DNA from: Anaerolineae bacterium
Lineage (GTDB): Bacteria; Chloroflexota; Anaerolineae; Promineifilales; Promineifilaceae
Assembly (NCBI GenBank): GCA_023954475.1
Contig: JAMLHW010000006.1
Location: 1-64,000 of the forward strand
DNA length: 64,000 nt
Reading direction: 5' to 3'
The translations under genes were made by a program, and so were the position numbers. The notes beneath the pieces are model-generated. The model was not told the origin of the DNA and searched no databases. It saw only the letters and a program-made list of their open reading frames with translations. Below are positions 1 to 64,000 of this stretch, one piece after another. The first letter of the stretch is position 1. Every line of letters begins with the position of its first letter.

Positions 1-477
1 AGCAATCCACTCTGCCGGCTGAATGCCGAAGGGTGTAAATGCGATTTTGGCTTCGAACGCCGGGTCTGATTTGCACAGATTGAACTGCACCGTCATGTCA
101 TCGACTGCTTCGATGGACTGGATTTTGCCGCCGTAGTCGCAGTTTTCAGCAGCAACCATCATGGCTGCGCCGTGATCGTCCATTGCGTCTTCGACGTCTT
201 CCATTACTTCTTCCGCGTCGTCCATTGCCGCATCAGCCGCATCTTCAACCTCGGAAGCCGCATCTTCGACTGCGGACTCAACTTCGGATGCCGCATCTTC
301 AACCGCCGACTCAACTTCGGCAGCTGCATCTTCCACTTCAGCAGCAGCTTCCTGAGCTGCGTCTTCCACTTCAGAGGCAACTTCTTCAACCGGATCTTCG
401 GTTGAGCCGCATGCAGCCAGGAAAATGCCCAGTGCAAGCATCAGAACAAGTAACCAATAGAATTTTCGGTTTTTCAT
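1..477 (-). CDS. Solute-binding lipoprotein of an ABC transporter (family 5-like), N-terminal part
   Basis: Partial gene: 159 codons from the ATG at 477 to the left edge, still open. The start has a good ribosome site (AAGGAG about 8 bases upstream). Residues 1-23 form a lipoprotein signal with lipobox LAAC, Cys23 being the lipidated residue. Residues about 26-88 are a low-complexity acidic helical stretch built from repeats of the type EVEDAA / AVEDA. After that comes the start of a periplasmic-binding fold (motifs such as IEAVDDMTVQFNL and FGIQPAEW), which resembles family 5 (oligopeptide/nickel) binding proteins. The expected role is to capture a solute outside the membrane for an ABC importer whose other genes would lie left of the window. 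The family call rests on only about 70 residues; the lipoprotein call is firm. Confidence 0.7.
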   Translation of the reverse strand, partial: MKNRKFYWLLVLMLALGIFLAACGSTEDPVEEVASEVEDAAQEAAAEVEDAAAEVESAVEDAASEVESAVEDAASEVEDAADAAMDDAEEVMEDVEDAMDDHGAAMMVAAENCDYGGKIQSIEAVDDMTVQFNLCKSDPAFEAKIAFTPFGIQPAEWIA

Positions 478-567
478 ATTCTTCTCCTTTTGTAATATGA
501 AAGTGGTTGGTTGCAGCCCAATGAAGTCACCGATTTTGCGACATGGCATCGGACTGCGGATGATTAG

Positions 568-596
568 ATTTTCGTTGTTTTACGGTGCTTTGTCAA
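568..596 (-). promoter_or_regulatory. Possible sigma70-type promoter of the solute-binding lipoprotein
   Basis: On the minus strand a TTGACA box (591-596) is followed after 17 bases by GAAAAT (568-573, 4 of 6 matches to TATAAT). It would give a leader of about 85 bases before the ATG at 477. Confidence 0.35.
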
Positions 597-738
597 CTTT
601 CGGTGGCATTTTGGTGTCACAATGCGTTGGATCACTCTGTTTTATGTAAGTCTGCTTAACAAATGGCGTGAATAGACAAACGCCACCCTTTGTGCCTCGA
701 TACAGTATGAGCGAACGATGCCGTTGGACAAATGCTGA

Positions 739-767
739 TTGGGAGCAATACTATACGCCGGTATAAT
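739..767 (+). promoter_or_regulatory. Promoter of polX, predicted leaderless
   Basis: TTGGGA (739-744), 17-base spacer, perfect TATAAT (762-767). The polX ATG is at 775, 8 bases after the -10 box, so transcription would begin at or next to the A of the start codon. No Shine-Dalgarno sequence fits between them. Confidence 0.6.
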
Positions 768-774
768 TCATGGC

Positions 775-2499
775 ATGAATAACCGTCAAATCGCCGACAT
801 GTTTGACAGAGTTGCCGACATGCTTGCCATTCGCGGCGACAATTTTCATCGTGTGCTGGCCTATCGCAAAGCATCCGAAACACTGCGTGCTTTGAGCCAG
901 CCGGTTGCCGACATTGCCGCCACCGGCAGTCTGACTGACTTGCCCAATATCGGCAAGACGTTGGCCGAGAAAATTGATGAGATGCTGGAGACGGGTGATC
1001 TCGCTTTCTATCATCGCGTTGCCGCAGACGTGCCGCCTGAGCTGGTTGAGTTGCTGCGTGTCGAAGGGTTGGGGCCGAAAAAGGTCAAGCTGGTCTATGA
1101 TAAACTGGGCGTCGTCACGATGGACGATCTGGAAACGGCGGCGCGTGCCGGAAAGCTGCGTGACTTGCCGGGTATGGGGCAACGCAGCGAAGAGAAGATA
1201 TTGGCCAATCTGGAAGCGCTGAAGCAACACGGCGATGATCGATTTCCGCTGGGTGATGCGTGGCCGTTAGCCCAGCAGATTCTGACGGAGTTGGAAACGC
1301 TGCCTGGGGTGACGCAGACGGCAGTCGGTGGCTCGTTGCGGCGGATGTGTGAGACGATTGGCGATATTGATTTGCTGGTATGCGCTTCGGCCGAATTTGC
1401 GCCGGCGATCATGGACCATTTTGTCAACCTGCCGCTCGTCGAATCCATTTCCGGGCACGGCCCGACCAAATCACGCGTGACCTTGCTCAACGGCATCGGC
1501 GTCGATTTGCGCGTGTTGCCGGCAGAGAATTGGGGAACGTTACTCTCCTACTTCACCGGCAGCAAAGCGCACAACGTCAAACTGCGCGAACGGGCGCGCC
1601 AACGCGGTCTCAGTCTCAACGAATACGATTTCACGCGTGATGACGGCGGCGATCCGATTTTGTGCGCCACGGAAGAAGCGGTATATGCGACGTTGGATTT
1701 GCCCTACATTGCGCCGCCCTTGCGCGAAGATCGGGGCGAAATCGAGGCGGCCAAACAAGGACGTTTGCCCGACTTGATTGAACAGAATGACATTATCGCC
1801 GATTTACATATGCATTCGACCTGGTCGGACGGCAAGGCGACGATTCTCGAAATGGCGCGCGCTGCACAAGCACGCGGATTGCACTATATTGTCATTAGCG
1901 ATCATTCGCGCAGTCTGGGCATTGCCAATGGATTGTCAATTGAGCAACTGCGAGAGCAGGCAGCAGAGATCAAATCGGCCGATGCCGAAATGGGCGACGA
2001 CTTCCGCATTTTGCACGGCACAGAAATGGAAATCAAAGCCGACGGCACACTCGATTATCCCGATGATGTCTTAGCCGAACTTGACTTCGTAATTGCTAGC
2101 CTACATGTCAGTCTCAGCCAGACCCGCGATCAGGTAATGAAGCGGGTATTTGCCGCTCTCGATAATCCGCATGTCGATATGCTGGCGCATCCGACAGGGC
2201 GTCTGATTCCTGACCGCCCCGGTGCCGACCTCGATATGGAGCGTGTTTTCATGGCTGCGCTGTCAACGCGCACCATTTTGGAGATCAATGCCAATCCACG
2301 CCGTCTCGACCTGACTGATGTCAATGCACGGCGTGCGGCACAACTAGGCGTCAAAATCGCGATCAATTGTGACGCCCATGCGCCCGATCACTTTGACTTT
2401 TTGCACTACGGTGTGGCAACGGCACAACGTGCCTGGTTGACGCCAAACAATGTCGTCAACACCTGGCCGCTGGAAAAATTGCTGCGCTTCATCAATTAG
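775..2499 (+). CDS. polX: DNA polymerase/3'-5' exonuclease PolX
   Basis: Family X repair polymerase of 574 aa, the usual bacterial length (about 570). The N-terminal half has the 8-kDa-like region and helix-hairpin-helix elements (LPNIGKTLAEKI, VEGLGPKKVK, LPGMGQRSEEKI), then the nucleotidyltransferase signature GGSLRR (185-190) and the metal-binding pair D197 and D199 (DIDLL). From about residue 340 a PHP domain follows, with DLHMHS at 343-348, which in this family supplies the Mn-dependent exonuclease. It probably fills short gaps during base-excision repair. I chose ATG 775 rather than the in-frame TTG at 739 because that TTG lies in the -35 box and homology starts at MNNRQIADMF. A downstream SH3-like gene and ligA follow on the same strand, so gap filling and ligation may be co-transcribed. 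Confidence 0.93.
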   Translation: MNNRQIADMFDRVADMLAIRGDNFHRVLAYRKASETLRALSQPVADIAATGSLTDLPNIGKTLAEKIDEMLETGDLAFYHRVAADVPPELVELLRVEGLGPKKVKLVYDKLGVVTMDDLETAARAGKLRDLPGMGQRSEEKILANLEALKQHGDDRFPLGDAWPLAQQILTELETLPGVTQTAVGGSLRRMCETIGDIDLLVCASAEFAPAIMDHFVNLPLVESISGHGPTKSRVTLLNGIGVDLRVLPAENWGTLLSYFTGSKAHNVKLRERARQRGLSLNEYDFTRDDGGDPILCATEEAVYATLDLPYIAPPLREDRGEIEAAKQGRLPDLIEQNDIIADLHMHSTWSDGKATILEMARAAQARGLHYIVISDHSRSLGIANGLSIEQLREQAAEIKSADAEMGDDFRILHGTEMEIKADGTLDYPDDVLAELDFVIASLHVSLSQTRDQVMKRVFAALDNPHVDMLAHPTGRLIPDRPGADLDMERVFMAALSTRTILEINANPRRLDLTDVNARRAAQLGVKIAINCDAHAPDHFDFLHYGVATAQRAWLTPNNVVNTWPLEKLLRFIN

Positions 2500-2564
2500 T
2501 ACAGATTAGTGCAGGGTTGTAAACAGCCCCAGCCAATTTGCAGACCAAACCTGCGCACCAAACT

Positions 2565-3179
2565 ATGGCTCGCTACGAAACACCGGAAGATCCGCGTGAC
2601 TCAGAATTAAAGCCCAGGCGACTGCGGCGCAACCGCTCTGACGGACGCGACTACGTGCCGTTGATTGGTTTGCTGCTGGGTATCGTCGTCACTATCATTG
2701 CCATCGTCGTTGCGTGGCAATTGGTGACCAATTTTCTGATACCTGAGCCGCTGGTGGTTGCACCACCTGCGCCGACGGTTGTCCTGGTGACCGCACCGGC
2801 GACAGCAGCCCCGACGGCGACGGCTGATTTGGCAACGCCGACACCATTGCCGACGCTGACACCTGAACCGACATCGGACCCGGCGCTGCCACCAGAGTTG
2901 ATCACAGTTGGATTGTTTGCCAGTGTAGCCAACACAGGTGGTATCGGTGTGACGGTGCGTGGCGGACCGAGTACGAACAATGCACCCCTATTGATAGCAC
3001 CTGAAGCAGCCATTGTCGAGATTATTGGCGGGCCGACTGAAGGCAGCGGTTTTACATGGTGGCAGTTGCGACTCGAAGACGGGACCGAGGGCTGGGCGGC
3101 GGCCGATTTTTTGGAGCCTGCAGGCAGGCCCGAAGGTTGGGGCACCGGCAGCGACACAGATAACAGTGAGAGTCAGTGA
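2565..3179 (+). CDS. Single-pass membrane protein with Thr/Pro-rich linker and C-terminal SH3-like domain
   Basis: 204 aa. Residues 1-30 are charged and cytoplasmic, about 32-55 are a single membrane helix (VPLIGLLLGIVVTIIAIVVA), about 65-118 are a Pro/Thr/Ala linker (TPTPLPTLTPEPTSDP), and about 123-195 resemble a bacterial SH3b fold (VTVRGGPSTNNAPLL ... WWQLRLEDGTEGWAAADFLEP). SH3b domains outside the membrane usually bind cell-wall or surface polymers; the ligand here is unknown. ATG 2565 is preferred over an upstream in-frame TTG at 2538. It starts 65 bases after polX and ends 15 bases before ligA, so it is probably in the same operon, although nothing suggests a role in DNA repair. Confidence 0.75.
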   Translation: MARYETPEDPRDSELKPRRLRRNRSDGRDYVPLIGLLLGIVVTIIAIVVAWQLVTNFLIPEPLVVAPPAPTVVLVTAPATAAPTATADLATPTPLPTLTPEPTSDPALPPELITVGLFASVANTGGIGVTVRGGPSTNNAPLLIAPEAAIVEIIGGPTEGSGFTWWQLRLEDGTEGWAAADFLEPAGRPEGWGTGSDTDNSESQ

Positions 3180-5228
<2,049 letters not shown>

Positions 5229-5247
5229 GCCATTGTGCCGGTGAGGA

Positions 5248-5276
5248 TTGACCTTTTCGGCCGAAACCATTACGAT
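5248..5276 (+). promoter_or_regulatory. Promoter of ppk with TTCGGCCGAA in its spacer
   Basis: TTGACC (5248-5253), 17-base spacer, TACGAT (5271-5276). The spacer is mostly filled by the iterated palindrome TTTCGGCCGAAA (5255-5266). The leader to the ppk ATG would be about 70 bases. Confidence 0.5.
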
Positions 5277-5352
5277 ATAAAGACCGATCTAATTCGTGTA
5301 GTCTGTAGCCAACGACAGGACGCACGGTTCACCATTGAAGGAGCCTTCGAAT

Positions 5353-7593
5353 ATGTCAGAAGAAGCAAATGTAGCCGCTGCCACAATCACTGCGAACGGT
5401 CACCCAAAATCGACCGAAGCTGAGCGCGACTCACAAGCGGAGGCTACTCTCAAATCGGCCGAAGTCGTCGCGGCTACTGACGAACCGAAACAAGAGCCGC
5501 TGATCGATCTGAGCAATCCCAGCTTCTACATCAATCGTGAGTTAAGCGCTATTGAATTCAATCGTCGCGTACTCAACGAAGCCGTCAACACCACACATCC
5601 GCTGCTGGAACGCCTCAAATACATCGCCATTTTCGGTTCCAACATGGACGAATTCTTTATGGTGCGGGTGTCCGGCCTCAAGCAACAAGTCAAGCTCGGT
5701 ATTGAAAAACGACCGGCCGATGGCTTGTCACCTCGCGAACAACTGGTTGCTATCCATCGCATCATAACGCGCCTGGTGGAGAACCAGACCACGTATTGGC
5801 GCGAACTCAGCCAGGAACTTGAAGAAAACGACATTATCATATTGGATTACAAAACAATAGGCTCGTCGCGCAAAAAGAAACTGCGCAACTTTTTTGAAGA
5901 CGAAATCTTCCCCGTGTTGACGCCGCTGGCATTTGATCCTGGCCATCCTTTCCCACATATTTCCAATCTCAGTCTTAATTTGGCCGTTATGTTACGCGAT
6001 CAGGAAAAAGGTGAAATTCACTTCGCGCGTGTCAAAGTGCCTGGTGCCCTGCCACGACTGGTTCCGTTGAAGCGTTATGCGCCCGATGATCTCGTGTTAC
6101 CCAGCGTCCATAAATTCGTCTGGGTAGAACAGTTGATTGCTGACAATCTGGATCGCCTTTTTCCGGGTATGGAAATCGTTGCTGCCTATCCGTTCCGCAT
6201 CACCCGCAACACCGATATGGAAGTGCAGGAAGAAGAAGCCGACGATTTACTATTGACCATTGAAAGCAGTTTGCGTCAGCGGCATTTCGGCAATGTAGTT
6301 CGCCTGGAAGTCAACGAAGAAATGCCGGATTCAATTTTGGAGATGTTGATTCGCAATTTGGCAATTGATAGCCATGACGTATACGCTGTGGATGGGCCAC
6401 TGGGGTTGAGTTGTTTGTGGGAACTGCACAAGTTGTTCCGACCTGAACTGAAAGATGAGCCGTATCATCCGAAGCTGCCGTTGCCATTACACACGGCTGA
6501 GAGCATCTTCCATATATTGCAGCGCCAGGATGTGCTGCTCCACCGACCCTATGATTCATTTCAACCTGTCATCGATTTTATCGATGAGGCTGCAGCCGAT
6601 GCAGCGGTATTGGCCATCAAGATCACACTCTATCGCGTTGGTCCTAACCCGCCAATCGTTCAAGCGCTGATCAAGGCGCGGGAAAACGGTAAACAGGTGG
6701 CAGCGCTGGTCGAGTTGAAAGCGCGTTTTGACGAAGAGAGCAATATTGAATGGGCGCGGGCACTGGAAAACGCAGGTGTTCACGTTGTGTACGGGTTGAT
6801 TGGATTGAAAACACACGCGAAAACATGTTTGGTTGTGCGTCGTGAGCGGGATGGTATTCGCCGCTATTTGCATCTGGCGACCGGTAATTACAATGCGAGT
6901 ACGTCGCGTCTTTACACCGATCTCGATTTGCTCACATCCAATGAGCAGTTGTGCGCTGATGCGAGTGAGTTGTTTAATCAGTTGACCGGCTATTCTAAGC
7001 AGAAAGCGTATCGTAAATTCCTGGTTGCGCCGGTTTCATTGCGCAGTGAAATGATGCGTCACATTGAAAATGAAATGGCGCTGGGCGATGAAGGACATAT
7101 TGTCATTGTGTGCAATGCGCTGGTCGATGCACAGATGATTCGAGCGCTATATCGGGCGTCACAGGCTGGTGTCAAGATTGAGGGAGTCGTCCGTGGCATT
7201 TGTTGTTTGAGGCCAGGTATTCCCGATGTGAGTGACAATATCCGCATTGTGAGCATCGTTGGGCGCTATTTGGAGCATCCGCGTATTTATTATTTTGGCA
7301 ATGACGGCAATCCAACTGTGTTGATAGGCAGTGCTGATCTCATGCCGCGCAATATTGACCGACGTGTCGAGGTTGTGTTCCCTATTGAAGATGACGCGCT
7401 GAAGGCGGAAATCATCGACCATATTGTCGCTATTAAATTACAGGATACGTTGCAGGCGCACGAATTGCAGAGTGACGGTTCTTATGTTTGGCTACGTGAT
7501 CAAGTCGATGACGAGGCGAAAGCTCTGGACAGCCAAACGTGGTTTATGCAAGAACGTCCGCTTATGCACCACGTCCGTTCAATTGATATGTAA
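5353..7593 (+). CDS. ppk: Polyphosphate kinase 1
   Basis: 746 aa. It makes and degrades inorganic polyphosphate with ATP at the membrane periphery. The first 50 or so residues are a polar, low-complexity extension (Ala/Glu/Thr-rich) absent from short homologues (E. coli PPK1 is 688 aa). The PPK core starts at FYINRELSAIEFNRRVL, and the phospholipase-D-like halves carry His488 in LKTHAKTCLV (autophosphorylated His of the family) and His642 in RYLEHPRIYYFGN (the second catalytic His). HLATGNYN is also present. ATG 5353 is chosen because AAGGAG lies 8 bases upstream. It has its own candidate promoter and a strong terminator at 7623. Confidence 0.96.
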   Translation: MSEEANVAAATITANGHPKSTEAERDSQAEATLKSAEVVAATDEPKQEPLIDLSNPSFYINRELSAIEFNRRVLNEAVNTTHPLLERLKYIAIFGSNMDEFFMVRVSGLKQQVKLGIEKRPADGLSPREQLVAIHRIITRLVENQTTYWRELSQELEENDIIILDYKTIGSSRKKKLRNFFEDEIFPVLTPLAFDPGHPFPHISNLSLNLAVMLRDQEKGEIHFARVKVPGALPRLVPLKRYAPDDLVLPSVHKFVWVEQLIADNLDRLFPGMEIVAAYPFRITRNTDMEVQEEEADDLLLTIESSLRQRHFGNVVRLEVNEEMPDSILEMLIRNLAIDSHDVYAVDGPLGLSCLWELHKLFRPELKDEPYHPKLPLPLHTAESIFHILQRQDVLLHRPYDSFQPVIDFIDEAAADAAVLAIKITLYRVGPNPPIVQALIKARENGKQVAALVELKARFDEESNIEWARALENAGVHVVYGLIGLKTHAKTCLVVRRERDGIRRYLHLATGNYNASTSRLYTDLDLLTSNEQLCADASELFNQLTGYSKQKAYRKFLVAPVSLRSEMMRHIENEMALGDEGHIVIVCNALVDAQMIRALYRASQAGVKIEGVVRGICCLRPGIPDVSDNIRIVSIVGRYLEHPRIYYFGNDGNPTVLIGSADLMPRNIDRRVEVVFPIEDDALKAEIIDHIVAIKLQDTLQAHELQSDGSYVWLRDQVDDEAKALDSQTWFMQERPLMHHVRSIDM

Positions 7594-7622
7594 TCGGCCG
7601 ATAATCCTCACGCTGCAGACAC

Positions 7623-7655
7623 ACGGCCAGGTACACACTACCTGGCCGTTTTTTT
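7623..7655 (+). terminator. Rho-independent terminator of ppk
   Basis: Perfect 11-bp stem (ACGGCCAGGTA, 7623-7633; complement 7639-7649), 5-base loop, then seven T. The last T residues run directly into a TTCGGCCGAA copy (7654-7663). Confidence 0.9.
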
Positions 7656-7668
7656 CGGCCGAAATGAG

Positions 7669-7698
7669 TTGACAGCACCTGGGTGCCTAACGTACACT
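7669..7698 (+). promoter_or_regulatory. Promoter of the LysM protein gene
   Basis: Consensus TTGACA (7669-7674), 18-base spacer, TACACT (7693-7698). It starts six bases after the TTCGGCCGAA that follows the ppk terminator. Confidence 0.5.
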
Positions 7699-7746
7699 TC
7701 AACCAGCCATGTTAACCACAAAAGCAGGGAAAAGGAGGTAACCATC

Positions 7747-8202
7747 GTGTTGAAACGTTTTTTTCATGTGCATCGGGCTGCTATCATATTGGGTGCACTG
7801 CTCATGTTGTTGCTGATGCCGGGCATCGTGCGTGCTGATGACGGCTATCATCAACCATACGATCCCTATGCAGTAGGCATAGGCGGGGTGGGCTATGTCG
7901 TCCAAGCAGGTGACACCTTGTCATCTATCGGCCGACAATACGGCGTCAGCGTAGCCATGCTCACACGGGCTAACAACATCGCCAACCCCAACATTATTTA
8001 TGTTGGTCAATGGCTGATTATTCCCAATGTGGGCACGGGTGGTGGTTCTTGTCCTGGCGCGGCGCATGTCGTGCGGCCTGGTGAGACGTTGTTTCGCATC
8101 GGACTTGCCTATGGGTACACGTACTGGCAACTGGCCTACTATAACGGTTTGCCGGATCCGAACATCATCGAGGTTGGGCAAGTAATCTGCATCCCATCTT
8201 GA
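7747..8202 (+). CDS. Secreted protein with two LysM domains
   Basis: 151 aa from GTG 7747, which has an excellent ribosome site (AAAGGAGG, 8 bases upstream); the reading frame stays open further upstream but lacks this signal. Residues about 5-35 are a Sec signal peptide ending near GIVRADD. Two LysM modules follow: about 47-92 (YVVQAGDTLSSIGRQYGV ... IYVGQWLIIP) and about 105-151 (HVVRPGETLFRIGLAYGY ... IEVGQVICIPS). LysM domains bind N-acetylglucosamine polymers such as peptidoglycan. There is no catalytic domain, so it is probably a wall-binding or structural surface protein. It is monocistronic, flanked by its own promoter and terminator. Confidence 0.88.
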   Translation: MLKRFFHVHRAAIILGALLMLLLMPGIVRADDGYHQPYDPYAVGIGGVGYVVQAGDTLSSIGRQYGVSVAMLTRANNIANPNIIYVGQWLIIPNVGTGGGSCPGAAHVVRPGETLFRIGLAYGYTYWQLAYYNGLPDPNIIEVGQVICIPS

Positions 8203-8262
8203 TCAGTTCGTATGATAACGCGTTGAAATTCAAGTAGAAAGTCAATCACGTTGACATCGGCC

Positions 8263-8301
8263 GAAAGTCCGGGCTGGCATTCAGCTCGGACTTTCTCTCT
8301 T
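8263..8301 (+). terminator. Terminator after the LysM gene
   Basis: 14-bp stem with one G-U pair (GAAAGTCCGGGCTG, 8263-8276, against 8282-8295), 5-base loop, then a pyrimidine tail TCTCTT. A TCGGCCGA copy overlaps the left foot of the stem. Confidence 0.7.
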
Positions 8302-8320
8302 GTGGCGGTGGTGCAATGAG

Positions 8321-8348
8321 TTGACACCGTGCCGCCTTCGCTTACAAT
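8321..8348 (+). promoter_or_regulatory. Promoter of the CoxG-like gene
   Basis: TTGACA (8321-8326), 16-base spacer, TACAAT (8343-8348), about 40 bases before the ATG. Confidence 0.65.
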
Positions 8349-8388
8349 CCGTTTATTGACTACGCAACATGTTTGAAGGAGAACGGCG

Positions 8389-9060
8389 ATGCAAATCAGC
8401 GGCGAGTACGTTTTTGACGCACCGCGCGACCGGGTTTGGCTGGCGGTGCGTGATCCGGATGTGTTAGGCACGATTTTGCCTGGTGGACAGGGAATCGAGG
8501 AAATTGGAGAAAATCAGTACGCGGGCAAACTGCAAATCAAAATTGGACCGGTGCAAGGGGTTTTTGACGGCAAGATTGCGCTATCCAATTTGGTAGCTCC
8601 GCAAAGCTATGATGTGGTCGTGGACGGAAAAGGTGCACCGGGCTTTGTCAATGCGTCCGGCAGCTTGCTGCTGACAGAGCAAGGTGACAAGACGCACATG
8701 GTTTACGAAGGGACGGCGCAGGTGGGCGGTCGCGTTGCCGCAGTTGGCCAACGGTTGCTCGACGCTTCGGCCAAATCGATGGTGCGACAGAGTCTGGATG
8801 CGCTCAACGTCTATGTGCAGGCACAGCAGACGGTTGCAAGTGATGGTTCGGCCGAAACCGATCCAATTAGCGAACCGGCAGCGCGTCGAGTCGAAATTCC
8901 TGGCTATACACCGCCGTCACAGGCTGAACTGGCATTCAATGTAGCCAAAGATGTCGCCGCCGACCTTGCCCCCGATCCGTACAATCCGTGGCTGACATTG
9001 ACAGCCGTTGCCCTGGCGGCATTATTCCTCGGTATTCTCATCGGCAAACGCAAGGAATAG
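8389..9060 (+). CDS. CoxG-like SRPBCC protein with C-terminal membrane anchor
   Basis: 223 aa; ATG 8389 with GAAGGAGA in ribosome-site position. Residues 1-145 match the CoxG / SRPBCC fold (start pattern GEYVFDAPRDRVWLAVRDPDVLGTILPG, and later GTAQVGGRVAAVGQRLLDASAK), a hydrophobic-pocket fold. Residues about 196-219 form a membrane helix followed by the basic tail GKRKE. CoxG proteins take part in maturation or membrane attachment of molybdenum CO dehydrogenase and related hydroxylases. No such enzyme genes are in this window, so the partner is unknown. It is a single-gene unit with its own promoter. Confidence 0.82.
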   Translation: MQISGEYVFDAPRDRVWLAVRDPDVLGTILPGGQGIEEIGENQYAGKLQIKIGPVQGVFDGKIALSNLVAPQSYDVVVDGKGAPGFVNASGSLLLTEQGDKTHMVYEGTAQVGGRVAAVGQRLLDASAKSMVRQSLDALNVYVQAQQTVASDGSAETDPISEPAARRVEIPGYTPPSQAELAFNVAKDVAADLAPDPYNPWLTLTAVALAALFLGILIGKRKE

Positions 9061-9071
9061 CCGGCTGGCCG

Positions 9072-9995
9072 TCACGTCGTCTGATTTGTTGCCATTGAGT
9101 CCAGATTGTCGCGTAGTCGTTCGAGGCCATCCTGTAATTCGGCCGATTGCGTCAGCGTCAGCGCATCCCACCCGACATAAAAGAACTCATCGGTCCGCGC
9201 TTCGGCTTCCTCGCGCACTTGCCTGCCTTTGGGCGAAAGGGTATGACCGGTGCCCCGTTCCCACAACCAACCCCTGTCGACAAGGTCCGCCAGCGCACGA
9301 CTGTAGTCATCTGCCGTATAGCCGCGACTGGTGCCGATACGATTGGCAATTGATTCGGCCGAATTTGCTTCACCGCGCCAGATAACCGTCAATGTTTCCC
9401 ACACGATGCCGGTTACGCCCAGCGGTTGCCACGCAGCGATGTGGGCACTATCCCGAAACCACGACAAATCAGTCAAAAACTGCTCGATGAGGACGACAGC
9501 AGCAGCACCGACATCCGGTGCAACGCTGCGACTGACGGTCAAATGGGATTTGTCTCCCGGATGTGGCGCTTGCAACGTCGTCATCACGATCTCAGCCAGT
9601 AAATCGGCGAGATAACGCAGTTCGGTGGCAGCAAGCGGTTGCAGTTGTGTCAATGCCTGTCTGACAGCCGCAAAGCTGGCGAGCAAACCGGTGGTGGCCG
9701 TCTCGGTGATCTCGAATGTTCCTGCGCCGTGCGGTTGCAGAATGCCGCGTTCCACGCGTTGTGCCACTATATGGCGTTGCTGCGCAATATTGGTATACGG
9801 GTACATGGCGTGGTATTTTTCGGCCGAAAAAAATTCTGGCTTCAACCCGTATGCCAACACGGCCACAAACCAATCCGGACCTTCCAGGCCGGCAGCGGTC
9901 GCCGCCTGCGCCATTTCATTCTGGTAGAATGGCTGAAACGCCTGTGATGTCGATTGTATCAGCGCAAAACGGTCGTTGTTCATGGCATGTTCCAT
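9072..9995 (-). CDS. Uncharacterised protein with a C-terminal winged-helix-like region (SCO6745-like)
   Basis: 307 aa from ATG 9995; a second in-frame ATG at 9983 (MNNDRF) is equally possible, and neither has a clear ribosome site. The C-terminal third has the feel of a MarR-like winged helix (IANRIGTSRGYTADDYSRALADLVDRGWLW ... LSPKGRQVREEAEARTDEFFY), as in the SCO6745 group. The N-terminal part is helical and I do not recognise it. There is no membrane segment. It is divergent from the flavoprotein gene at 10222 and convergent with the CoxG-like gene. It could be a transcription regulator or a ligand-binding protein; I cannot say which. Confidence 0.6.
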   Translation of the reverse strand: MEHAMNNDRFALIQSTSQAFQPFYQNEMAQAATAAGLEGPDWFVAVLAYGLKPEFFSAEKYHAMYPYTNIAQQRHIVAQRVERGILQPHGAGTFEITETATTGLLASFAAVRQALTQLQPLAATELRYLADLLAEIVMTTLQAPHPGDKSHLTVSRSVAPDVGAAAVVLIEQFLTDLSWFRDSAHIAAWQPLGVTGIVWETLTVIWRGEANSAESIANRIGTSRGYTADDYSRALADLVDRGWLWERGTGHTLSPKGRQVREEAEARTDEFFYVGWDALTLTQSAELQDGLERLRDNLDSMATNQTT

Positions 9996-10017
9996 ACAAG
10001 AGTTGTAGTGTAACTTC

Positions 10018-10026
10018 AGTATAGCA
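10018..10026 (-). promoter_or_regulatory. Extended -10 box upstream of the winged-helix-like gene
   Basis: Minus strand TGCTATACT (TATACT at 10018-10023 with a TG element). No convincing -35 box was seen. Confidence 0.4.
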
Positions 10027-10221
10027 TGACACCCACAGCATGCGACAATTGTTATCAGATAGTTACGGTCTAGTGCATCCTGTAACTCATCCTACATTCT
10101 GTTTATTGAAAAAGGGTAAACTCGCTCTGAGTGATGGTACAAAATACCGTCATCGTTTGAAGGAATACGAATCTCAAGCGATTCGGCCGATTACCAGACA
10201 AATAGCACGTATTCGATAATT

Positions 10222-11736
10222 ATGTCAACATTAGAAATCCCCAGCGAACTCAGTCACAATCAGCGCTTGCTCGATTATGTGCGTCCGGCAGAGTGGCAAA
10301 ATCCGACGCCAAACGGACGTTATAACTTCGTTGTCATTGGCGGTGGCAGTGCCGGTTTGATCGCTGCATCCGGTGCCGCCGCTATCGGCGCCAGGGTTGC
10401 GCTGATCGAGAAAAACTTCCTCGGCGGCGACTGTCTCAATGTCGGCTGTGTGCCGTCGAAGGCTTTGTTGCGGGCCGCTAAAGTGGTCGGTGAGATTGAT
10501 CGCGGGCGTCACTTGGGTATTGCAGTAGATGGGCTTTCGGCCGATTTTGATGCCGTCATGGACCAGGTGCGCAAAGCTAGAGCCGAGATCGCCCCGCACG
10601 ATTCAGCGCAGCGTTACCAGAAGCTGGGTGTCGATGTTTATTTCGGCGATGCGCATTTTACTGGTGAAAACATGCTGCAAATCGACGGACAAACGGTCGA
10701 GTTCAAAAGAGCATTGATTGCGACCGGATCGCGCCCAGCTTCGTTACCCATTATCGGTTTGGCTGAGGCAGGTTATCTGACCAACGAGACATTGTGGAAT
10801 GTCAAAAACCAGCCTGAGCAGCTTGCGATCATCGGCGCCGGCCCGGTTGGCGTCGAAATGGCGCAGGCGTTTCAGCGCTTGGGTACGCAAGTTACACTGT
10901 TTGACTTTGAGCCGCGCATTTTGCCGCGTGAAGACGCGACGGCGTCAGCCCTACTTGCCGATGCGTTGCTGCGCGACGGTGTTGTGTTGAAATTGGGGAG
11001 TGAGATTGGCCGTGTTTCGGCCGAAAATCATGGCAAACGCATCGAATATGAGCAAGATGGCGAAGCACACAGCATGATCGTCGATGAAATTCTGGTTGCC
11101 GCCGGGCGTGCACCTAATGTCGAAGGGCTGAAGCTTGAAAATGCCGGCGTCAACTTCGATGATGACGGCATTGTCGTTGACGATCACTTGCGGACGAGCA
11201 ATCCCGCTATCTACGCGGCTGGAGACGTTGCGATGACGCACAAATACACGCATGTTGCTGGTCACGCCGGAGCCATCGTCGTGCAAAATGCGCTGTTTCC
11301 AGCTATCAAGCGCAAAGCGAGCAGCCTGATCGTCCCCCGTGTCGTTTACACCGATCCCGAAATTGCCCATGTCGGCCTCGATTCGCTCGCGGCAGCGGAA
11401 CGAGGCATCGCCATCGACATGTACACGCAATCATTTAGTGGCGTTGACCGCGCCGTTACCGACAGCGAAACAGAAGGCATGATCACAGTTCACGTCAAGC
11501 GAGGCAGCGACAAAATCGTCGGTGCGACCGTCGTCAGTCGCGACGCCGGAGAGTTGATGAGCCATATCACGATGGCGATGAAGTACAATATCGGCCTGAG
11601 TAAGATCATGATGGTTGTCTTTCCCTATCCGACGCAGGCAGAAGTGCTGCAAAAAGTGGCCGGTCAGTACAATCGCACGCGTCTAACGCCAACACTTAAG
11701 CGCATCCTCGACTGGTGGATGGCAGTCACGCGCTGA
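10222..11736 (+). CDS. Pyridine nucleotide-disulphide oxidoreductase (MerA / dihydrolipoamide dehydrogenase type)
   Basis: 504 aa. FAD-binding GGGSAGLIAA at about 40-49, redox-active disulphide CLNVGCVPSK (near 73-82), NAD(P)-binding GAGPVGVEMAQAF, the second FAD motif IYAAGDVA, and a C-terminal dimerisation domain with MAMKYNIGLSKIMMVVFPYPTQAEVLQK. The first 33 or so residues are an extension before the flavin fold. It resembles the broad mercuric reductase-like branch, but the terminal Cys pair of true MerA is missing (the C-terminus is KRILDWWMAVTR). No mer genes are nearby, so mercury reduction is unlikely; the substrate is unknown. One TCGGCCGA lies in the leader (about 10182). Confidence 0.88.
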   Translation: MSTLEIPSELSHNQRLLDYVRPAEWQNPTPNGRYNFVVIGGGSAGLIAASGAAAIGARVALIEKNFLGGDCLNVGCVPSKALLRAAKVVGEIDRGRHLGIAVDGLSADFDAVMDQVRKARAEIAPHDSAQRYQKLGVDVYFGDAHFTGENMLQIDGQTVEFKRALIATGSRPASLPIIGLAEAGYLTNETLWNVKNQPEQLAIIGAGPVGVEMAQAFQRLGTQVTLFDFEPRILPREDATASALLADALLRDGVVLKLGSEIGRVSAENHGKRIEYEQDGEAHSMIVDEILVAAGRAPNVEGLKLENAGVNFDDDGIVVDDHLRTSNPAIYAAGDVAMTHKYTHVAGHAGAIVVQNALFPAIKRKASSLIVPRVVYTDPEIAHVGLDSLAAAERGIAIDMYTQSFSGVDRAVTDSETEGMITVHVKRGSDKIVGATVVSRDAGELMSHITMAMKYNIGLSKIMMVVFPYPTQAEVLQKVAGQYNRTRLTPTLKRILDWWMAVTR

Positions 11737-11864
11737 CATTACATGTGGATGGATCGTTTTTTGATCGGGCAATTAGTCGGGTACGTTTGTGATCCCGGAG
11801 CGTTGGTGTCGCCCTTCGGCCGAAAATGACGTACCATTGACCAAACTCGTTTCTGGAGTACACC

Positions 11865-12566
11865 ATGACGACCGATGACTTGTTGGCGAGCTACAACTAC
11901 GATGCCTTTGTTCCCGAGAAATTTGGACCGTGGATGCGCTTTCACGAAAGCCCGCCGCTGTGGGAACGTGCACCTGATTTTCCTTTGTGGCATCTGGATG
12001 GTTCCGAAACGCGATTGAGCGCCATTTTTGCACAAAACCAGTACACGGTGGTCGAATTCGGCAGCTTTACCTGACCGTATTGTGGGATGGCGGCGCCATC
12101 CATGAATGCAATCGCGGCACAATACGCCGCACAGAAGATTGGGTCGATTTTTCTCTACACGCATGAAGCACATCCCGGCGAACACTACCCGCACATCACC
12201 TCGTTTGCACAGAAATTGCGCCATGCACAGGCGTTGCGCACTATCTATGGGGTCAATCGGCCGATTTTAGTCGACGCGCTCGACGGTGCATGCCACCGGG
12301 CTTACGGCAGTATGCCCAACATGACCTGGATTTTTACCCGTGCCGGATTGCCGATCTACAAATCCGACTGGACTGATTCCGATAGCGTCGCTAATATGCT
12401 CGATTACCTCGTGACGATTCGGCAACGACGCCGTGATGGGGAACGCGTTGCCCCGTTTCACGTCGAGCGCATTGATTTCCGCACCAAAGATCAGGATGGA
12501 TTTTACGTTGGTCTGACGCGCAACGGCTCCAAAGCGGTGCGTGAATTTGATGAAGCGTTTGAATAA
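11865..12566 (+). CDS. Deiodinase-like thioredoxin-fold protein, probable selenoprotein (UGA at codon 70)
   Basis: Reading from ATG 11865 (TGGAG about 8 bases upstream), the frame meets a single TGA at 12072-12074 and then continues open in the same frame to the stop at 12566: 233 residues in all. The residues around the TGA read VVEFGSFT-[UGA]-PYCGMAAPSM. Iodothyronine deiodinases have FGSxT-Sec-P at exactly this place, and further family features follow: LYTHEAHP (compare IEEAH in animal enzymes) and ILVDALDGACHRAYGSMPNMTWIF. A hairpin fitting the bacterial SECIS pattern lies directly downstream. I therefore read the TGA as selenocysteine. The natural substrate is probably not thyroid hormone; bacterial members are likely general thiol/selenol redox enzymes. 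Alternatives: a broken gene or a sequencing error (TGC to TGA). Confidence 0.8.
12085..12101 (+). promoter_or_regulatory. Candidate bacterial SECIS hairpin
   Basis: Perfect 7-bp stem GGATGGC / GCCATCC with apical loop GGC (12092-12094). The loop begins 17 bases after the UGA (12072-12074). The known bacterial SECIS pattern asks for a stem-loop with a G in the first two loop positions and about 16-37 bases between UGA and loop; both hold. Confidence 0.65.
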
Positions 12567-12582
12567 AGGCTGAAGGCAACAG

Positions 12583-13413
12583 CTATGCTTCAAGGCATTT
12601 TTTGCCGGCACGATGTGCTGCGTGGAGAAAATCGAGTAAGCGTCGGTCGGGATTTTCGGCCGAAACTAGCACGTCGTACGGTAAAACCGCGCCCGTCCAA
12701 CCGTCCGTAAACCAATACGCCTGTGCCGGTAGCACCTGTTTTGTGTACGCCTCCGGTGTGGGATAGGCAGTCGCATAAAAGTACGGTTCTGCAATACTGC
12801 CATCGCCGGTGACAAAGCCAAACGTCATTTGTTCGTCGGCGTACTCCGGATTGTCCGGGTCCTGACCAGGAACGCGTCGTCCGGAAAACCACGTCACGGC
12901 CAGGTCAAAATGGTGCGGAAAAACATGGACAGGACTCGATTCTTCCCGAAATCCGGCACGGAATTGTTTGAACACATTGTCAACTTGTACCAGGGCGTTG
13001 CGGTACGTTTCGGCCGATTTCTTGTGGTAAGGTAGCAAACTCTCTCCCTCAAATCGCTCACCTGCAAATCGCATAGAGACACCCATCTTGTCCAGTGCAT
13101 CGACGACTGACGCGGCAAAGCTGGCGTGTGACTGTGCTGCCAGCCGCACAGAAGCTGTCATTCCGCCGCTGTGTACAATTTGTAGCCGATGTACATGTAG
13201 ATTGATGGTTACCTGAATGCTGCTGCCGCCAATAGGTACTGATGATGTCGTCAAGCCGGCCGGTGTGACATAGAGTGTGCCCATCCACCAATGTTTCTGT
13301 TCGGGCGCATAGTGTTGCCGTATTCTGCCCAGGACTCTGGCGAAATAATGCAAGGTGTCGCGGGTAGGTTCCCAGTTTGAAATGTCTAGTGGCGGAAAGG
13401 CATATGCTGTCAT
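12583..13413 (-). CDS. DUF5996 family protein
   Basis: 276 aa. It matches the uncharacterised DUF5996 family along its length, starting with a Trp-rich opening ([19 protein letters not shown] ... [17 protein letters not shown]) and later the pattern [15 protein letters not shown] and [25 protein letters not shown]. It is soluble, with no signal peptide. Function is unknown. Its ATG overlaps the aroQ stop codon (ATGA at 13410-13413), so it is translationally coupled to the shikimate gene; whether that reflects a shared pathway is not known. It converges with the selenoprotein gene, 16 bases apart. Confidence 0.8.
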
Positions 13414-13877
13414 GCGTTGCTCCTGTCATTGTCAATCGTAGCCGCCAATGCTTGCAAACCCAACAGATAACTGGTCGACCCGAAACCGCAAATTTGCCCG
13501 ACGGCAATCGGCGCGATGACCGATTTATGCCGAAACTGTTCACGGGCATGAATGTTGGAGAGATGGACTTCGACAATCGGCAGCTGAGTTGCAGCTAAAG
13601 CGTCACGTAGCGCAATGCTGTAATGGGTCAATGCACCGGGGTTGATCAAGATGCCGTCCATCTTCGGCCCGTCAACCGGCCATTTTGCTGTGTGGATTTC
13701 GCTAATCAGGACACCTTCGTGGTTGCTTTGTACCAGGCGCAGCGTGATTTCGTGTTTGTCAGCATACGTGGAGAGCATGGCGTCAATGTCGTCTAGCGTG
13801 ACCGTACCGTAAATTTCCGGTTCGCGTCGGCCGAGTAGATTTAGATTGGGACCGTGAATGACGAGGATGCGTTTCAT
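13410..13877 (-). CDS. aroQ: 3-dehydroquinate dehydratase, type II
   Basis: 155 aa, the usual size. It catalyses the third step of the shikimate pathway. N-terminal [18 protein letters not shown] carries the catalytic Tyr23 and loop Arg; [17 protein letters not shown] and [18 protein letters not shown] (catalytic His) are conserved. The only oddity is an HTAKWPVDG segment in mid-protein where relatives usually have a shorter loop. The start codon lies inside an 8-bp inverted repeat (13875-13897). Its stop overlaps the DUF5996 start. Confidence 0.95.
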
Positions 13878-13897
13878 GAAGTGTAGTCTACTTCATG
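13875..13897. repeat. Inverted repeat overlapping the aroQ start codon
   Basis: Perfect 8-bp arms CATGAAGT (13875-13882) and ACTTCATG (13890-13897) with a 7-base loop. In the aroQ mRNA the hairpin would contain the start codon, so it could limit translation, or it could be a dyad operator. Confidence 0.55.
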
Positions 13898-14107
13898 AAC
13901 AGACCGAGACCAACAAATTGATAGTTGGCGCTTGTCCGACACACATGCAGCCAACAGCCCGCCCTATTTGGCGAGGTTAATGGGGATTCTGTTGACGGAA
14001 AACCAGGGAAGAGTGGCGTTCGGCCGTTTTGAGTGTAGCAGGGAAAATTACCGCACTCTTGAGCTTGCAAAGCCGGTTTCCAAAGGTGGGTTGAACGGCT
14101 ACGCTGT

Positions 14108-14422
14108 TTACGAGTTTGTTGAAAGGTGGGCTAACTCGCGCCAGCGTTCGTTCGCGCCTGTGCGTAGCAGTGCAGGATCAAAGTCTGCCAGTGCATCCCA
14201 GCCTTCAACGCCGGCTATTTCTCTCATTTCATCCGTCAGTTCGATTTGCAGCGTACGCCCGTCTGTCCGCAATTCAATGGTCAAGGTATCCTGCCCATCG
14301 TCGATTATTTCGCGAATACACATGCGGTCGTGCCCTTCCGGAAAGCGAATAAATGCGGCAGAGCAGCGTTGGCAGAACGATAAACTCGCATTACATAGTC
14401 CACGATCCATCACAACTTTCAT
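14108..14422 (-). CDS. Small Cys-containing protein of unknown function
   Basis: 104 aa from ATG 14422, with AAAGGA a few bases upstream. Near the N-terminus there are four cysteines (C10, C17, C20, C35) including the CQRC pair, possibly a metal site. The rest is acidic and mixed alpha/beta (LTIELRTDGRTLQIELTDEM ... EGWDALADFDPALL). I do not recognise the family. It stands alone, 182 bases downstream of the acyl-CoA dehydrogenase gene on the same strand, beyond that gene's terminator. Confidence 0.6.
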   Translation of the reverse strand: MKVVMDRGLCNASLSFCQRCSAAFIRFPEGHDRMCIREIIDDGQDTLTIELRTDGRTLQIELTDEMREIAGVEGWDALADFDPALLRTGANERWRELAHLSTNS

Positions 14423-14546
14423 AGTAGCGTCCTTTTCTATTGACGACCTTTTTCAAGCATTCGCTTTCATTCTAAAGGCAGACTGTTTCGGCCGATAGTG
14501 ACAAATGTCAGACGCTTGGGAAACAATTGTAATCTAAAGTTCGAAC

Positions 14547-14575
14547 AAAAAAGCGCGGCAAATTGTCCGCGCCTT
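14547..14575 (-). terminator. Terminator of the acyl-CoA dehydrogenase gene
   Basis: Minus-strand stem GCGCGG / CCGCGC (14567-14572 with 14553-14558), 8-base loop, then six T (14547-14552). Confidence 0.8.
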
Positions 14576-14604
14576 TCTGTTTCGTTCATTTTTTGGAGTT
14601 AGCG

Positions 14605-15780
14605 TCAGCGCAACCCGGTCAAATAACGCGAAATCACCATACGCTGAATTTCGCTCGTGCCTTCGTAAATCTCCGTGATTTTGGCATCGCGGAAATAGCG
14701 CTCAATAGGCAACTCCTTGCTGTACCCCATGCCACCGTGAATCTGCACTGCCTGCGTCGCCACCCACATTGCCGTTTCACTGGCGAATAATTTGGCCATA
14801 CTCGCTTCCAGCCCGTAGCGTTCACCGGTTTCCATTGCGCGTTGCTTGGCCAATGCTGCCTGATAGACGAGCAAACGACTGGCATCGACGCGACATTTCA
14901 TGTCGGCTAATTTCTGTTGGATCATCTGAAATTGGCCGATTTTTTGCCCAAACGCTTCTCGCAGTTTGGCATACTCAATGCTGGCCTCCAATGCTGCTTC
15001 GGCAATGCCCAGCGCCTGTGACGCAATGCCGATGCGACCGGCATCGAGCACAGTCATGGCGATTTTAAAGCCTTCACCTTCGGCGCCGAGTCGATTCTCA
15101 ATCGGGCATTCGTAATCGGTAAACAGAATTTCACCGGTTGCACTGGCGCGAATGCCGAGTTTCGGTTCTTTTTTACCGCGCTCAAAACCGGGTTTGTCCG
15201 TTTCGATGATAAAGGCCGTCACCCCTTTGTGCCCTTTTTCAGGTTGCGTCATCGTAAACAAGACAATGACATCGGCGACCGGTGCTGATGTTACCCACGA
15301 TTTACGGCCATTGATGATGTAATGGCTGCCGGTCTCGCTTAACACGGCACGACTGCGCATTGTGCCTGCATCGCTACCGCTCATCGGTTCTGTCAAGCTG
15401 TACGCGCCGATCTTGGCGCCGCTGGCGACAGGTACGACGTAGTTCTGTTTTTGTTCCTCTGTGCCGAATTTGAGGATGCCGTGACAAAACAGCGAATTGT
15501 TGACCGACATGATGGTGCCGTGGCTGGCATCGACTTTGCTGATCTCGGTCAATGCCAATGCGTAGGCAAGTGTGTCCATGCCGGCGCCGCCGTATTTCTC
15601 TGGCACTTCAATGCCCATGAAGCCCAGTTGCCCCATCTGTTTGATGGTTTCAGACGGAAAATCGCCCGTTTCGTCGAACTGCGCGGCGATGGGAGCGATG
15701 GCGTTTTGGGCGAAATCGCGGGCAGCGTCGCGGATCATGATGTGTTCTTCAGTGATAAATGGAAAAAGCTCTGTGGTCAT
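14605..15780 (-). CDS. Acyl-CoA dehydrogenase
   Basis: 391 aa, standard length. An FAD enzyme that introduces the alpha-beta double bond in acyl-CoA, feeding electrons to ETF. The domain order is typical: helical N-terminal domain, beta domain with AYSLTEPMSGSDAG (flavin and substrate contacts) and WVTSAPVADV, then the C-terminal helical domain with QIHGGMGYSKELPIERYFRDAKITEIYEGTSEIQ. Glu373 in YEGT is the catalytic base of the short/medium-chain branch. The start ATG 15780 has AAAGGAG upstream. It has a terminator but no neighbouring beta-oxidation genes, so the chain-length preference is not clear from context. Confidence 0.93.
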   Translation of the reverse strand: MTTELFPFITEEHIMIRDAARDFAQNAIAPIAAQFDETGDFPSETIKQMGQLGFMGIEVPEKYGGAGMDTLAYALALTEISKVDASHGTIMSVNNSLFCHGILKFGTEEQKQNYVVPVASGAKIGAYSLTEPMSGSDAGTMRSRAVLSETGSHYIINGRKSWVTSAPVADVIVLFTMTQPEKGHKGVTAFIIETDKPGFERGKKEPKLGIRASATGEILFTDYECPIENRLGAEGEGFKIAMTVLDAGRIGIASQALGIAEAALEASIEYAKLREAFGQKIGQFQMIQQKLADMKCRVDASRLLVYQAALAKQRAMETGERYGLEASMAKLFASETAMWVATQAVQIHGGMGYSKELPIERYFRDAKITEIYEGTSEIQRMVISRYLTGLR

Positions 15781-15939
15781 GTTTGCTCCTTTGGCTCAAG
15801 GATGGAAGCTGAGGGATAGAGGCGGGAAAATTGCCCTTCGAGCTTGCCTGAATTTGCTGCACAGATTATACGTGTGGGGAATGGCGGGGGCAATAAGTAA
15901 CAAACGTGTCACTTGCCGTATCCGCTTTCGGCCGAAACC

Positions 15940-15948
15940 TGCTAGAAT
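15940..15948 (+). promoter_or_regulatory. Extended -10 promoter of priA, predicted leaderless
   Basis: TGCTAGAAT: a TG element at 15940-15941 and TAGAAT at 15943-15948. The priA ATG is at 15956. TTTCGGCCGAAA (15926-15937) sits just upstream where a -35/-10 spacer would be. No ribosome site is visible. Confidence 0.55.
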
Positions 15949-15955
15949 CGTTTTT

Positions 15956-18742
15956 ATGTTCGCTGAAATTGTCGTCAATGTCGAAGCACCGCTGGAAGGT
16001 ACGTTTCACTACCACGTACCGGTAGATATGCGGCGCAGGCTGGTTGTCGGGCATTTAGTCGAGATTGAATTCGGCCGAAATCTGGCCCAGGGTATTATCA
16101 TCGCCTTCGACTCCGAAGCGCCGGTTGAAGAGACCAAACCAGTCATTACACTCATCGATCCTGTTCCGGTCGTGCGGCAGTGGCAAATTGAACTGGCTCA
16201 ATGGATCAGCGAGATGTATCGTGCCCCACTCAACAACTGCCTACGCCTGATGTTGCCGCCGGGTTTGACGCGCTGGTCGGATATGACACTGGCAATCAAT
16301 CCGTATTGGGACGGTGAAGGGCGGCTGACAGATGCACAGATGGTGCTGGTTGCGTTGTTGCGCGAGCATGGCGATTTACGCGGACGTCAAATCAAACGTC
16401 ACTGGCCTAAAAAGCTGGGCAAAAAAAAGTGGCGTACAGCTGCGTTGCAATTGGTCAAACGGGATATCCTGGTGCGTGGCACGGTTTTGGACGCGCCACG
16501 CAATCGGCCGAAAAAAATCCGCACAGCCGAACTGATCACTGATCCGGAGCGCATTCGCGCTGAAGTCGTACAACTTGGTCGCGCCAACAAGCAAGCCGAT
16601 GTCCTCGACTATCTGGCAACCAGTGCCGATCCGCTACCCTCTGAGGCAGAGTTATTGGCGGCAACCGGTGCGACGACAAAACACCTCGCCAAACTGGAAG
16701 CAGATGGTTTGATTCATCGTTTTGCCGGTGAGACGGTGTCAGTCGAAACGGATGGCGAGGTGCTGGAAGTGGTGCAACCGGCTGCTGTGGGATTGGCAAT
16801 TCGGCCGAAAGAAACGCTGGGCCATATTTTGCGCCTGCGCGGTGCGCAGAAATATAACACCGTGTTGCACCATCTCGCGACCGCCGCTCAACCTGTGCCG
16901 GTTACCGACATTTACGCGGAAACGGGTGCGACAATCACCCATTTGCGCAAGCTCGCCAAGCTCGATCTCATTCGCCTCGGTGATGAAGCCGTCTGGCGTG
17001 ACTCGTTAGCCGACCGTGACTTTGTACCCGTCGATCCGCCGCTGCTCACCCATGATCAGGCACGCGTCTGGGGGCGCATCAAGAGCGATATGCTCGATGA
17101 CGAATCGGTGTCGCGTCCCATTTTGCTGCATGGCGTCACTGGCAGCGGCAAGACGGAAATCTACATGCGTGCTGTTGATTTTGCGTTGGCGCAGGGGCAA
17201 GCGGCGATTGTCCTTGTGCCGGAAATTGCGCTGACGCCACAGACGGTGCGCCGCTTCGCTGCCCGTTTTCCCGGTCGTGTCGCGCTCATTCACAGCCGCC
17301 TCAGCGAGGGTGAGCGTTACGACACATGGCGTCGAGCGCGTCGAGGGTTGTTTGACATCATCATCGGGCCGCGCAGCGCCTTGTTTACGCCGCTGGATAA
17401 TGTAGGCGTCATAATCATTGACGAAGAGCATGACGCCAGTTACAAGCAAACACCGCCTGTGCCGCCTCCATACTACCACACGCGCGAAACGGCGATTGCA
17501 TTCGGCCGAATCGTCAACGCAACTGTCATTATGGGCAGCGCGACCCCGGATGTTGTCACGTACCACCGGGCGCGGAGTGATACATACCGCTTGCTCGAAC
17601 TGCCACGCCGTGTGATGGGCCACCGCACTCGTCTCACTGAACAGGCAGAGCGCATCGGCCGAAATTTAACTTATCAGGCACAGGAAGGTGATCCCGACGA
17701 TGCAGTGACGATTCCGCTACCGCCGGTCGAACTGGTCGACTTGCGCCAGGAACTACGTGCCGGCAACCGTAGCATCTTCAGCCGTCGTTTGCAGACTGCC
17801 ATTGACGAGACATTGGCGCGGCGTGAACAGGCGATCCTGTTCCTCAACCGGCGCGGGACAGCGTCATTTGTCATTTGCCGCGATTGTGGACACACGTTGC
17901 ACTGTCCACGCTGCGACACGCCGTTGACGTACCACCGGCCGAATCTGGCACTCACCTGCCATTATTGCGGACACCGCGAGCAGCAGCACAGTGAATGTCC
18001 CAACTGTGGTTCGCATCGCATCCGCTACTTCGGATTGGGAACAGAGGAGTTGGAGACATTGGTGCAACAACGCTGGCCGGAAGCACGGACGGTGCGCTGG
18101 GATCGCGACACGACGGCCGGCCGCGACACGCACGAGCAGTTGCTGGCTAGCTTCATCAATCATGAGGCGGACATTCTGGTAGGCACGCAGATGATTGCGA
18201 AGGGGTTGGATTTGCCGTTGGTGACGACGGTGGGGGTGATTTCGGCCGATGTCGCGCTTGGTTTGCCCGATTATCGCACCGGTGAACGCGCCTTTCAGGT
18301 GTTGACGCAGGTCGCTGGCCGTGCCGGACGTGGCGTGCTTGGCGGAAGCGTCGTGTTACAGACGTATCAGCCCGAACATTATGCCATTCAATCAGCTGCC
18401 GACCACGATTACACGCAGTTTTACATCGACGAGATTCGCTTTCGCACCCAGCATGGACTACCGCCTTTCCGTCGGCTGGCGAAACTGGTGATCAGCGATC
18501 CCAACCCGAACAAGGCGGAAGAAGAGGCGGCTGAGTTAGCGAATCAACTGCGCTGGCAGGCTTATGAGTTGCGCATGGATGCCACGGAAATTATCGGGCC
18601 TGTGCCGCCGTTTTTCGGCCGAATTGACCGTCGTTATCGTCGCCAAATCCTGATCCGCTCCACTGATCCGGCACGACTTCTGGCCGAAATGACGATTCCA
18701 CCTCGCTGGATCGTCGACATCGATCCAGTCAGCACCCTCTGA
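15956..18742 (+). CDS. priA: Primosomal protein N' (replication restart helicase PriA)
   Basis: 928 aa, about 200 longer than E. coli PriA (732). It reloads the replicative helicase at stalled forks. The N-terminal 3'-DNA-binding fold begins MFAEIVVNVEAPLEGTFHYHVP; helicase motif I is GVTGSGKTEIY (from about residue 393) and motif II DEEH (489-492); the zinc-binding Cys clusters lie near 640-690 (CRDCGHTLHCPRCD ... CHYCGH ... CPNCGS), followed by LVGTQMIAKGLDLP. The additional length is mainly a winged-helix-rich segment at about 200-350 that contains repeated LATSADPLPSEAELLAATGAT-like units. The frame is open upstream to 15572, but homology and the -10 box support ATG 15956. Confidence 0.94.
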   Translation: MFAEIVVNVEAPLEGTFHYHVPVDMRRRLVVGHLVEIEFGRNLAQGIIIAFDSEAPVEETKPVITLIDPVPVVRQWQIELAQWISEMYRAPLNNCLRLMLPPGLTRWSDMTLAINPYWDGEGRLTDAQMVLVALLREHGDLRGRQIKRHWPKKLGKKKWRTAALQLVKRDILVRGTVLDAPRNRPKKIRTAELITDPERIRAEVVQLGRANKQADVLDYLATSADPLPSEAELLAATGATTKHLAKLEADGLIHRFAGETVSVETDGEVLEVVQPAAVGLAIRPKETLGHILRLRGAQKYNTVLHHLATAAQPVPVTDIYAETGATITHLRKLAKLDLIRLGDEAVWRDSLADRDFVPVDPPLLTHDQARVWGRIKSDMLDDESVSRPILLHGVTGSGKTEIYMRAVDFALAQGQAAIVLVPEIALTPQTVRRFAARFPGRVALIHSRLSEGERYDTWRRARRGLFDIIIGPRSALFTPLDNVGVIIIDEEHDASYKQTPPVPPPYYHTRETAIAFGRIVNATVIMGSATPDVVTYHRARSDTYRLLELPRRVMGHRTRLTEQAERIGRNLTYQAQEGDPDDAVTIPLPPVELVDLRQELRAGNRSIFSRRLQTAIDETLARREQAILFLNRRGTASFVICRDCGHTLHCPRCDTPLTYHRPNLALTCHYCGHREQQHSECPNCGSHRIRYFGLGTEELETLVQQRWPEARTVRWDRDTTAGRDTHEQLLASFINHEADILVGTQMIAKGLDLPLVTTVGVISADVALGLPDYRTGERAFQVLTQVAGRAGRGVLGGSVVLQTYQPEHYAIQSAADHDYTQFYIDEIRFRTQHGLPPFRRLAKLVISDPNPNKAEEEAAELANQLRWQAYELRMDATEIIGPVPPFFGRIDRRYRRQILIRSTDPARLLAEMTIPPRWIVDIDPVSTL

Positions 18743-18783
18743 CGATTTCGGATGTGAGATTTCGGATTTCGGAACGGTTTATC

Positions 18784-18810
18784 GTAGGTCGGATTGCCAA
18801 TCCGACTTAC
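18784..18810. repeat. Dispersed 27-bp inverted repeat, copy 1
   Basis: Arms GTAGGTCGGATTG and CAATCCGACTTAC around a single C. A near-identical copy is at 56737-56763. It is not followed by a T tract, so it is not a typical terminator of priA. Confidence 0.7.
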
Positions 18811-18936
18811 TTGCCATTCACCGAAAAAAGCAGTGAACGATACCAGGAGCACGCATAGCGCCTCCAGAAATCCTCCGCGCTCCAGGCAACTCTGGCAACT
18901 CTTCCGATATCCAAAATCACCAGTCCGCAATCCAAA

Positions 18937-19010
18937 TACCCCCGAACCGACTCGAACGGTTAACCTACTCCTTAGGAGGGAGTTGCTCTATCCTTTTGAG
19001 CTACGAGGGC
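18937..19010 (-). tRNA. tRNA-Arg (CCU anticodon)
   Basis: 74 bases, full cloverleaf. Acceptor 5' GCCCTCG pairs with CGGGGGT (two G-U pairs), D arm GCTC/GAGC, anticodon stem ACTCC/GGAGT with loop CTCCTAA (anticodon CCT), T arm AACCG-TTCGAGT-CGGTT. The discriminator is A; CCA is not encoded. It reads the rare AGG codon. Confidence 0.93.
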
Positions 19011-19043
19011 GAAATCATGCTAGAGCATTCGTTTGCTGCTAGA

Positions 19044-19073
19044 ATTATAGGCAGACAGCTAGCGAATCGTCAA
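19044..19073 (-). promoter_or_regulatory. Promoter of tRNA-Arg
   Basis: Minus strand TTGACG (19068-19073), 18-base spacer, perfect TATAAT (19044-19049), 34 bases before the tRNA 5' end. Confidence 0.7.
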
Positions 19074-19092
19074 CCGACACCGCATTGTACCC

Positions 19093-19569
19093 ATGCTACC
19101 CATCTTTGTTTACGGCACACTGTTACCCGATCAGCCCAACTTCTTCTTATGGCGTGATGCGCTGACAAAAATAGTCCCTGCTCGCCTGAACAACGCGTGT
19201 CTTTACGACATGGGCATGTTCCCGATGCTGATTGAAGGGGTAAAAAGCTCCGTGCAGGGAGCCGTGGGTCATGTTAAAGTGGGGCAATACGCGCATGTGC
19301 TGGCGCAACTCGACAAACTGGAAGAGTTTGATCCGCAGCAGCCGGACACGTCAGCGTATCGGCGGGTAAAACGCACAGTCGTTGTCGCACCAGGCAATGC
19401 GATCGATGCGTGGGTTTACGTCGGCAACAAGGCCCTGATTGGGACACAGCCTGTGATTGCGTCGGGCGACTGGCTGGAACACACACACAACACGATGCTC
19501 GCTATTCGTGACTGGTGGGAGAATTGGGATCGATCACCGCTGTTTAGCGATAATCCAAAGCGAAAGTGA
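19093..19569 (+). CDS. Gamma-glutamylcyclotransferase-like (AIG2/GGCT fold) protein
   Basis: 158 aa. The N-terminus has the family signature FVYGTLLPDQPN, the loop that binds the gamma-glutamyl group, and LAQLDKLEEFDP supplies the conserved acidic residue expected for catalysis. The family cyclises gamma-glutamyl amines or amino acids to 5-oxoproline; the substrate here cannot be deduced. The start ATG 19093 has no clear ribosome site. The stop (19567-19569) overlaps a possible GTG start of the phosphofructokinase gene, so the two are probably co-transcribed. Confidence 0.82.
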   Translation: MLPIFVYGTLLPDQPNFFLWRDALTKIVPARLNNACLYDMGMFPMLIEGVKSSVQGAVGHVKVGQYAHVLAQLDKLEEFDPQQPDTSAYRRVKRTVVVAPGNAIDAWVYVGNKALIGTQPVIASGDWLEHTHNTMLAIRDWWENWDRSPLFSDNPKRK

Positions 19570-19622
19570 CCATCATTGCAAGCGAAATCGGTTTGTCAGT
19601 GACTGTAACCTGGACAAGAATC

Positions 19623-21857
19623 ATGATCAAAATTGGTGTATTGACAAGTGGCGGCGACGCGCAAGGCATGAACGCAGCCGTGCGGGCCGTTGTGCGGACC
19701 GGATTGGCGCACGGTGCAGACGTGTTTGCCATTCATGAAGGGTATCAAGGCATGATCGATGGCGGCAAGCGCATCCAGCGCATGAGTTGGAGCGATGTCG
19801 GCGGCATTTTGCATCAAGGCGGCACGATTATCGGATCGGCGCGTTGTATGGCGTTCCGTGAACGAGCAGGTCGCCTGCAGGCAGCTTACAATCTGGTATT
19901 GCACGGCATCGACCGGTTGGTTGTGATCGGCGGTGACGGGAGTCTGACCGGTGCTAATATCATGCGGCAGGAGTGGGCTGGTTTGTTGGCTGAATTGGCA
20001 GAACAGGGCCGAATTTCGGCCGAAAATGCCACAAAGTACGAACAACTCACCATCGCCGGATTGGTCGGTTCCATCGACAATGACACGGCGGGAACTGATA
20101 TGACCATTGGTGCTGACACAGCGCTGCACCGCATCACGGCGGCCATCGACGCAATCACCAGTACAGCGGCCAGTCACCAGCGCGCGTTTGTCGTTGAAGT
20201 GATGGGGCGGCATTGCGGTTATCTAGCGCTGATGAGCACCATTGCCGGTGGCGCCGATTGGGTTCTCATTCCCGAAAGTCCGCCGGATGTGGACGACTGG
20301 GAAACGACCATGTGCGACGTGTTGCGCAAGGGACGGGAAATCGGCCGACGTGACAGTATCGTTGTCATTGCTGAGGGGGCGATTGATCGGCAAGGCAATC
20401 ATATTTCGGCCGATTACGTCAAGCAAGTCCTCGAAAAGCGGCTCGGCGAAGATACACGCGTTACCATTCTCGGCCACGTGCAGCGTGGCGGCTCACCCAG
20501 CGCTTTCGACCGCAACATGAGCACAATGACTGGTGCTTATGCCGTGGAAGCGTTGCTCGAAGATGTCAATTACGGCAAGGCATTCCTCGTCGGCATGTCC
20601 GGCAACCAGATTACACAAAAACCACTGATGGAATGCATCGAACGCACCCATGCTGTGGCCGCCGCCATTGCGGCTCGCAATTTTGAGACGGCGATGGATT
20701 TGCGCGGCAGTTCGTTCCGGGAGAGCTTTGGAATTCTGCGCACATTGGTGCGGGCATTGCCCCATGATCCGCCACCGGGCCAGAAACCATTGCGACTGGC
20801 TGTGATGAATGCAGGCGCACCCGCACCCGGTATGAACATGGCCGTGCGCACAGCGGTGCGTCTTGGCGTCGACAAGGGTCACACCATGATCGGTATCAAT
20901 CATGGCTTTCGGGGCCTGGTTGAGGGCGATTTTCACGAACACGGCTGGATGAGTGTCAATGGCTGGATGAACATGGGTGGTTCTAATCTGGGAACCAATC
21001 GCACTGTACCTGACGGCAGCGATTTCTATGCCATTGCTCGCAACTTTGAGGAACACGCAATCGATGGCCTGCTCGTCATCGGGGGCTGGAGCGGATATCT
21101 GGCAGCATTGGAATTGTACAAACGCCGCGACGTGTTTCCGGCATTCAATATTCCGATTGTGCTTATGCCGGCGACCATTGACAATGATTTGCCCGGTTGT
21201 GAATTGAGTGTTGGTGCGGACACGGCACTCAATTCAATTATGGAGGCAGTGGACAAAATCAAGCAATCGGCCGTTGCATCGCGACGCGTATTTGTTGTCG
21301 AAGTGATGGGGCAATATTGCGGTTATCTGGCGCTAATGAGTGCGCTGGCGACGGGTGCCGAGCGGGTTTATTTGCCTGAAGAAGGCGTGACGCTGAGCGA
21401 CTTGGAGAAGGATGTTCGTGCATTGCAGACTGGCTTCCGCAAGGGTAAGCGACTGGGATTGATTATCCGCAATGAGAGCGCCAATGTTGTGTATACGACC
21501 CAGTTTATGGCGGCACTGTTTCAGGAGGAAGGTGGCGGCTTATACGATGTGCGTACGGCGATTTTGGGCCATTTGCAGCAGGGAGGTGATCCCACGCCTT
21601 TCGATCGGTTGCAAGCCAGCCGACTCGCGTACCGATGTATCAACTATCTGATCGAGCAGGCGGGCAGCGATGAGCCGCAAAGTGCAGCGGTAGGCATTGT
21701 TGGCAGCAAGGTGCGTTTTACATCAATGGATGATTTACCTCGCTTGATGGATGCGCTGCACAGACGGCCGAAAGAGCAATGGTGGTTACGGGTTCGGCCG
21801 ATTGCGTTGATCATGTCTCAGCCTGGCCCCGACGCAACGCCTGTTAGCGTCGGGTAA
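19623..21857 (+). CDS. Tandem (two-domain) 6-phosphofructokinase
   Basis: 744 aa, twice the usual bacterial length, made of two PfkA-like halves joined in tandem as in animal and fungal enzymes. N half (about 1-370): GGDGSLTGA (near 103), SIDNDTAGTD (near 150) and EVMGRHCGYLAL; all catalytic residues are present, and GGDGS points to ATP rather than pyrophosphate as donor. C half (from about 390): LRLAVMNAGAPAPGMN, then GGWSGY in place of GGDGS and MGQYCGYLAL in place of MGR; PATIDND is kept. So the C half looks catalytically damaged and may be regulatory. It acts in glycolysis. Start: ATG 19623 begins the fold; a GTG at 19566 overlapping the previous stop would add 19 residues and cannot be excluded. 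Confidence 0.92.
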   Translation: MIKIGVLTSGGDAQGMNAAVRAVVRTGLAHGADVFAIHEGYQGMIDGGKRIQRMSWSDVGGILHQGGTIIGSARCMAFRERAGRLQAAYNLVLHGIDRLVVIGGDGSLTGANIMRQEWAGLLAELAEQGRISAENATKYEQLTIAGLVGSIDNDTAGTDMTIGADTALHRITAAIDAITSTAASHQRAFVVEVMGRHCGYLALMSTIAGGADWVLIPESPPDVDDWETTMCDVLRKGREIGRRDSIVVIAEGAIDRQGNHISADYVKQVLEKRLGEDTRVTILGHVQRGGSPSAFDRNMSTMTGAYAVEALLEDVNYGKAFLVGMSGNQITQKPLMECIERTHAVAAAIAARNFETAMDLRGSSFRESFGILRTLVRALPHDPPPGQKPLRLAVMNAGAPAPGMNMAVRTAVRLGVDKGHTMIGINHGFRGLVEGDFHEHGWMSVNGWMNMGGSNLGTNRTVPDGSDFYAIARNFEEHAIDGLLVIGGWSGYLAALELYKRRDVFPAFNIPIVLMPATIDNDLPGCELSVGADTALNSIMEAVDKIKQSAVASRRVFVVEVMGQYCGYLALMSALATGAERVYLPEEGVTLSDLEKDVRALQTGFRKGKRLGLIIRNESANVVYTTQFMAALFQEEGGGLYDVRTAILGHLQQGGDPTPFDRLQASRLAYRCINYLIEQAGSDEPQSAAVGIVGSKVRFTSMDDLPRLMDALHRRPKEQWWLRVRPIALIMSQPGPDATPVSVG

Positions 21858-21873
21858 GATCAGAGACGCTATC

Positions 21874-21903
21874 TTGACAGCGCTGTTTTGTTCCAATTAC
21901 AAT
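21874..21903 (+). promoter_or_regulatory. Promoter of the DnaJ-family gene
   Basis: TTGACA (21874-21879), 18-base spacer, TACAAT (21898-21903). The leader is long (about 170 bases). No CIRCE element is visible, so a HrcA-type heat-shock control is not supported. Confidence 0.65.
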
Positions 21904-22083
21904 AAAGTATGAGGAGCGACTTAAGCCTTTTTCAACGGAACTGCGAAGTGAATACATTGTCTGAAACCCATTTGCCACAACGTTCGAATGGAATCCGGCT
22001 TTTGCGGTGCTGATATTCGCGCCGCGTTTTCGCGTCGCGTTAAGGAAACTTCACAAACTACAACAAGTCGCAAGAAAGGACGT

Positions 22084-23013
22084 ATGGAGTACAAGGATTA
22101 CTATAAAATCCTCGGTGTAGATAAACAGGCTGACGAGAAAGCTATCAAGAAAGCGTACCGTGATCTGGCACGACGTTATCATCCGGATCGCAATCCCGGT
22201 GACAATTCGGCCGAAGAGAAGTTCAAAGAGATCAACGAAGCATACGAAGTCATCGGCAACGCGGAAAACCGCGCCAAATACGATCAACTGGGCAGTAACT
22301 ACCATCGCTATCAGCAGATGGGCGGCGCACCTGGTGGATTTGACTACGGTCAGTGGGGTGGGTACGGCAATGCGCAGACGTTCAACTTCGAAGATTTGAA
22401 CGGTTTGTTCGGCGGCGGCGCCAGCATGGGTGGCGACGGTGGCTTTTCCGACTTCTTCCGCACGTTTTTCAGTGGTGGCAGGGGATCGCGTGTCAATGCC
22501 CAGCCTCTTCATCGCGATCTCGAGCAGGAAATTGAGATTTCGCTTGATGAAGCGTATCACGGAACAACGCGTGTCCTGGTCAGCGAGGACGGCAGCCGAA
22601 TCAAGGCAGCAATTCCCAAAGGCGCGCGTACCGGCACCAAGATTCGCCTGCGCGGTCGCGGCATCGAAGGTGGTGACCTGTACTTGATTGTTAAAGTATT
22701 GACGCATCCGGTGTTTAAGCGACAGGGCAATAACTTGCATTCAACGGTTGCTGTCGATCATTTGACCGCCATACTCGGTGGACAGGTGAAGGTGCCGACG
22801 ATGCGTGGCCCGGTCAATCTCAAAATTCCGGCCGGGACACAATCAGGGCGTAAGTTCAGATTGAGTGGCCGTGGTATGCCACACCTCAAGCGCGCCGACG
22901 AGTTTGGCGATCTGTTGGTCACAGTGGAAATTCACGTGCCGACAACGTTGAGTGAAGAGGAGCGTGCATTGTATAAGCAGTTAGCTGAGTTATCTACGAC
23001 AGGAGGCACTTAG
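22084..23013 (+). CDS. DnaJ-class co-chaperone (CbpA-like, no zinc finger)
   Basis: 309 aa. J domain at 1-70 with the essential HPD (33-35), which stimulates DnaK ATPase; a Gly/Phe-rich linker at about 75-140 (GGFDYGQWGGYGNAQTFNFEDLNGLFGGG); then two C-terminal beta domains (LDEAYHGTTRVLV, GARTGTKIRLRGRG, FKRQGNNLH, IPAGTQSGRKFRLSGRGMP). The Cys-rich zinc finger of DnaJ proper is absent, so it is a type II J protein like CbpA. The ATG has AAAGGA 6 bases upstream; in-frame sequence before it lacks homology. Promoter at 21874. Confidence 0.93.
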   Translation: MEYKDYYKILGVDKQADEKAIKKAYRDLARRYHPDRNPGDNSAEEKFKEINEAYEVIGNAENRAKYDQLGSNYHRYQQMGGAPGGFDYGQWGGYGNAQTFNFEDLNGLFGGGASMGGDGGFSDFFRTFFSGGRGSRVNAQPLHRDLEQEIEISLDEAYHGTTRVLVSEDGSRIKAAIPKGARTGTKIRLRGRGIEGGDLYLIVKVLTHPVFKRQGNNLHSTVAVDHLTAILGGQVKVPTMRGPVNLKIPAGTQSGRKFRLSGRGMPHLKRADEFGDLLVTVEIHVPTTLSEEERALYKQLAELSTTGGT

Positions 23014-23226
23014 TAAGTTGGTTGGAGTGGGGGTTTCGGCCGAAAGCCGGCTGATTTTAGTGGCGGCTACTGATTCGGTCATGTGAAAGGAAATTGTTAT
23101 TTTGGATGGGCGATTTGCTGGCGACTTCATGATGAAAAAGTAACTTCCTGGACATCCTGCATTGGAGTCCGTCGAGAGACTATGTAGTTACTGGAAAAAG
23201 GAAAAACCAATTGAAAAAGGTGTAAT

Positions 23227-24420
23227 ATGAAGACAAGAATTCGCAGTCAGATCGTCATTTTGGGCGCGATCATCGCGCTGTTTGCAGTGTCATGTGCCCA
23301 ACCCTCTCCATCGGCTTCCGCGCCAGATCCTGTCGACCTTGGTGTGATAGAGACAGCAGTTACGGAAGTTGTTGAAGCCGGTTCTGAATTAATCAACACA
23401 AGCTCACCCCCAACGAGCCAACCCACGGCTGCTATTGCGCAGGCGCCTTCGCTTATGGACCTTGAGGATGTGCTTGTCAATCTATATGAGCAGACTAATC
23501 CATCTGTCGTTTTTATTCTGACACTGGCCGGCACGACGCCACTTGGCAGTGGCAGCGGCTTTGTCTTTGACAATCAAGGTCATGTGGTCACAAACAATCA
23601 TGTCGTTGCTGACGGCACATCATACGAGATTGTATTCTCTAACGGCGAACGGTCTCGAGGTGATGTCATCGGTGCCGACGCTGATGCCGATCTCGCTGTA
23701 ATTGAGCTGGATGAGGTTCCAGAAGGCATTGAACCGCTTCCACTGGCTGATTTCAGTACGGTTAGCGTTGGGCAGTTTGCCGTTGCCATCGGTAATCCGT
23801 TTGGACAACAAGGCTCAATGTCACTGGGCATTATCAGTGGGTTGGGTCGTTCGTTGCCGGGTGAATTCGATCCACAGACATTTGGTGCGTATTCATTACC
23901 CCAGGTGATTCAAACTGATGCTCCGATCAATCCGGGTAACTCCGGTGGGCCGCTGCTCAATCTGGACGGTGAAGTGATCGGCATCAATGCGGCAATCCGC
24001 AGCGATACGGGTGTAAACTCCGGGGTCGGGTTTTCCATTCCGGTTGTAGCCGTCGAACGCATTGTGCCTGAGTTGATCGCCAGCGGAAAATACACGTATC
24101 CGCGCATGGGCGTGTCTATTGATTCTGACATCAGTCTGGCTCAACAAGAGGCGTTGGGTCTGGCGCAGACGACAGGCGCTTATGTGACGGAGGTTTCAAC
24201 GGGAACGGCAGCAGAGAGAGCCGGCCTGCGTGGCGCTAATCGCACGACAGGTTTAGGTGGCGATTTGATTGTCAAAATGGACGGTCAGGAGATTCGCGAC
24301 TTTTCTGACCTGAACAGTTTCCTGGTTTTTGAAACGGAACCTGGTCAGACTATTGTTGTAACGGTTTTGCGTGACGGTGAATTACTCGATTTACCATTGA
24401 CGTTGGATGCTAGACCGTAG
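23227..24420 (+). CDS. HtrA/DegP-like S1C serine protease, lipoprotein
   Basis: 397 aa. A signal peptide with possible lipobox AVSC (Cys at about 23) is followed by a Ser/Pro/Thr-rich spacer to about 75, a trypsin-like domain with triad His125 (TNNHVVADG), Asp155 (DADLAVIEL) and Ser239 (NPGNSGGPL), and one PDZ domain (from about 300; AERAGLRGANRTTGLGGDLIVKMDGQEI). It degrades or refolds damaged proteins outside the membrane. AAAAGG lies upstream of the ATG. It has a dedicated terminator built around the iterated palindrome. Confidence 0.94.
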   Translation: MKTRIRSQIVILGAIIALFAVSCAQPSPSASAPDPVDLGVIETAVTEVVEAGSELINTSSPPTSQPTAAIAQAPSLMDLEDVLVNLYEQTNPSVVFILTLAGTTPLGSGSGFVFDNQGHVVTNNHVVADGTSYEIVFSNGERSRGDVIGADADADLAVIELDEVPEGIEPLPLADFSTVSVGQFAVAIGNPFGQQGSMSLGIISGLGRSLPGEFDPQTFGAYSLPQVIQTDAPINPGNSGGPLLNLDGEVIGINAAIRSDTGVNSGVGFSIPVVAVERIVPELIASGKYTYPRMGVSIDSDISLAQQEALGLAQTTGAYVTEVSTGTAAERAGLRGANRTTGLGGDLIVKMDGQEIRDFSDLNSFLVFETEPGQTIVVTVLRDGELLDLPLTLDARP

Positions 24421-24429
24421 TTGATGAGG

Positions 24430-24470
24430 GATGGGGTTTCGGCCGAAATCCCATCCTATATTATTTTTTT
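24430..24470 (+). terminator. Terminator of the HtrA gene whose stem contains TTCGGCCGAA
   Basis: GATGGGGTTTC (24430-24440) pairs with GAAATCCCATC (24445-24455), with one G-U pair, around GGCC; the T run is 24464-24470. The centre is the iterated palindrome TTCGGCCGAA (24438-24447). Confidence 0.75.
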
Positions 24471-24575
24471 GTTGCAGTTCGAAAAAGAGTTTCCTCTTTC
24501 TAACTGCACAATTAGTGAGTGAGCTAGCCGCACCTTCGTGGCGATATTGCTCTTTAACAGATCAAGGAGGTTGGA

Positions 24576-25679
24576 ATGATCACACAGGACGATTTGCAGG
24601 TACTTATCGCTTTCGATGCCACCCCTTACCTGGTTTACAGCGCCTACGTTGATACAGACATGCGCCATGAAACGCTCGATGCGGTCAAATTGCGCATCCG
24701 TAGTATGCTTAAAGAAAACGACGGGATGCCTTCGCGCGATCAGGAATCTATTGAGCATTATCTCGACCTCGAATTTGACTGGACGAAACCGGGCGTAGCG
24801 ATTTTCACCTGTGCAGCCCGCGATTATTTTGACGCCTTTCCAGCAAACGTATCGTTCCGCAATCGCTTGCGGGTTGGGCCTCGGCCTTATGTCAAACCGC
24901 TGGCTCATTATCTTGACTATTATGCTCACTATGGGGTAATCCTGGTCGACAAGCTGGGAGCACGTTTTTTTGAGTTCCATCTCGGTGAGTTACAGCGCTA
25001 TGATAGTGCGCTGGGTGAAGACGTACGCAAACTCAAGCGAGGCAGTGGATCGACAGCAACAGGTATGCGCGGTGGCAATCCGGGTGCACGACACGAACAT
25101 GAAGTGGTTAATCGCAACTTACGTGAAATGGCTCAGATTTCGGCCGATTTCTTTGCCGATAGTCGTATCCGCCGTCTTTTCATTGGCGGTAGCGCAGAAA
25201 CAGTTGCTCAATTCCAGGAATATCTGCCGAAAAAGCTACTGAGTTGTATTGCCGGCACGTTTGCGATAGACATGACAGCCAATGATTCTGAGGTGCGCGA
25301 TCTCACGCTGGAACTGCTCAAAGAATCAAACAACGAGCGTGAACACAGGCTCGTCGAACAAATGGTAACTACCGCTGCTAAAGGTGGTGCCGCGACAGCC
25401 GGCCTCGAAGAAACACTGAAAGCTGTGCGTGAAGGCCGAGTTGACACCTTGATTGTTAGCGACGGTTATCGCGCACCCGGTTACTTCCACTCCGAATCTG
25501 GTTTTGTCACATCCAGCCTTGCTTTTAGCCCCTATCCGTCAGATGCTATCGACTCGGTTGACGACATCGTCGACGTCGCCGTGGCCCGTACAGTAGAGCA
25601 GGGCGGGCAACTGGAAGTGATCAGCAACCACCCCGATTTGGAAGACGTAGAGCGAATTGGCGCTATATTGCGCTATTGA
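24576..25679 (+). CDS. Bacterial eRF1-like (baeRF) family protein
   Basis: 367 aa with a perfect AAGGAGG site before ATG 24576. The layout is that of the bacterial relatives of archaeal/eukaryotic release factor 1: an N-terminal domain (LQVLIAFDATPYLVYSAYVDTD), a central domain of the eRF1 domain-2 type (YGVILVDKLGARFFEFHLGEL ... ADFFADSRIRRLFIGGSAETV), and a C-terminal ribosomal-L30-like domain (LKAVREGRVDTLIVSDGYRAPGY). Around the place of the GGQ loop the sequence is Gly-rich (RGGNPGARHEHE) but lacks a strict GGQ. Such proteins are proposed to act on stalled or hibernating ribosomes or to hydrolyse peptidyl-tRNA; the exact job is unproven. Its own terminator follows. Confidence 0.75.
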   Translation: MITQDDLQVLIAFDATPYLVYSAYVDTDMRHETLDAVKLRIRSMLKENDGMPSRDQESIEHYLDLEFDWTKPGVAIFTCAARDYFDAFPANVSFRNRLRVGPRPYVKPLAHYLDYYAHYGVILVDKLGARFFEFHLGELQRYDSALGEDVRKLKRGSGSTATGMRGGNPGARHEHEVVNRNLREMAQISADFFADSRIRRLFIGGSAETVAQFQEYLPKKLLSCIAGTFAIDMTANDSEVRDLTLELLKESNNEREHRLVEQMVTTAAKGGAATAGLEETLKAVREGRVDTLIVSDGYRAPGYFHSESGFVTSSLAFSPYPSDAIDSVDDIVDVAVARTVEQGGQLEVISNHPDLEDVERIGAILRY

Positions 25680-25709
25680 GCTTCAAAGCAACCATATCTC
25701 ATAAGCGAT

Positions 25710-25739
25710 GAGGCGGCCCACCGGGCCGTCTCTTTTTTT
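25710..25739 (+). terminator. Terminator of the eRF1-like gene
   Basis: 10-bp stem (GAGGCGGCCC, 25710-25719, with 25723-25732; one G-U pair), 3-base loop, seven T (25733-25739). Confidence 0.85.
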
Positions 25740-25848
25740 GCCGTTTCCATCTATCTTGCCATCCTGTATTTGCATGTATTAAGCTAAGCAAAAACAGGCA
25801 GCACAGAACGTCACCCGATCCATTTTCTGCGATGTCGCGCCATCAAGG

Positions 25849-25854
25849 TATAAT
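25849..25854 (+). promoter_or_regulatory. -10 box upstream of the membrane-protein operon
   Basis: Perfect TATAAT 46 bases before the ATG at 25900; the -35 region (25825-25831, TTCTGC) is weak. Confidence 0.4.
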
Positions 25855-25899
25855 ATCTGGAGTCGTATTGCGACTGTTCTGAATTGGAGAGAAGAGATT

Positions 25900-26976
25900 A
25901 TGACACCTGCATCTCCCACATTACGCCCATTGACCATGTCGCAGTTGTTGGACAAGTCCGTTCGTGTCTTTCGCGCTCACTTTTGGACATTATTGGGAAT
26001 CGTCGCCATTCTGCAGATACCTGTCGTCATTATCAACGCCTTTTTTGCCGGAAGAAGTCTATTTGATCTGGTAGGTATTTTGGCATTTGATCCCTTTCAG
26101 CCTATTCCTACTAGCGGCAGTGGCATCAATTCCTTGGGGACGCTGGCCTCGTTGATCACGGCTTTACTGGCGCAGTTGGGCAACGCAGCGCTTTGTTGGG
26201 CTGTTGCTGCGGCGTTGTTAGGCGACCGCATTTCCATTGGTTCTGCGTACAGTCAATTGCGTGCACGTTGGCCATCGGTTGTGGGGTTGTGGTTCCTGAC
26301 CACCGTCATTTCAATTGCGTTGGGCATCTGGTGGATTATTGCCTGTTTCATTGGCTGGTTTACGGGCCTGGGTATGCTGATATTCTTCAACTTTGTCATC
26401 TCGCCGTTGGCGCTGGTCATCATCATGGTCGAGGGGCGCACGGTATGGGATGCGTTGCCACGTGCATGGAATCTGGCCAGGCAACGGTTTTGGTGGGTGC
26501 TTTTTCTTGTTATCTTCCTGTCTGTTTTTGGCCAAGCATTGATCGCCGGTCTACAAGCAGTTCTGATAAGCGGCCTGGGCGTATTTCTGGTTGATCAGGG
26601 GTTGAGCGGTGACTTTGCCGGTTTTGTTCCTGCAGCCGTCTTGATCAATGTAGCCACTCTTCTGTTGGGGTTGTTGATTTTGCCCGTTTATTGGACAGGT
26701 ATGTCGGCGCTGTATCTCGACTTGCGTGTACGCTTTGAAGGTACTGATCTGGCGTTGCAACTGGCACATGTTGATGTGGAGACGGCCGAAACAAGTGCGC
26801 CGACCATGGCGCAGGTTGCGGCAGCCCCACGTGCTGCAGTGCGTCGAGTGATGCCACAAGGCGGTGAATGGATGTCGTTTCTGGCGCTTACCGTAGGGCC
26901 ATTTGTGCTGCTTGTGCTGGTATACGGTGTTTTGGTAGCTTTGGCCTTTTTCCTGGTTTCGGTGGCCGGTTTTTGA
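25900..26976 (+). CDS. Multi-pass membrane protein, first gene of the MoxR-DUF58 operon
   Basis: 358 aa with GGAGAG upstream of ATG 25900. About six to seven membrane segments are visible, for example FWTLLGIVAILQIPVVIINAFF, LWFLTTVISIALGIWWIIACFI and a C-terminal WMSFLALTVGPFVLLVLVYGVL. The layout (LLDKSVRVFRAHFWTLLGI at the start, EGRTVWDALPRAWNLARQRFWWVL in the middle) resembles membrane proteins of the glycerophosphodiester-phosphodiesterase membrane-domain type, which often accompany DUF4129 genes. No catalytic residues are recognisable. The following gene starts only 8 bases later, so they share a transcript. Confidence 0.75.
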   Translation: MTPASPTLRPLTMSQLLDKSVRVFRAHFWTLLGIVAILQIPVVIINAFFAGRSLFDLVGILAFDPFQPIPTSGSGINSLGTLASLITALLAQLGNAALCWAVAAALLGDRISIGSAYSQLRARWPSVVGLWFLTTVISIALGIWWIIACFIGWFTGLGMLIFFNFVISPLALVIIMVEGRTVWDALPRAWNLARQRFWWVLFLVIFLSVFGQALIAGLQAVLISGLGVFLVDQGLSGDFAGFVPAAVLINVATLLLGLLILPVYWTGMSALYLDLRVRFEGTDLALQLAHVDVETAETSAPTMAQVAAAPRAAVRRVMPQGGEWMSFLALTVGPFVLLVLVYGVLVALAFFLVSVAGF

Positions 26977-26984
26977 GCGACGCG

Positions 26985-27938
26985 ATGCGCATACGTGGGT
27001 GGTCGGTGTCCGTGACGATGGTTTTGGCGCTGCTTGTCGGTGTGGCGACGCTGCATGCCCAGGTTGTCGATCCGTTGCCGGAGACTGCCTATTGGGAACT
27101 GGTTGCCCGCACGCGTGAGATTGTGGAGTTGGGCGAAGACCTGGACGCCATTTCGGCCGAATGGGAAGCTATCCACACGATTCTGCTGGCAGATGGGCGC
27201 ATGATGCCCATCGATACCAGCTACGTGACAGGATTGCTGTCGGCCGAACCCGTTGATCGTACTGCCGCACTCAGTGCATTGGATGCATTGACCGCCGCTA
27301 CATCGACCTGGCGTTCGACACCGGCCAATCCGACGGCAGCAGACAGCCTGGCAACCATTCTCGACCGTTCTGAATTCGACTATGCCGTGCAACCACCGTC
27401 CTTGTGGGAGACATTGGGGCAGCGGGTGCTTGAATTGTTGTTTGGCTCAGAGACAATCGGTACATTCGCCAGGTTGATGTCGCAATTGTGGCCGGTTATT
27501 GCAATCGCTGTGATTGTCGGCGCAGCTGTCTATATTGTGCGTAGCTTTTTCAACCAGTTTGCGCAGAATGTTGATTTATCGGCCGATGATCCCCATGTCC
27601 CCAACCTGACTGTAGCCGGCGCGCGTAACCGCGCTCTCGAACGCGCCACCGACGGTGATTACCGCGATGCTGTCCGTTACCTCTATCTGGCAACCCTGCT
27701 TCATCTGGACGAGCAAGGCATACTTGATTACGACCGCACCAGAACGAATCGCGAATATGTGCGCAGCGTGCGTACTAATCCCGCCGTAGCGGCTGACTTG
27801 CAGGCTGTCGTACACGTTTTCGACGAGACATGGTATGGCTATCATCCATTGAGTGCGTCCGCCTATACGGCTTATGCGGCGCGTATCAATGCTCTCGTCG
27901 ATGGTAAGCGTGCGCCGGTTGTGGAGGGCACTGGATAA
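26985..27938 (+). CDS. DUF4129 domain protein
   Basis: 317 aa. Signal sequence at 1-25 (MVLALLVGVATLHAQ), an extracytoplasmic helical region, one membrane helix (WPVIAIAVIVGAAVYIVRSFF, near 170), and a cytoplasmic C-terminal DUF4129 domain (DAVRYLYLATLLHLDEQGILDY ... TNREYVRSV ... VVHVFDETWYGYHPLSASAY). DUF4129 is often fused to or next to transglutaminase, DUF58 and MoxR proteins; its biochemical role is unknown. ATG 26985 is chosen; a TTG at 26973 overlapping the previous stop is possible. It overlaps the next gene by one base (TAATG). Confidence 0.85.
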   Translation: MRIRGWSVSVTMVLALLVGVATLHAQVVDPLPETAYWELVARTREIVELGEDLDAISAEWEAIHTILLADGRMMPIDTSYVTGLLSAEPVDRTAALSALDALTAATSTWRSTPANPTAADSLATILDRSEFDYAVQPPSLWETLGQRVLELLFGSETIGTFARLMSQLWPVIAIAVIVGAAVYIVRSFFNQFAQNVDLSADDPHVPNLTVAGARNRALERATDGDYRDAVRYLYLATLLHLDEQGILDYDRTRTNREYVRSVRTNPAVAADLQAVVHVFDETWYGYHPLSASAYTAYAARINALVDGKRAPVVEGTG

Positions 27939-29086
27939 TGCGTCGGCCCACACGTGACACCCTGGTTGCTGTCGTGCTGCTTTTTTTGTTGGTTGCTGTC
28001 GCCATCATTGCGGCAATCCAGCAAGCCGAACGACCACTTGCGCCGCCGTTGGCGAGCTTCTCATCCCAGCCTAACGGTGCCAAAGCGCTGCGCTTGTGGC
28101 TGGAAGACCTGGGGTTGGTGACATCGGACAAAGCGCTTGCGGCGTTTGAGCTTAACGACGCCATGCACCTGGTGTTACTATTGGAGCCGACGATGCCTAT
28201 TCTCGAAACGGAATGGGCAATCATCGATACGTGGGTTGAGGCAGGTGGCACCTTGCTGGTAGCCGGTGATTCATATGGCATGCGCGCGGTTATTGATCAT
28301 TACGATGTCGATATGTTTTTCGATACGCCTGAGACGTTGGCATTTGACGGCCAAACGCCCTTGTTGAGTGGATCGTTGTTGATGGATTCGGCCGAAATCG
28401 AGCCTCGCGCCTATTTCAGCACCGATCGTGACGATGTCATCGTTCACGTTGCCAACGGCGACCGACCGCTGACGCTATCGTTTGAAGACGGTGACGGGCG
28501 GGTTATCCTGAGCGCCACGCCATTTCCGTTCAGCAATCAGGGCTTGCAACAAGCCGGCAATGGTGCGTTTGTCCTCAATCTCATCGAAGCGGCCCGTGAA
28601 GACGGATTGATTTGGTTTGATGAATGGCATCACGGCGTGCGGGCGCGAACGGCGAGCAGCACCGGCGTCGACAATTGGTTGCGGCAAGTGCCGACAGGGC
28701 AGGCGTTCCTGCTGTTTGCCGCTATCATTTTTGTGGCATTGTTATTGGGTGGGCGTCGTTTCGGCCGAACCTGGACCCTGCAGACCGACCAAACACGCCG
28801 TACGCCGCTGGAATACATTACGGCTATCGCCAATCTCAACCGGCGTGCCGGAAATCGCGAGGCTGTTCTCGACAACTACCGTTACAGACTGAAGCGCGCA
28901 TTGGGCCGACGTTACCGACTCGATCCGAGCTTGCCGGACGGCGAATTTCTGGCACAGTTGCAGGCACACGATCCCGACAGCGACATCGACGCGATCCGCT
29001 CATTGCTGGATCGCCTTTATCGCAGCAATATGAGTGAATCAGAACTGGTCAAACTGGCAGGAGATATCACGCCCTACCTCGATTGA
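27938..29086 (+). CDS. DUF4350 domain protein
   Basis: 382 aa. N-terminal membrane helix (LVAVVLLFLLVAVAIIAAI, about 10-28), a DUF4350 region resembling a glutamine-amidotransferase-like fold without its catalytic Cys (NGAKALRLWLEDLGL ... WVEAGGTLLVAGDSYGM), FNQ-type motif SATPFPFSNQGLQQAGNGAFVLNL, then DEWHHG and a second membrane helix (FLLFAAIIFVALLLGG, about 250-266) with a cytoplasmic tail. The family occurs next to MoxR and DUF58 genes, as here. It is translationally coupled to the DUF4129 gene. Confidence 0.85.
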   Translation: MRRPTRDTLVAVVLLFLLVAVAIIAAIQQAERPLAPPLASFSSQPNGAKALRLWLEDLGLVTSDKALAAFELNDAMHLVLLLEPTMPILETEWAIIDTWVEAGGTLLVAGDSYGMRAVIDHYDVDMFFDTPETLAFDGQTPLLSGSLLMDSAEIEPRAYFSTDRDDVIVHVANGDRPLTLSFEDGDGRVILSATPFPFSNQGLQQAGNGAFVLNLIEAAREDGLIWFDEWHHGVRARTASSTGVDNWLRQVPTGQAFLLFAAIIFVALLLGGRRFGRTWTLQTDQTRRTPLEYITAIANLNRRAGNREAVLDNYRYRLKRALGRRYRLDPSLPDGEFLAQLQAHDPDSDIDAIRSLLDRLYRSNMSESELVKLAGDITPYLD

Positions 29087-29154
29087 TCGGGTAAATAGAG
29101 CAGAACCAATCGACAATTCGCTATCCATGCCCAACAACGAACCGGAGCAACCTT

Positions 29155-30102
29155 TTGGACTTACAACAACTTTATCTCGATTTGCGCACTGAAGCAGAAA
29201 AAGTACTCGTCGGCCTGGACGAACCGTTTGAACAACTCATCATTGCCCTTTTCACCGGTGGCCACGTCTTGCTCGAAGGTGTACCAGGTACAGCGAAAAC
29301 GTTGATGGCGAAGACATTGGCGCATCTGATTCGCGCCGATTTCAAACGCATTCAGTTTACACCGGACATGATGCCGTCTGACATTCTGGGCACAAGCGTT
29401 TTTGACATTACGACAGGCAAGTTCAACCTGAAAAAGGGGCCGATTTTCACCCAGATTTTGCTCGCTGACGAGATCAATCGCGCGCCGGCCAAGACGCAGG
29501 CAGCGCTGCTTGAGGCGATGGAAGAGAAGCAGATCAATCTGGAAGGTACGCGCTACGTGCTGACACGCCCTTTTATGGTCACAGCGACGCAGAATCCGCT
29601 GGAATATGAGGGCACGTATCCGCTACCGGAAGCGCAACTGGATCGTTTTCTGTTCAAGGTGTTGGTTCCCTATGCCACGCCGGAGACAGAAAGAGAGGTG
29701 TTGCGGCGCTACCATGCCGGATTTGACGCGCATGACCTGGTGGCGTCGGGACTGGAAGCGGTGATCTCGGCCGAAACCGTCATCGCAGCCCGCGAACATA
29801 TCAATTCCATTACGGTGGAAGAAGGCATCATCGAATACATTGTGGCTATAGTCACCGCCAGTCGTCATTCGGCCGATGTCATTCTCGGTGCCAGTACACG
29901 CGCTGCTACCCACGTATTGCTGGCAGCCAAGACGGCGGCAGCCCTGAACGGGCGCGATTTTGTTACACCGGACGATGTCAAAGGCATTGTGCCGCCCGTT
30001 TTTCGTCACCGACTGCTGCTCAAGCCGGAAGCCGAAATCGAAGGACTCGATGCCGATACCGTGATTCAACGCATTTTGGGTCGCGTCGATGTACCGCGCT
30101 GA
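29155..30102 (+). CDS. MoxR family AAA+ ATPase
   Basis: 315 aa from TTG 29155 (CCGGAG 7 bases upstream); the upstream ATG at 29127 is out of frame. Walker A is GVPGTAKT (42-49), Walker B is [10 protein letters not shown], the sensor-1 region is [24 protein letters not shown], and the C-terminal lid ends [16 protein letters not shown]. MoxR ATPases act as chaperones that insert cofactors or assemble complexes together with vWA-domain partners; the DUF58 protein encoded 15 bases downstream is the likely partner. Confidence 0.95.
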
Positions 30103-30117
30103 CGCGGTCCTTGCACG

Positions 30118-31425
30118 ATGATCACATTGCGAGCCACTTTGCTACTGCTTGTCGCTGCGCCGTTGTGGGCAGTCAGTGAATGGGTTGTTGCCTTTCGCTG
30201 GATTGCCCTGGCTTACGGCGTAACAGTGTTGGCTGTATTGCTGGTGGATCGTCGCGCTGCCGGAAAAGCTGATCAATTTGTGGTACAGCGGCACCATGAC
30301 AACAAGCTCAGTCTGGGAGCCGATAATCAGGTTCAGGTAACACTGCGCAGTCGTCAAAATCGGCCGATTGTGTTTTGGCTGCGTGATGAGCCGCCCGATA
30401 CCTGGGTCGACGCGCCGATTGTCCTGCGTGGTGCCGTCGCCGCACGTGAGACGTGGGCGGGGCGCTATACGGTTCATCCGTTGCGGCGTGGTGATTACGA
30501 ATTTGGCGACCACACCGTGCGCTGGTTGGGGCCGCTGCGACTGACTGTGCGTCAGAGTCACATTGCAGCGACTGCGCCTGTCAAGGTATATCCGAACTTG
30601 CTCAATGTACGCCGCTACGATTTGCTGCTGCGGCGCAATCGCCTACAGGAATTAGGGCTGCGCAATACGCGCATGTTTGGTCAAGGTACTGAGTTTGAGC
30701 GGCTGCGCGATTATGTTGCCGATGACGATTTCCGTCGTATTGACTGGAAAGCGACAGCACGCCGCCATCGGCCGGTGACGCGACAATACCAGACTGAGCG
30801 CAGTCAGATGATCATGGTGGTGATCGATATCGGCCGAATGATGCAAAGCCCCGTTGAAAACATGGCAAAACTCGACTACGTCATCAACTCCGCGCTGTTT
30901 CTCAGCTACGTCGCGACCGGAATGGGCGACAAGGTTGGTTTGATGACATTTGCCGACGAAGTGGGTCAATTCCTCAGCCCCAGGCAGGGACGCACCCAGT
31001 TTTATCGTATTTTGGAACAACTGTATGCCGTGGCAGCCCAGCCGGTCGAACCGGACTATCGACGCGCATTGGCTTATCTCGGGGCCAAACAGCGTCGCCG
31101 GGCGCTCACTGTCATTTTTACTGATTTAAGCGGCGGAATCACAATGCAGGATTTGGCAACCGGTGTCACTCAGTTGGCGCGACGCAGTTTGCCGCTCGTT
31201 GTGACAATTAGCGATCCCGATGTCGTCGCCGCTTCCCGGCAGCAACCCGTCGATTCGGTAGGCGTCTACAGACAGTCGGCGGCTGTCCAGTTGCTCGATG
31301 AGCGTCGTCTCATGCTTGATCGTTTGCAGCGCAGCGGTGTGCAAACGCTGGATGTACCGGCAAATCAACTGTCACCGGCGGTCATCAATCGCTATTTGCA
31401 ACTCAAGGGTAAAACGCTATTATGA
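30118..31425 (+). CDS. DUF58 domain protein (vWA-like MoxR partner)
   Basis: 435 aa. Two N-terminal membrane segments (about 5-48) are followed by a beta-rich region and the DUF58 signature (EFERLRDYVADDDFRRIDWKATARRHRP). The vWA-like C-terminal part opens with MIMVVIDIGRMM where a classical MIDAS has DxSxS; here the serines are replaced, so metal binding may be weak. This is the usual companion of MoxR ATPases, acting at the inner face of the membrane. No ribosome site is clear at ATG 30118; close spacing suggests coupling with the MoxR gene. Confidence 0.9.
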   Translation: MITLRATLLLLVAAPLWAVSEWVVAFRWIALAYGVTVLAVLLVDRRAAGKADQFVVQRHHDNKLSLGADNQVQVTLRSRQNRPIVFWLRDEPPDTWVDAPIVLRGAVAARETWAGRYTVHPLRRGDYEFGDHTVRWLGPLRLTVRQSHIAATAPVKVYPNLLNVRRYDLLLRRNRLQELGLRNTRMFGQGTEFERLRDYVADDDFRRIDWKATARRHRPVTRQYQTERSQMIMVVIDIGRMMQSPVENMAKLDYVINSALFLSYVATGMGDKVGLMTFADEVGQFLSPRQGRTQFYRILEQLYAVAAQPVEPDYRRALAYLGAKQRRRALTVIFTDLSGGITMQDLATGVTQLARRSLPLVVTISDPDVVAASRQQPVDSVGVYRQSAAVQLLDERRLMLDRLQRSGVQTLDVPANQLSPAVINRYLQLKGKTLL

Positions 31426-31477
31426 TGCCGCAATAGCATCTGTCGTGTTTTTGCGAACAATCCGGATTTATTGATCG

Positions 31478-32029
31478 ATGCAAGCTATGCCAAGACAATT
31501 CCGCTCACGTTACTCCTGGTACCTTTTGATCATGTTGCTAATAGGCACAGCATTGGCGTGCAATCTGTCGCCGGCTCCTGACAGGGTGCTGCCCTCGCCG
31601 CCAACGCCGGGCGGCACGATCGCTGCGCCGACGGAACCTGGTGCGTCAGGGTCAGATGCACCAACTGCAACATCCACTTCGATTCTGGCTGCTACGGCGA
31701 CGCCGCGCATCGGCACGCCCGCACCGACGGCGACGTTGCGCGGGACACCGACAACGGCGAGTGGTGGTTTATTGACGTTTGACTATGCTATTGATTGGCG
31801 TGTCGATCCCAATAATGAGGCAGTTGCCATCGCCCGCGTCACGATAACCGCGTCCGGCGGCAATGGGGAGTATATTTACTTTCACGATGATCTGCCGGTG
31901 GATGGGCCGCAATTCGAATATCGTTGGGCGACGTGTCGCGATAATCCGGGGAGTTTGCGCGTCAATTCGGCCGATGGGCAGACAGTGCGCACCAATTATT
32001 TTGAAACACCGCCTTGTCCTGATCCGTAG
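31478..32029 (+). CDS. Lipoprotein with Thr/Pro-rich linker, end of the MoxR operon
   Basis: 183 aa from ATG 31478 (ATG 31487 also possible). Lipoprotein signal with lipobox ALAC (Cys near 28), then a low-complexity linker to about 98 rich in T, P and A (TATPRIGTPAPTATLRGTP), and a small beta domain (FDYAIDWRVDPNNEAVAIARVTI ... FEYRWATCRDNPGSLRV) with two Cys that could form a disulphide. I do not recognise the C-terminal domain. It is 52 bases after the DUF58 gene on the same strand. Confidence 0.75.
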   Translation: MQAMPRQFRSRYSWYLLIMLLIGTALACNLSPAPDRVLPSPPTPGGTIAAPTEPGASGSDAPTATSTSILAATATPRIGTPAPTATLRGTPTTASGGLLTFDYAIDWRVDPNNEAVAIARVTITASGGNGEYIYFHDDLPVDGPQFEYRWATCRDNPGSLRVNSADGQTVRTNYFETPPCPDP

Positions 32030-32062
32030 TCAATAAACCGGATTTTCGGCCGATTCGGGCCG

Positions 32063-32659
32063 TCAATTTGCTGCCGCAATGCGAATGAGCCACGGTTGCG
32101 TCGGCGCCGCAGTGCTCCAGCCGTTGACAATCGCAAAGCCGTGGCCGGTCAGCAGCGCATCCAACTGTTTCGGCTGCCAGTAGGTGAAGAAGCGTGGTTC
32201 GTCGTAGCCGTAGGAGGTTGACGACCAGTTTTCGCCGTTGCCCTGCTTGACAGCGAGGCCCAGCACCCCGCCGGTACGCAACACGCGATGAAAACCGGTG
32301 ATGACGTTTGGTGCAGCGGATCGTGGGATGTGCAGCAGCGATGCATTGGCCAGAATGCCGTCGAATATTCGGCCGAATGGCAAGTAGTCCATATCCGCCA
32401 ATACAAACGCTCCACCGACTGACTTTCGGCCGATGGTCAACATGGCTGGCGACAGGTCGATACCGATAGTGTCGTAGCCACGATTACGCAGTTGTTCCGT
32501 GTCAAAACCAGGGCCGCAACCGATGTCGACGACGCGCTGACCCGGCGACAATACGGCAGTAAAAGCATTGATAAACGGTGCTACGAGAGACCGATCCTGG
32601 TTGGCGGATGCGTAAGTGTTCGCGATGCGATTGTAGGTCGCAATCGTGCGGTTGCTCAT
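32063..32659 (-). CDS. Class I SAM-dependent methyltransferase (Methyltransf_11 type)
   Basis: 198 aa from ATG 32659, which overlaps the stop of the upstream nuclease gene (ATGA). SAM-binding motif I is VVDIGCGPGFDTEQL, the acidic loop DTIGIDLSPAML binds the ribose, and FDGILANASLLHIPR is motif II. The C-terminal half (GFHRVLRTGGVLGLAVKQG) is typical of small-molecule methyltransferases; there is no NPPY or target-recognition domain of a DNA methylase. The substrate is unknown. Confidence 0.88.
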   Translation of the reverse strand: MSNRTIATYNRIANTYASANQDRSLVAPFINAFTAVLSPGQRVVDIGCGPGFDTEQLRNRGYDTIGIDLSPAMLTIGRKSVGGAFVLADMDYLPFGRIFDGILANASLLHIPRSAAPNVITGFHRVLRTGGVLGLAVKQGNGENWSSTSYGYDEPRFFTYWQPKQLDALLTGHGFAIVNGWSTAAPTQPWLIRIAAAN

Positions 32660-33339
32660 GAACCGTTTTTGCGAGCGAGATCGGATGTAATGGCAATCAA
32701 TGTCGCGCCGTCGATCAATGTCAGCGGTTTGTTGCGTGCCCAGTCGTGGGCGGAAGGAGAAATTTCGGCCGAAGTAACCAGAAAAGCGTGGGCAGCGCGT
32801 TCGTGAAGCAATGTGCCGTACAACTCGCGCACGATCTCCGGCCCCACACGCGAGCGATACCGTTTGCACTGGACGATGGCACGTTTTCCCGGTGATGCGG
32901 TCACTTCCAGATCGACGCCCAGATCACCGGCACGCCCGCGCACCGTCACCTTATACCCTCTGGCACGGAACACATCGGCAACGTAATGTTCAAACTGCCG
33001 TGGCGACAAGGCATATAGGCCGTCTACGCTCATGATAGGTGCCGCATTGGGGGCAAAACGCATGCGTTGTTGCCAAATCAACACACTCCATAAGCCAATC
33101 AACGTCAAGGCAGCAGCCAGTTCCCCAACGTAAAACATGTCCAGCAGCGACTTAGGCAGCGTTGACAGCCAGACAGGTTGTGACAGATAGTGCAGAACAA
33201 TCCAAGCAAAGAATACCACTGAAAATAACAGTGTAATAGCGGCAAGCGAACGCCGTTTGCGTGGCTGTGTGCGAGTGATCAAGCGGGTGCCATCTTGTAA
33301 CTCTTGCGAAAAATAGGCGCGTGCAATCATAATGAGCAT
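32656..33339 (-). CDS. Membrane-anchored Mrr-like restriction endonuclease-fold protein
   Basis: 227 aa from ATG 33339; an in-frame TTG at 33390 would add 17 residues but those are encoded by an inverted repeat. Two membrane helices (SLAAITLLFSVVFFAWIVLHYL and LAAALTLIGLWSVLIWQQ) precede a soluble domain with the Mrr_cat pattern SPRQFEHYVADVFRARGYKVTV, then GDLGVDLEV and QCKRY, the D-(D/E)xK-type nuclease motif with Q in the usual place for Mrr. Membrane-anchored Mrr-like proteins are thought to cut foreign or modified DNA. It overlaps the methyltransferase start. Confidence 0.82.
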   Translation of the reverse strand: MLIMIARAYFSQELQDGTRLITRTQPRKRRSLAAITLLFSVVFFAWIVLHYLSQPVWLSTLPKSLLDMFYVGELAAALTLIGLWSVLIWQQRMRFAPNAAPIMSVDGLYALSPRQFEHYVADVFRARGYKVTVRGRAGDLGVDLEVTASPGKRAIVQCKRYRSRVGPEIVRELYGTLLHERAAHAFLVTSAEISPSAHDWARNKPLTLIDGATLIAITSDLARKNGS

Positions 33340-33340
33340 G

Positions 33341-33373
33341 AGAAGCCGAGTTTCTCGAAGAAGCTCGGTTTCT
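33341..33373. repeat. Imperfect inverted repeat with GAAACTCGGCTTCT-type arms
   Basis: Arms of 15 bases (33341-33355 and 33359-33373) with two mismatches around CGA. It sits between the UMF1 transporter and the nuclease gene. It resembles interspersed repeats of the form GAAACCGAG...CTCGGTTTC found in many large bacterial genomes. Confidence 0.5.
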
Positions 33374-33386
33374 ATATATTGAGTTG

Positions 33387-35429
33387 TCAATCAGTTATGT
33401 CGATCAGCAATTCGGTATCTTTCTCGCGAGCGATGCGTCGGCCCTCTTCGACGTTGACACGGGTGAGTAAAAACATACCGATGCCAAAAAACGCAACCAG
33501 CGCCAACACGCCGGGTCGGCTGCTATCCCAAATTGCCACCGATGCGACGAAGACCAATGGGCTGAGAAACGATGCGAATTTCGACATAATGCTGAAGAAA
33601 CCGAAAAATTCACCACTGAGCGCGGTGGGCGACATCGAAGCGTAGAGACTGCGGCTGAGAGCCTGGCTACCACCCTGGACAACGGCGACCATCCAGGCGA
33701 GGAACCAGAATTCGATAACGGAATTGAGGAAGAAGCCCCACACGGCGATAATGAAGTAAGCGCTTAGCGCGAGCATGATCGCGCGTTTTGTATCCATGCG
33801 TGCAGCAACACCCTTGAACAAAACCGGGCCCAGCAGGAAGGCAAACAGCAGGCCGATGAGTTGGGTTCCTATCAGAATGCCGAGGATGGCGCCGAGATTG
33901 CTGGTGCGCAATGGGGGTTGAACTTCGATCTGTGATATGGCTAAAGCATTGCCGGCACTGTCAGTGTTTGACTGGCCCGTGTTGATGAGGCTGAGTACGT
34001 GTTCGCCTTCTGTTTCGGCTTGAAAGGCTGACTTGACGCCGTAGCGTGTCGTGGCGTTGTAGGCATCAATTGTGACCGGTTCTTCGTCTTCAAGCAAGGG
34101 AACGCCATCGATCGCCACCGCCCAGATGCCTGACTCAGGCCCGGTTGCGTAGACGATTTCAACGGGTTGCCCATTGAAGGCAATATTCAGACGGGCTTCG
34201 GCATCATCGCTAAAGGCGTAATCGATGTTGCGTTCGCTGTCATTGCACCAGAAGGCATACCAGGCACACGCTTCGCCCAGCAATTCGGCCGAAACCGTCT
34301 CCACCCGCCAATCTCCATCCAACTCAACAGCCGGATCAATGACCGTGTATTTGCCTTGACCGACAGCCGTGTCCGTACTCACGAAGTTCGGCGACGGCGT
34401 GCCGGTCAACCCTTGGGGCAGGAAGCGGGAACTGGCAATGCCCACCAGCGGCAACATGATGATGTTGAAAATGACAAAAGCCGTGAACATCGTCTGGCGC
34501 TTGTCCGCTTTGGATGGCAGGTTGCCAAAGATGAGACTGTAAGGAATGCCGACAAACTGTACGAGTAAAATTGCCAGCGTCAATTCAATTGTGCCAAAAC
34601 CCAACTCCGTCCCGTAAATGACAGCTACGGTGATGATCACGCCGATACCGTCGTTGTAGATCAGAAACGCGATGAGAAACTTGAACAGTTCACGGTATTC
34701 GCGGATGCTTCCGAGGGTGTCGGCAATGCGCCGAAAACTGACACGCATCAAACTTTCGCCCGGTTCGAGTCGTTTTGTTGCAGACCGTGGTTCGGGTACG
34801 TTGCGGAAGATGGGTACAGAGAAGACTAGCCACCAGATAGCGACACTGAATAGCGAGAGGCGAATGCCCAGATTGTTGTCAGGCAGGGCGAAAATCATGG
34901 CAACGTTGATGGCCAGCAACAGACCGCCACCTAAATAGCCAACAGCGTAGCCGGTTGTCGATACGCGATCCTGATCTTCTTCCTTGGCGACATGGGGCAA
35001 GAGGGCGTCGTAGAAAATATTCGCGCCACCGAACCCAATTCGGCCGAGTACGAAAAACAGCGACGCCATAAACCAGTCACCCGTGTTGATCAAGATCATC
35101 AGGCCCGTGCCGATGACGCCGACCATGACAAAGAAAGTCAGGAATTTCTTTTTGCCACGCTTGATGTCGGAGATCGTTCCGAGAACAGGTGACAGAATCG
35201 CGACGATCAACACGGCTACGCTGTTTGTGGCGCTCCAGTATTGTGTTGCGGTCGCTGCACTGGAAAGATTGGCTCCGGCCACGGCGCTGTAATAGGCCGG
35301 CAAGACGGCGGCCATTATCGTCGTGGCAAATGCCGAGTTAGCCCAGTCGTACATGACCCATGAGCGTATGCGCTTTTTGTACTCTGCTGAGCTAATGCGG
35401 TTGAGATCGGTCGTTTCGACTGCCGCCAT
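33387..35429 (-). CDS. UMF1-type MFS transporter with a large inserted extracytoplasmic domain
   Basis: 680 aa; UMF1/Atg22-like MFS proteins are usually 420-480. Family signature at the N-terminus: RSWVMYDWANSAFATTIMAAVLPAYYS. About eleven to twelve membrane helices are visible, but between about residues 332 and 505 there is a non-membrane insert rich in beta-like sequence (DGDWRVETVSAELLGEACAW, VYATGPESGIWAVAIDGVPL, AETEGEHVLSLINTGQS) that resembles a beta-sandwich carbohydrate-binding module. The helices resume at LGAILGILIGTQLIGLL. The transported compound is unknown. GAGGGA precedes ATG 35429; a good promoter lies at 35509. Confidence 0.88.
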   Translation of the reverse strand: MAAVETTDLNRISSAEYKKRIRSWVMYDWANSAFATTIMAAVLPAYYSAVAGANLSSAATATQYWSATNSVAVLIVAILSPVLGTISDIKRGKKKFLTFFVMVGVIGTGLMILINTGDWFMASLFFVLGRIGFGGANIFYDALLPHVAKEEDQDRVSTTGYAVGYLGGGLLLAINVAMIFALPDNNLGIRLSLFSVAIWWLVFSVPIFRNVPEPRSATKRLEPGESLMRVSFRRIADTLGSIREYRELFKFLIAFLIYNDGIGVIITVAVIYGTELGFGTIELTLAILLVQFVGIPYSLIFGNLPSKADKRQTMFTAFVIFNIIMLPLVGIASSRFLPQGLTGTPSPNFVSTDTAVGQGKYTVIDPAVELDGDWRVETVSAELLGEACAWYAFWCNDSERNIDYAFSDDAEARLNIAFNGQPVEIVYATGPESGIWAVAIDGVPLLEDEEPVTIDAYNATTRYGVKSAFQAETEGEHVLSLINTGQSNTDSAGNALAISQIEVQPPLRTSNLGAILGILIGTQLIGLLFAFLLGPVLFKGVAARMDTKRAIMLALSAYFIIAVWGFFLNSVIEFWFLAWMVAVVQGGSQALSRSLYASMSPTALSGEFFGFFSIMSKFASFLSPLVFVASVAIWDSSRPGVLALVAFFGIGMFLLTRVNVEEGRRIAREKDTELLIDITD

Positions 35430-35508
35430 GTGAATCCCTCACTTGTGTGTCGTTGCAGAAAGCCGCAGATCGTCGCCAATCGATCTACTGCTAGTGGAAA
35501 CAGTGCTA

Positions 35509-35537
35509 ATGATAATCAGTTGTGGGGAAAATCTCAA
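35509..35537 (-). promoter_or_regulatory. Promoter of the UMF1 transporter gene
   Basis: Minus strand TTGAGA (35532-35537), 17-base spacer, TATCAT (35509-35514). A TTCGGCCGAA copy (near 35548) lies just upstream of the -35 box. Confidence 0.6.
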
Positions 35538-35587
35538 CCGATTGGTTTCGGCCGAAGTTGGCAGGGATTCTGAATGGTTTAGATCGG

Positions 35588-37165
35588 CTATTCGTTGGCG
35601 GTTATGTACGGTTGCGGCGCAAAAATCTCCGGCCGGCACGGATCGTAATCTGTGCCCAGGATGATGCGGTAATTGGTTTCGCCAATCGTCTCCGGATCGA
35701 GTCCGATTTCGGATTCGTGCATATCCATAATCCACGAGATTAGCCAATCGTACGAGCCTTTCAGATTTGGCGCGAAGTAAACCATGCGCGTTTCAGTTAC
35801 CGGTGAGAGTTCCACCGGACTGATAATGGGCGTAAAGCCGTGCCAGCGCAAATTTTCGGCCGTCAGGATGGGCAGCACCGGATCGCCGCTGGCATTGATG
35901 ATTTCTACTGTGATGGGCACGCGGTTGACGCGGCTGAGGGCGGGTGGCAGGTAAAGGCGCTGCAATGTGTTTTGCATCACGTCCCAGTTGACGAGCTGAA
36001 CGGCATACCCTTCTTCTGTGCGGAAGGGAATGACGTTGTCGCCGGCGAGATAGATGCTCTGGATGCCGTTTTCACGGATGCCGGGTGCCATGGTTGCAAG
36101 CTGCAGAATTCGGCCGATATCGAGGTCAGTCTCAACTGTTTCGCGGTAAATGCCGTACAGTTTCGGCACTTCCCGGATCAACCCGGCGTCGATGCCCTGG
36201 TCGAGGATGGCGCGCAAAATTTGTTGTTGTCTGCGCCCCCGATCAAAATCGCTTGTCGATTTGCGCGAACGGGCATACCAGAGCGCCAGATCGCCATCCA
36301 TGACGTTGACACCGGCATCCAGCGTGAATTGCTCCCAGTTATCTTCATCCTCGATATCCAGTTCCGGTGATTTGATGCGCCAATCGGTCAATGGGCAGCT
36401 ATTGATGACGGTGATGCCACCCAGCGTGTCGATAATGTCTTGAAATCCGTAGAAGTCGATCAACGCGTAGTAGTGAATCTCAATGCCGAGATTGTAGAGA
36501 ATAGTGTCCTTCAATCGGCCGATACTGGAATAGGCGGCTGTGTTGATGCGCTGCATTTTGCCGCCGGGAATCTGCACGTAGAGGTCACGCGGTATCGACA
36601 TCATCGATGCCGTTTTGCTCTCGTTGTTGACCGACACAATGATCAACGTATCGGTATTGCCACCACCATCGCCGTAATCGGCACTATCCTTCCCGATCAG
36701 CAGGATATTGGTCGTGTTTGCCGGCACTTGAAACGGTGGTACCGGCGTCAGCGCCGTTTCACTTTCGACAAATTCCGGCAAGATGTGGCGCTCTTGCGGC
36801 ACGCTTGTCGGAGTAGGCGATGGAATTGGCGTCACGGTTGGTGTGGTATCAGGCTCTACAGGTTGCGTGGCAGTCGGTGAGGCGCTAGATGTCTCGCTGT
36901 CCACCGTTGGTAGTGAAACAGGTGTTGGTGTAGGTGCTGCGATTGTGTCAGCAACTGTCGGGACTGCGGTCGCGGGCAATTCGGTTGGTGTTGCAGTCGG
37001 ATCGTCAGTGACGCCGCTGCGTGCAATGGAACGCGGTGTTGCAGCAGAATCGGCCGATGCATCGGTACATGCCGTGATCAACACGAGCGCAACGCTCAGC
37101 ATCAGAAGCAGCACAATCGCTCTTGCGCTGCCGAAAGGAGAAATCAGGCGCTTACAGTTTTTCAC
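35588..37165 (-). CDS. LytR-CpsA-Psr (LCP) family protein, predicted lipoprotein
   Basis: 525 aa from GTG 37165, overlapping the end of the permease gene by 14 bases. N-terminal signal with basic KNCKR, hydrophobic stretch and lipobox ITAC; then a Thr/Pro-rich linker of about 100 residues. The LCP domain follows: ILLIGKDSADYGDGGGNTDTLIIVSVN, MMSIPRDLYVQIPGGKMQRINTAAY, and WYARSRKSTSDFDRGRRQQQILRAI. The conserved Arg and Asp residues for pyrophosphate-lipid binding are present. LCP enzymes transfer polymers from undecaprenyl carriers to the cell surface. A C-terminal LytR_C-like part is seen (VTVEIINASGDPVLPILTAENLRWHGF). The setting beside a polysaccharide exporter permease fits. Confidence 0.92.
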   Translation of the reverse strand: MKNCKRLISPFGSARAIVLLLMLSVALVLITACTDASADSAATPRSIARSGVTDDPTATPTELPATAVPTVADTIAAPTPTPVSLPTVDSETSSASPTATQPVEPDTTPTVTPIPSPTPTSVPQERHILPEFVESETALTPVPPFQVPANTTNILLIGKDSADYGDGGGNTDTLIIVSVNNESKTASMMSIPRDLYVQIPGGKMQRINTAAYSSIGRLKDTILYNLGIEIHYYALIDFYGFQDIIDTLGGITVINSCPLTDWRIKSPELDIEDEDNWEQFTLDAGVNVMDGDLALWYARSRKSTSDFDRGRRQQQILRAILDQGIDAGLIREVPKLYGIYRETVETDLDIGRILQLATMAPGIRENGIQSIYLAGDNVIPFRTEEGYAVQLVNWDVMQNTLQRLYLPPALSRVNRVPITVEIINASGDPVLPILTAENLRWHGFTPIISPVELSPVTETRMVYFAPNLKGSYDWLISWIMDMHESEIGLDPETIGETNYRIILGTDYDPCRPEIFAPQPYITANE

Positions 37166-38018
37166 CAAATAGATACTCAGTACGGCGGAAAAACAGATAA
37201 CCGACAATCAAAGTGAGGACGGAAGTGACAAATGTGCGCAGCAAATAAGACGGGTCCATGGCAACACCGCCGTAACCGACACCCCACAACACCGTGCGAT
37301 AGCCGTCAATAATCGACGCCATCGGATTGATCCAGCGCATCAACACATCGGCCGGTATACCTCTAATCGGTTCTGTTTCCGCAAAAATCGACAATGAATA
37401 AAAGACCGGAGTCAAAAAGAACCACGCCAACATCACGACTTCCAGAATCATGGCGACGTCGCGGTAAAAGACTTGTGCTGAGCTGAGAAAGAAGACGAGA
37501 CCCAGCATGAATATGATTTGAGTCACTACCAGCGCGGGAACCCAGAGCGCATGAATGGTCAAACCCAGGCCGGTAGCGTAGAGGAAGAAAACCAGTACCA
37601 GCATCGCCAGCAAAAAGTGCACCAGATTGGAAAAGACAATGGAGCCGGGCAAGACAATACGTGGAAAATAGACCTTCTTGATTAAGGAACTGTTGCTCAA
37701 AATCGAATTGGAACCGCCGACAACTGAGCCAGAGAAGAAGTTCCACGGCAGGATGCCAACCAGAATGAATACGGAATAGTTGGGTATGTCCTGATTTGCC
37801 AGCACATTGAACACGAGGGTGAAGACGAGCATCATCAGTAGCGGATTGAGCAAGCTCCACAAGATGCCGAGCACCGAATTCTTGTAGCGTACTTTCAGGT
37901 CACGGACAACCAGATTGTAAAGCAGGTATTGGTAGGCGCTGAGTTCGGTCAAATGGGCAAACCAACTGGTATCGGCCGATTTGGATGCGCTTCTGGATTG
38001 GGTGGGAAAGGAAGACAT
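37152..38018 (-). CDS. ABC-2 polysaccharide export permease (Wzm/TagG type)
   Basis: 288 aa, six membrane helices as usual. Signature region LLYNLVVRDLKVRYKNSVLGILWSLLNP, then LVGILPWNFFSGSVVGGSNSILSNSSLIKKVYFPR and FYRDVAMILEVVMLAWFFLTPVFYS. It moves lipid-linked polysaccharide to the outer face of the membrane. The ATPase partner (Wzt/TagH) normally adjoins it, but none is beside it here. An extracytoplasmic LCP gene overlaps its end. Confidence 0.93.
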   Translation of the reverse strand: MSSFPTQSRSASKSADTSWFAHLTELSAYQYLLYNLVVRDLKVRYKNSVLGILWSLLNPLLMMLVFTLVFNVLANQDIPNYSVFILVGILPWNFFSGSVVGGSNSILSNSSLIKKVYFPRIVLPGSIVFSNLVHFLLAMLVLVFFLYATGLGLTIHALWVPALVVTQIIFMLGLVFFLSSAQVFYRDVAMILEVVMLAWFFLTPVFYSLSIFAETEPIRGIPADVLMRWINPMASIIDGYRTVLWGVGYGGVAMDPSYLLRTFVTSVLTLIVGYLFFRRTEYLFGEKL

Positions 38019-38058
38019 ATGACGATTACCGACTCCTGCAAATGGAGCACAGAAGCGG

Positions 38059-38064
38059 ATTATA
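38059..38064 (-). promoter_or_regulatory. -10 box of the polysaccharide permease gene
   Basis: Minus strand TATAAT (38059-38064), 40 bases before ATG 38018; the -35 region is weak (TTCACC, 16 bases away). Confidence 0.4.
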
Positions 38065-38142
38065 GCGGAGTTGTGATGCGGGTGAAGCCACGACTTCGTG
38101 TGTTAACCGTCCTTTCACGTTGTATGAGGACAGGATGAGCGC

Positions 38143-39408
38143 TCACAGTACGGTTGCGTAGACGGTTTCGATGTCATTAAATTGATCCTCAATCGCGCGT
38201 ACCGGTTTTATACCTCGTTCCAACCGGGAGACTAAATCACGATCAAGCCACAAGCGCTCCAAAATGGCGCTCAAGGCGCTGGCATCTCCTGGTGGAAAGA
38301 GTAATCCGTCGATCTCGTCATGGATTTTCTCCGGCATGGACCCGATGTGTGACGCGATAATCGGCAGACCGACAGCAAAAACCTCTTGAATGGTTAATGG
38401 TGACACTTCATACCACAATGTCGGCAATACAAACACATCTAAATCAGCAAGCGCTGGCCACAGATCGGCGCGGTTGATACGCCCGGCAAGCTGAATATTG
38501 TCGTGTCGGATCGACTGTTGCAACTGCGCGCTGTAGTCGGGAAACGTGTCGAGGCTGCCGTAGATGGTGAGTTTGATTTTATCGGCCGATAATGCATTCA
38601 CCGCCTCGATCAGCACGTGCAGCCCTTTTTGCCGCGCAATACTGCCGACATAGCCAACGTGCAGTTGGTCACGCGGTGGCCTGGAAGCGTGTTGGGCATG
38701 GGCTGCCGCTACTGCTGCCTGCGGCAGATCGATACCGTGCGGAATGAGCACGATATTGGCGGTCGGTAGTCCAATCTGCGCGTAGATGGTGCGCACGAAC
38801 TCAGTCGGGGCGATGACTTTGTCAGCATGCGTCAAAACATCGCGCAGAAGAGCATTGCGACGGCGCATCATGGGTGCAACGCTCCATGCAGCAATTCCTG
38901 ACGGTGGCAAACCGGCTCGTGCCAATGTACAGCGTCCACAATTGTGCGCACGGTGGTCCGGCCCGCTACAAATTGTCTGGTCGGTGTTGGTGAGCAGTTG
39001 GGCGTTGGCACAGCCATACCAGTAATCATGCAGTGTGATCACGGTGGGAATGCTACGTTCACGAATTTGGGTCACGACAGAAACCGGTATGCCCATCAGA
39101 TGCTGGATGTGGACGATATCAGGTCTTGTAGAGTCGAGTGCTTCACCAACGGCAGTTTCGATCTGTTTATTGCGAAATGTATTCAGGAAGACGGTAGTGC
39201 GACTACGGGGGCCGACTGGAATCGGCCGAATTGCCACGCCCTCGTCCACCATGAAATGCTGCGCGGCAGCCGGTTTGGCAAGCGACGGAAATATGACTGT
39301 AACGCGATGCCCGCGCGCCACTTGCTCGCGGGCCAATGTCTGTGCATACAGTTCCGTACCGCCGACAAACTCCGGAGGATACTGGTGAACGAGATGCAGA
39401 ATGTTCAT
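38143..39408 (-). CDS. Glycosyltransferase family 4 protein
   Basis: 421 aa. GT-B fold: N-terminal LHLVHQYPPEFVGGTELYAQTLAREQ with the Gly-rich acceptor loop, a Cys-rich middle loop (CANAQLLTNTDQTICSGPDHRAHNCGRC) and a C-terminal donor domain with VGYVGSIARQKGLHVLIEAVNAL and PTLWYEVSPLTIQEVFAVGLPII, where E and E of the EX7E motif are present. It transfers a sugar to a surface glycan under assembly. ATG 39408 overlaps the preceding stop (ATGA); the frame is open further upstream without homology. Confidence 0.93.
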   Translation of the reverse strand: MNILHLVHQYPPEFVGGTELYAQTLAREQVARGHRVTVIFPSLAKPAAAQHFMVDEGVAIRPIPVGPRSRTTVFLNTFRNKQIETAVGEALDSTRPDIVHIQHLMGIPVSVVTQIRERSIPTVITLHDYWYGCANAQLLTNTDQTICSGPDHRAHNCGRCTLARAGLPPSGIAAWSVAPMMRRRNALLRDVLTHADKVIAPTEFVRTIYAQIGLPTANIVLIPHGIDLPQAAVAAAHAQHASRPPRDQLHVGYVGSIARQKGLHVLIEAVNALSADKIKLTIYGSLDTFPDYSAQLQQSIRHDNIQLAGRINRADLWPALADLDVFVLPTLWYEVSPLTIQEVFAVGLPIIASHIGSMPEKIHDEIDGLLFPPGDASALSAILERLWLDRDLVSRLERGIKPVRAIEDQFNDIETVYATVL

Positions 39409-40655
39409 TGACGCGATGCAACCGCCAGCAGATCGGCGTAAATCGCCAGCACGTGTTCGCTGACATGCTTCCAATTGAACCTCGATTTCAACTGCGCATG
39501 TCCCTGCGTGCCCAATCGCCGGCGTAAATCGACGTCGCCGGCAAGCTGCCGAATGGCGTGCATCAATGCCGGTACATCACCGTAAGGCACGAGCAGCCCG
39601 TCGACGCCGTCCGTGATGACACCGGGGATGCCTCCCGCGTTGGCACCGATGACGGGAATTTTGTGCGCCCAAGCTTCGAGCAGCACAATACCGAAAGAGT
39701 CGATGCGCGACGGCAGAAGCAGCATATCGGCGTTGTGCAGCAATGTGTGTTTTTCCACTTCCGATACGATGCCGAGATGCCGGATGAAGCGTTTGTCAGA
39801 TGGATTCAGTGATGCGAAATAGGAATCGTATTCCGGCGTTCGCTGCCCAACCAATACCAAAGTGCGCTTGAGTTGGATAGCTGCCTGAGCGGCGTGAATG
39901 GCGCCTTTATCCTGACTGGCACGCCCGACATAGATGAGATAAGGCGGTTGAATATCATATTGGCGCAGAATGGCTTCATTGTCCCCCAGCCTGGGCAGTG
40001 GATCTAGACCGCCACCGATTGTTTCGACCCGCTGCGGCACAATACCGTGTTCGAGTAAGCCCTGTGCTTCAATGTCGGTGAGGGTCAACACAGCTGATGC
40101 ATTGCGCAGCATCAAGCGTTGATGATCCATTAGTGCGTTGCGCTGTACGCGATCATCATTACCGGCACCAAAGTGCATGAACGGTGTTGCCACAAACGGC
40201 ACGTCATTTTGCCGCGCCCATTGCCAACCGGTAAACATGGTATTTTCCCACGATATGTTGAAACCGTTGACAATGTCGACGCGCCCCGGAATGCCATCGA
40301 GAACGTGGCGTATGCCGGAAATGGAAGGGACTTGCCGGGACATTTGCGACAGTACGCGCGAATAGTCGCCGGGTACGGTTGAGATTGTGACCATCGCTTT
40401 GCGCCAGGTGAGCAGGCCGGGCCAGCCACCGAGCATCGGCCGAACGGGACAGCGAATGATGGTCAGGCGCGGATGGGAGCGATCCGTGGTAGCAGCGCCT
40501 GAACCGTGCCAAAAATCCCCCTCTGTTTCGGCCGAACTGGTCACGACCGTTACTGTGTGACCGCGATCGGTGAACTGCCGCGCTAGAGCGGCTGCGTAAC
40601 GTTCACCACCACCGGGCAACGGTGGAAATCCGGGTGTCAAAAACAAAATATGCAT
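39405..40655 (-). CDS. Glycosyltransferase family 4 protein
   Basis: 416 aa. N-terminal ILFLTPGFPPLPGGGERYAAALARQF, donor-binding YVGRASQDKGAIHAAQAAI and the EX7E-like PSRIDSFGIVLLEAWAHKIPVIG (D replaces the first E). ATG 40655 lies 7 bases downstream of a perfect TATAAT on this strand, so the transcript may be leaderless. It is the first gene of a two-gene unit with the glycosyltransferase at 38143. Confidence 0.93.
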   Translation of the reverse strand: MHILFLTPGFPPLPGGGERYAAALARQFTDRGHTVTVVTSSAETEGDFWHGSGAATTDRSHPRLTIIRCPVRPMLGGWPGLLTWRKAMVTISTVPGDYSRVLSQMSRQVPSISGIRHVLDGIPGRVDIVNGFNISWENTMFTGWQWARQNDVPFVATPFMHFGAGNDDRVQRNALMDHQRLMLRNASAVLTLTDIEAQGLLEHGIVPQRVETIGGGLDPLPRLGDNEAILRQYDIQPPYLIYVGRASQDKGAIHAAQAAIQLKRTLVLVGQRTPEYDSYFASLNPSDKRFIRHLGIVSEVEKHTLLHNADMLLLPSRIDSFGIVLLEAWAHKIPVIGANAGGIPGVITDGVDGLLVPYGDVPALMHAIRQLAGDVDLRRRLGTQGHAQLKSRFNWKHVSEHVLAIYADLLAVASRQ

Positions 40656-40661
40656 GGTGCG

Positions 40662-40667
40662 ATTATA
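40662..40667 (-). promoter_or_regulatory. -10 box for the two-gene glycosyltransferase operon, predicted leaderless
   Basis: Minus strand TATAAT (40662-40667), with six bases to the ATG at 40655. The -35 region is poor. Confidence 0.5.
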
Positions 40668-40748
40668 ACGCACGATGCATCATTGCCGCACGGGTTGTCA
40701 TGGAAAAAGAGATTGTTCGCAGGGATCGAAATCGCTGTAATCCGCAGC

Positions 40749-42809
40749 CTATCGTGTCACGAGGGGCATGGAACAAGTCATTATGTCTCCGATGACTGTC
40801 AAGACCGGCAGCATGATCGTGCTGTTTGATGGGACGTCGCCCGGCTCTTCACTGACTCCGACATCGAATGTGATGAAGCCCAGTTCGTGCCTGCCGTCCG
40901 CTAGCCCTTCTACATCGACCTGAATGTCGAATACAACCTGTTCGGTGTTCAGGGCACCGGTAACGGGCGTTACGGTGACACGTGCCGAATCTGTATCGAC
41001 GTCCCAGTCGACATGCATCGGCTCAGTAAGCTGCATGGTGATGCTGGTTTGTGGGTTCCTATCGTCCCCGGACTGATGCAGGATAGTTACCGCGTCAACA
41101 CTGAAGACAGGTATAGGCATTGTCGGTTTGGTGCCACTGCGCACAGCATCACGGCGGAACATCGGCCATTCGGCCGAAATCGATGCCCCGTCCAATGACC
41201 AGACATGTAACTCGCTGAAATTGGCGATTAACTCTGGTACGCCGTCGTGGTTGAGATCGCCAACAGCTGGATTATTGGGCATACTGCCTTCCATCGAGTA
41301 AGCTGGCAACGTCGATTGCCATCCGTCACTGGCTGTCAACTGCGTACCATCTCCGTCAATAATCGTGACAGAACCATTCATGCTGTAGAAGATTTCCATA
41401 GCGGCATCGCCATCATAATCGGCCAGGACAATGCTTTTACCTAAATCGACTCCATGCGTGTAGCCGGAATCGGTCAATGGTGTCATAGGAAAGCCGGAAA
41501 CGATGCTGCCGTCTGCATGCCACGCGTAGAGTAGGCCATCCTGGTCGACAAGTACCACTTCATGTAAGCTGTCGCCCGTGATGTTGCCAATTGCCGGTGA
41601 TGTGATTGTGGGACTTGATGTCAGTTTGCCGTCTTCCCAACCGGGCAGATCGTTGCCGGTCACGTCCCAAGCGTAGACACGGAAGCTGTCGGTAGGATGA
41701 TCGGGACTATTGTTGTAGTAGAACGAGCCAGTTCCGATGACAATTTCCGGTACACCGTCTCCATTGAGGTCAGAGACAGCCGGGGAAGATTGCACGGTTT
41801 CCAGAACGTACTTGGGAAATCCGGGCAAATGATTGCCGAAGCGGTCGATGACATAGACGGAGCCACCGCACGATCCGGGCATCCAGCCTGGAGGTAATTC
41901 GTAGGGACAAGTCCAGCCGTCCGCGTCGCCACCCCAACGCTCGTCGAGATTGCCTTCGTCCGTGCCCACGATGATTTCGGGATAGCCGTCATCGTTGAGA
42001 TCGGCAATTGCGGGTGATGACCAGATGGTGTCGCCTAAGTGGCCGTTGAACTGGTGCCAGGTGGGGAAGCGCAGGTAATGATAACTGTCGAGCGGAAAAT
42101 TGGGCAGTTCAGTGCCGTCGTGATGCCATGCATGTAGTTGTTTGTCGAAGCCACCGATGACAATTTCGAGATCGCCGTCCAGGTCGAGATCGCCCAGAGT
42201 CGGTGTTGCGAAGTAGCCATATGGGCAGCCATCGCTGTCGGGTTCGGCTAGCTTCGGCCAACCGTCTTCTAATTGTCCGGTATGGCTTATGGCGACGACG
42301 CCGCCCGGTCTGCAAACAGGATCGCCATTGAAACTGGATGTGGCAATGACGATTTCGGGATGACCGTCTGCGTCGATGTCACCGATTGCAGGCGAGGATC
42401 GCAGGCGCTGTGCATCCGGTTCGAGTGCGAAATAGGGCGCTAAATCAGTATCCCACACGATGTTGCCGATGTGATCGACGACGACGATGTGTGCTGAGTT
42501 TGTGGCAATGATGATGTCGTCGTGGCCGTCGCCATCGATGTCAGCCAGGGCAGGTGAGGCGTAATGACAGTTGGTGTCACTGCTGCCTTCGGCACAAGGG
42601 GCTGCCGGTAAATCGATGACAAAATTGGGGGCAACCTCGTGATTGGATGATGCGGCAGCTTTTCGGCCGATACCAGAAACCATGATCGCGGTAACAGAAA
42701 GTATTACGGCAAACAGTGTGCTTAGCAGTAGACGACTCTCATTAAGTCGAGTGAAAGCAGGAGAAAATACTGCTCTGTTCCGTTGCGCGATCGAAGCTTT
42801 TTTTCCCAT
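40749..42809 (-). CDS. Large secreted FG-GAP/VCBS-repeat beta-propeller protein
   Basis: 686 aa. A signal anchor at about 28-50 (LLLSTLFAVILSVTAIMVSG) is followed by at least six propeller repeats with Ca-binding D-x-D-x-D-G loops: IGDIDADGHPEIVIAT, LGDLDLDGDLEIVIGG, IADLNDDGYPEIIVGT, VSDLNGDGVPEIVIGT and VGDLNHDGVPELIAN among them. The C-terminal part (from about 560) is a beta domain, and the protein ends in the short tail TCSMPLVTR. Such integrin-alpha-like propellers are surface proteins, often adhesive. It lies inside the glycosyltransferase block but has its own promoter. Confidence 0.88.
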   Translation of the reverse strand: MGKKASIAQRNRAVFSPAFTRLNESRLLLSTLFAVILSVTAIMVSGIGRKAAASSNHEVAPNFVIDLPAAPCAEGSSDTNCHYASPALADIDGDGHDDIIIATNSAHIVVVDHIGNIVWDTDLAPYFALEPDAQRLRSSPAIGDIDADGHPEIVIATSSFNGDPVCRPGGVVAISHTGQLEDGWPKLAEPDSDGCPYGYFATPTLGDLDLDGDLEIVIGGFDKQLHAWHHDGTELPNFPLDSYHYLRFPTWHQFNGHLGDTIWSSPAIADLNDDGYPEIIVGTDEGNLDERWGGDADGWTCPYELPPGWMPGSCGGSVYVIDRFGNHLPGFPKYVLETVQSSPAVSDLNGDGVPEIVIGTGSFYYNNSPDHPTDSFRVYAWDVTGNDLPGWEDGKLTSSPTITSPAIGNITGDSLHEVVLVDQDGLLYAWHADGSIVSGFPMTPLTDSGYTHGVDLGKSIVLADYDGDAAMEIFYSMNGSVTIIDGDGTQLTASDGWQSTLPAYSMEGSMPNNPAVGDLNHDGVPELIANFSELHVWSLDGASISAEWPMFRRDAVRSGTKPTMPIPVFSVDAVTILHQSGDDRNPQTSITMQLTEPMHVDWDVDTDSARVTVTPVTGALNTEQVVFDIQVDVEGLADGRHELGFITFDVGVSEEPGDVPSNSTIMLPVLTVIGDIMTCSMPLVTR

Positions 42810-42821
42810 CAAGATGCGTCG

Positions 42822-42849
42822 ATTCTAAACCAATGAACAGTCATTACAA
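42822..42849 (-). promoter_or_regulatory. Promoter of the FG-GAP protein gene
   Basis: Minus strand TTGTAA (42844-42849), 16-base spacer, TAGAAT (42822-42827). The start codon is 13 bases downstream of the -10 box, so the leader is very short. Confidence 0.5.
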
Positions 42850-42924
42850 ATAGGACTAAGGTGTTATTTTCAGGGGAGCTGGATTATAGCGTAGGGAATA
42901 CGTAGGACAACACTCAGAAAGTGA

Positions 42925-44160
42925 TCATGATTGAATGCGCTGTGGGTGAGGAGAGTTTTGGGCGAGGATATTGCGGAACATGACGAGATATTTGGCGACG
43001 ATTGTGTCCCAATTGTAATGAGTCTGGGCAAATATGCGACCTTGTCGGCCGAGTGTTGTGGCAAGCTCGGCCGAATCTCGCAGCAGATTGAGGCCGGCTT
43101 CAAACTCGTAGTAATCGTGGTAGTAGACGCCGCCATTGCTCAATTGCACTTGTCGCTTCGTCACACCGCAATTGCCGTGCACCATCACCGGCGTCCCTGC
43201 CAACCATGCTTCCAACACAATCATCGACAAACTTTCGTGTAGCGATGGTAAAATCAGCGACAAACTGGCAGCCAACCCATCAAATTTGTCCTGTTCTGTG
43301 ACATGTCCCAGTGCTCGAATGCCGGGATGATCGGGCAGGGGCATGACGGGGCGACCCATCAACACCAGTGGCAGGGGCGCGTCGCTGTTTTCATAATAGC
43401 GTTGGTAGAAGTCGAACAGTTCGACGACGTTTTTTGCCGGATCAATTCGGCCGACATACAGCAAAAAATCGTCCGGCAAGTTGTACCTGGCACGAAACCG
43501 GTCTCCGTCGATGTTGTCGGGAACATTAATGCCGATGCCGGTGTCGATGCCGGGCACATGTTGATTGCGCGTGATGCGGTTGACGAATTCGCGTTCAGCC
43601 GCCGTATTGTAGGCGATGTAGCGTGGCAGATGAAACGTGTTGCGGAACAGTGCTAATCGCAGCACTTCGTTGTCATGTGCCGTCGGCACGAGAATGGCCT
43701 TGTCGGGCACAATCTGAATACCGTAATACGTGCTGGCGTATTCAAAGGAGAAGAAAATAAAAATGTCGTACTTATCACGTCGTTCAGCAATAGCCTGTAA
43801 GAGAGCGGCCGAGATCGGGCCTTGCACATTAAGCCAGTTGTATTCGTCGAGCAGCGAATGCTCCTGAAAGAAAACATAATTGGAAAGTGCCGTGTGTTTT
43901 TCGATGCGGCGCTCGTGATCGACGCCAAAACGATGGACAGTGACGCCGTTAACGGTTGATGTTCCGGCTGGAAAATAGTTAGCCCAGGTGAGGTAATTGA
44001 GGGCGCGCGTGGTCAGCACATCGACATCGACGTAGGGTAGAAGATGTTCCGCCAGCCAGCGGGCGTGTAACTCAGCACCACCGCTGACTTCTTCTCCGTA
44101 GCGCTGCACGATGATCGCGATTCGCGGTTTACCTGTATCTGGACGGATTGATGCGCTCAT
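42925..44160 (-). CDS. Glycosyltransferase family 4 protein
   Basis: 411 aa. N-terminal IAIIVQRYGEEVSGGAELHARWLAEHL, donor-binding LLYVGRIDPAKNVVELFDFYQRY and the EX7E motif in PSLHESLSMIVLEAWLAGTPVMV. Its start overlaps the stop of the upstream glycosyltransferase (ATGA, 44157-44160). It is the last gene of a likely operon that begins with glyQS or the SH3 lipoprotein. Confidence 0.93.
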   Translation of the reverse strand: MSASIRPDTGKPRIAIIVQRYGEEVSGGAELHARWLAEHLLPYVDVDVLTTRALNYLTWANYFPAGTSTVNGVTVHRFGVDHERRIEKHTALSNYVFFQEHSLLDEYNWLNVQGPISAALLQAIAERRDKYDIFIFFSFEYASTYYGIQIVPDKAILVPTAHDNEVLRLALFRNTFHLPRYIAYNTAAEREFVNRITRNQHVPGIDTGIGINVPDNIDGDRFRARYNLPDDFLLYVGRIDPAKNVVELFDFYQRYYENSDAPLPLVLMGRPVMPLPDHPGIRALGHVTEQDKFDGLAASLSLILPSLHESLSMIVLEAWLAGTPVMVHGNCGVTKRQVQLSNGGVYYHDYYEFEAGLNLLRDSAELATTLGRQGRIFAQTHYNWDTIVAKYLVMFRNILAQNSPHPQRIQS

Positions 44161-45227
44161 CTATTTTCAAGCGTTGTCAGGTAATTGCGTAGCCTGGTTG
44201 CTACAGTTGGCGCGAGAAATTGTTGCACGCGCTGCTTTTGCTGGAGTTGCAAGCGACTGCGTATGGCGTCATTGTCAATCAGGAGATCGACGGTGGCAGC
44301 AATTCGGCCGAAATCCTTCTCGACAAACAAGACACCGGCGTCACCGACTGTCTCGACCACGCCTTCTGCGCCAAAGGCGAGAAAAGGCAGCCCAAAATAC
44401 ATGCTCTCGATAAACGGCTTGCCGAATCCCTCATGTTCGCTCATTGATACGTAGAGCACAGCATGTCGGTAATAAGTTGTCAATGCCGTTCGCGACACCT
44501 TGCCTGGCAGCAGGATGCGGTCGGCAACGCCCAATGTGGCGGCCATTTGTCGCACACGGTCAGCATAGCCGACGGTCCACGGATCGCCGACAAGGGCAAG
44601 TTGGGCATTCGGCCGAATACGACAAACCAGCGCCAGCAGCTTGACCAAATCTTCCTGTCGTTTGTTAGGCGCAAATCGGCCGACAAACAACAACGTTTCC
44701 TGGCCTGCCAGAGCCTCTACCGTTGCCGGATCGTCAGGGAAATCGTAGTCTGCTTCATTCAGCGCAATCGGCAGGACACCGGTATTGGTGAATCCGAGCT
44801 GATCCAATTCGCGTTGATTGAGAAGCGAAACGCCGAGCGCCAGCATTGTTTGTGGACGCAGTGCCAATAGCTGGCGCATTCCCTTGTCCGCTGCGTGTTG
44901 CCAGACGGCATCGACATGGCGCAGGAAAGCGGGCGGCGTCATGTTGTGATAGATGAGGACCAGGGGCAGTTGGTGGCGCAAGAGAAATTCGGCCGATTCG
45001 CTGCCGGTACTGTGATGGTAGATAGCGAATTGTTCACTGCCGGAACGTCGATAAGCTGACAGGGGCAGCACGCGATCAGTGGCATCGCCATCGCTGTGCC
45101 AGGCATAGATCGACGAATCGTATCCCCATTCGCGCAGCCAGCGCTGGATGTCAAATGCGTGATCGCTGACGGCATCACCAGTTGTCGCACCTTCCAGAAA
45201 CTGATGCGCCACCCGCCGTTCACTCAT
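44157..45227 (-). CDS. Glycosyltransferase family 4 protein
   Basis: 356 aa. Acceptor domain AHQFLEGATTGDAVSDHAFDIQRWL, donor domain LLFVGRFAPNKRQEDLVKLLALV, and EX7E in SEHEGFGKPFIESMYFGLPFLAFG. It starts at ATG 45227, overlapping the upstream small gene by 8 bases, so the two are translationally coupled. The FGR of the sequence VEKDFGRIAATV is coded by TTCGGCCGA. Confidence 0.93.
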   Translation of the reverse strand: MSERRVAHQFLEGATTGDAVSDHAFDIQRWLREWGYDSSIYAWHSDGDATDRVLPLSAYRRSGSEQFAIYHHSTGSESAEFLLRHQLPLVLIYHNMTPPAFLRHVDAVWQHAADKGMRQLLALRPQTMLALGVSLLNQRELDQLGFTNTGVLPIALNEADYDFPDDPATVEALAGQETLLFVGRFAPNKRQEDLVKLLALVCRIRPNAQLALVGDPWTVGYADRVRQMAATLGVADRILLPGKVSRTALTTYYRHAVLYVSMSEHEGFGKPFIESMYFGLPFLAFGAEGVVETVGDAGVLFVEKDFGRIAATVDLLIDNDAIRSRLQLQQKQRVQQFLAPTVATRLRNYLTTLENR

Positions 45228-45681
45228 CCTTGAACTGCTCCAATTCCTGTTGCAACTGTTCAATGGCGGCGTGTTGGTCAGCGACGATGCGGCTCATTTC
45301 GTTTATAATGTTTACTAATTCCGTCGTTTGCTGTGTTTGTGTGCGTTGCAAGCGATTGACATAAAACAGGATGACGTTGTGCAATTCACTGCGGATGGTG
45401 GCCCAAATTCGGCCGAAAAACGGCATGCGTGTTGCCGCTGAAGGTGCCAGTTCCGGTGTTGTATCGGCTGCAGGCAACGCGTTGAACTGCTGCACATGGT
45501 ACTGAAGCGTAGGCGCAAAGGCGAGGGCGTCTGGTGACGGTGGTGCGCTGCGAACGCCGTATGCAGGTATCACCGGCAGCGGTTGTGCCAGCACGGTATG
45601 CGCTTGATACGTTGCCTCAACCTGGTCGGCAAAATCGTTGCCGAGGTGTGGATTGGGCAAAAATAGATCGTCAGCCACCAT
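45220..45681 (-). CDS. Small protein of the glycosyltransferase operon, paralogue B (coiled coil)
   Basis: 153 aa. A Pro-rich first half (QPLPVIPAYGVRSAPPSPDALAF) is followed by the segment PFFGRIWATIRSELHNVILFYVNRL and a heptad-like helix to the end (VNIINEMSRIVADQHAAIEQLQQELEQ). It shares the core pattern P-x-FGRI-x8-10-H-x-[LV]-x-LFYVN-x-L with the next upstream gene, so they are paralogues. No signal peptide. I do not know the family; the place between glycosyltransferase genes suggests a role in polysaccharide assembly. Confidence 0.72.
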   Translation of the reverse strand: MVADDLFLPNPHLGNDFADQVEATYQAHTVLAQPLPVIPAYGVRSAPPSPDALAFAPTLQYHVQQFNALPAADTTPELAPSAATRMPFFGRIWATIRSELHNVILFYVNRLQRTQTQQTTELVNIINEMSRIVADQHAAIEQLQQELEQFKDE

Positions 45682-45684
45682 GTC

Positions 45685-46080
45685 TCACTTGGAAGTTGGT
45701 ACGTCGTCTTCCATCTCCTGCGCCAACAAACTGATTGCCTGCAGGATGTGATAGTTATATTGCGTCTGCTGCACGGCGAGCTGGTTGACGTAGAAAAGCA
45801 CCAGTTGGTGTACTTTGGTGCGTGCCCACTCGATGATTCGGCCGAATACGGGAATACGCACCGGCGTCACGTTTAGCTTGACACCCAATCGGTCATGAAC
45901 CAGCGCCGCGTGATAAAGATGATCGTAAAATGCTTGTGGAAGCCGTTCACCGCCTGCCGGTACAATCAAATCGCCGCTCGTCGTCCGCGAAGCTTTGCTC
46001 TCTAAAATATGCGTGCGAATCTCCTGCATAATCGCTTCGACTTCGACCTCATTTTGTGGAATCTGTTCGTCAGGATTCAT
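45685..46080 (-). CDS. Small protein of the glycosyltransferase operon, paralogue A
   Basis: 131 aa from ATG 46080, two bases after the stop of the SH3 lipoprotein gene. The N-terminal part (EVEVEAIMQEIRTHILESKAS) is helical, and the C-terminal part holds PVRIPVFGRIIEWARTKVHQLVLFYVNQLAVQQTQ, the core shared with the gene at 45220. Spacing to that gene is 3 bases. Unknown function; the two related small proteins may form a hetero-oligomer. Confidence 0.72.
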   Translation of the reverse strand: MNPDEQIPQNEVEVEAIMQEIRTHILESKASRTTSGDLIVPAGGERLPQAFYDHLYHAALVHDRLGVKLNVTPVRIPVFGRIIEWARTKVHQLVLFYVNQLAVQQTQYNYHILQAISLLAQEMEDDVPTSK

Positions 46081-46081
46081 G

Positions 46082-46831
46082 CTAACTCCCGGATACGTCG
46101 AGAATGGGTGCGTCGAGAGTTGGCACATCGGCCAAACTGCCGTCGACATCTGCATAAGTGCCGCTCACCCAGACGAGGATACCGTTTCCGTCTTCCAGCA
46201 GCAACCACACATTGTCACTGCTTAGCCCACGAACGATCAACCGGTCACCGTCGTTGACCTGACCCAGCACACTGTATTGTAGACCAGGCCCGGTGCGCAT
46301 ATTGACGCGATCGGCGCTAATCGTCGCTGTCACCAATGGTTGCAGCGCCACGGCAATATCCGTTTGGCCCGGCGTGATGGCAACCGTCGTCGTAAACGGT
46401 TCATACCAGCGTGCGCTGACAGCGAGTAGATAGGCATCGGGGCCGGCAGGAACTGCTTTGAAAACCGTCGCCCCGTCATTATTTGTGTAGATCACGCGTC
46501 GATAGGCAGCTGTTGGATTGGCGAGATTGACGCGAGCCAGTGGCAGCGGTTCGCCGGAATCGTCCGTTAGCACACGCACGGCAAATGTCGTTTCGCGAAT
46601 TGGCGTTGCCGTCGGCGTCGGTGTGGAGATCAGGAATGGCGTGGCTGTAGGCGTTGCCTGTTTCGTTGGTGTGGCTGAGACGCGTGCCGCCAATGTCGGT
46701 GTGGCAACCGGTGTCGGCGTTTCCGGCCAACTCACTGCTGCGAACTGCCGATTATCTTCGACAGCACAGGCAATCAGCAGTCCGATAAGTATTGCGCACA
46801 AAACTGCACTGCTTAAGCGACCATGTGGCAT
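46082..46831 (-). CDS. Lipoprotein with Thr-rich linker, beta-sandwich and SH3-like domain
   Basis: 249 aa. Lipoprotein signal with lipobox LIAC (Cys near 22), a T/P-rich linker to about 75 (TPTKQATPTATPFLISTPTPTATP), a carboxypeptidase-regulatory-like beta-sandwich (FAVRVLTDDSGEPLPLARVNL ... VIYTNNDGATVFKAVPAG) and an SH3b domain (SADRVNMRTGPGLQYSVLGQVNDGDRLIV ... WLLLEDGNGILVWVSGTY). Probably a surface-attached glycan- or wall-binding protein. It starts 8 bases after the glyQS stop and continues into the small protein/glycosyltransferase genes. Confidence 0.82.
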   Translation of the reverse strand: MPHGRLSSAVLCAILIGLLIACAVEDNRQFAAVSWPETPTPVATPTLAARVSATPTKQATPTATPFLISTPTPTATPIRETTFAVRVLTDDSGEPLPLARVNLANPTAAYRRVIYTNNDGATVFKAVPAGPDAYLLAVSARWYEPFTTTVAITPGQTDIAVALQPLVTATISADRVNMRTGPGLQYSVLGQVNDGDRLIVRGLSSDNVWLLLEDGNGILVWVSGTYADVDGSLADVPTLDAPILDVSGS

Positions 46832-46839
46832 CGGCCGAC

Positions 46840-49821
46840 CTAGAATCCTTCCAGTTGCGACAAATCTGCGATGCCTTCGGACAGCGCCGCGATGTGTTGC
46901 AACAGCGCCAGCCGATTTTCGCGCACCGCGTCATCATCGTCCATCACAAGAACATGGTCAAAGAAGCTGGTGATAGCCGGTTCCAGCTTGCGCAGATTGG
47001 TGACAAATGTCGGAAGCGTCCCGTCGGCGGCATTTGCTGCCACCGTGTAGGCAGCAAACAGCGTCTGCTCCTGTGCTAAAGCAAAAGCACCCGGATGCAA
47101 AGTGAAACGCTGTGACAAGCTGCGTGTGATGCGCACACAACGGGCGTACGCATCGAGCAAGGTTGTCCAATCGGGCGCGGTGATTGCTTCCGAGAGCGCG
47201 GCGCAGGTGCGGAAGGCATTGGCTGGATCGTGCGCTTGTTCGGCCAGCACAGCTTTGACGACGCTGGCGCGATTACCATTTTCGCGCAGCAGAACTTCAA
47301 GTCTTGTGGCAATGAAGTCGAGTACTTGCATCTGAATGTCTGGGCCGGCAGGAATGGGCTGCGTTTCGGCCGAAAGCGCAATCGCCTGCCGCAAATCGAG
47401 TGAGACGGCGTTGGCTGCCAGATTTTCAATGATTTGAATCGCAGCGCGTCGTAAGCCGAACGGATCATTTGACCCCTTGGGCAGCAAGCCGGCGGCAGTC
47501 AGGCCGACCAAACTGTCGATGCGATCGGCCAGCGCCAGTACGAGACCGGGGCGTGTTGCGCTCACTGTCTCATATTGTTCGGCAATGGCGCGACACACTG
47601 CTTCCGGTTCGCCGTGCAGTCCGGCATAATGACCGCCCATGATGCCCTGCAACGCCGTCATTTCGACCACCATTGATGTTGCCAGGTCAGCTTTGGAGAG
47701 AGCGGCAGCACGTGCAGCACTGACTGTCTCGTCTGCATAAAGACCGATCATGGCGGCCAATGCAGGCGTGATTTGCTCCAGCCGGTGGACTTTGTCGAGC
47801 ATAGAACCAAGCTCAGCCTGGAACATGAGCGTGTCGAGATCAGGCAAGAAGCTCGACAATGGTTTATCTTTGTCTTTGTTGTAGAAGAATTCACCATCGG
47901 CAAAGCGGGCGCGGATGACCTGCTCGTTGCCGTGAATGACCGTATGGAGATATTGGTCGTCCCCGTTGCGCACGGCGATGAAATTGGGCAGTAATTCGCG
48001 TTCGTTTTTGTAGACCGGGAAGTAGCGCTGGTGTTTGCGCATGACGGCGACGAGGATTTCGACGGGCAGATCGAGGAAGCGCTGCTCAAATCGGCCGATA
48101 AAAGCGGTCGGATATTCCACCAGATTGGTCACTTCATTGAGCAGACCTGGGTCGTAGGGCAGCGTACCGTCAAGCAAAAGCGCCAATTCGGCCGATTGCG
48201 TCATAATCCGTTCCTGTCGTTCGGCGGTGCTGAGGACGATACTGTTGTCGCTCAATAGTGTCAGATAACTGTCGGCGTCGGCGATCTCCAGCAGTGGTGA
48301 GCCGTACGGTCGCAAACCGCGCGTGGCCCGTCCGGCATGCAGGCCGGCGTAGGAAAATGGCACTACAGCTTCGCCAAACAGCGCAACCAGCCAACGCAGT
48401 GGACGACTGTAACTGATTGGACTGTTCCAGCGCATGCTTTTAGTGAAGCTAATCGCTGCGATCAAATCGGGCAAGAGATCAGCCAACACGTCGAGTGTCG
48501 ACTGGCCGGTTTCGCGTACGACAGCGCTGACGTAGCGTTTGTCCCCTTCTTCTACGATTTGCAAATCGGCGACGCTGACCCCTTTGCCGCGTGCGAATCC
48601 CATCGCAGCACGAGTCGGCATTCCTTCACTATCAAAGGCGCGATCGGCTGGCGGCCCTTTGGCGATGGTTTCGAGATCATCCTGACGCGGGGCGAGACCG
48701 TAAACGATGACTGTCTGGCGGCGCGGCGTACCGTCTACAAGCACATCGTCGTAGCGCAGCCTTGCTTTGTCGAGCATGTCGGGAACGAGGGTGCGCAATT
48801 GATTGAGGGCAGAGGTCAAGTCATCGGCGGGCAATTCTTCACTGCCGAGTTCGAGCACGAAGGTGGCCGGTTCGCCGGGTGCTGTGCCGGGGATGAGCGT
48901 GGTGTGGGATTCGGCCGAATTGAGTCCACCCTGCCAGCTTTCATGGTCGAGCAGGGGGAATTCCAGCCGTTGCCGCTGTTCGATATAAAGTTCCGAGACC
49001 TGGCGGGCAATGCGGCGCATGCGCTTGAAATAATCAGCCCGTTGTGTCACACCAATCGCGCCGCGCGTGTCGAGGATGTTGAACAAATGCGAACATTTCA
49101 GGTTGTAATCGTGGGCCGGTGCAACAAGCCTGGCGTCGAGACAGCGCTGCGCTTCGCGTTCATACGTGTCGTACGTTTGGGTCAGCGCTTCAACATCGGC
49201 CACGTTGAAATAATATTTGCAATGCTCAATTTCGCTTTCCAGCAGGATGTTGCCATAGGGAATTTGTGCGCCGTAATCGATGTCCCAGACGCTGTTTTTG
49301 TCCTGCAAGGCCAAAATGATGCGGTCGAGGCCGTAGGTGATTTCGACACAGACAGGATCGAGATTGAGACTGCCGGCCTGCTGGAAGTAGGTAAATTGCG
49401 TGATTTCCTGCCCGTCGAGCCACACTTCCCAGCCGAGACCCCACGCACCGAGCGCCGGGCTTTCCCAGTTGTCCTCGACAAAGCGGATGTCGTGTTGACG
49501 CGGATCGATGCCAATTGCTTCCAGACTGCGCAGGTACATGGCCTGCGGATCGCCGGGATCGGGTTTGAGGATCACTTGCAACTGGTGGTGCATTTGCATT
49601 CGGTTGGGGTTGTCGCCAAAACGCCCGTCGTCAGGGCGGATGCTGGGTTCGACATAGACGACGTTCCAAGGCTCCGGGCCGAGAACGCGCAACGACGTAG
49701 CCGGGTTCATCGTGCCTGCACCGACCTGAATGTTGTACGGTTGCTGGACGAGGCAGCCTTGCGCCTGCCAGTAGTCGAGCAGTTTGAGTATGGTTTCCTG
49801 AAAGCTAAGATTTTTAGTCAT
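46840..49821 (-). CDS. glyQS: Glycyl-tRNA synthetase, alpha and beta subunits fused
   Basis: 993 aa in a single frame. Residues 1 to about 290 are the alpha (catalytic, class II) subunit: [80 protein letters not shown]. From about 315 the beta subunit follows ([15 protein letters not shown] ... [34 protein letters not shown] ... [23 protein letters not shown]), ending with the DALR-like anticodon part. Most bacteria with this type have two genes; the fused form is known from a few groups such as Chlamydia. Start ATG 49821; open frame further upstream has no homology. A promoter is at 49856. Confidence 0.96.
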
Positions 49822-49855
49822 GTTATGGTTTGCCTGCAAAAGTTGCCGACCGCTG

Positions 49856-49884
49856 ATTATAACATGGCTCCGATTCAGTTGAAA
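49856..49884 (-). promoter_or_regulatory. Promoter of glyQS
   Basis: Minus strand TTTCAA (49879-49884), 17-base spacer, perfect TATAAT (49856-49861); leader about 30 bases. Confidence 0.5.
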
Positions 49885-50092
49885 CCGGTTATCATCATAC
49901 TCGAAAGCGGATATGACAATTGTCCGGATAAATGCTGACAAAGTTTCATTGTGGCCTATAGAAAAAAACACTACACTGTTAGTAGCGATTATCCTAGCCG
50001 GTTCATCACACTCCAAATCGCATGAAATTGTAAGTATGTGGTCATAGTGTCCTATGGCAGTGGTTAGCACATTATGCCGGGAGGCTAGCAAG

Positions 50093-52474
50093 ATGCGCAG
50101 AATGGCCTACTTTATCTTGATGGTGTCTTTTCTGTTGATCAATGTAGTCGCGGTCGCGTTCGGCAAAGAATCGTCTTCTGTCCATAACGACCACATCCCC
50201 AGTTCACAAGAGTTACCAATATCCCAGAATCAAGCTTTCGAAGAGTCAAAGCCGACTGTAGGCTGGACAAGTTGGGGTTCCGATTTTCTGGAAATGGTCG
50301 AGGATGGCGACTATGTTTGGATTACCGGATCGTATGGTGCAAGACGCGTAGCAAAAGATGGATTGGAAATGGACATCTTCAACTACTCTACCGGTTTTCC
50401 GTTTGGGAACGTTTATTCGATCGTCGTTGATAATGATGGAAATCGTTGGTTCTCGACAGATGTTGGCTTGAGCAGACTTGATTCGGCCGATAATTGGCTC
50501 CACTTATGCCTCGATCCAAATGGCGCTCCATTCCATCAACTTGCAGTCAATGCTGACGGCACCGTATGGGTAAAAGGGCTTGGTAATGGAGCAGTTTATC
50601 GCAGTGGTGTCGATGGTAGTTGGAAAATGTATGCAAATGAAGTTGAAGCAATTGAGGCTGATTTTGACGATGCGGTAAGTACGGTGCGTACAAGCACCTT
50701 ATGGCTTGCTGCAGGTAATGAAGTCTGGCTTGATAGTGGGTTTAATCTGGATGTTTACGATGGTGTAGAGTGGCACGACCGTCGTCCATTTACGTTAAAT
50801 GGGCCGATCTTTGACGTACGCGTCCATCCTGATGGAACGGTATGGGCGGCACAACTTAGGCAAAGTTTTATTACTTCCGTTCTATTCCATTGGCAGGACG
50901 ACACCTGGTATGAATATGGACACTCTGCAATTGATGCAAGAGCATTGGCATTGGATATTTCTCCGAATGGTGATGTTTGGGTTGGTCACGTTGGCAGAGA
51001 CATTCCACACTCTGAAGGCTACAATTTGAGTCGGTATGATCCAACTTTGAATGAGTTGATTGACGTAACAGGCATAAACTATTTGACGTCATACATTCTT
51101 GCAACACAACAAGATGTGTGGACGCTTACACCCATGTCCGTCCGCATTCCGAGCCGTGACGCCGAAATCAATGCTACACCTACCAATTCAGACGTTGATG
51201 CTGTATTCACCGATCATCAAGGTAGAGTCTGGGTACACGATGTTTTTGTTGATCGCGACACAGGGGAAACTATTGTCGGCACACTGGAGGCTATCAATGA
51301 CCAGGGTACATTATCGAATGAAGATGACTTATGGTCTTTTAGCACCAGCATTGAGATGCTTAAAGATGTCGAAGTAGTACTTGATAACAGCATATGGGCA
51401 ACTGGTTATTACTTGGATTATTGGGGAAATATTGAGCGAATACCTCCAAAACGCTTTATTGATGGCGAGTGGGTCGCGTATTATGCGCCTGGAGGTTGGA
51501 GTGAGGCAATTGTCGAAGCTATTTTTGCTGAGAGCGAGCGCAGAACGTGGTTCTATTATCGAGTAGGTAACTGGATAGAAGGTTATTCACAGTATGTTTA
51601 TTCTTTAGATGACGGCGGTACACCGCTGAATTTTGACGACGATGTGTGGACGCAGGTGGCGCTTCCAGACACGGTTTATATACGATATATTGCTGTAGAT
51701 AGTCTCGGCCGAATTTGGTTCGCTAGCGGCGATGGTATTTACCGCTATGACAACGGCGACTGGCAACAACTCAGCTATCTGAACTACTCTGACATTACCG
51801 TTGCACCAGATGGAACGATCTATGCAAAACACGAAGACAAGGTTGTCACATTCGCAATCGATGGCACGCGAACTGACTATCAGATTGATGAGCTAATACG
51901 GTCCCAGCCTGACCTCATTCGCACTATCAGGCGCCAAAGTGCATTGTGGACCATAGCGCCGGACGAGAGCATTTGGTGGTGGTCGGGAGATGTATTGCGG
52001 CGTTTAGCACCCGATGGAGTCGAAACAGAACTCCCGTTGAGCATGATGCCGTTTACAGATGTCGACAAGTCCAACATTGCTGTTGATGAATACAATCATG
52101 TTTGGTTTGCTACCGAAGATGATCTGTGGCGTTGGGCACCGTTTCCGGATTTTGCTTTGACTGAAAGACTTTGGTTTGCTGACCCGGAAGTGGAGCGACG
52201 AGTTCAAATTGAAATTTTGAATACGGAAGGATTTGAGGGCCCAGTCACCTTGTCGTTAGTTGATCTGCCGGATGGTGTGACAGTGCAACTAGACGAGTAT
52301 TCGGTTCCTGCTGGTGGCAAGGTGTGGGGAACAATCTCGGCCGAATCTACTATCCCACCCGGAATCTATCACGCTACGTTGATCGGCGAAAGCGCAACTA
52401 GTACACGCATCGCGCCCATAACAATTGTCGTGGGTCATATCAGCGATTTCTACATGCCGCACATTCGGCAATAG
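50093..52474 (+). CDS. Large secreted beta-propeller protein (two-component-regulator-propeller type repeats)
   Basis: 793 aa from ATG 50093 (GGGAGG 8 bases upstream). A signal peptide at 1-25 is followed by many WD-like blades of the type [67 protein letters not shown] and [23 protein letters not shown]. The C-terminal 110 residues are an Ig-like beta domain ([24 protein letters not shown]) ending in YMPHIRQ. There is no kinase or output domain, so it is not a sensor but a secreted surface protein. The gene looks richer in A+T than its neighbours and carries only three TCGGCCGA copies; it may be a later acquisition between glyQS and the recO side. Confidence 0.82.
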
Positions 52475-52485
52475 GTGGTTTGAGT

Positions 52486-53034
52486 CTATCCCTGGCCGTT
52501 TTCGCTGACGATGTCGAGCGACGTGATGTGACCACTGCGGAAGCCGTCGAGCATGCTCTTTAAGCTGTCGGCAACTTCGTCGTCACCGGTATGAGCAGCG
52601 AGTAGTGTCGCCTTCAGAGCTTTGAATTGCGCCGCCCGCTCTGTTTGTTCGGCTTGCATTCGGCCGATTGCCGCCGCCGTTTGATCGTCCAGATGTTGCA
52701 GAAACGCATCCAGTGTCTTCGTCAATGCCTCAAGCCGGGCAGCACGTTGTGCCTGTTCTTCTTTGAGGTAGGCTTGTAACACATCCGTCAAATCAGTCAG
52801 GGCGGCGTCACGCTCGGCAATCAATCGCTCGTTCTGGGTGTGATCGTGTTCAGTACGGGCTGTGGCTTCGACCTCAAGGGCATTGCGCAGCGCGCGATTC
52901 TCTCGACGCAGCGCATTGATCGCGTTTTCAACAGCCAGAAAACGGTCATCGTATTGGGTTGCCTGCTCGCCAAATAGCAAATTGCGAATCTGTTGCAGGT
53001 CTTCCGGTGGTTCAGGCGTCTTGTTTTTCGACAT
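52486..53034 (-). CDS. Coiled-coil protein of unknown function
   Basis: 182 aa from ATG 53034 (AAAGGA upstream). A short Pro-rich start is followed by LQQIRNLLFGEQATQYDDRFLAVENAINALRRENRALRN and then almost continuous charged heptads to about 150 (ALTKTLDAFLQHLDDQTAAAIGRMQAEQTERAAQFKAL). No membrane segment and no known domain. It is convergent with the propeller gene (11 bases between stops) and 77 bases downstream of recO, so it could be transcribed with recO. Confidence 0.7.
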   Translation of the reverse strand: MSKNKTPEPPEDLQQIRNLLFGEQATQYDDRFLAVENAINALRRENRALRNALEVEATARTEHDHTQNERLIAERDAALTDLTDVLQAYLKEEQAQRAARLEALTKTLDAFLQHLDDQTAAAIGRMQAEQTERAAQFKALKATLLAAHTGDDEVADSLKSMLDGFRSGHITSLDIVSENGQG

Positions 53035-53111
53035 AGCGCAATCCTTTGGTGATCGAGATGACTGTTTTGCAACAGTATAGCATAGCGTTACGCTCGGCTC
53101 AATGGCGTGAG

Positions 53112-53909
53112 CTAGGAATTGGGTTCTATTGGTGAGGAATCGCGTAGTTGGGCTTCATTACGCAGTCGTTGCAGAAATTCGGCCGATTTGACCTGACGTT
53201 CCAGATGAAAAGCCAGATAAGCATGTAAGTGGTTTTCCAGTTCACGGTGCAGCGCCGTGCGCAGTTGCAGCGATTCGACCGCTCCCCATTGACGTGTTTG
53301 TAGGTAACGTAAAACCTTAACCGCTGCCGCCGAAATCGGCCGAACATTGCGGTCAGCACGTTCATGACCCGGTGCAATCAAGCCGCCTAGTTCGACGCTG
53401 AAAAATTGATCTTCCTCAACGATTGTCGCTCCGGACACGACGCAACGGAACAACTGCGGCTGAAACCCGACCAGTGTCAGCAAATGCAACTCGTAATGGC
53501 GTGCTGCCAACAAGAAATTGTCAGTCAGGGCAAAGCGCGCCAGCGCATCGGTCAGCAACTGATAGAGTGTGCGGTTGACTTCCTCATCGGGCGCGAATTT
53601 GTCCAGTAACTCGGTCACATAAGCCGCATAGGTCGCACGGACCAAATCTTCGCGCAACGGTGCGTACGGCTCGACCAGTTCGGCTTGCGTGACGATGTGC
53701 AGATTGCGTCCCTGAGCGAGCAAATAGTTGGCACGCATAAACAGTTCGACGTGGCCCGTTTTGCGGCTTTGTGGCTTGCGTGCCCCTTTGGCGATAGCGC
53801 GAATTTTGCCGTATTCGCGACTGTAGAGCGTCAACAAGCGATCTGCCTCACCGAAATCGGAGCGACGCAAGACGATGGCTTCGGTGCGAAAGGTGCGTTC
53901 GCGGGGCAT
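53112..53909 (-). CDS. recO: DNA repair protein RecO
   Basis: 265 aa. N-terminal OB fold: TFRTEAIVLRRSDFGEADRLLTLYSREYGKIRAIAKGARKPQSR, then a helical domain (YAAYVTELLDKFAPDEEVNRTLYQLL ... ARHYELHLLTLVGFQPQLFRCVVSG). RecO loads RecA with RecR and RecF. The zinc-finger cysteines seen in many homologues are reduced to a single Cys. ATG 53909 overlaps the cdd stop by one base (TGATG). Confidence 0.93.
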   Translation of the reverse strand: MPRERTFRTEAIVLRRSDFGEADRLLTLYSREYGKIRAIAKGARKPQSRKTGHVELFMRANYLLAQGRNLHIVTQAELVEPYAPLREDLVRATYAAYVTELLDKFAPDEEVNRTLYQLLTDALARFALTDNFLLAARHYELHLLTLVGFQPQLFRCVVSGATIVEEDQFFSVELGGLIAPGHERADRNVRPISAAAVKVLRYLQTRQWGAVESLQLRTALHRELENHLHAYLAFHLERQVKSAEFLQRLRNEAQLRDSSPIEPNS

Positions 53910-54328
53910 CAGGGCAGGTGTTCCGGGCCGAAGTGGTCGGGTAGCAGGGTGTAGAGGGTAGTTTCGCGCACGTTGCCGTGGATGTCGAGCAGGAAGACGG
54001 GAATATCGGCCGAAAATTCCGCCAGCACCTGGCGGCAGGCGCCACACGGCGATCCCCCGTTTTCTGTACAGACAGCCACAGCCAGAATTTCGCGCACCCC
54101 ATCGCTGACCATCTTGAATACCGCTGACCGCTCGGCACAAATCGACAGACCGTACGAGGCATTTTCGACATTGACGCCCGTATAAATTGCGCCGTTTTTA
54201 GCCAAAATAGCGGCCCCGACGGCGTAGCTGGAATACGGAGCGTACGCATGTTGGCGTGCTTCACATGCTGCGGTCAACAAATCCTGACGCTGCCGGGTAG
54301 AAATAGAGGATACAGAGTCGCTGTGCAT
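53909..54328 (-). CDS. cdd: Cytidine deaminase
   Basis: 139 aa, the small tetrameric type. Zinc and catalytic motifs CAE in SYGLSICAERSAVFK and PCGACRQ with the two zinc-binding Cys; NVENAS binds the ribose. It deaminates cytidine and deoxycytidine for pyrimidine salvage. It starts 14 bases after the GlmU-like gene and overlaps recO. The gene order cdd-recO, with glyQS close by, recalls the cdd-era-recO-glyQ-glyS cluster of Firmicutes, here without era. Confidence 0.95.
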   Translation of the reverse strand: MHSDSVSSISTRQRQDLLTAACEARQHAYAPYSSYAVGAAILAKNGAIYTGVNVENASYGLSICAERSAVFKMVSDGVREILAVAVCTENGGSPCGACRQVLAEFSADIPVFLLDIHGNVRETTLYTLLPDHFGPEHLP

Positions 54329-54342
54329 AAATGGCTATCGTT

Positions 54343-55323
54343 TCAACTGCCGTCAATGTGCGTAAACGGTTTGACAATTGCGCCGTCCGAGATGACCGCA
54401 TTGCGCAAGACAACGCTTGGCCCGATGACGCAATCTGCGCCTATTGTCGTCGTGCCCTGCACATAGGTGTTGGGCCAGATAATGGTATCTTGCCCGATTG
54501 TGATGTCCACGTCAAGGTATGTCGTCTCCGGATCGATCAAGGTGACGCCGTTGGCCAGCCAATGAGCGTTGGCGCGATGTCGAAATGCTTTTTCGACTTG
54601 GACGAGTTCGGCGCGTGTGCCTGCGCCGAGGCATTCGGCGGAATCTTCGGCGATAATGGCGCGTACTGAACGCCCTTGTTGCACGGCGAATTCGACCAAA
54701 TCGGTGAGATAGTATTCGTGGCCGCTGCGTGCCTGACGCAACGGCAAGGTATGGATGTTGCCCCACAGAAATTCGGCCGAAAAGCAGTACACGCCGACAT
54801 TCAATTCAGGAATCGCCAGAATAGCGTCGCCATCGGGGCGTTGACGGGCGGCGGCGACTTCGCAGATTTCCAGGACATTGCCGGAAGCATCGCGCACAAT
54901 TCGGCCGAAAGAAGACGCCGTGTCGCCCAGCACAGAGAGCAGCACGATGGCTGCGTCTGTTGCCGCTTGTTCGTCGGCCAGGCGTTGTAATGTTTCCGCA
55001 CGCAGCAAAGGCATATCGGCGTAGGTGACGATGACACGGCCAGCTTTGCCCTTGAGTAGCGGCTCTGCCATCATCGTCGCATGGCCGGTGCCCATTCGTT
55101 CCGGCTGCACGACATACTGACCGCGTGTACCGAGCAGGTCGGCGACACCGGTTTCGCCGGGACCGACGACAAGGACAGGTTTGAGGGAAGCAACTTTTTC
55201 GGCCGAAGCGAATAAATGCGCCACCATCGGCTTACCGCCCACGTCATGCAGAATCTTCTGTTTTTTCGACTGCATGCGCGTGCCTTTTCCGGCGGCGAGA
55301 ATCACAATAGCTAAGTTGTTCAT
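54343..55323 (-). CDS. GlmU-like UDP-GlcNAc pyrophosphorylase lacking the acetyltransferase domain
   Basis: 326 aa; full GlmU is about 450. The N-terminal uridylyltransferase is complete: LAAGKGTRMQSKKQKILHDVGGKPM, VVQPERMGTGHATMMAEPLLK, VTYADMPLLRAETLQRL and ELNVGVYCFSAEFLW. The left-handed beta-helix begins (LDVDITIGQDTIIWPNTYVQG ... AVISDGAIVKPFTHIDGS) and stops after about five coils, before the CoA and acetyl-transfer residues. cdd starts 14 bases later, so there is no remnant of the missing domain. It probably makes a UDP-sugar from the 1-phosphate and needs a separate acetyltransferase. ATG 55323; upstream frame is open without homology. Confidence 0.88.
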   Translation of the reverse strand: MNNLAIVILAAGKGTRMQSKKQKILHDVGGKPMVAHLFASAEKVASLKPVLVVGPGETGVADLLGTRGQYVVQPERMGTGHATMMAEPLLKGKAGRVIVTYADMPLLRAETLQRLADEQAATDAAIVLLSVLGDTASSFGRIVRDASGNVLEICEVAAARQRPDGDAILAIPELNVGVYCFSAEFLWGNIHTLPLRQARSGHEYYLTDLVEFAVQQGRSVRAIIAEDSAECLGAGTRAELVQVEKAFRHRANAHWLANGVTLIDPETTYLDVDITIGQDTIIWPNTYVQGTTTIGADCVIGPSVVLRNAVISDGAIVKPFTHIDGS

Positions 55324-55382
55324 GGCTGTTAAGTTGATGTGCTTCAGGTTGGTTGATATGACAACGACAGCACCAGGTTCAA

Positions 55383-55422
55383 GAAAAAGCGCCGAAGCCA
55401 CACGATAATCGGCTTCGGCGCT
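55383..55422 (-). terminator. Terminator after tRNA-Gln
   Basis: Minus-strand 12-bp perfect stem AGCGCCGAAGCC / GGCTTCGGCGCT, 11-base loop, then TTTTTCTT. Confidence 0.85.
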
Positions 55423-55431
55423 AAATACAGG

Positions 55432-55503
55432 CTGGGGTGGCAGGATTCGAACCTACGAATGGCGGATTCAAAGTCCGCTGCCTTACCACTTGGCGACACC
55501 CCA
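55432..55503 (-). tRNA. tRNA-Gln (UUG anticodon)
   Basis: 72 bases. Acceptor TGGGGTG / CACCCCA, D arm with GTGGTAAGGC, anticodon stem GCGGA/TCCGC with loop CTTTGAA (anticodon TTG), T arm GTAGG-TTCGAAT-CCTGC, discriminator G as expected for tRNA-Gln. CCA is not encoded. Confidence 0.94.
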
Positions 55504-55519
55504 ACAGTGAGTAACGAAG

Positions 55520-55548
55520 ATCGTAGCACAACGGTATTGAAATGGCAA
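55520..55548 (-). promoter_or_regulatory. Promoter of tRNA-Gln
   Basis: Minus strand TTGCCA (55543-55548), 17-base spacer, TACGAT (55520-55525). Confidence 0.6.
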
Positions 55549-55679
55549 AAGTCGCTGCGTCTCCGAACGGGTTCTTCTAGCGCTGAGTCGTCTGAAATCC
55601 AACTTTCTGGAAACTTGAAGACAAGTCCATTTTCGTTGGCTACATGGTGCCTCGTATACGGTTTGAACGGCGTTCGAAA

Positions 55680-56288
55680 TCAGTGCATCTCTTGCCGTCC
55701 GTTAAGCGCCCGGCTCAATGTGATTTCGTCTGTGTACTCAATATCACCGCCGACAGATAGGCCGCGCGCCAATCGCGTCAGACGTGCATTGCTGCCGGCC
55801 AGACGACGCTGCAAGTAAAGTGCTGTCGAATCGCCTTCAAGTGTCGCGTTGGTGGCGAGAATGACTTCGTTGAATGCGCCGTCATCAATGCGCTGCACCA
55901 ATTCCTCAATACGCAAATCATCCGGCCCAATGCCTTCAATCGGCGATAACGCACCGTGGAGAACGTGATACAAGCCAGTGTATGCACGTGACCGTTCGAT
56001 TGCAACGACATCCAGTGGTTCTTCGACGACGCACAGCACCGTTTCGTCGCGGGACTCATCGGCACAGACTTCGCACGGATCGTTTTCCGTGATGTTGAAG
56101 CAGCGGGAGCAGTAGCGCGTTTTTTCGCCCAATTCCAGCAATGCCGCAGCCAGGTCGGCAGCGAGCGACTTGTCGGTGCCGCGCAACAAATAAAAGGTCA
56201 GCCGCGATGCTGTCTTGGGACCGACACCGGGCAACCGCGCGAAGTTGTTTATAAGTTGCTGAACAGGTTGGGGAAGAATGTTAGCCAT
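55680..56288 (-). CDS. recR: Recombination protein RecR
   Basis: 202 aa, normal length. Helix-hairpin-helix LPGVGPKTASRLTFYLL, four-Cys zinc finger CSRCFNITENDPCEVC (near 59-74), Toprim domain from about 85 (VLCVVEEPLDVVAIERS) and the C-terminal Walker B-like LARGLSVGGDIEYTDEITLSRAL. It works with RecO (recO lies 1.8 kb downstream on the same strand) to load RecA at gaps. It follows ybaB by 44 bases, a very common bacterial pair. Confidence 0.97.
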   Translation of the reverse strand: MANILPQPVQQLINNFARLPGVGPKTASRLTFYLLRGTDKSLAADLAAALLELGEKTRYCSRCFNITENDPCEVCADESRDETVLCVVEEPLDVVAIERSRAYTGLYHVLHGALSPIEGIGPDDLRIEELVQRIDDGAFNEVILATNATLEGDSTALYLQRRLAGSNARLTRLARGLSVGGDIEYTDEITLSRALNGRQEMH

Positions 56289-56332
56289 AACAGATGTCGT
56301 ACACGTTTCTGCCGGTCGGATTGATGCCCAAG

Positions 56333-56716
56333 CTACATTAAGCCGCCCAGTAGATCATTCATTCCCATGCCGCCGGAAATACTTTCCATGCGTTCAGCAG
56401 CCATTACCTGTGATTGTTCTACTGCTGAATTGATGGCTGCGACCAACAAATCCTGTAAATCCTCGAGCATATCGGGGTCTTCAGGATCGATCAAGTCCGG
56501 GTTGATGGTGATTGATTTCACACGCTGATGTCCGGAAATGGTGATGGCGATTGCGCCGCCGCCTGCCGTAACTTCGACGTACTCATGCTCCAGTGCTTGT
56601 TGGGCCAGCGCCATTTCTTCCTGCATTCTCTGAACTTGCGCCATCATCGCATTGGGATTGCTGACAGCGGATTTGCTTTTCTTGGGTTTGCCGCGAAATG
56701 AGCGACGACTTGACAT
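56333..56716 (-). CDS. YbaB/EbfC nucleoid-associated protein
   Basis: 127 aa with AAGGAG upstream of ATG 56716. A basic N-terminal tail (SSRRSFRGKPKKSKSA) precedes the YbaB core (MAQVQRMQEEMALAQQAL, VEVTAGGGAIAITISGHQRVKSITINPDLIDPEDPDMLEDLQDLLVAAINSA). It binds DNA as a dimer and usually precedes recR, as it does here. Confidence 0.94.
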   Translation of the reverse strand: MSSRRSFRGKPKKSKSAVSNPNAMMAQVQRMQEEMALAQQALEHEYVEVTAGGGAIAITISGHQRVKSITINPDLIDPEDPDMLEDLQDLLVAAINSAVEQSQVMAAERMESISGGMGMNDLLGGLM

Positions 56717-56736
56717 AGTTTTTCTCCTTCGTAAAT

Positions 56737-56763
56737 GTAGGTCGGATTGTCAATCTGACTTAC
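56737..56763. repeat. Dispersed 27-bp inverted repeat, copy 2
   Basis: Arms GTAGGTCGGATTG and CAATCTGACTTAC around one T; differs from the copy at 18784-18810 at two positions. Confidence 0.7.
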
Positions 56764-56916
56764 TGTTTTTGTTCATTTGCCTGTGCCGCACAGCTACGTG
56801 ATCATTCCTTCAACAAAACGGTGGAATGTGATGCAATTGCACATGGCATCAAAGATGCCGACAAACGAGGTCGGTCATCCGGGTTGTGCGGCTTTGCTGT
56901 GATTATTGGTCACGGG

Positions 56917-57630
56917 TTATTGGTTGGGAATGCGTATCTCCTGACCGACTTCAATGCGATTGACGTTGGCGATGCCGTTGTAAGCTGCCAGTTCATCGAC
57001 GGTGATGCCATAGTTGAGGGCGATACGGTAGAGGTTGTCACCCGGTTTGACGATGTAGATGGTGTCCTGGTTTGGGTCTGGCGTTGCTGTCGGTGTGGCA
57101 TCGGCCGAATCGGTCTCTTCACTATCCCCTTCACCTTCCTCAGTACCGGTTGTGGAAAGGGGGATGACCAACTCATCACCGACTGAAATAACGTTGACAT
57201 TGGCGATGTTGTTGGCGGCTGCGATTTCATCGACTGTCACACCGTACTGTTGTGCGATGGTACCCAAGGTTTCGCCACGAACGACAGTGTGGATGACGTC
57301 CTCTTGTGGCGCTGAACTCGAATCGGCCGAATCCGATGTGCCGTCCGTTGGGCCGGGCGCTGCTGTTTCGTCGGTGCCGTCAGAGGTAGCTTCGTCAGGT
57401 GGCTGCAATTCGGCATCAGGGAGTAACTCGTCACTGCCCTCATCACCCGGAGCGGGTGGCGTAACCGCATCGGCCGGTCGGGCGCTGTCCTCTGTACCGG
57501 CTTCCACCACAGAAGCGGGCATCTCGGGCGGTATGTCATCTTGCAGGGAGACGGTGCAACCTGCCAGCAGCAACATGAGCGGTAATACCATGAACCGCAG
57601 CACTTTCCACCACTTGATTTGTTTCACCAT
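56917..57630 (-). CDS. Lipoprotein with two LysM domains
   Basis: 237 aa. Lipoprotein signal with lipobox LLAGC (Cys near 25), an acidic low-complexity linker (ADAVTPPAPGDEGSDELLPDAE and further) to about 112, LysM 1 (HTVVRGETLGTIAQQYGVTVDEIAAANNIANVNVISVGDELVIP), a Glu/Asp/Thr linker, and LysM 2 (YIVKPGDNLYRIALNYGITVDELAAYNGIANVNRIEVGQEIRIP). It probably binds peptidoglycan at the surface. No catalytic domain. Confidence 0.88.
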   Translation of the reverse strand: MVKQIKWWKVLRFMVLPLMLLLAGCTVSLQDDIPPEMPASVVEAGTEDSARPADAVTPPAPGDEGSDELLPDAELQPPDEATSDGTDETAAPGPTDGTSDSADSSSAPQEDVIHTVVRGETLGTIAQQYGVTVDEIAAANNIANVNVISVGDELVIPLSTTGTEEGEGDSEETDSADATPTATPDPNQDTIYIVKPGDNLYRIALNYGITVDELAAYNGIANVNRIEVGQEIRIPNQ

Positions 57631-57747
57631 GTTTCTCCACCATTGAAATTATGTTCGAGTGTGACGGCAGTCTACCATAGGCAAAAATGGGCGTCAAGCG
57701 CATGGGGCACACGTTTATCATCGTTCGCTGCGGTTCGTGGGCATGGG

Positions 57748-57753
57748 TATAAT
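57748..57753 (+). promoter_or_regulatory. -10 box upstream of the small ORF and mmuM
   Basis: Perfect TATAAT 33 bases before ATG 57786; no good -35 box. A second candidate with better spacing, TTGTCA-18-TACAAT (57817-57846), lies inside the small ORF, 34 bases before the mmuM ATG. Confidence 0.4.
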
Positions 57754-57785
57754 GTGGTTGGTATTTTTATGCTATTGGAGCCGGT

Positions 57786-57887
57786 ATGACTGCTGACGAT
57801 AAACATGACGCAGCGATTGTCAGCCTAGCCGACTTGCAATTACAATACTTGTTGCTCGCTTACCGAAAGTTGACCCAGCATGTCTGA
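57786..57887 (+). CDS. Small ORF (33 aa) coupled to mmuM
   Basis: ATG 57786 with TTGGAG 5 bases upstream; 33 codons (MTADDKHDAAIVSLADLQ followed by a Leu-rich end) and a stop that overlaps the mmuM start by 8 bases. mmuM itself lacks a convincing ribosome site, so re-initiation after this ORF is plausible. No homology is recognised; it may be a leader peptide rather than a functional protein. Confidence 0.45.
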   Translation: MTADDKHDAAIVSLADLQLQYLLLAYRKLTQHV

Positions 57888-58839
57888 ATTCAATCCACTA
57901 ACGTCATTTCTCGACCAACGTCCGTGTATGATCATTGATGGTGGTCTGGCTACCGAACTGGAGCGACAAGGCTACGATCTGAGCGATGCATTGTGGTCAG
58001 CACGGTTACTGCGTGATGCCCCGCAGGCCATTGTGCAAGTTCATCGCGACTATCTATTGGCTGGGGCAGACTGCGTGACGACGGCGAGTTATCAGGCGAC
58101 GATCACCGGGTTTGAGCGGCTGGGAATGTCATCGGCCGCAGCAAAAGCGCTCATACAGCGCTCGGTTGCGTTAGCTGTGACAGCGCGTGATACATTCTGG
58201 GCGGATGAACGCCATCAAATCGGCCGAATCAAACCAATTGTCGCTGCATCCATCGGACCGTACGGTGCCTTTCTCGCCAACGGCGCGGAATATACCGGCG
58301 ATTACAATCTAGACGAGGATAGCCTGGTAGATTTTCATCGCGAGCGGTGGCACATCCTCGCTGAGAGTGACGCCGATTTGCTCGCTTGTGAGACGATTCC
58401 GTCGTTGGTTGAGGCGCGGGCGCTGGTGCGTCTGGCGGCAACAACACCGAATCGCCCGGTCTGGATTAGCTTTAGCTGTCGCAACGGGCATCAAATAAGC
58501 GACGGTACGCCGTTGGCGACGTGTGCGGCGCTGCTGGAAGGTGTGCCCAATGTCGTCGCCGTCGGTGTCAATTGTACTGCGCCGCGCTACATCACAGCCT
58601 TAATCGACGAAATCCGGCAGACATGTACCAAACCCGTTATTGTTTACCCTAATTCGGGAGAAATGTGGGACGGTGCAACGCGTAGTTGGGTTGTAGTCAC
58701 CGATTCGGCCGAAATGCCGTCGCTATTTGCGACACAAGCACAAGCGTGGCATCGTGCCGGAGCAACCTTGATTGGGGGGTGCTGTCGCATCACGCCCTCA
58801 CACATACACCACATACGTTCTGTTCTCGCGCAGCGGTAA
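57880..58839 (+). CDS. mmuM: Homocysteine S-methyltransferase
   Basis: 319 aa. Makes methionine from homocysteine with S-methylmethionine or a similar donor. N-terminal IIDGGLATELERQGYDLSDALWSARLL, catalytic zinc ligands in VGVNCTAP and GGCCRITP, SFSCRNGHQISDGTPL and KPVIVYPNSGEMWDG are all conserved. Length is typical for MmuM (about 310), and there is no cobalamin domain, so it is not MetH. ATG 57880 overlaps the preceding small ORF. Confidence 0.94.
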   Translation: MSEFNPLTSFLDQRPCMIIDGGLATELERQGYDLSDALWSARLLRDAPQAIVQVHRDYLLAGADCVTTASYQATITGFERLGMSSAAAKALIQRSVALAVTARDTFWADERHQIGRIKPIVAASIGPYGAFLANGAEYTGDYNLDEDSLVDFHRERWHILAESDADLLACETIPSLVEARALVRLAATTPNRPVWISFSCRNGHQISDGTPLATCAALLEGVPNVVAVGVNCTAPRYITALIDEIRQTCTKPVIVYPNSGEMWDGATRSWVVVTDSAEMPSLFATQAQAWHRAGATLIGGCCRITPSHIHHIRSVLAQR

Positions 58840-58885
58840 CATCTGCGGCTGTTGCGGTCAGAATTAGTTTTCTACTCTTTTGTCT

Positions 58886-59863
58886 ATGACCAATGTTGCC
58901 ATACAAACCAGGAATTTGAGCAAGCGTTATGATGCGCAGGCGGGTTGGCGGCGTGGCCAGACGCCACCCGCAGTGACGGCAGTCGATCGAGTGTCGTTGA
59001 CCGTTGCACGAGGTGAGTTGTTTGGTCTATTAGGGCCTAATGGGGCAGGTAAAACGACTTTGGTCAAGATGTTGAGTACGTTGATCTTGCCGAGTGAAGG
59101 TGATTTGTGTGTTAACGGGTATAAGCTGGATGATGCTGCGGGGATACGCGCTACGATTGGTCTGGTTGTATCGGACGAGCGCAGTTTTTACTGGCGTTTG
59201 TCAGCGCAGCGAAACCTGCGTTTTTATGCTGCGCTATACGGATTGTATGGACAGGCGGCGGCACAACGCATTGACGAGGTACTCGCTGCCGTTGAACTGA
59301 CTGATCGCGCTGACGATCGGTTTAGCAGCTTCTCGTCCGGTATGCGGCAGCGGCTGGCGATTGCCCGTGCGTTAATGCACCGGCCACAGTTGCTTTTTCT
59401 AGACGAGCCGACACGCAGTCTCGATCCGACGCATACACTGCAACTGCATGATCTGATCATGCAGTTGATGGACAGTCTGGGAATGACTGTATTTCTGATC
59501 ACGCATGATTTGGTGGAAGCGGAGAAGTTGTGTGATCGGGTGGCGGTGATGCATCGGGGTCGGATTCAAGCAGTTGGTCCATCGGCCGAATTGCGTCGCC
59601 AACTACAACCTCAGCAAAAATACGCACTGACAGTTGGCACGATTTCGGCCAAATTAAAAAGCCGTTTGCTGCTTGCTGACCCTGAAATACAGATCGATCA
59701 TCACCAGATCAGTTTTTACACGCCGGAACAGAGCGACCAGCTCACACGCGTCATTGATTTGCTGCGTGGCGATGATGTCGTCATCCACGCCGTAAACAGC
59801 CGCCCACCGACATTGGAAGAGGTCTTTGCCCAATTGACCGAATCGGCCGAAGCGCCCCGCTGA
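58886..59863 (+). CDS. ABC transporter ATP-binding protein (ABC-2 / drug-export type)
   Basis: 325 aa. Walker A GPNGAGKTT, signature FSSGMRQRLAIARAL, Walker B LLFLDEPTRSLDP and the H-loop FLITHDLVEAE are intact. A C-terminal extension of about 90 residues (ALTVGTISAKLKSRLLL ... PPTLEEVFAQLTESAE) is typical of CcmA/DrrA-like exporters. The usual permease gene does not follow; the next gene is on the other strand. The partner must be elsewhere, possibly including the Wzm-like permease at 37152, although the C-terminal part is not of the Wzt type. Start ATG 58886. Confidence 0.93.
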   Translation: MTNVAIQTRNLSKRYDAQAGWRRGQTPPAVTAVDRVSLTVARGELFGLLGPNGAGKTTLVKMLSTLILPSEGDLCVNGYKLDDAAGIRATIGLVVSDERSFYWRLSAQRNLRFYAALYGLYGQAAAQRIDEVLAAVELTDRADDRFSSFSSGMRQRLAIARALMHRPQLLFLDEPTRSLDPTHTLQLHDLIMQLMDSLGMTVFLITHDLVEAEKLCDRVAVMHRGRIQAVGPSAELRRQLQPQQKYALTVGTISAKLKSRLLLADPEIQIDHHQISFYTPEQSDQLTRVIDLLRGDDVVIHAVNSRPPTLEEVFAQLTESAEAPR

Positions 59864-59879
59864 AACCGCGTTCTATTCA

Positions 59880-60494
59880 CTACAGGGCAATCGGCTCGCG
59901 GTTGACACGTTGGCGCTCAGCTTGCATGATGGCGAGAATCTGGTCGACGGTTTCTTCGCGCCGGTTGCTGGCATTGACAACCCAATAGTCGAATTCATCG
60001 AGCCGTTTCATTTCTTGCCGCGCTGTCGCCATGCGCAATTTCAGGTTGTCGGCACTGTCGGTCTGGCGATTGCGCAACCGTTCGATCATCGCTTCTTCTG
60101 ATTCAGCCATCAGAAAAATAAAGATGCCGTTGGGAATCAATGATTTAATCGTCGCTGCGCCCTGTACATCGAGCCGCATGATCACGTCGCGCCCACTTGC
60201 CAGTGCATCCCGGATTTGTTGCTTCGGCACGCCTTTGAAATCATTGTAGACAAGTGCCCATTCCAGCAGCTCATCTTCATCGATCATGCGGGCAAACTCA
60301 TCTTCGCTGACAAAGAAGTAGTCGACTCCGTGAACTTCTCCCTCGCGTGGTTTACGTGTGGTCGCGGTGACGACGAAGTAAAATGAGCCGGGACGACGCG
60401 CCATCAAATCCTGAGCTACGGTATCTTTTCCGACGCCTGACGCCCCGGCAATGACGATCAACAGTGGATGATATGGCCGTTTGTATGGGTTCAT
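59880..60494 (-). CDS. gmk: Guanylate kinase
   Basis: 204 aa from ATG 60494 (AAGGAG 5 bases upstream). P-loop GASGVGKDT (D replaces the usual S/G before T), GMP-binding VTATTRKPREGEVHGVDYFFVS and the lid region LRNRQTDSADNLKLRMATARQEM. It phosphorylates GMP to GDP. It converges with the ABC ATPase gene. Confidence 0.96.
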   Translation of the reverse strand: MNPYKRPYHPLLIVIAGASGVGKDTVAQDLMARRPGSFYFVVTATTRKPREGEVHGVDYFFVSEDEFARMIDEDELLEWALVYNDFKGVPKQQIRDALASGRDVIMRLDVQGAATIKSLIPNGIFIFLMAESEEAMIERLRNRQTDSADNLKLRMATARQEMKRLDEFDYWVVNASNRREETVDQILAIMQAERQRVNREPIAL

Positions 60495-60639
60495 CGCGCT
60501 CCTTGTGTGTGCCGAAAACAACCAGGTTTGTTCAGAAACTGCTTTGTTGAGTGACTGCTACTCAAACAATTGTGACGCAAGTGTATATGTGATTTTAACA
60601 CGTGGCAACGTAAAATAGGGTGCGGAGGAAGAGAGCAAC

Positions 60640-61038
60640 ATGCCAACTTATGAATTTCGTTGTGAGACATGTGGACGCGCTAGCCGACTATTTTTCACTT
60701 ATGCTGAGTACGACGATGCCACTCCGCAGTGTGCTCATTGCGGTAGTATGCAGTTAAGACGACGAATCGGCCGAATCACTATTGCAAAATCTGAAGACGC
60801 GCGTATGGATGCGTTACTCGACGATCCGATGCTCGATTCTATCGACGAAGACGATCCGCGTGCGCTAGGCCGATTTATGCGCAAAATGAGTGCCGAAACG
60901 GGTGAAGATTTGGGTGAGGAATTTGGTGAAGTGGTCGACCGGCTGGAAAAAGGGCAATCGCCGGAGGAAATAGAAAAAGCGATGCCTGATCTGGCTGATG
61001 AAGGCGCGGGTGGTTTTGGTGGGATGGACGATTTTTAG
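60640..61038 (+). CDS. FmdB-type zinc ribbon protein
   Basis: 132 aa. A putative regulatory zinc ribbon at the N-terminus (MPTYEFRCETCGRASRLFF, then CAHCGS), followed by an acidic helical tail to the end (GEDLGEEFGEVVDRLEKGQSPEEIEKAMPDL) with GGFGGMDDF. The FmdB family is common and its molecular role is not settled. It is divergent from gmk and convergent with tmk. Confidence 0.88.
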   Translation: MPTYEFRCETCGRASRLFFTYAEYDDATPQCAHCGSMQLRRRIGRITIAKSEDARMDALLDDPMLDSIDEDDPRALGRFMRKMSAETGEDLGEEFGEVVDRLEKGQSPEEIEKAMPDLADEGAGGFGGMDDF

Positions 61039-61100
61039 GTGACGTATTGAGTGCGGTGTGTTTGCAGTCAAGCGCGTAGTGTCGTTTCCTTTTCGATCAT

Positions 61101-61721
61101 TCAGAAGATACGCATTCTTTCAATTACCGTAGCGCGTAAATCGGCTTGAACGACTTCAATCGGCCGATTGGCGTTGACAATAACCCAGCGCTCCGGCTCG
61201 GTGGCCGCCAATTCGTGATAACCTTGGCGCACCCGCTCGTAAAATGAGCGTGCCTGCAAGTCCATGCGGTTGATCTCGACGTCACCGCGTTCGCGTCGGA
61301 GCAAGCCCGCTTCCACATCGAGGTCGAGCAGAAAGGTCAAATCGGGCTTTAGGTGTTTGACAGCAAATGCCGTAATACGCTGCAACATGGCCAGATCAAG
61401 ACCGCGACCGTATCCCTGGTAGGCGATCGTACTGTCGTAGAAACGATCACACAATATTGTTTTGCCTGCGGCGAGATTCGGCCGAATCAATTCGGCCACC
61501 AACTGCGCTCGTGACGCTGAATAGAGTAGTATTTCCGCTTCGCTCGACATGCCCGTATTCTTGACATCGTGCAAAATCGTGCGAATGCGCTCACCTATCG
61601 TTGTGCCGCCCGGTTCACGCGTTACCAGTGCATCACAACCCGATTCGCGCAAATACTCACTCAACAACCCAATCTGCGTCGATTTGCCACTGCCGTCCGG
61701 TCCTTCAAACGTAATGAACAT
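61101..61721 (-). CDS. tmk: Thymidylate kinase
   Basis: 206 aa. P-loop GPDGSGKST (7-15), TREPGGTTIGERIR, DRFYDSTIAYQGYGRGLD and LDVEAGLLRRERGD (lid). It converts dTMP to dTDP. It lies 82 bases downstream of the R3H ATPase gene on the same strand. Confidence 0.97.
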   Translation of the reverse strand: MFITFEGPDGSGKSTQIGLLSEYLRESGCDALVTREPGGTTIGERIRTILHDVKNTGMSSEAEILLYSASRAQLVAELIRPNLAAGKTILCDRFYDSTIAYQGYGRGLDLAMLQRITAFAVKHLKPDLTFLLDLDVEAGLLRRERGDVEINRMDLQARSFYERVRQGYHELAATEPERWVIVNANRPIEVVQADLRATVIERMRIF

Positions 61722-61803
61722 GATTTTTGGTTAATAAGGGTAAAGGGCAGCGGCAAAGAAGTATCCTGCTTCTCCTGCCTCTTGCCCTTTATTTCGTTTG
61801 CTT

Positions 61804-63447
61804 TCAATTGCTGCCGGGTGGAATCGAAAAAATGCGTACGTACCGGTTTGGTTCGCGCCCGTAGCTGTGGGATGTCAGATCAGCCTGACGCGCCATCTGG
61901 TGTTGATAACGGCGCATAGCCGTGCCGACCGGTCGCAGGTTGACGGTTTGTTCACCCGACTGTACACGCCGGATAGCTTCACCTGCCTCGTTGATAGCGC
62001 GCTCAAAAGGGTCGATTGGCGTTGCCTCCAGACCCAACGCTTGCGCCAAAAAGCTTTCCATTTGATTGACCGTGTTGGCGCGGAGCACATAGACGGGAAT
62101 CTGGTTTTGTTCCGCGTCCATGATCAGCCGCCTGCGCTTGCGATAAAAGCTCTTCAGTGTGACCAGATAATCAGCATCATCAAGCTGATCGACGATTTCC
62201 AGATGAATGCCCAGGTTTTTAGCTGCGTCGAGCAACCGGTTGCGGGCTACACCATAGGCAAAGACGGCGGCACGTTTTTTCTGGGGTTCGGCCGAACCGA
62301 TTTCCATTACGTGCTGGACTGAGTTGCCGTTCGACTTGCCGTTATCGGCCGAACGGCGTCCTCTCGCACTGCGTAGCGGCTGATCGACGAGGTCCGGCAA
62401 GTCAGCCCTGCGCCCTGTCACGCTTGGCGTATTGGTCATGACTTCCTGCTGTTCGACATGGATTTGGCCGGCTTCGTCGCGATAGCGCAATTCCACCTGG
62501 GCCGCTCGGCCGCGCAGCATCGCATCGACAGATGCGGTGACATCGCGATGTACCAGCAGGCGTTGTCGCTCCTGAATTTCGATCAAGATGTCAAACGTCG
62601 CCGGCGCACGCCGTTCCAACACTGTTTTTTGCGTACCGCGTCGGCGTGCTTCATCGTCAGAAAGCGTAACACTCTCGATGCCACCGACCAGATCGGAGAG
62701 GGTCGGGTTGAGCAAAAGGTTTTCCAGTGTGCGACCATGCGCTGTGCCGATCAACTGCACACCACGTTCGTTGATAGTGCGGGCTGCGGCCGCTTCACGC
62801 TCGCGTCCAATTTCGTCGATGATGATCACTTCGGGATTGTGGTTTTCTACCGCTTCGATCATCGTTTCGTGTTGGTACGACGGGCGTGGCACTTGCATGC
62901 GTCGTGCCCGTCCGACAGCCGGATGGGGAATGTCGCCGTCACCGCCGATTTCGTTAGAAGTGTCGACTATGACGACGCGTTTATCTTCCGCGAGGATACG
63001 TGCCATTTCACGCAGCATCGTCGTTTTGCCGACTCCAGGTCGGCCGAGCAGCAACACACTGCGCTCTTCTTCAATGAGGTCGGCGATGATGTCGATGGTG
63101 CCGTAAACAGCACGCCCAATGCGGCATGTCAAACCAACCACATCGCCGCGTCGGTTGCGAATTGCCGATATGCGGTGCAGCGTACGGGCGATGCCGGCGC
63201 GGTTGTCATCGTCGATTTGTCCCGTTCCGGCAACAACCTGATCGATCTCGGACTGCAATACTTCGGCGTCACGCAGAAACTCTTCACGGTCCGCAAAACG
63301 CGCGGAAGGTTGTCGGCCGAGATCCATAACTACTTCGACCAGCTCATCGGCGTGACCGGTATTCATGATTGGTTCACGAATGGTGGCAGGCAAGATTTCG
63401 AGAAATAGTTCCAAATCTATATGTGTTTGTTGTGACTGATTAGTCAT
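61804..63447 (-). CDS. R3H-domain AAA ATPase (SpoIIIAA / Ycf45-like)
   Basis: 547 aa. An N-terminal helical part (IDLELFLEILPATIREPIMN) is followed by RecA/SpoIIIAA-like ATPase motifs: LLLGRPGVGKTTMLREMARIL (Walker A G135-T143), VVIVDTSNEIGGDGDIPHPAVGRARRMQ, and VIIIDEIGREREAAAARTI (Walker B). After a polar linker (near 340-380), a domain with AVFAYGVARNRLLDAAKNLG leads to a C-terminal R3H-like segment (RRYQHQMARQ ... SYGREPNRYVRIF) that binds single-stranded nucleic acid. Such proteins are widespread in cyanobacteria, plastids and Chloroflexi; the function is not established. Confidence 0.9.
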   Translation of the reverse strand: MTNQSQQTHIDLELFLEILPATIREPIMNTGHADELVEVVMDLGRQPSARFADREEFLRDAEVLQSEIDQVVAGTGQIDDDNRAGIARTLHRISAIRNRRGDVVGLTCRIGRAVYGTIDIIADLIEEERSVLLLGRPGVGKTTMLREMARILAEDKRVVIVDTSNEIGGDGDIPHPAVGRARRMQVPRPSYQHETMIEAVENHNPEVIIIDEIGREREAAAARTINERGVQLIGTAHGRTLENLLLNPTLSDLVGGIESVTLSDDEARRRGTQKTVLERRAPATFDILIEIQERQRLLVHRDVTASVDAMLRGRAAQVELRYRDEAGQIHVEQQEVMTNTPSVTGRRADLPDLVDQPLRSARGRRSADNGKSNGNSVQHVMEIGSAEPQKKRAAVFAYGVARNRLLDAAKNLGIHLEIVDQLDDADYLVTLKSFYRKRRRLIMDAEQNQIPVYVLRANTVNQMESFLAQALGLEATPIDPFERAINEAGEAIRRVQSGEQTVNLRPVGTAMRRYQHQMARQADLTSHSYGREPNRYVRIFSIPPGSN

Positions 63448-63630
63448 AAATGATCTGTTTATACCTGTTTTTCAGCTGACTTTTTGGCAATACGCCGTCT
63501 CTCGAACGGAGAATAGTTCGGTGGCGTATGCCGCAAAAGTTAGTTTGGTTCAATGTGATGCACGGTCGTGATGCCGGCGCTTGCGTGTGTTGGACTGCTT
63601 CTGCTCGACAAGAATGCGCCAGCCTGTTCG

Positions 63631-64000
63631 TCAAGTGGTCAATGTTGTGTGCTCATGATCGTCACGTTCGTATTTTTGTGCCAGGGGCGTTGATCGCGCT
63701 GTGGCACTTTCCTCTTGCATGTATGATTCCAACGGGCGCAATGGCTTCTTGATGTGCTGCACAATGTGCTTGACCATTACGGCCTGGCTGCCCCAATATT
63801 CAAACCCATTGGCCTGCAGCGCACTTTCGACCCACTGCTGTGAACGGCGCAGACGACAGAAAATCGGCCGATTCTGTGTTGGTGGTCTCTCGTTCAAAAT
63901 AGTCCCAACAAAGTCATCCAAAGGCGCAGCGACGTTAGGGTGCACAAACAAGCGCATCCACGATGCATCGCTACCGCGCTGCAAATGGGCATAGGTCATC
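63631..64000 (-). CDS. C-terminal part of an uncharacterised (possibly acetyltransferase-like) protein
   Basis: Partial: the stop is at 63631 and the frame is open to the right edge, so the true start is probably outside the window although an ATG exists at 63999. The visible 122 or so residues (WMRLFVHPNVAAPLDDFVGTIL ... FCRLRRSQQWVESALQANGFEYWGSQAVMVKHIV) have the sequence feel of the second half of a GNAT fold, where an LGF-like segment is followed by the last beta strands. The final 20 residues are polar. Not certain. Confidence 0.5.
   Translation of the reverse strand, partial: MTYAHLQRGSDASWMRLFVHPNVAAPLDDFVGTILNERPPTQNRPIFCRLRRSQQWVESALQANGFEYWGSQAVMVKHIVQHIKKPLRPLESYMQEESATARSTPLAQKYERDDHEHTTLTT

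Follow-up and report, generated by a model that had tools for sequence, protein, structure and literature searches.

A deiodinase-like gene of a Chloroflexota bacterium that almost certainly encodes a selenoprotein

A gene at 11865-12566 of the window, i.e., the whole 64,000-nucleotide stretch of DNA analysed here, contains a single in-frame TGA (12072-12074), which raises the questions of whether this codon is read as selenocysteine (Sec) and what kind of protein would result. Apart from the TGA, the frame is open over 233 codons, and when 11865-12563 is translated with TGA as Sec, a protein of 233 residues without any further stop is obtained, in which Sec70 lies in the context EFGSFT-U-PYCGMAA. 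Comparison with seven relatives shows purifying selection before and after the TGA (dN about 0.17-0.28, dS saturated or above 1.3). An earlier note on this DNA had described one TGA at the Sec position of deiodinases with the frame kept on either side, and this was confirmed by the translation, by the TGA in relatives and by the dN/dS values. The features of the gene are as follows.

11854-11857, + strand: GGAG, a ribosome-binding-like sequence 7 bases 5' of the ATG, read from the sequence
11865-12566, + strand: predicted deiodinase-like selenoprotein gene, 233 aa with Sec70, TAA stop at 12564-12566
12072-12074, + strand: Sec70 codon, in-frame TGA; TGA in 71 of 77 aligned family members
12081-12083, + strand: Cys73 codon, second half of U-P-Y-C; Cys in 67 of 77 aligned members

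When the window protein was scored alone against Pfam, it reached 25.3 bits for T4_deiodinase (PF00837, cut-off 27) and 34.6 bits for Redoxin (cut-off 26.6), and its AhpC-TSA score was also above the cut-off. The PF00837 search of its own genome gave no match, even to the 11865-12566 gene, and this was not read as absence because the protein scores just under the cut-off. T4_deiodinase matched 49 of 50 family members at E values up to 0.001 (best 7e-21), and the NCBIfam model deiodinase_rel matched all 50 members scanned. Searched against all PDB chains, the family profile placed mouse Dio3 (1e-19) and then Dio2 (1.9e-15) on top. The AlphaFold2 model, calculated with Cys substituted for Sec (pLDDT 97), was closest in fold to Dio2 (Z 19.1 over 157 residues, 1.9 A) and Dio3 (Z 18.6), with thioredoxins and peroxiredoxins at 15.3 or below. 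The deiodinase relationship proposed in the earlier note is supported by Dio3 and Dio2 leading both rankings. One further stretch of the protein aligns with Dio3 and Dio2.

12156-12194, + strand: Y98-x-x-E101-A-H103-P-G-E-H-Y-P-H110, matching the edge of deiodinase loop D and the proton relay

The proton relay of Dio2 consists of Ser127, Thr129, Tyr157, Glu160, His162 and His182 (PMC11592359), and its counterparts in the window protein are Ser67, Thr69, Tyr98, Glu101, His103 and His110, where the pairing of His110 with His182 depends on how the alignment is read through a loop that differs in length. Among 77 members these residues are found in 72, 76, 74, 73, 76 and 60, respectively; His103 together with Pro104 is near invariant, and Tyr98 and Glu101 are conserved in at least 90%. 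We are highly confident that the gene product is a Sec-containing deiodinase-like protein.

A rival reading is a Sec-containing peroxiredoxin or redoxin, which would reduce peroxides and be deiodinase-like in looks only. Redoxin and AhpC-TSA pass their Pfam cut-offs while T4_deiodinase falls just short, the fold is a common one with peroxiredoxins at Z about 13-14.6, and the Dio enzymes have a peroxiredoxin-like module of their own (PMC11592359). However, Dio3 and Dio2 come clearly first by family profile and by fold, residues 63-70 read VEFGSFTU and contain no PxxxT/SxxC motif, and the deiodinase EAHP relay is near invariant, so that a peroxide-reducing enzyme appears possible but rather unlikely. 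A general thiol-disulphide oxidoreductase, using U-P-Y-C as thioredoxin uses CxxC, would be consistent with the position of UxxC at the start of helix 71-90 of the model, as in thioredoxin-fold oxidoreductases, and with ResA-type proteins being the next structural neighbours. ResA works in an exported location, and the window protein shows no sign of export: the N-terminus MTTDDLLASYNYDAF is not hydrophobic. Relay residues that thiol exchange does not need are, moreover, kept even in homologues lacking both Sec and Cys, and we regard an oxidoreductase of this type as improbable.

One scan of species genomes gave 64 related loci, mainly from Chloroflexota (Anaerolineae, Caldilineae) and a few from bins labelled Planctomycetota, Acidobacteria, Latescibacterota and Neomarinimicrobiota; copies without a readable Sec70 position were incomplete or frame-shifted. 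The description of bacterial deiodinase-like selenoproteins as few in the earlier note was thus an understatement. All readable UxxC relatives (about 65 genes, mostly of Chloroflexota) have TGA at the Sec70 codon and none has Cys, and no in-frame stop other than this TGA occurs in them. Since a Cys form would have fitted the search pattern FTCPYCGM more readily, the absence of Cys is informative at this distance. Homologues were present in 19 of the 400 genomes searched in the phylum, and in the more distant members added in this way the Sec70 position was mostly TGA, with Cys, Ser, Gly, Asp or Ala in the remainder. When the tree was calculated with the Sec70 column left out, the UxxC branch was all Sec and the non-Sec residues fell in a separate, deeper group, which also included selenoprotein forms with UPPF and UPIT.

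Several of these homologues deserve separate mention. Five distant ones (L095, L096, L098, L099 and L104) carry neither Sec nor Cys at the site but Gly, Ser, Asp or Ala, and mostly keep the EAHPG-type relay, which suggests, as far as sequences can tell, paralogues without selenium or thiol chemistry. Two from Chloroflexota (L094, L097) have the site FGS(I/V)T-U-PPF, as in animal deiodinases, followed by a SECIS-like hairpin of other sequence. A Cys homologue (MGSITCPLF) lies on a contig filed as viral (L130:5001-5540), which might be a piece of host DNA or might carry the gene as cargo. On contig JACRBQ010000036.1 the family gene occurs twice, as L054 and L007, at a distance of about 33 kb, and in L054 the frame is slightly disrupted right after the TGA. 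The search for signs of mobility of the family gene turned up no record from phages and a single distant match on a plasmid, and hence no sign of a mobile gene.

Reading of UGA as Sec in bacteria is directed by a hairpin (SECIS) soon after the codon, with a G in its small apical loop, and such a hairpin was found.

12085-12101, + strand: predicted bacterial SECIS hairpin, stem GGATGGC (12085-12091) / GCCATCC (12095-12101), loop GGC (12092-12094)

The stem is a perfect 7 bp; 10 bases lie between it and the TGA and 17 between the loop and the TGA, exactly as the earlier note had described. A perfect hairpin of 7 bp and a 3-nt loop at that offset follows only one of 2,327 TGAs on both strands, as compared to 0.03 per strand in shuffled windows, and the folding energy of the region was equalled by 0.2% of 5,000 synonymous recodings. 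Across 49 distinct sequences, 93% of the pair cells were standard and six of the seven pairs showed changes on both sides; the structure came from one of these 49 sequences, which somewhat favours the percentage paired and leaves the compensatory change unaffected. None of 500 shuffles matched any of the pairing measures, and a shift of the partner by 1-3 columns abolished the signal. Ranked by synonymous constraint among the 55 closely related genes, codons 74 and 76-79, which form the hairpin, took the top five places out of 85 degenerate codons. The hairpin is retained even where the coding sequence is wholly different, e.g., UPPFVARVSP in L097; in distant Sec members with other coding sequence it is slightly shifted in register, and some loops are GGT or GGTC. 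It did not fold cleanly in L045 and L050, and stable folding was also seen in the non-Sec members L099 and L100, so energy alone does not separate the Sec and non-Sec classes. A 'relaxed' SECIS scan gave about as many matches as expected by chance, and such a scan alone is therefore no evidence.

The machinery for Sec insertion, for which the earlier note had proposed a search, is all present in the window genome (5.12 Mb, 98% complete): selA (546 bits), selB (354 bits) and selD (370 bits) each score above the curated cut-off, and ARAGORN found a tRNA-SeC gene (selC) with anticodon tca. The selD gene (L082:1531, C12) likewise encodes a selenoprotein, its UxxK site reading SCAG-U-ASK with TGA for U. 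One genome with a TGA copy (G217; 86% complete, 1040 contigs) had no selA above the cut-off and no tRNA-Sec. Because Sec use is common in the phylum, with selA above the cut-off in 11 of 13 genomes with TGA copies versus 4 of 5 with non-Sec copies only, the presence of selA or tRNA-Sec does not discriminate between the two and is consistent with Sec reading only.

The remaining explanation, in which the TGA terminates translation owing to a pseudogene, a sequencing error or a strain mutation, and the 159-aa ORF given by the standard reading from ATG 12087 is a separate or decayed product, is hardly credible and in effect refuted at the sequence level, since the identical TGA is found in dozens of independent assemblies from several phyla, purifying selection acts on the gene on either side of it, and the hairpin shows covariation. 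The comparative results on the Sec codon, together with those on SECIS, machinery, profile, fold and relay, support the interpretation of the earlier note, and the gene is almost certainly a true selenoprotein gene of a Chloroflexota bacterium, with TGA predicted to be read as Sec at the active site. In genes of this kind, standard annotation would drop the first third of the protein along with its catalytic residue.

Bacterial deiodinase-like selenoproteins have figured in surveys for two decades and, to our knowledge, have never been characterised in function. By analogy with deiodinases and thioredoxin-fold selenoenzymes, the following mechanism is the likeliest. SelB carrying Sec-tRNA-Sec would bind the hairpin just past the UGA and the ribosome would insert Sec70, giving a presumably cytosolic protein whose predicted thioredoxin/peroxiredoxin-type fold is that of the catalytic core of animal deiodinases. 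The Sec70 selenolate would take an electrophile off an oxidised or halogenated small substrate, a class suggested by the same analogy, while the relay of Ser67, Thr69, Tyr98, Glu101, His103 and His110 would supply the proton. The oxidised selenium would then be resolved by Cys73 as a Sec70-Cys73 selenenylsulphide, which could be reduced by a thioredoxin-type or flavin disulphide reductase. Animal deiodinases are re-reduced via cysteines elsewhere and external thiols (PMC11592359). We give this detailed cycle, from selenolate reduction to the selenenylsulphide, about even chances. Peroxides, haloaromatics and disulphides are all candidate substrates as far as the sequence goes; since the deiodinase-specific relay has been kept, a reaction in which proton delivery has to be directed is the more likely. 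On the speculative side, and with a low probability in our judgement, the family might be a bacterial selenium-dependent reductive dehalogenase (e.g., of iodo- or bromo-phenols or halotyrosines) that retains the ancestral chemistry of thyroid-hormone deiodination, has a built-in resolving Cys in UxxC and is obligately Sec in Chloroflexota. The clade offers a large Sec-only set of soluble proteins with an intact deiodinase relay, so that whether deiodinase chemistry is older than thyroid hormone could be tested in vitro.

The neighbouring genes were inspected for a redox partner, and one candidate lies upstream.

10222-11736, + strand: FAD/pyridine-nucleotide disulphide oxidoreductase, PRK06370/MerA-like (NCBIfam NF004991, 690 bits, cut-off 620)

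It is a possible but unproven redox partner. A homologue with 50% identity adjoins the family gene in L019, but adjacency of a flavin reductase is sporadic and missing in most loci, including that of the closest relative, L001. A gene for a VTT-domain (DedA/TVP38-like) membrane protein is the downstream neighbour in nine loci (L018, L024, L017, L022, L027, L031, L034, L048 and L055), sometimes followed by a flavin disulphide reductase. In five relatives (L002:4286, L004:4334, L007:4346, L021:4338 and L033:4340), the gene directly upstream is of the DUF3179 type and has an in-frame TGA too, in the context VTW-U-P-I/L-C-Y-T, with a conserved GC-rich, hairpin-like stretch behind it, i.e., tandem selenoprotein genes; the window genome has three DUF3179 genes, none with a TGA. 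The flavin reductase, the VTT-domain protein and the DUF3179 selenoprotein each recur, but since the neighbourhoods vary by clade and L001 shares none of them, no operon partner is claimed.

As compared to known systems, the gene is a new member of a family that is already known, and its novelty is limited accordingly. Deiodinase-like bacterial selenoproteins were first reported from the Sargasso Sea in both Sec and Cys forms (PMC1088965), and 'deiodinase-like, PF00837, UxxC' appears in the tables of predicted bacterial selenoprotein families of 2022 and 2026 (PMC9312934, PMC13188914). The UxxC motif is thus not special to this gene, as it is published for the bacterial family (PMC13188914, PMC9312934). 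With the PF00837 domain, Sec in UxxC and a bacterial SECIS in common, the window gene probably belongs to this family or to a clade of it, compared by description; unlike the Sargasso set of Sec and Cys forms, its clade as sampled is Sec-only, and the member comes from a Chloroflexota genome. No report tying the family to Chloroflexota was found in the open-access papers that the search covered. NF038285 (deiodinase_rel) is the top NCBIfam match of the window protein, but at 52 bits against a cut-off of 250, and only positions 173-324 of the 347-residue model align. Peroxiredoxins and redoxins (PF00578, PF08534) share the superfamily fold and significant Pfam scores with the window protein, which lacks PxxxTxxC and has the deiodinase relay instead. 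The animal deiodinases DIO1-3 share the fold, the FGSxT-U-P site and the Ser/Thr/Tyr/Glu/His/His relay, and thyroid hormone is not expected to be the substrate of the window protein. In contrast to DIO1-3, no membrane segment is apparent in the window protein: on reading the sequence no hydrophobic stretch that could serve as an N-terminal anchor was found, and the model opens with a short helix (3-10). The window protein also has a shorter loop D, a bacterial instead of a eukaryotic SECIS, Cys three residues past Sec where Dio2 and Dio3 have Phe, and an additional C-terminal region with a conserved R-x-G-P-K-A stretch.
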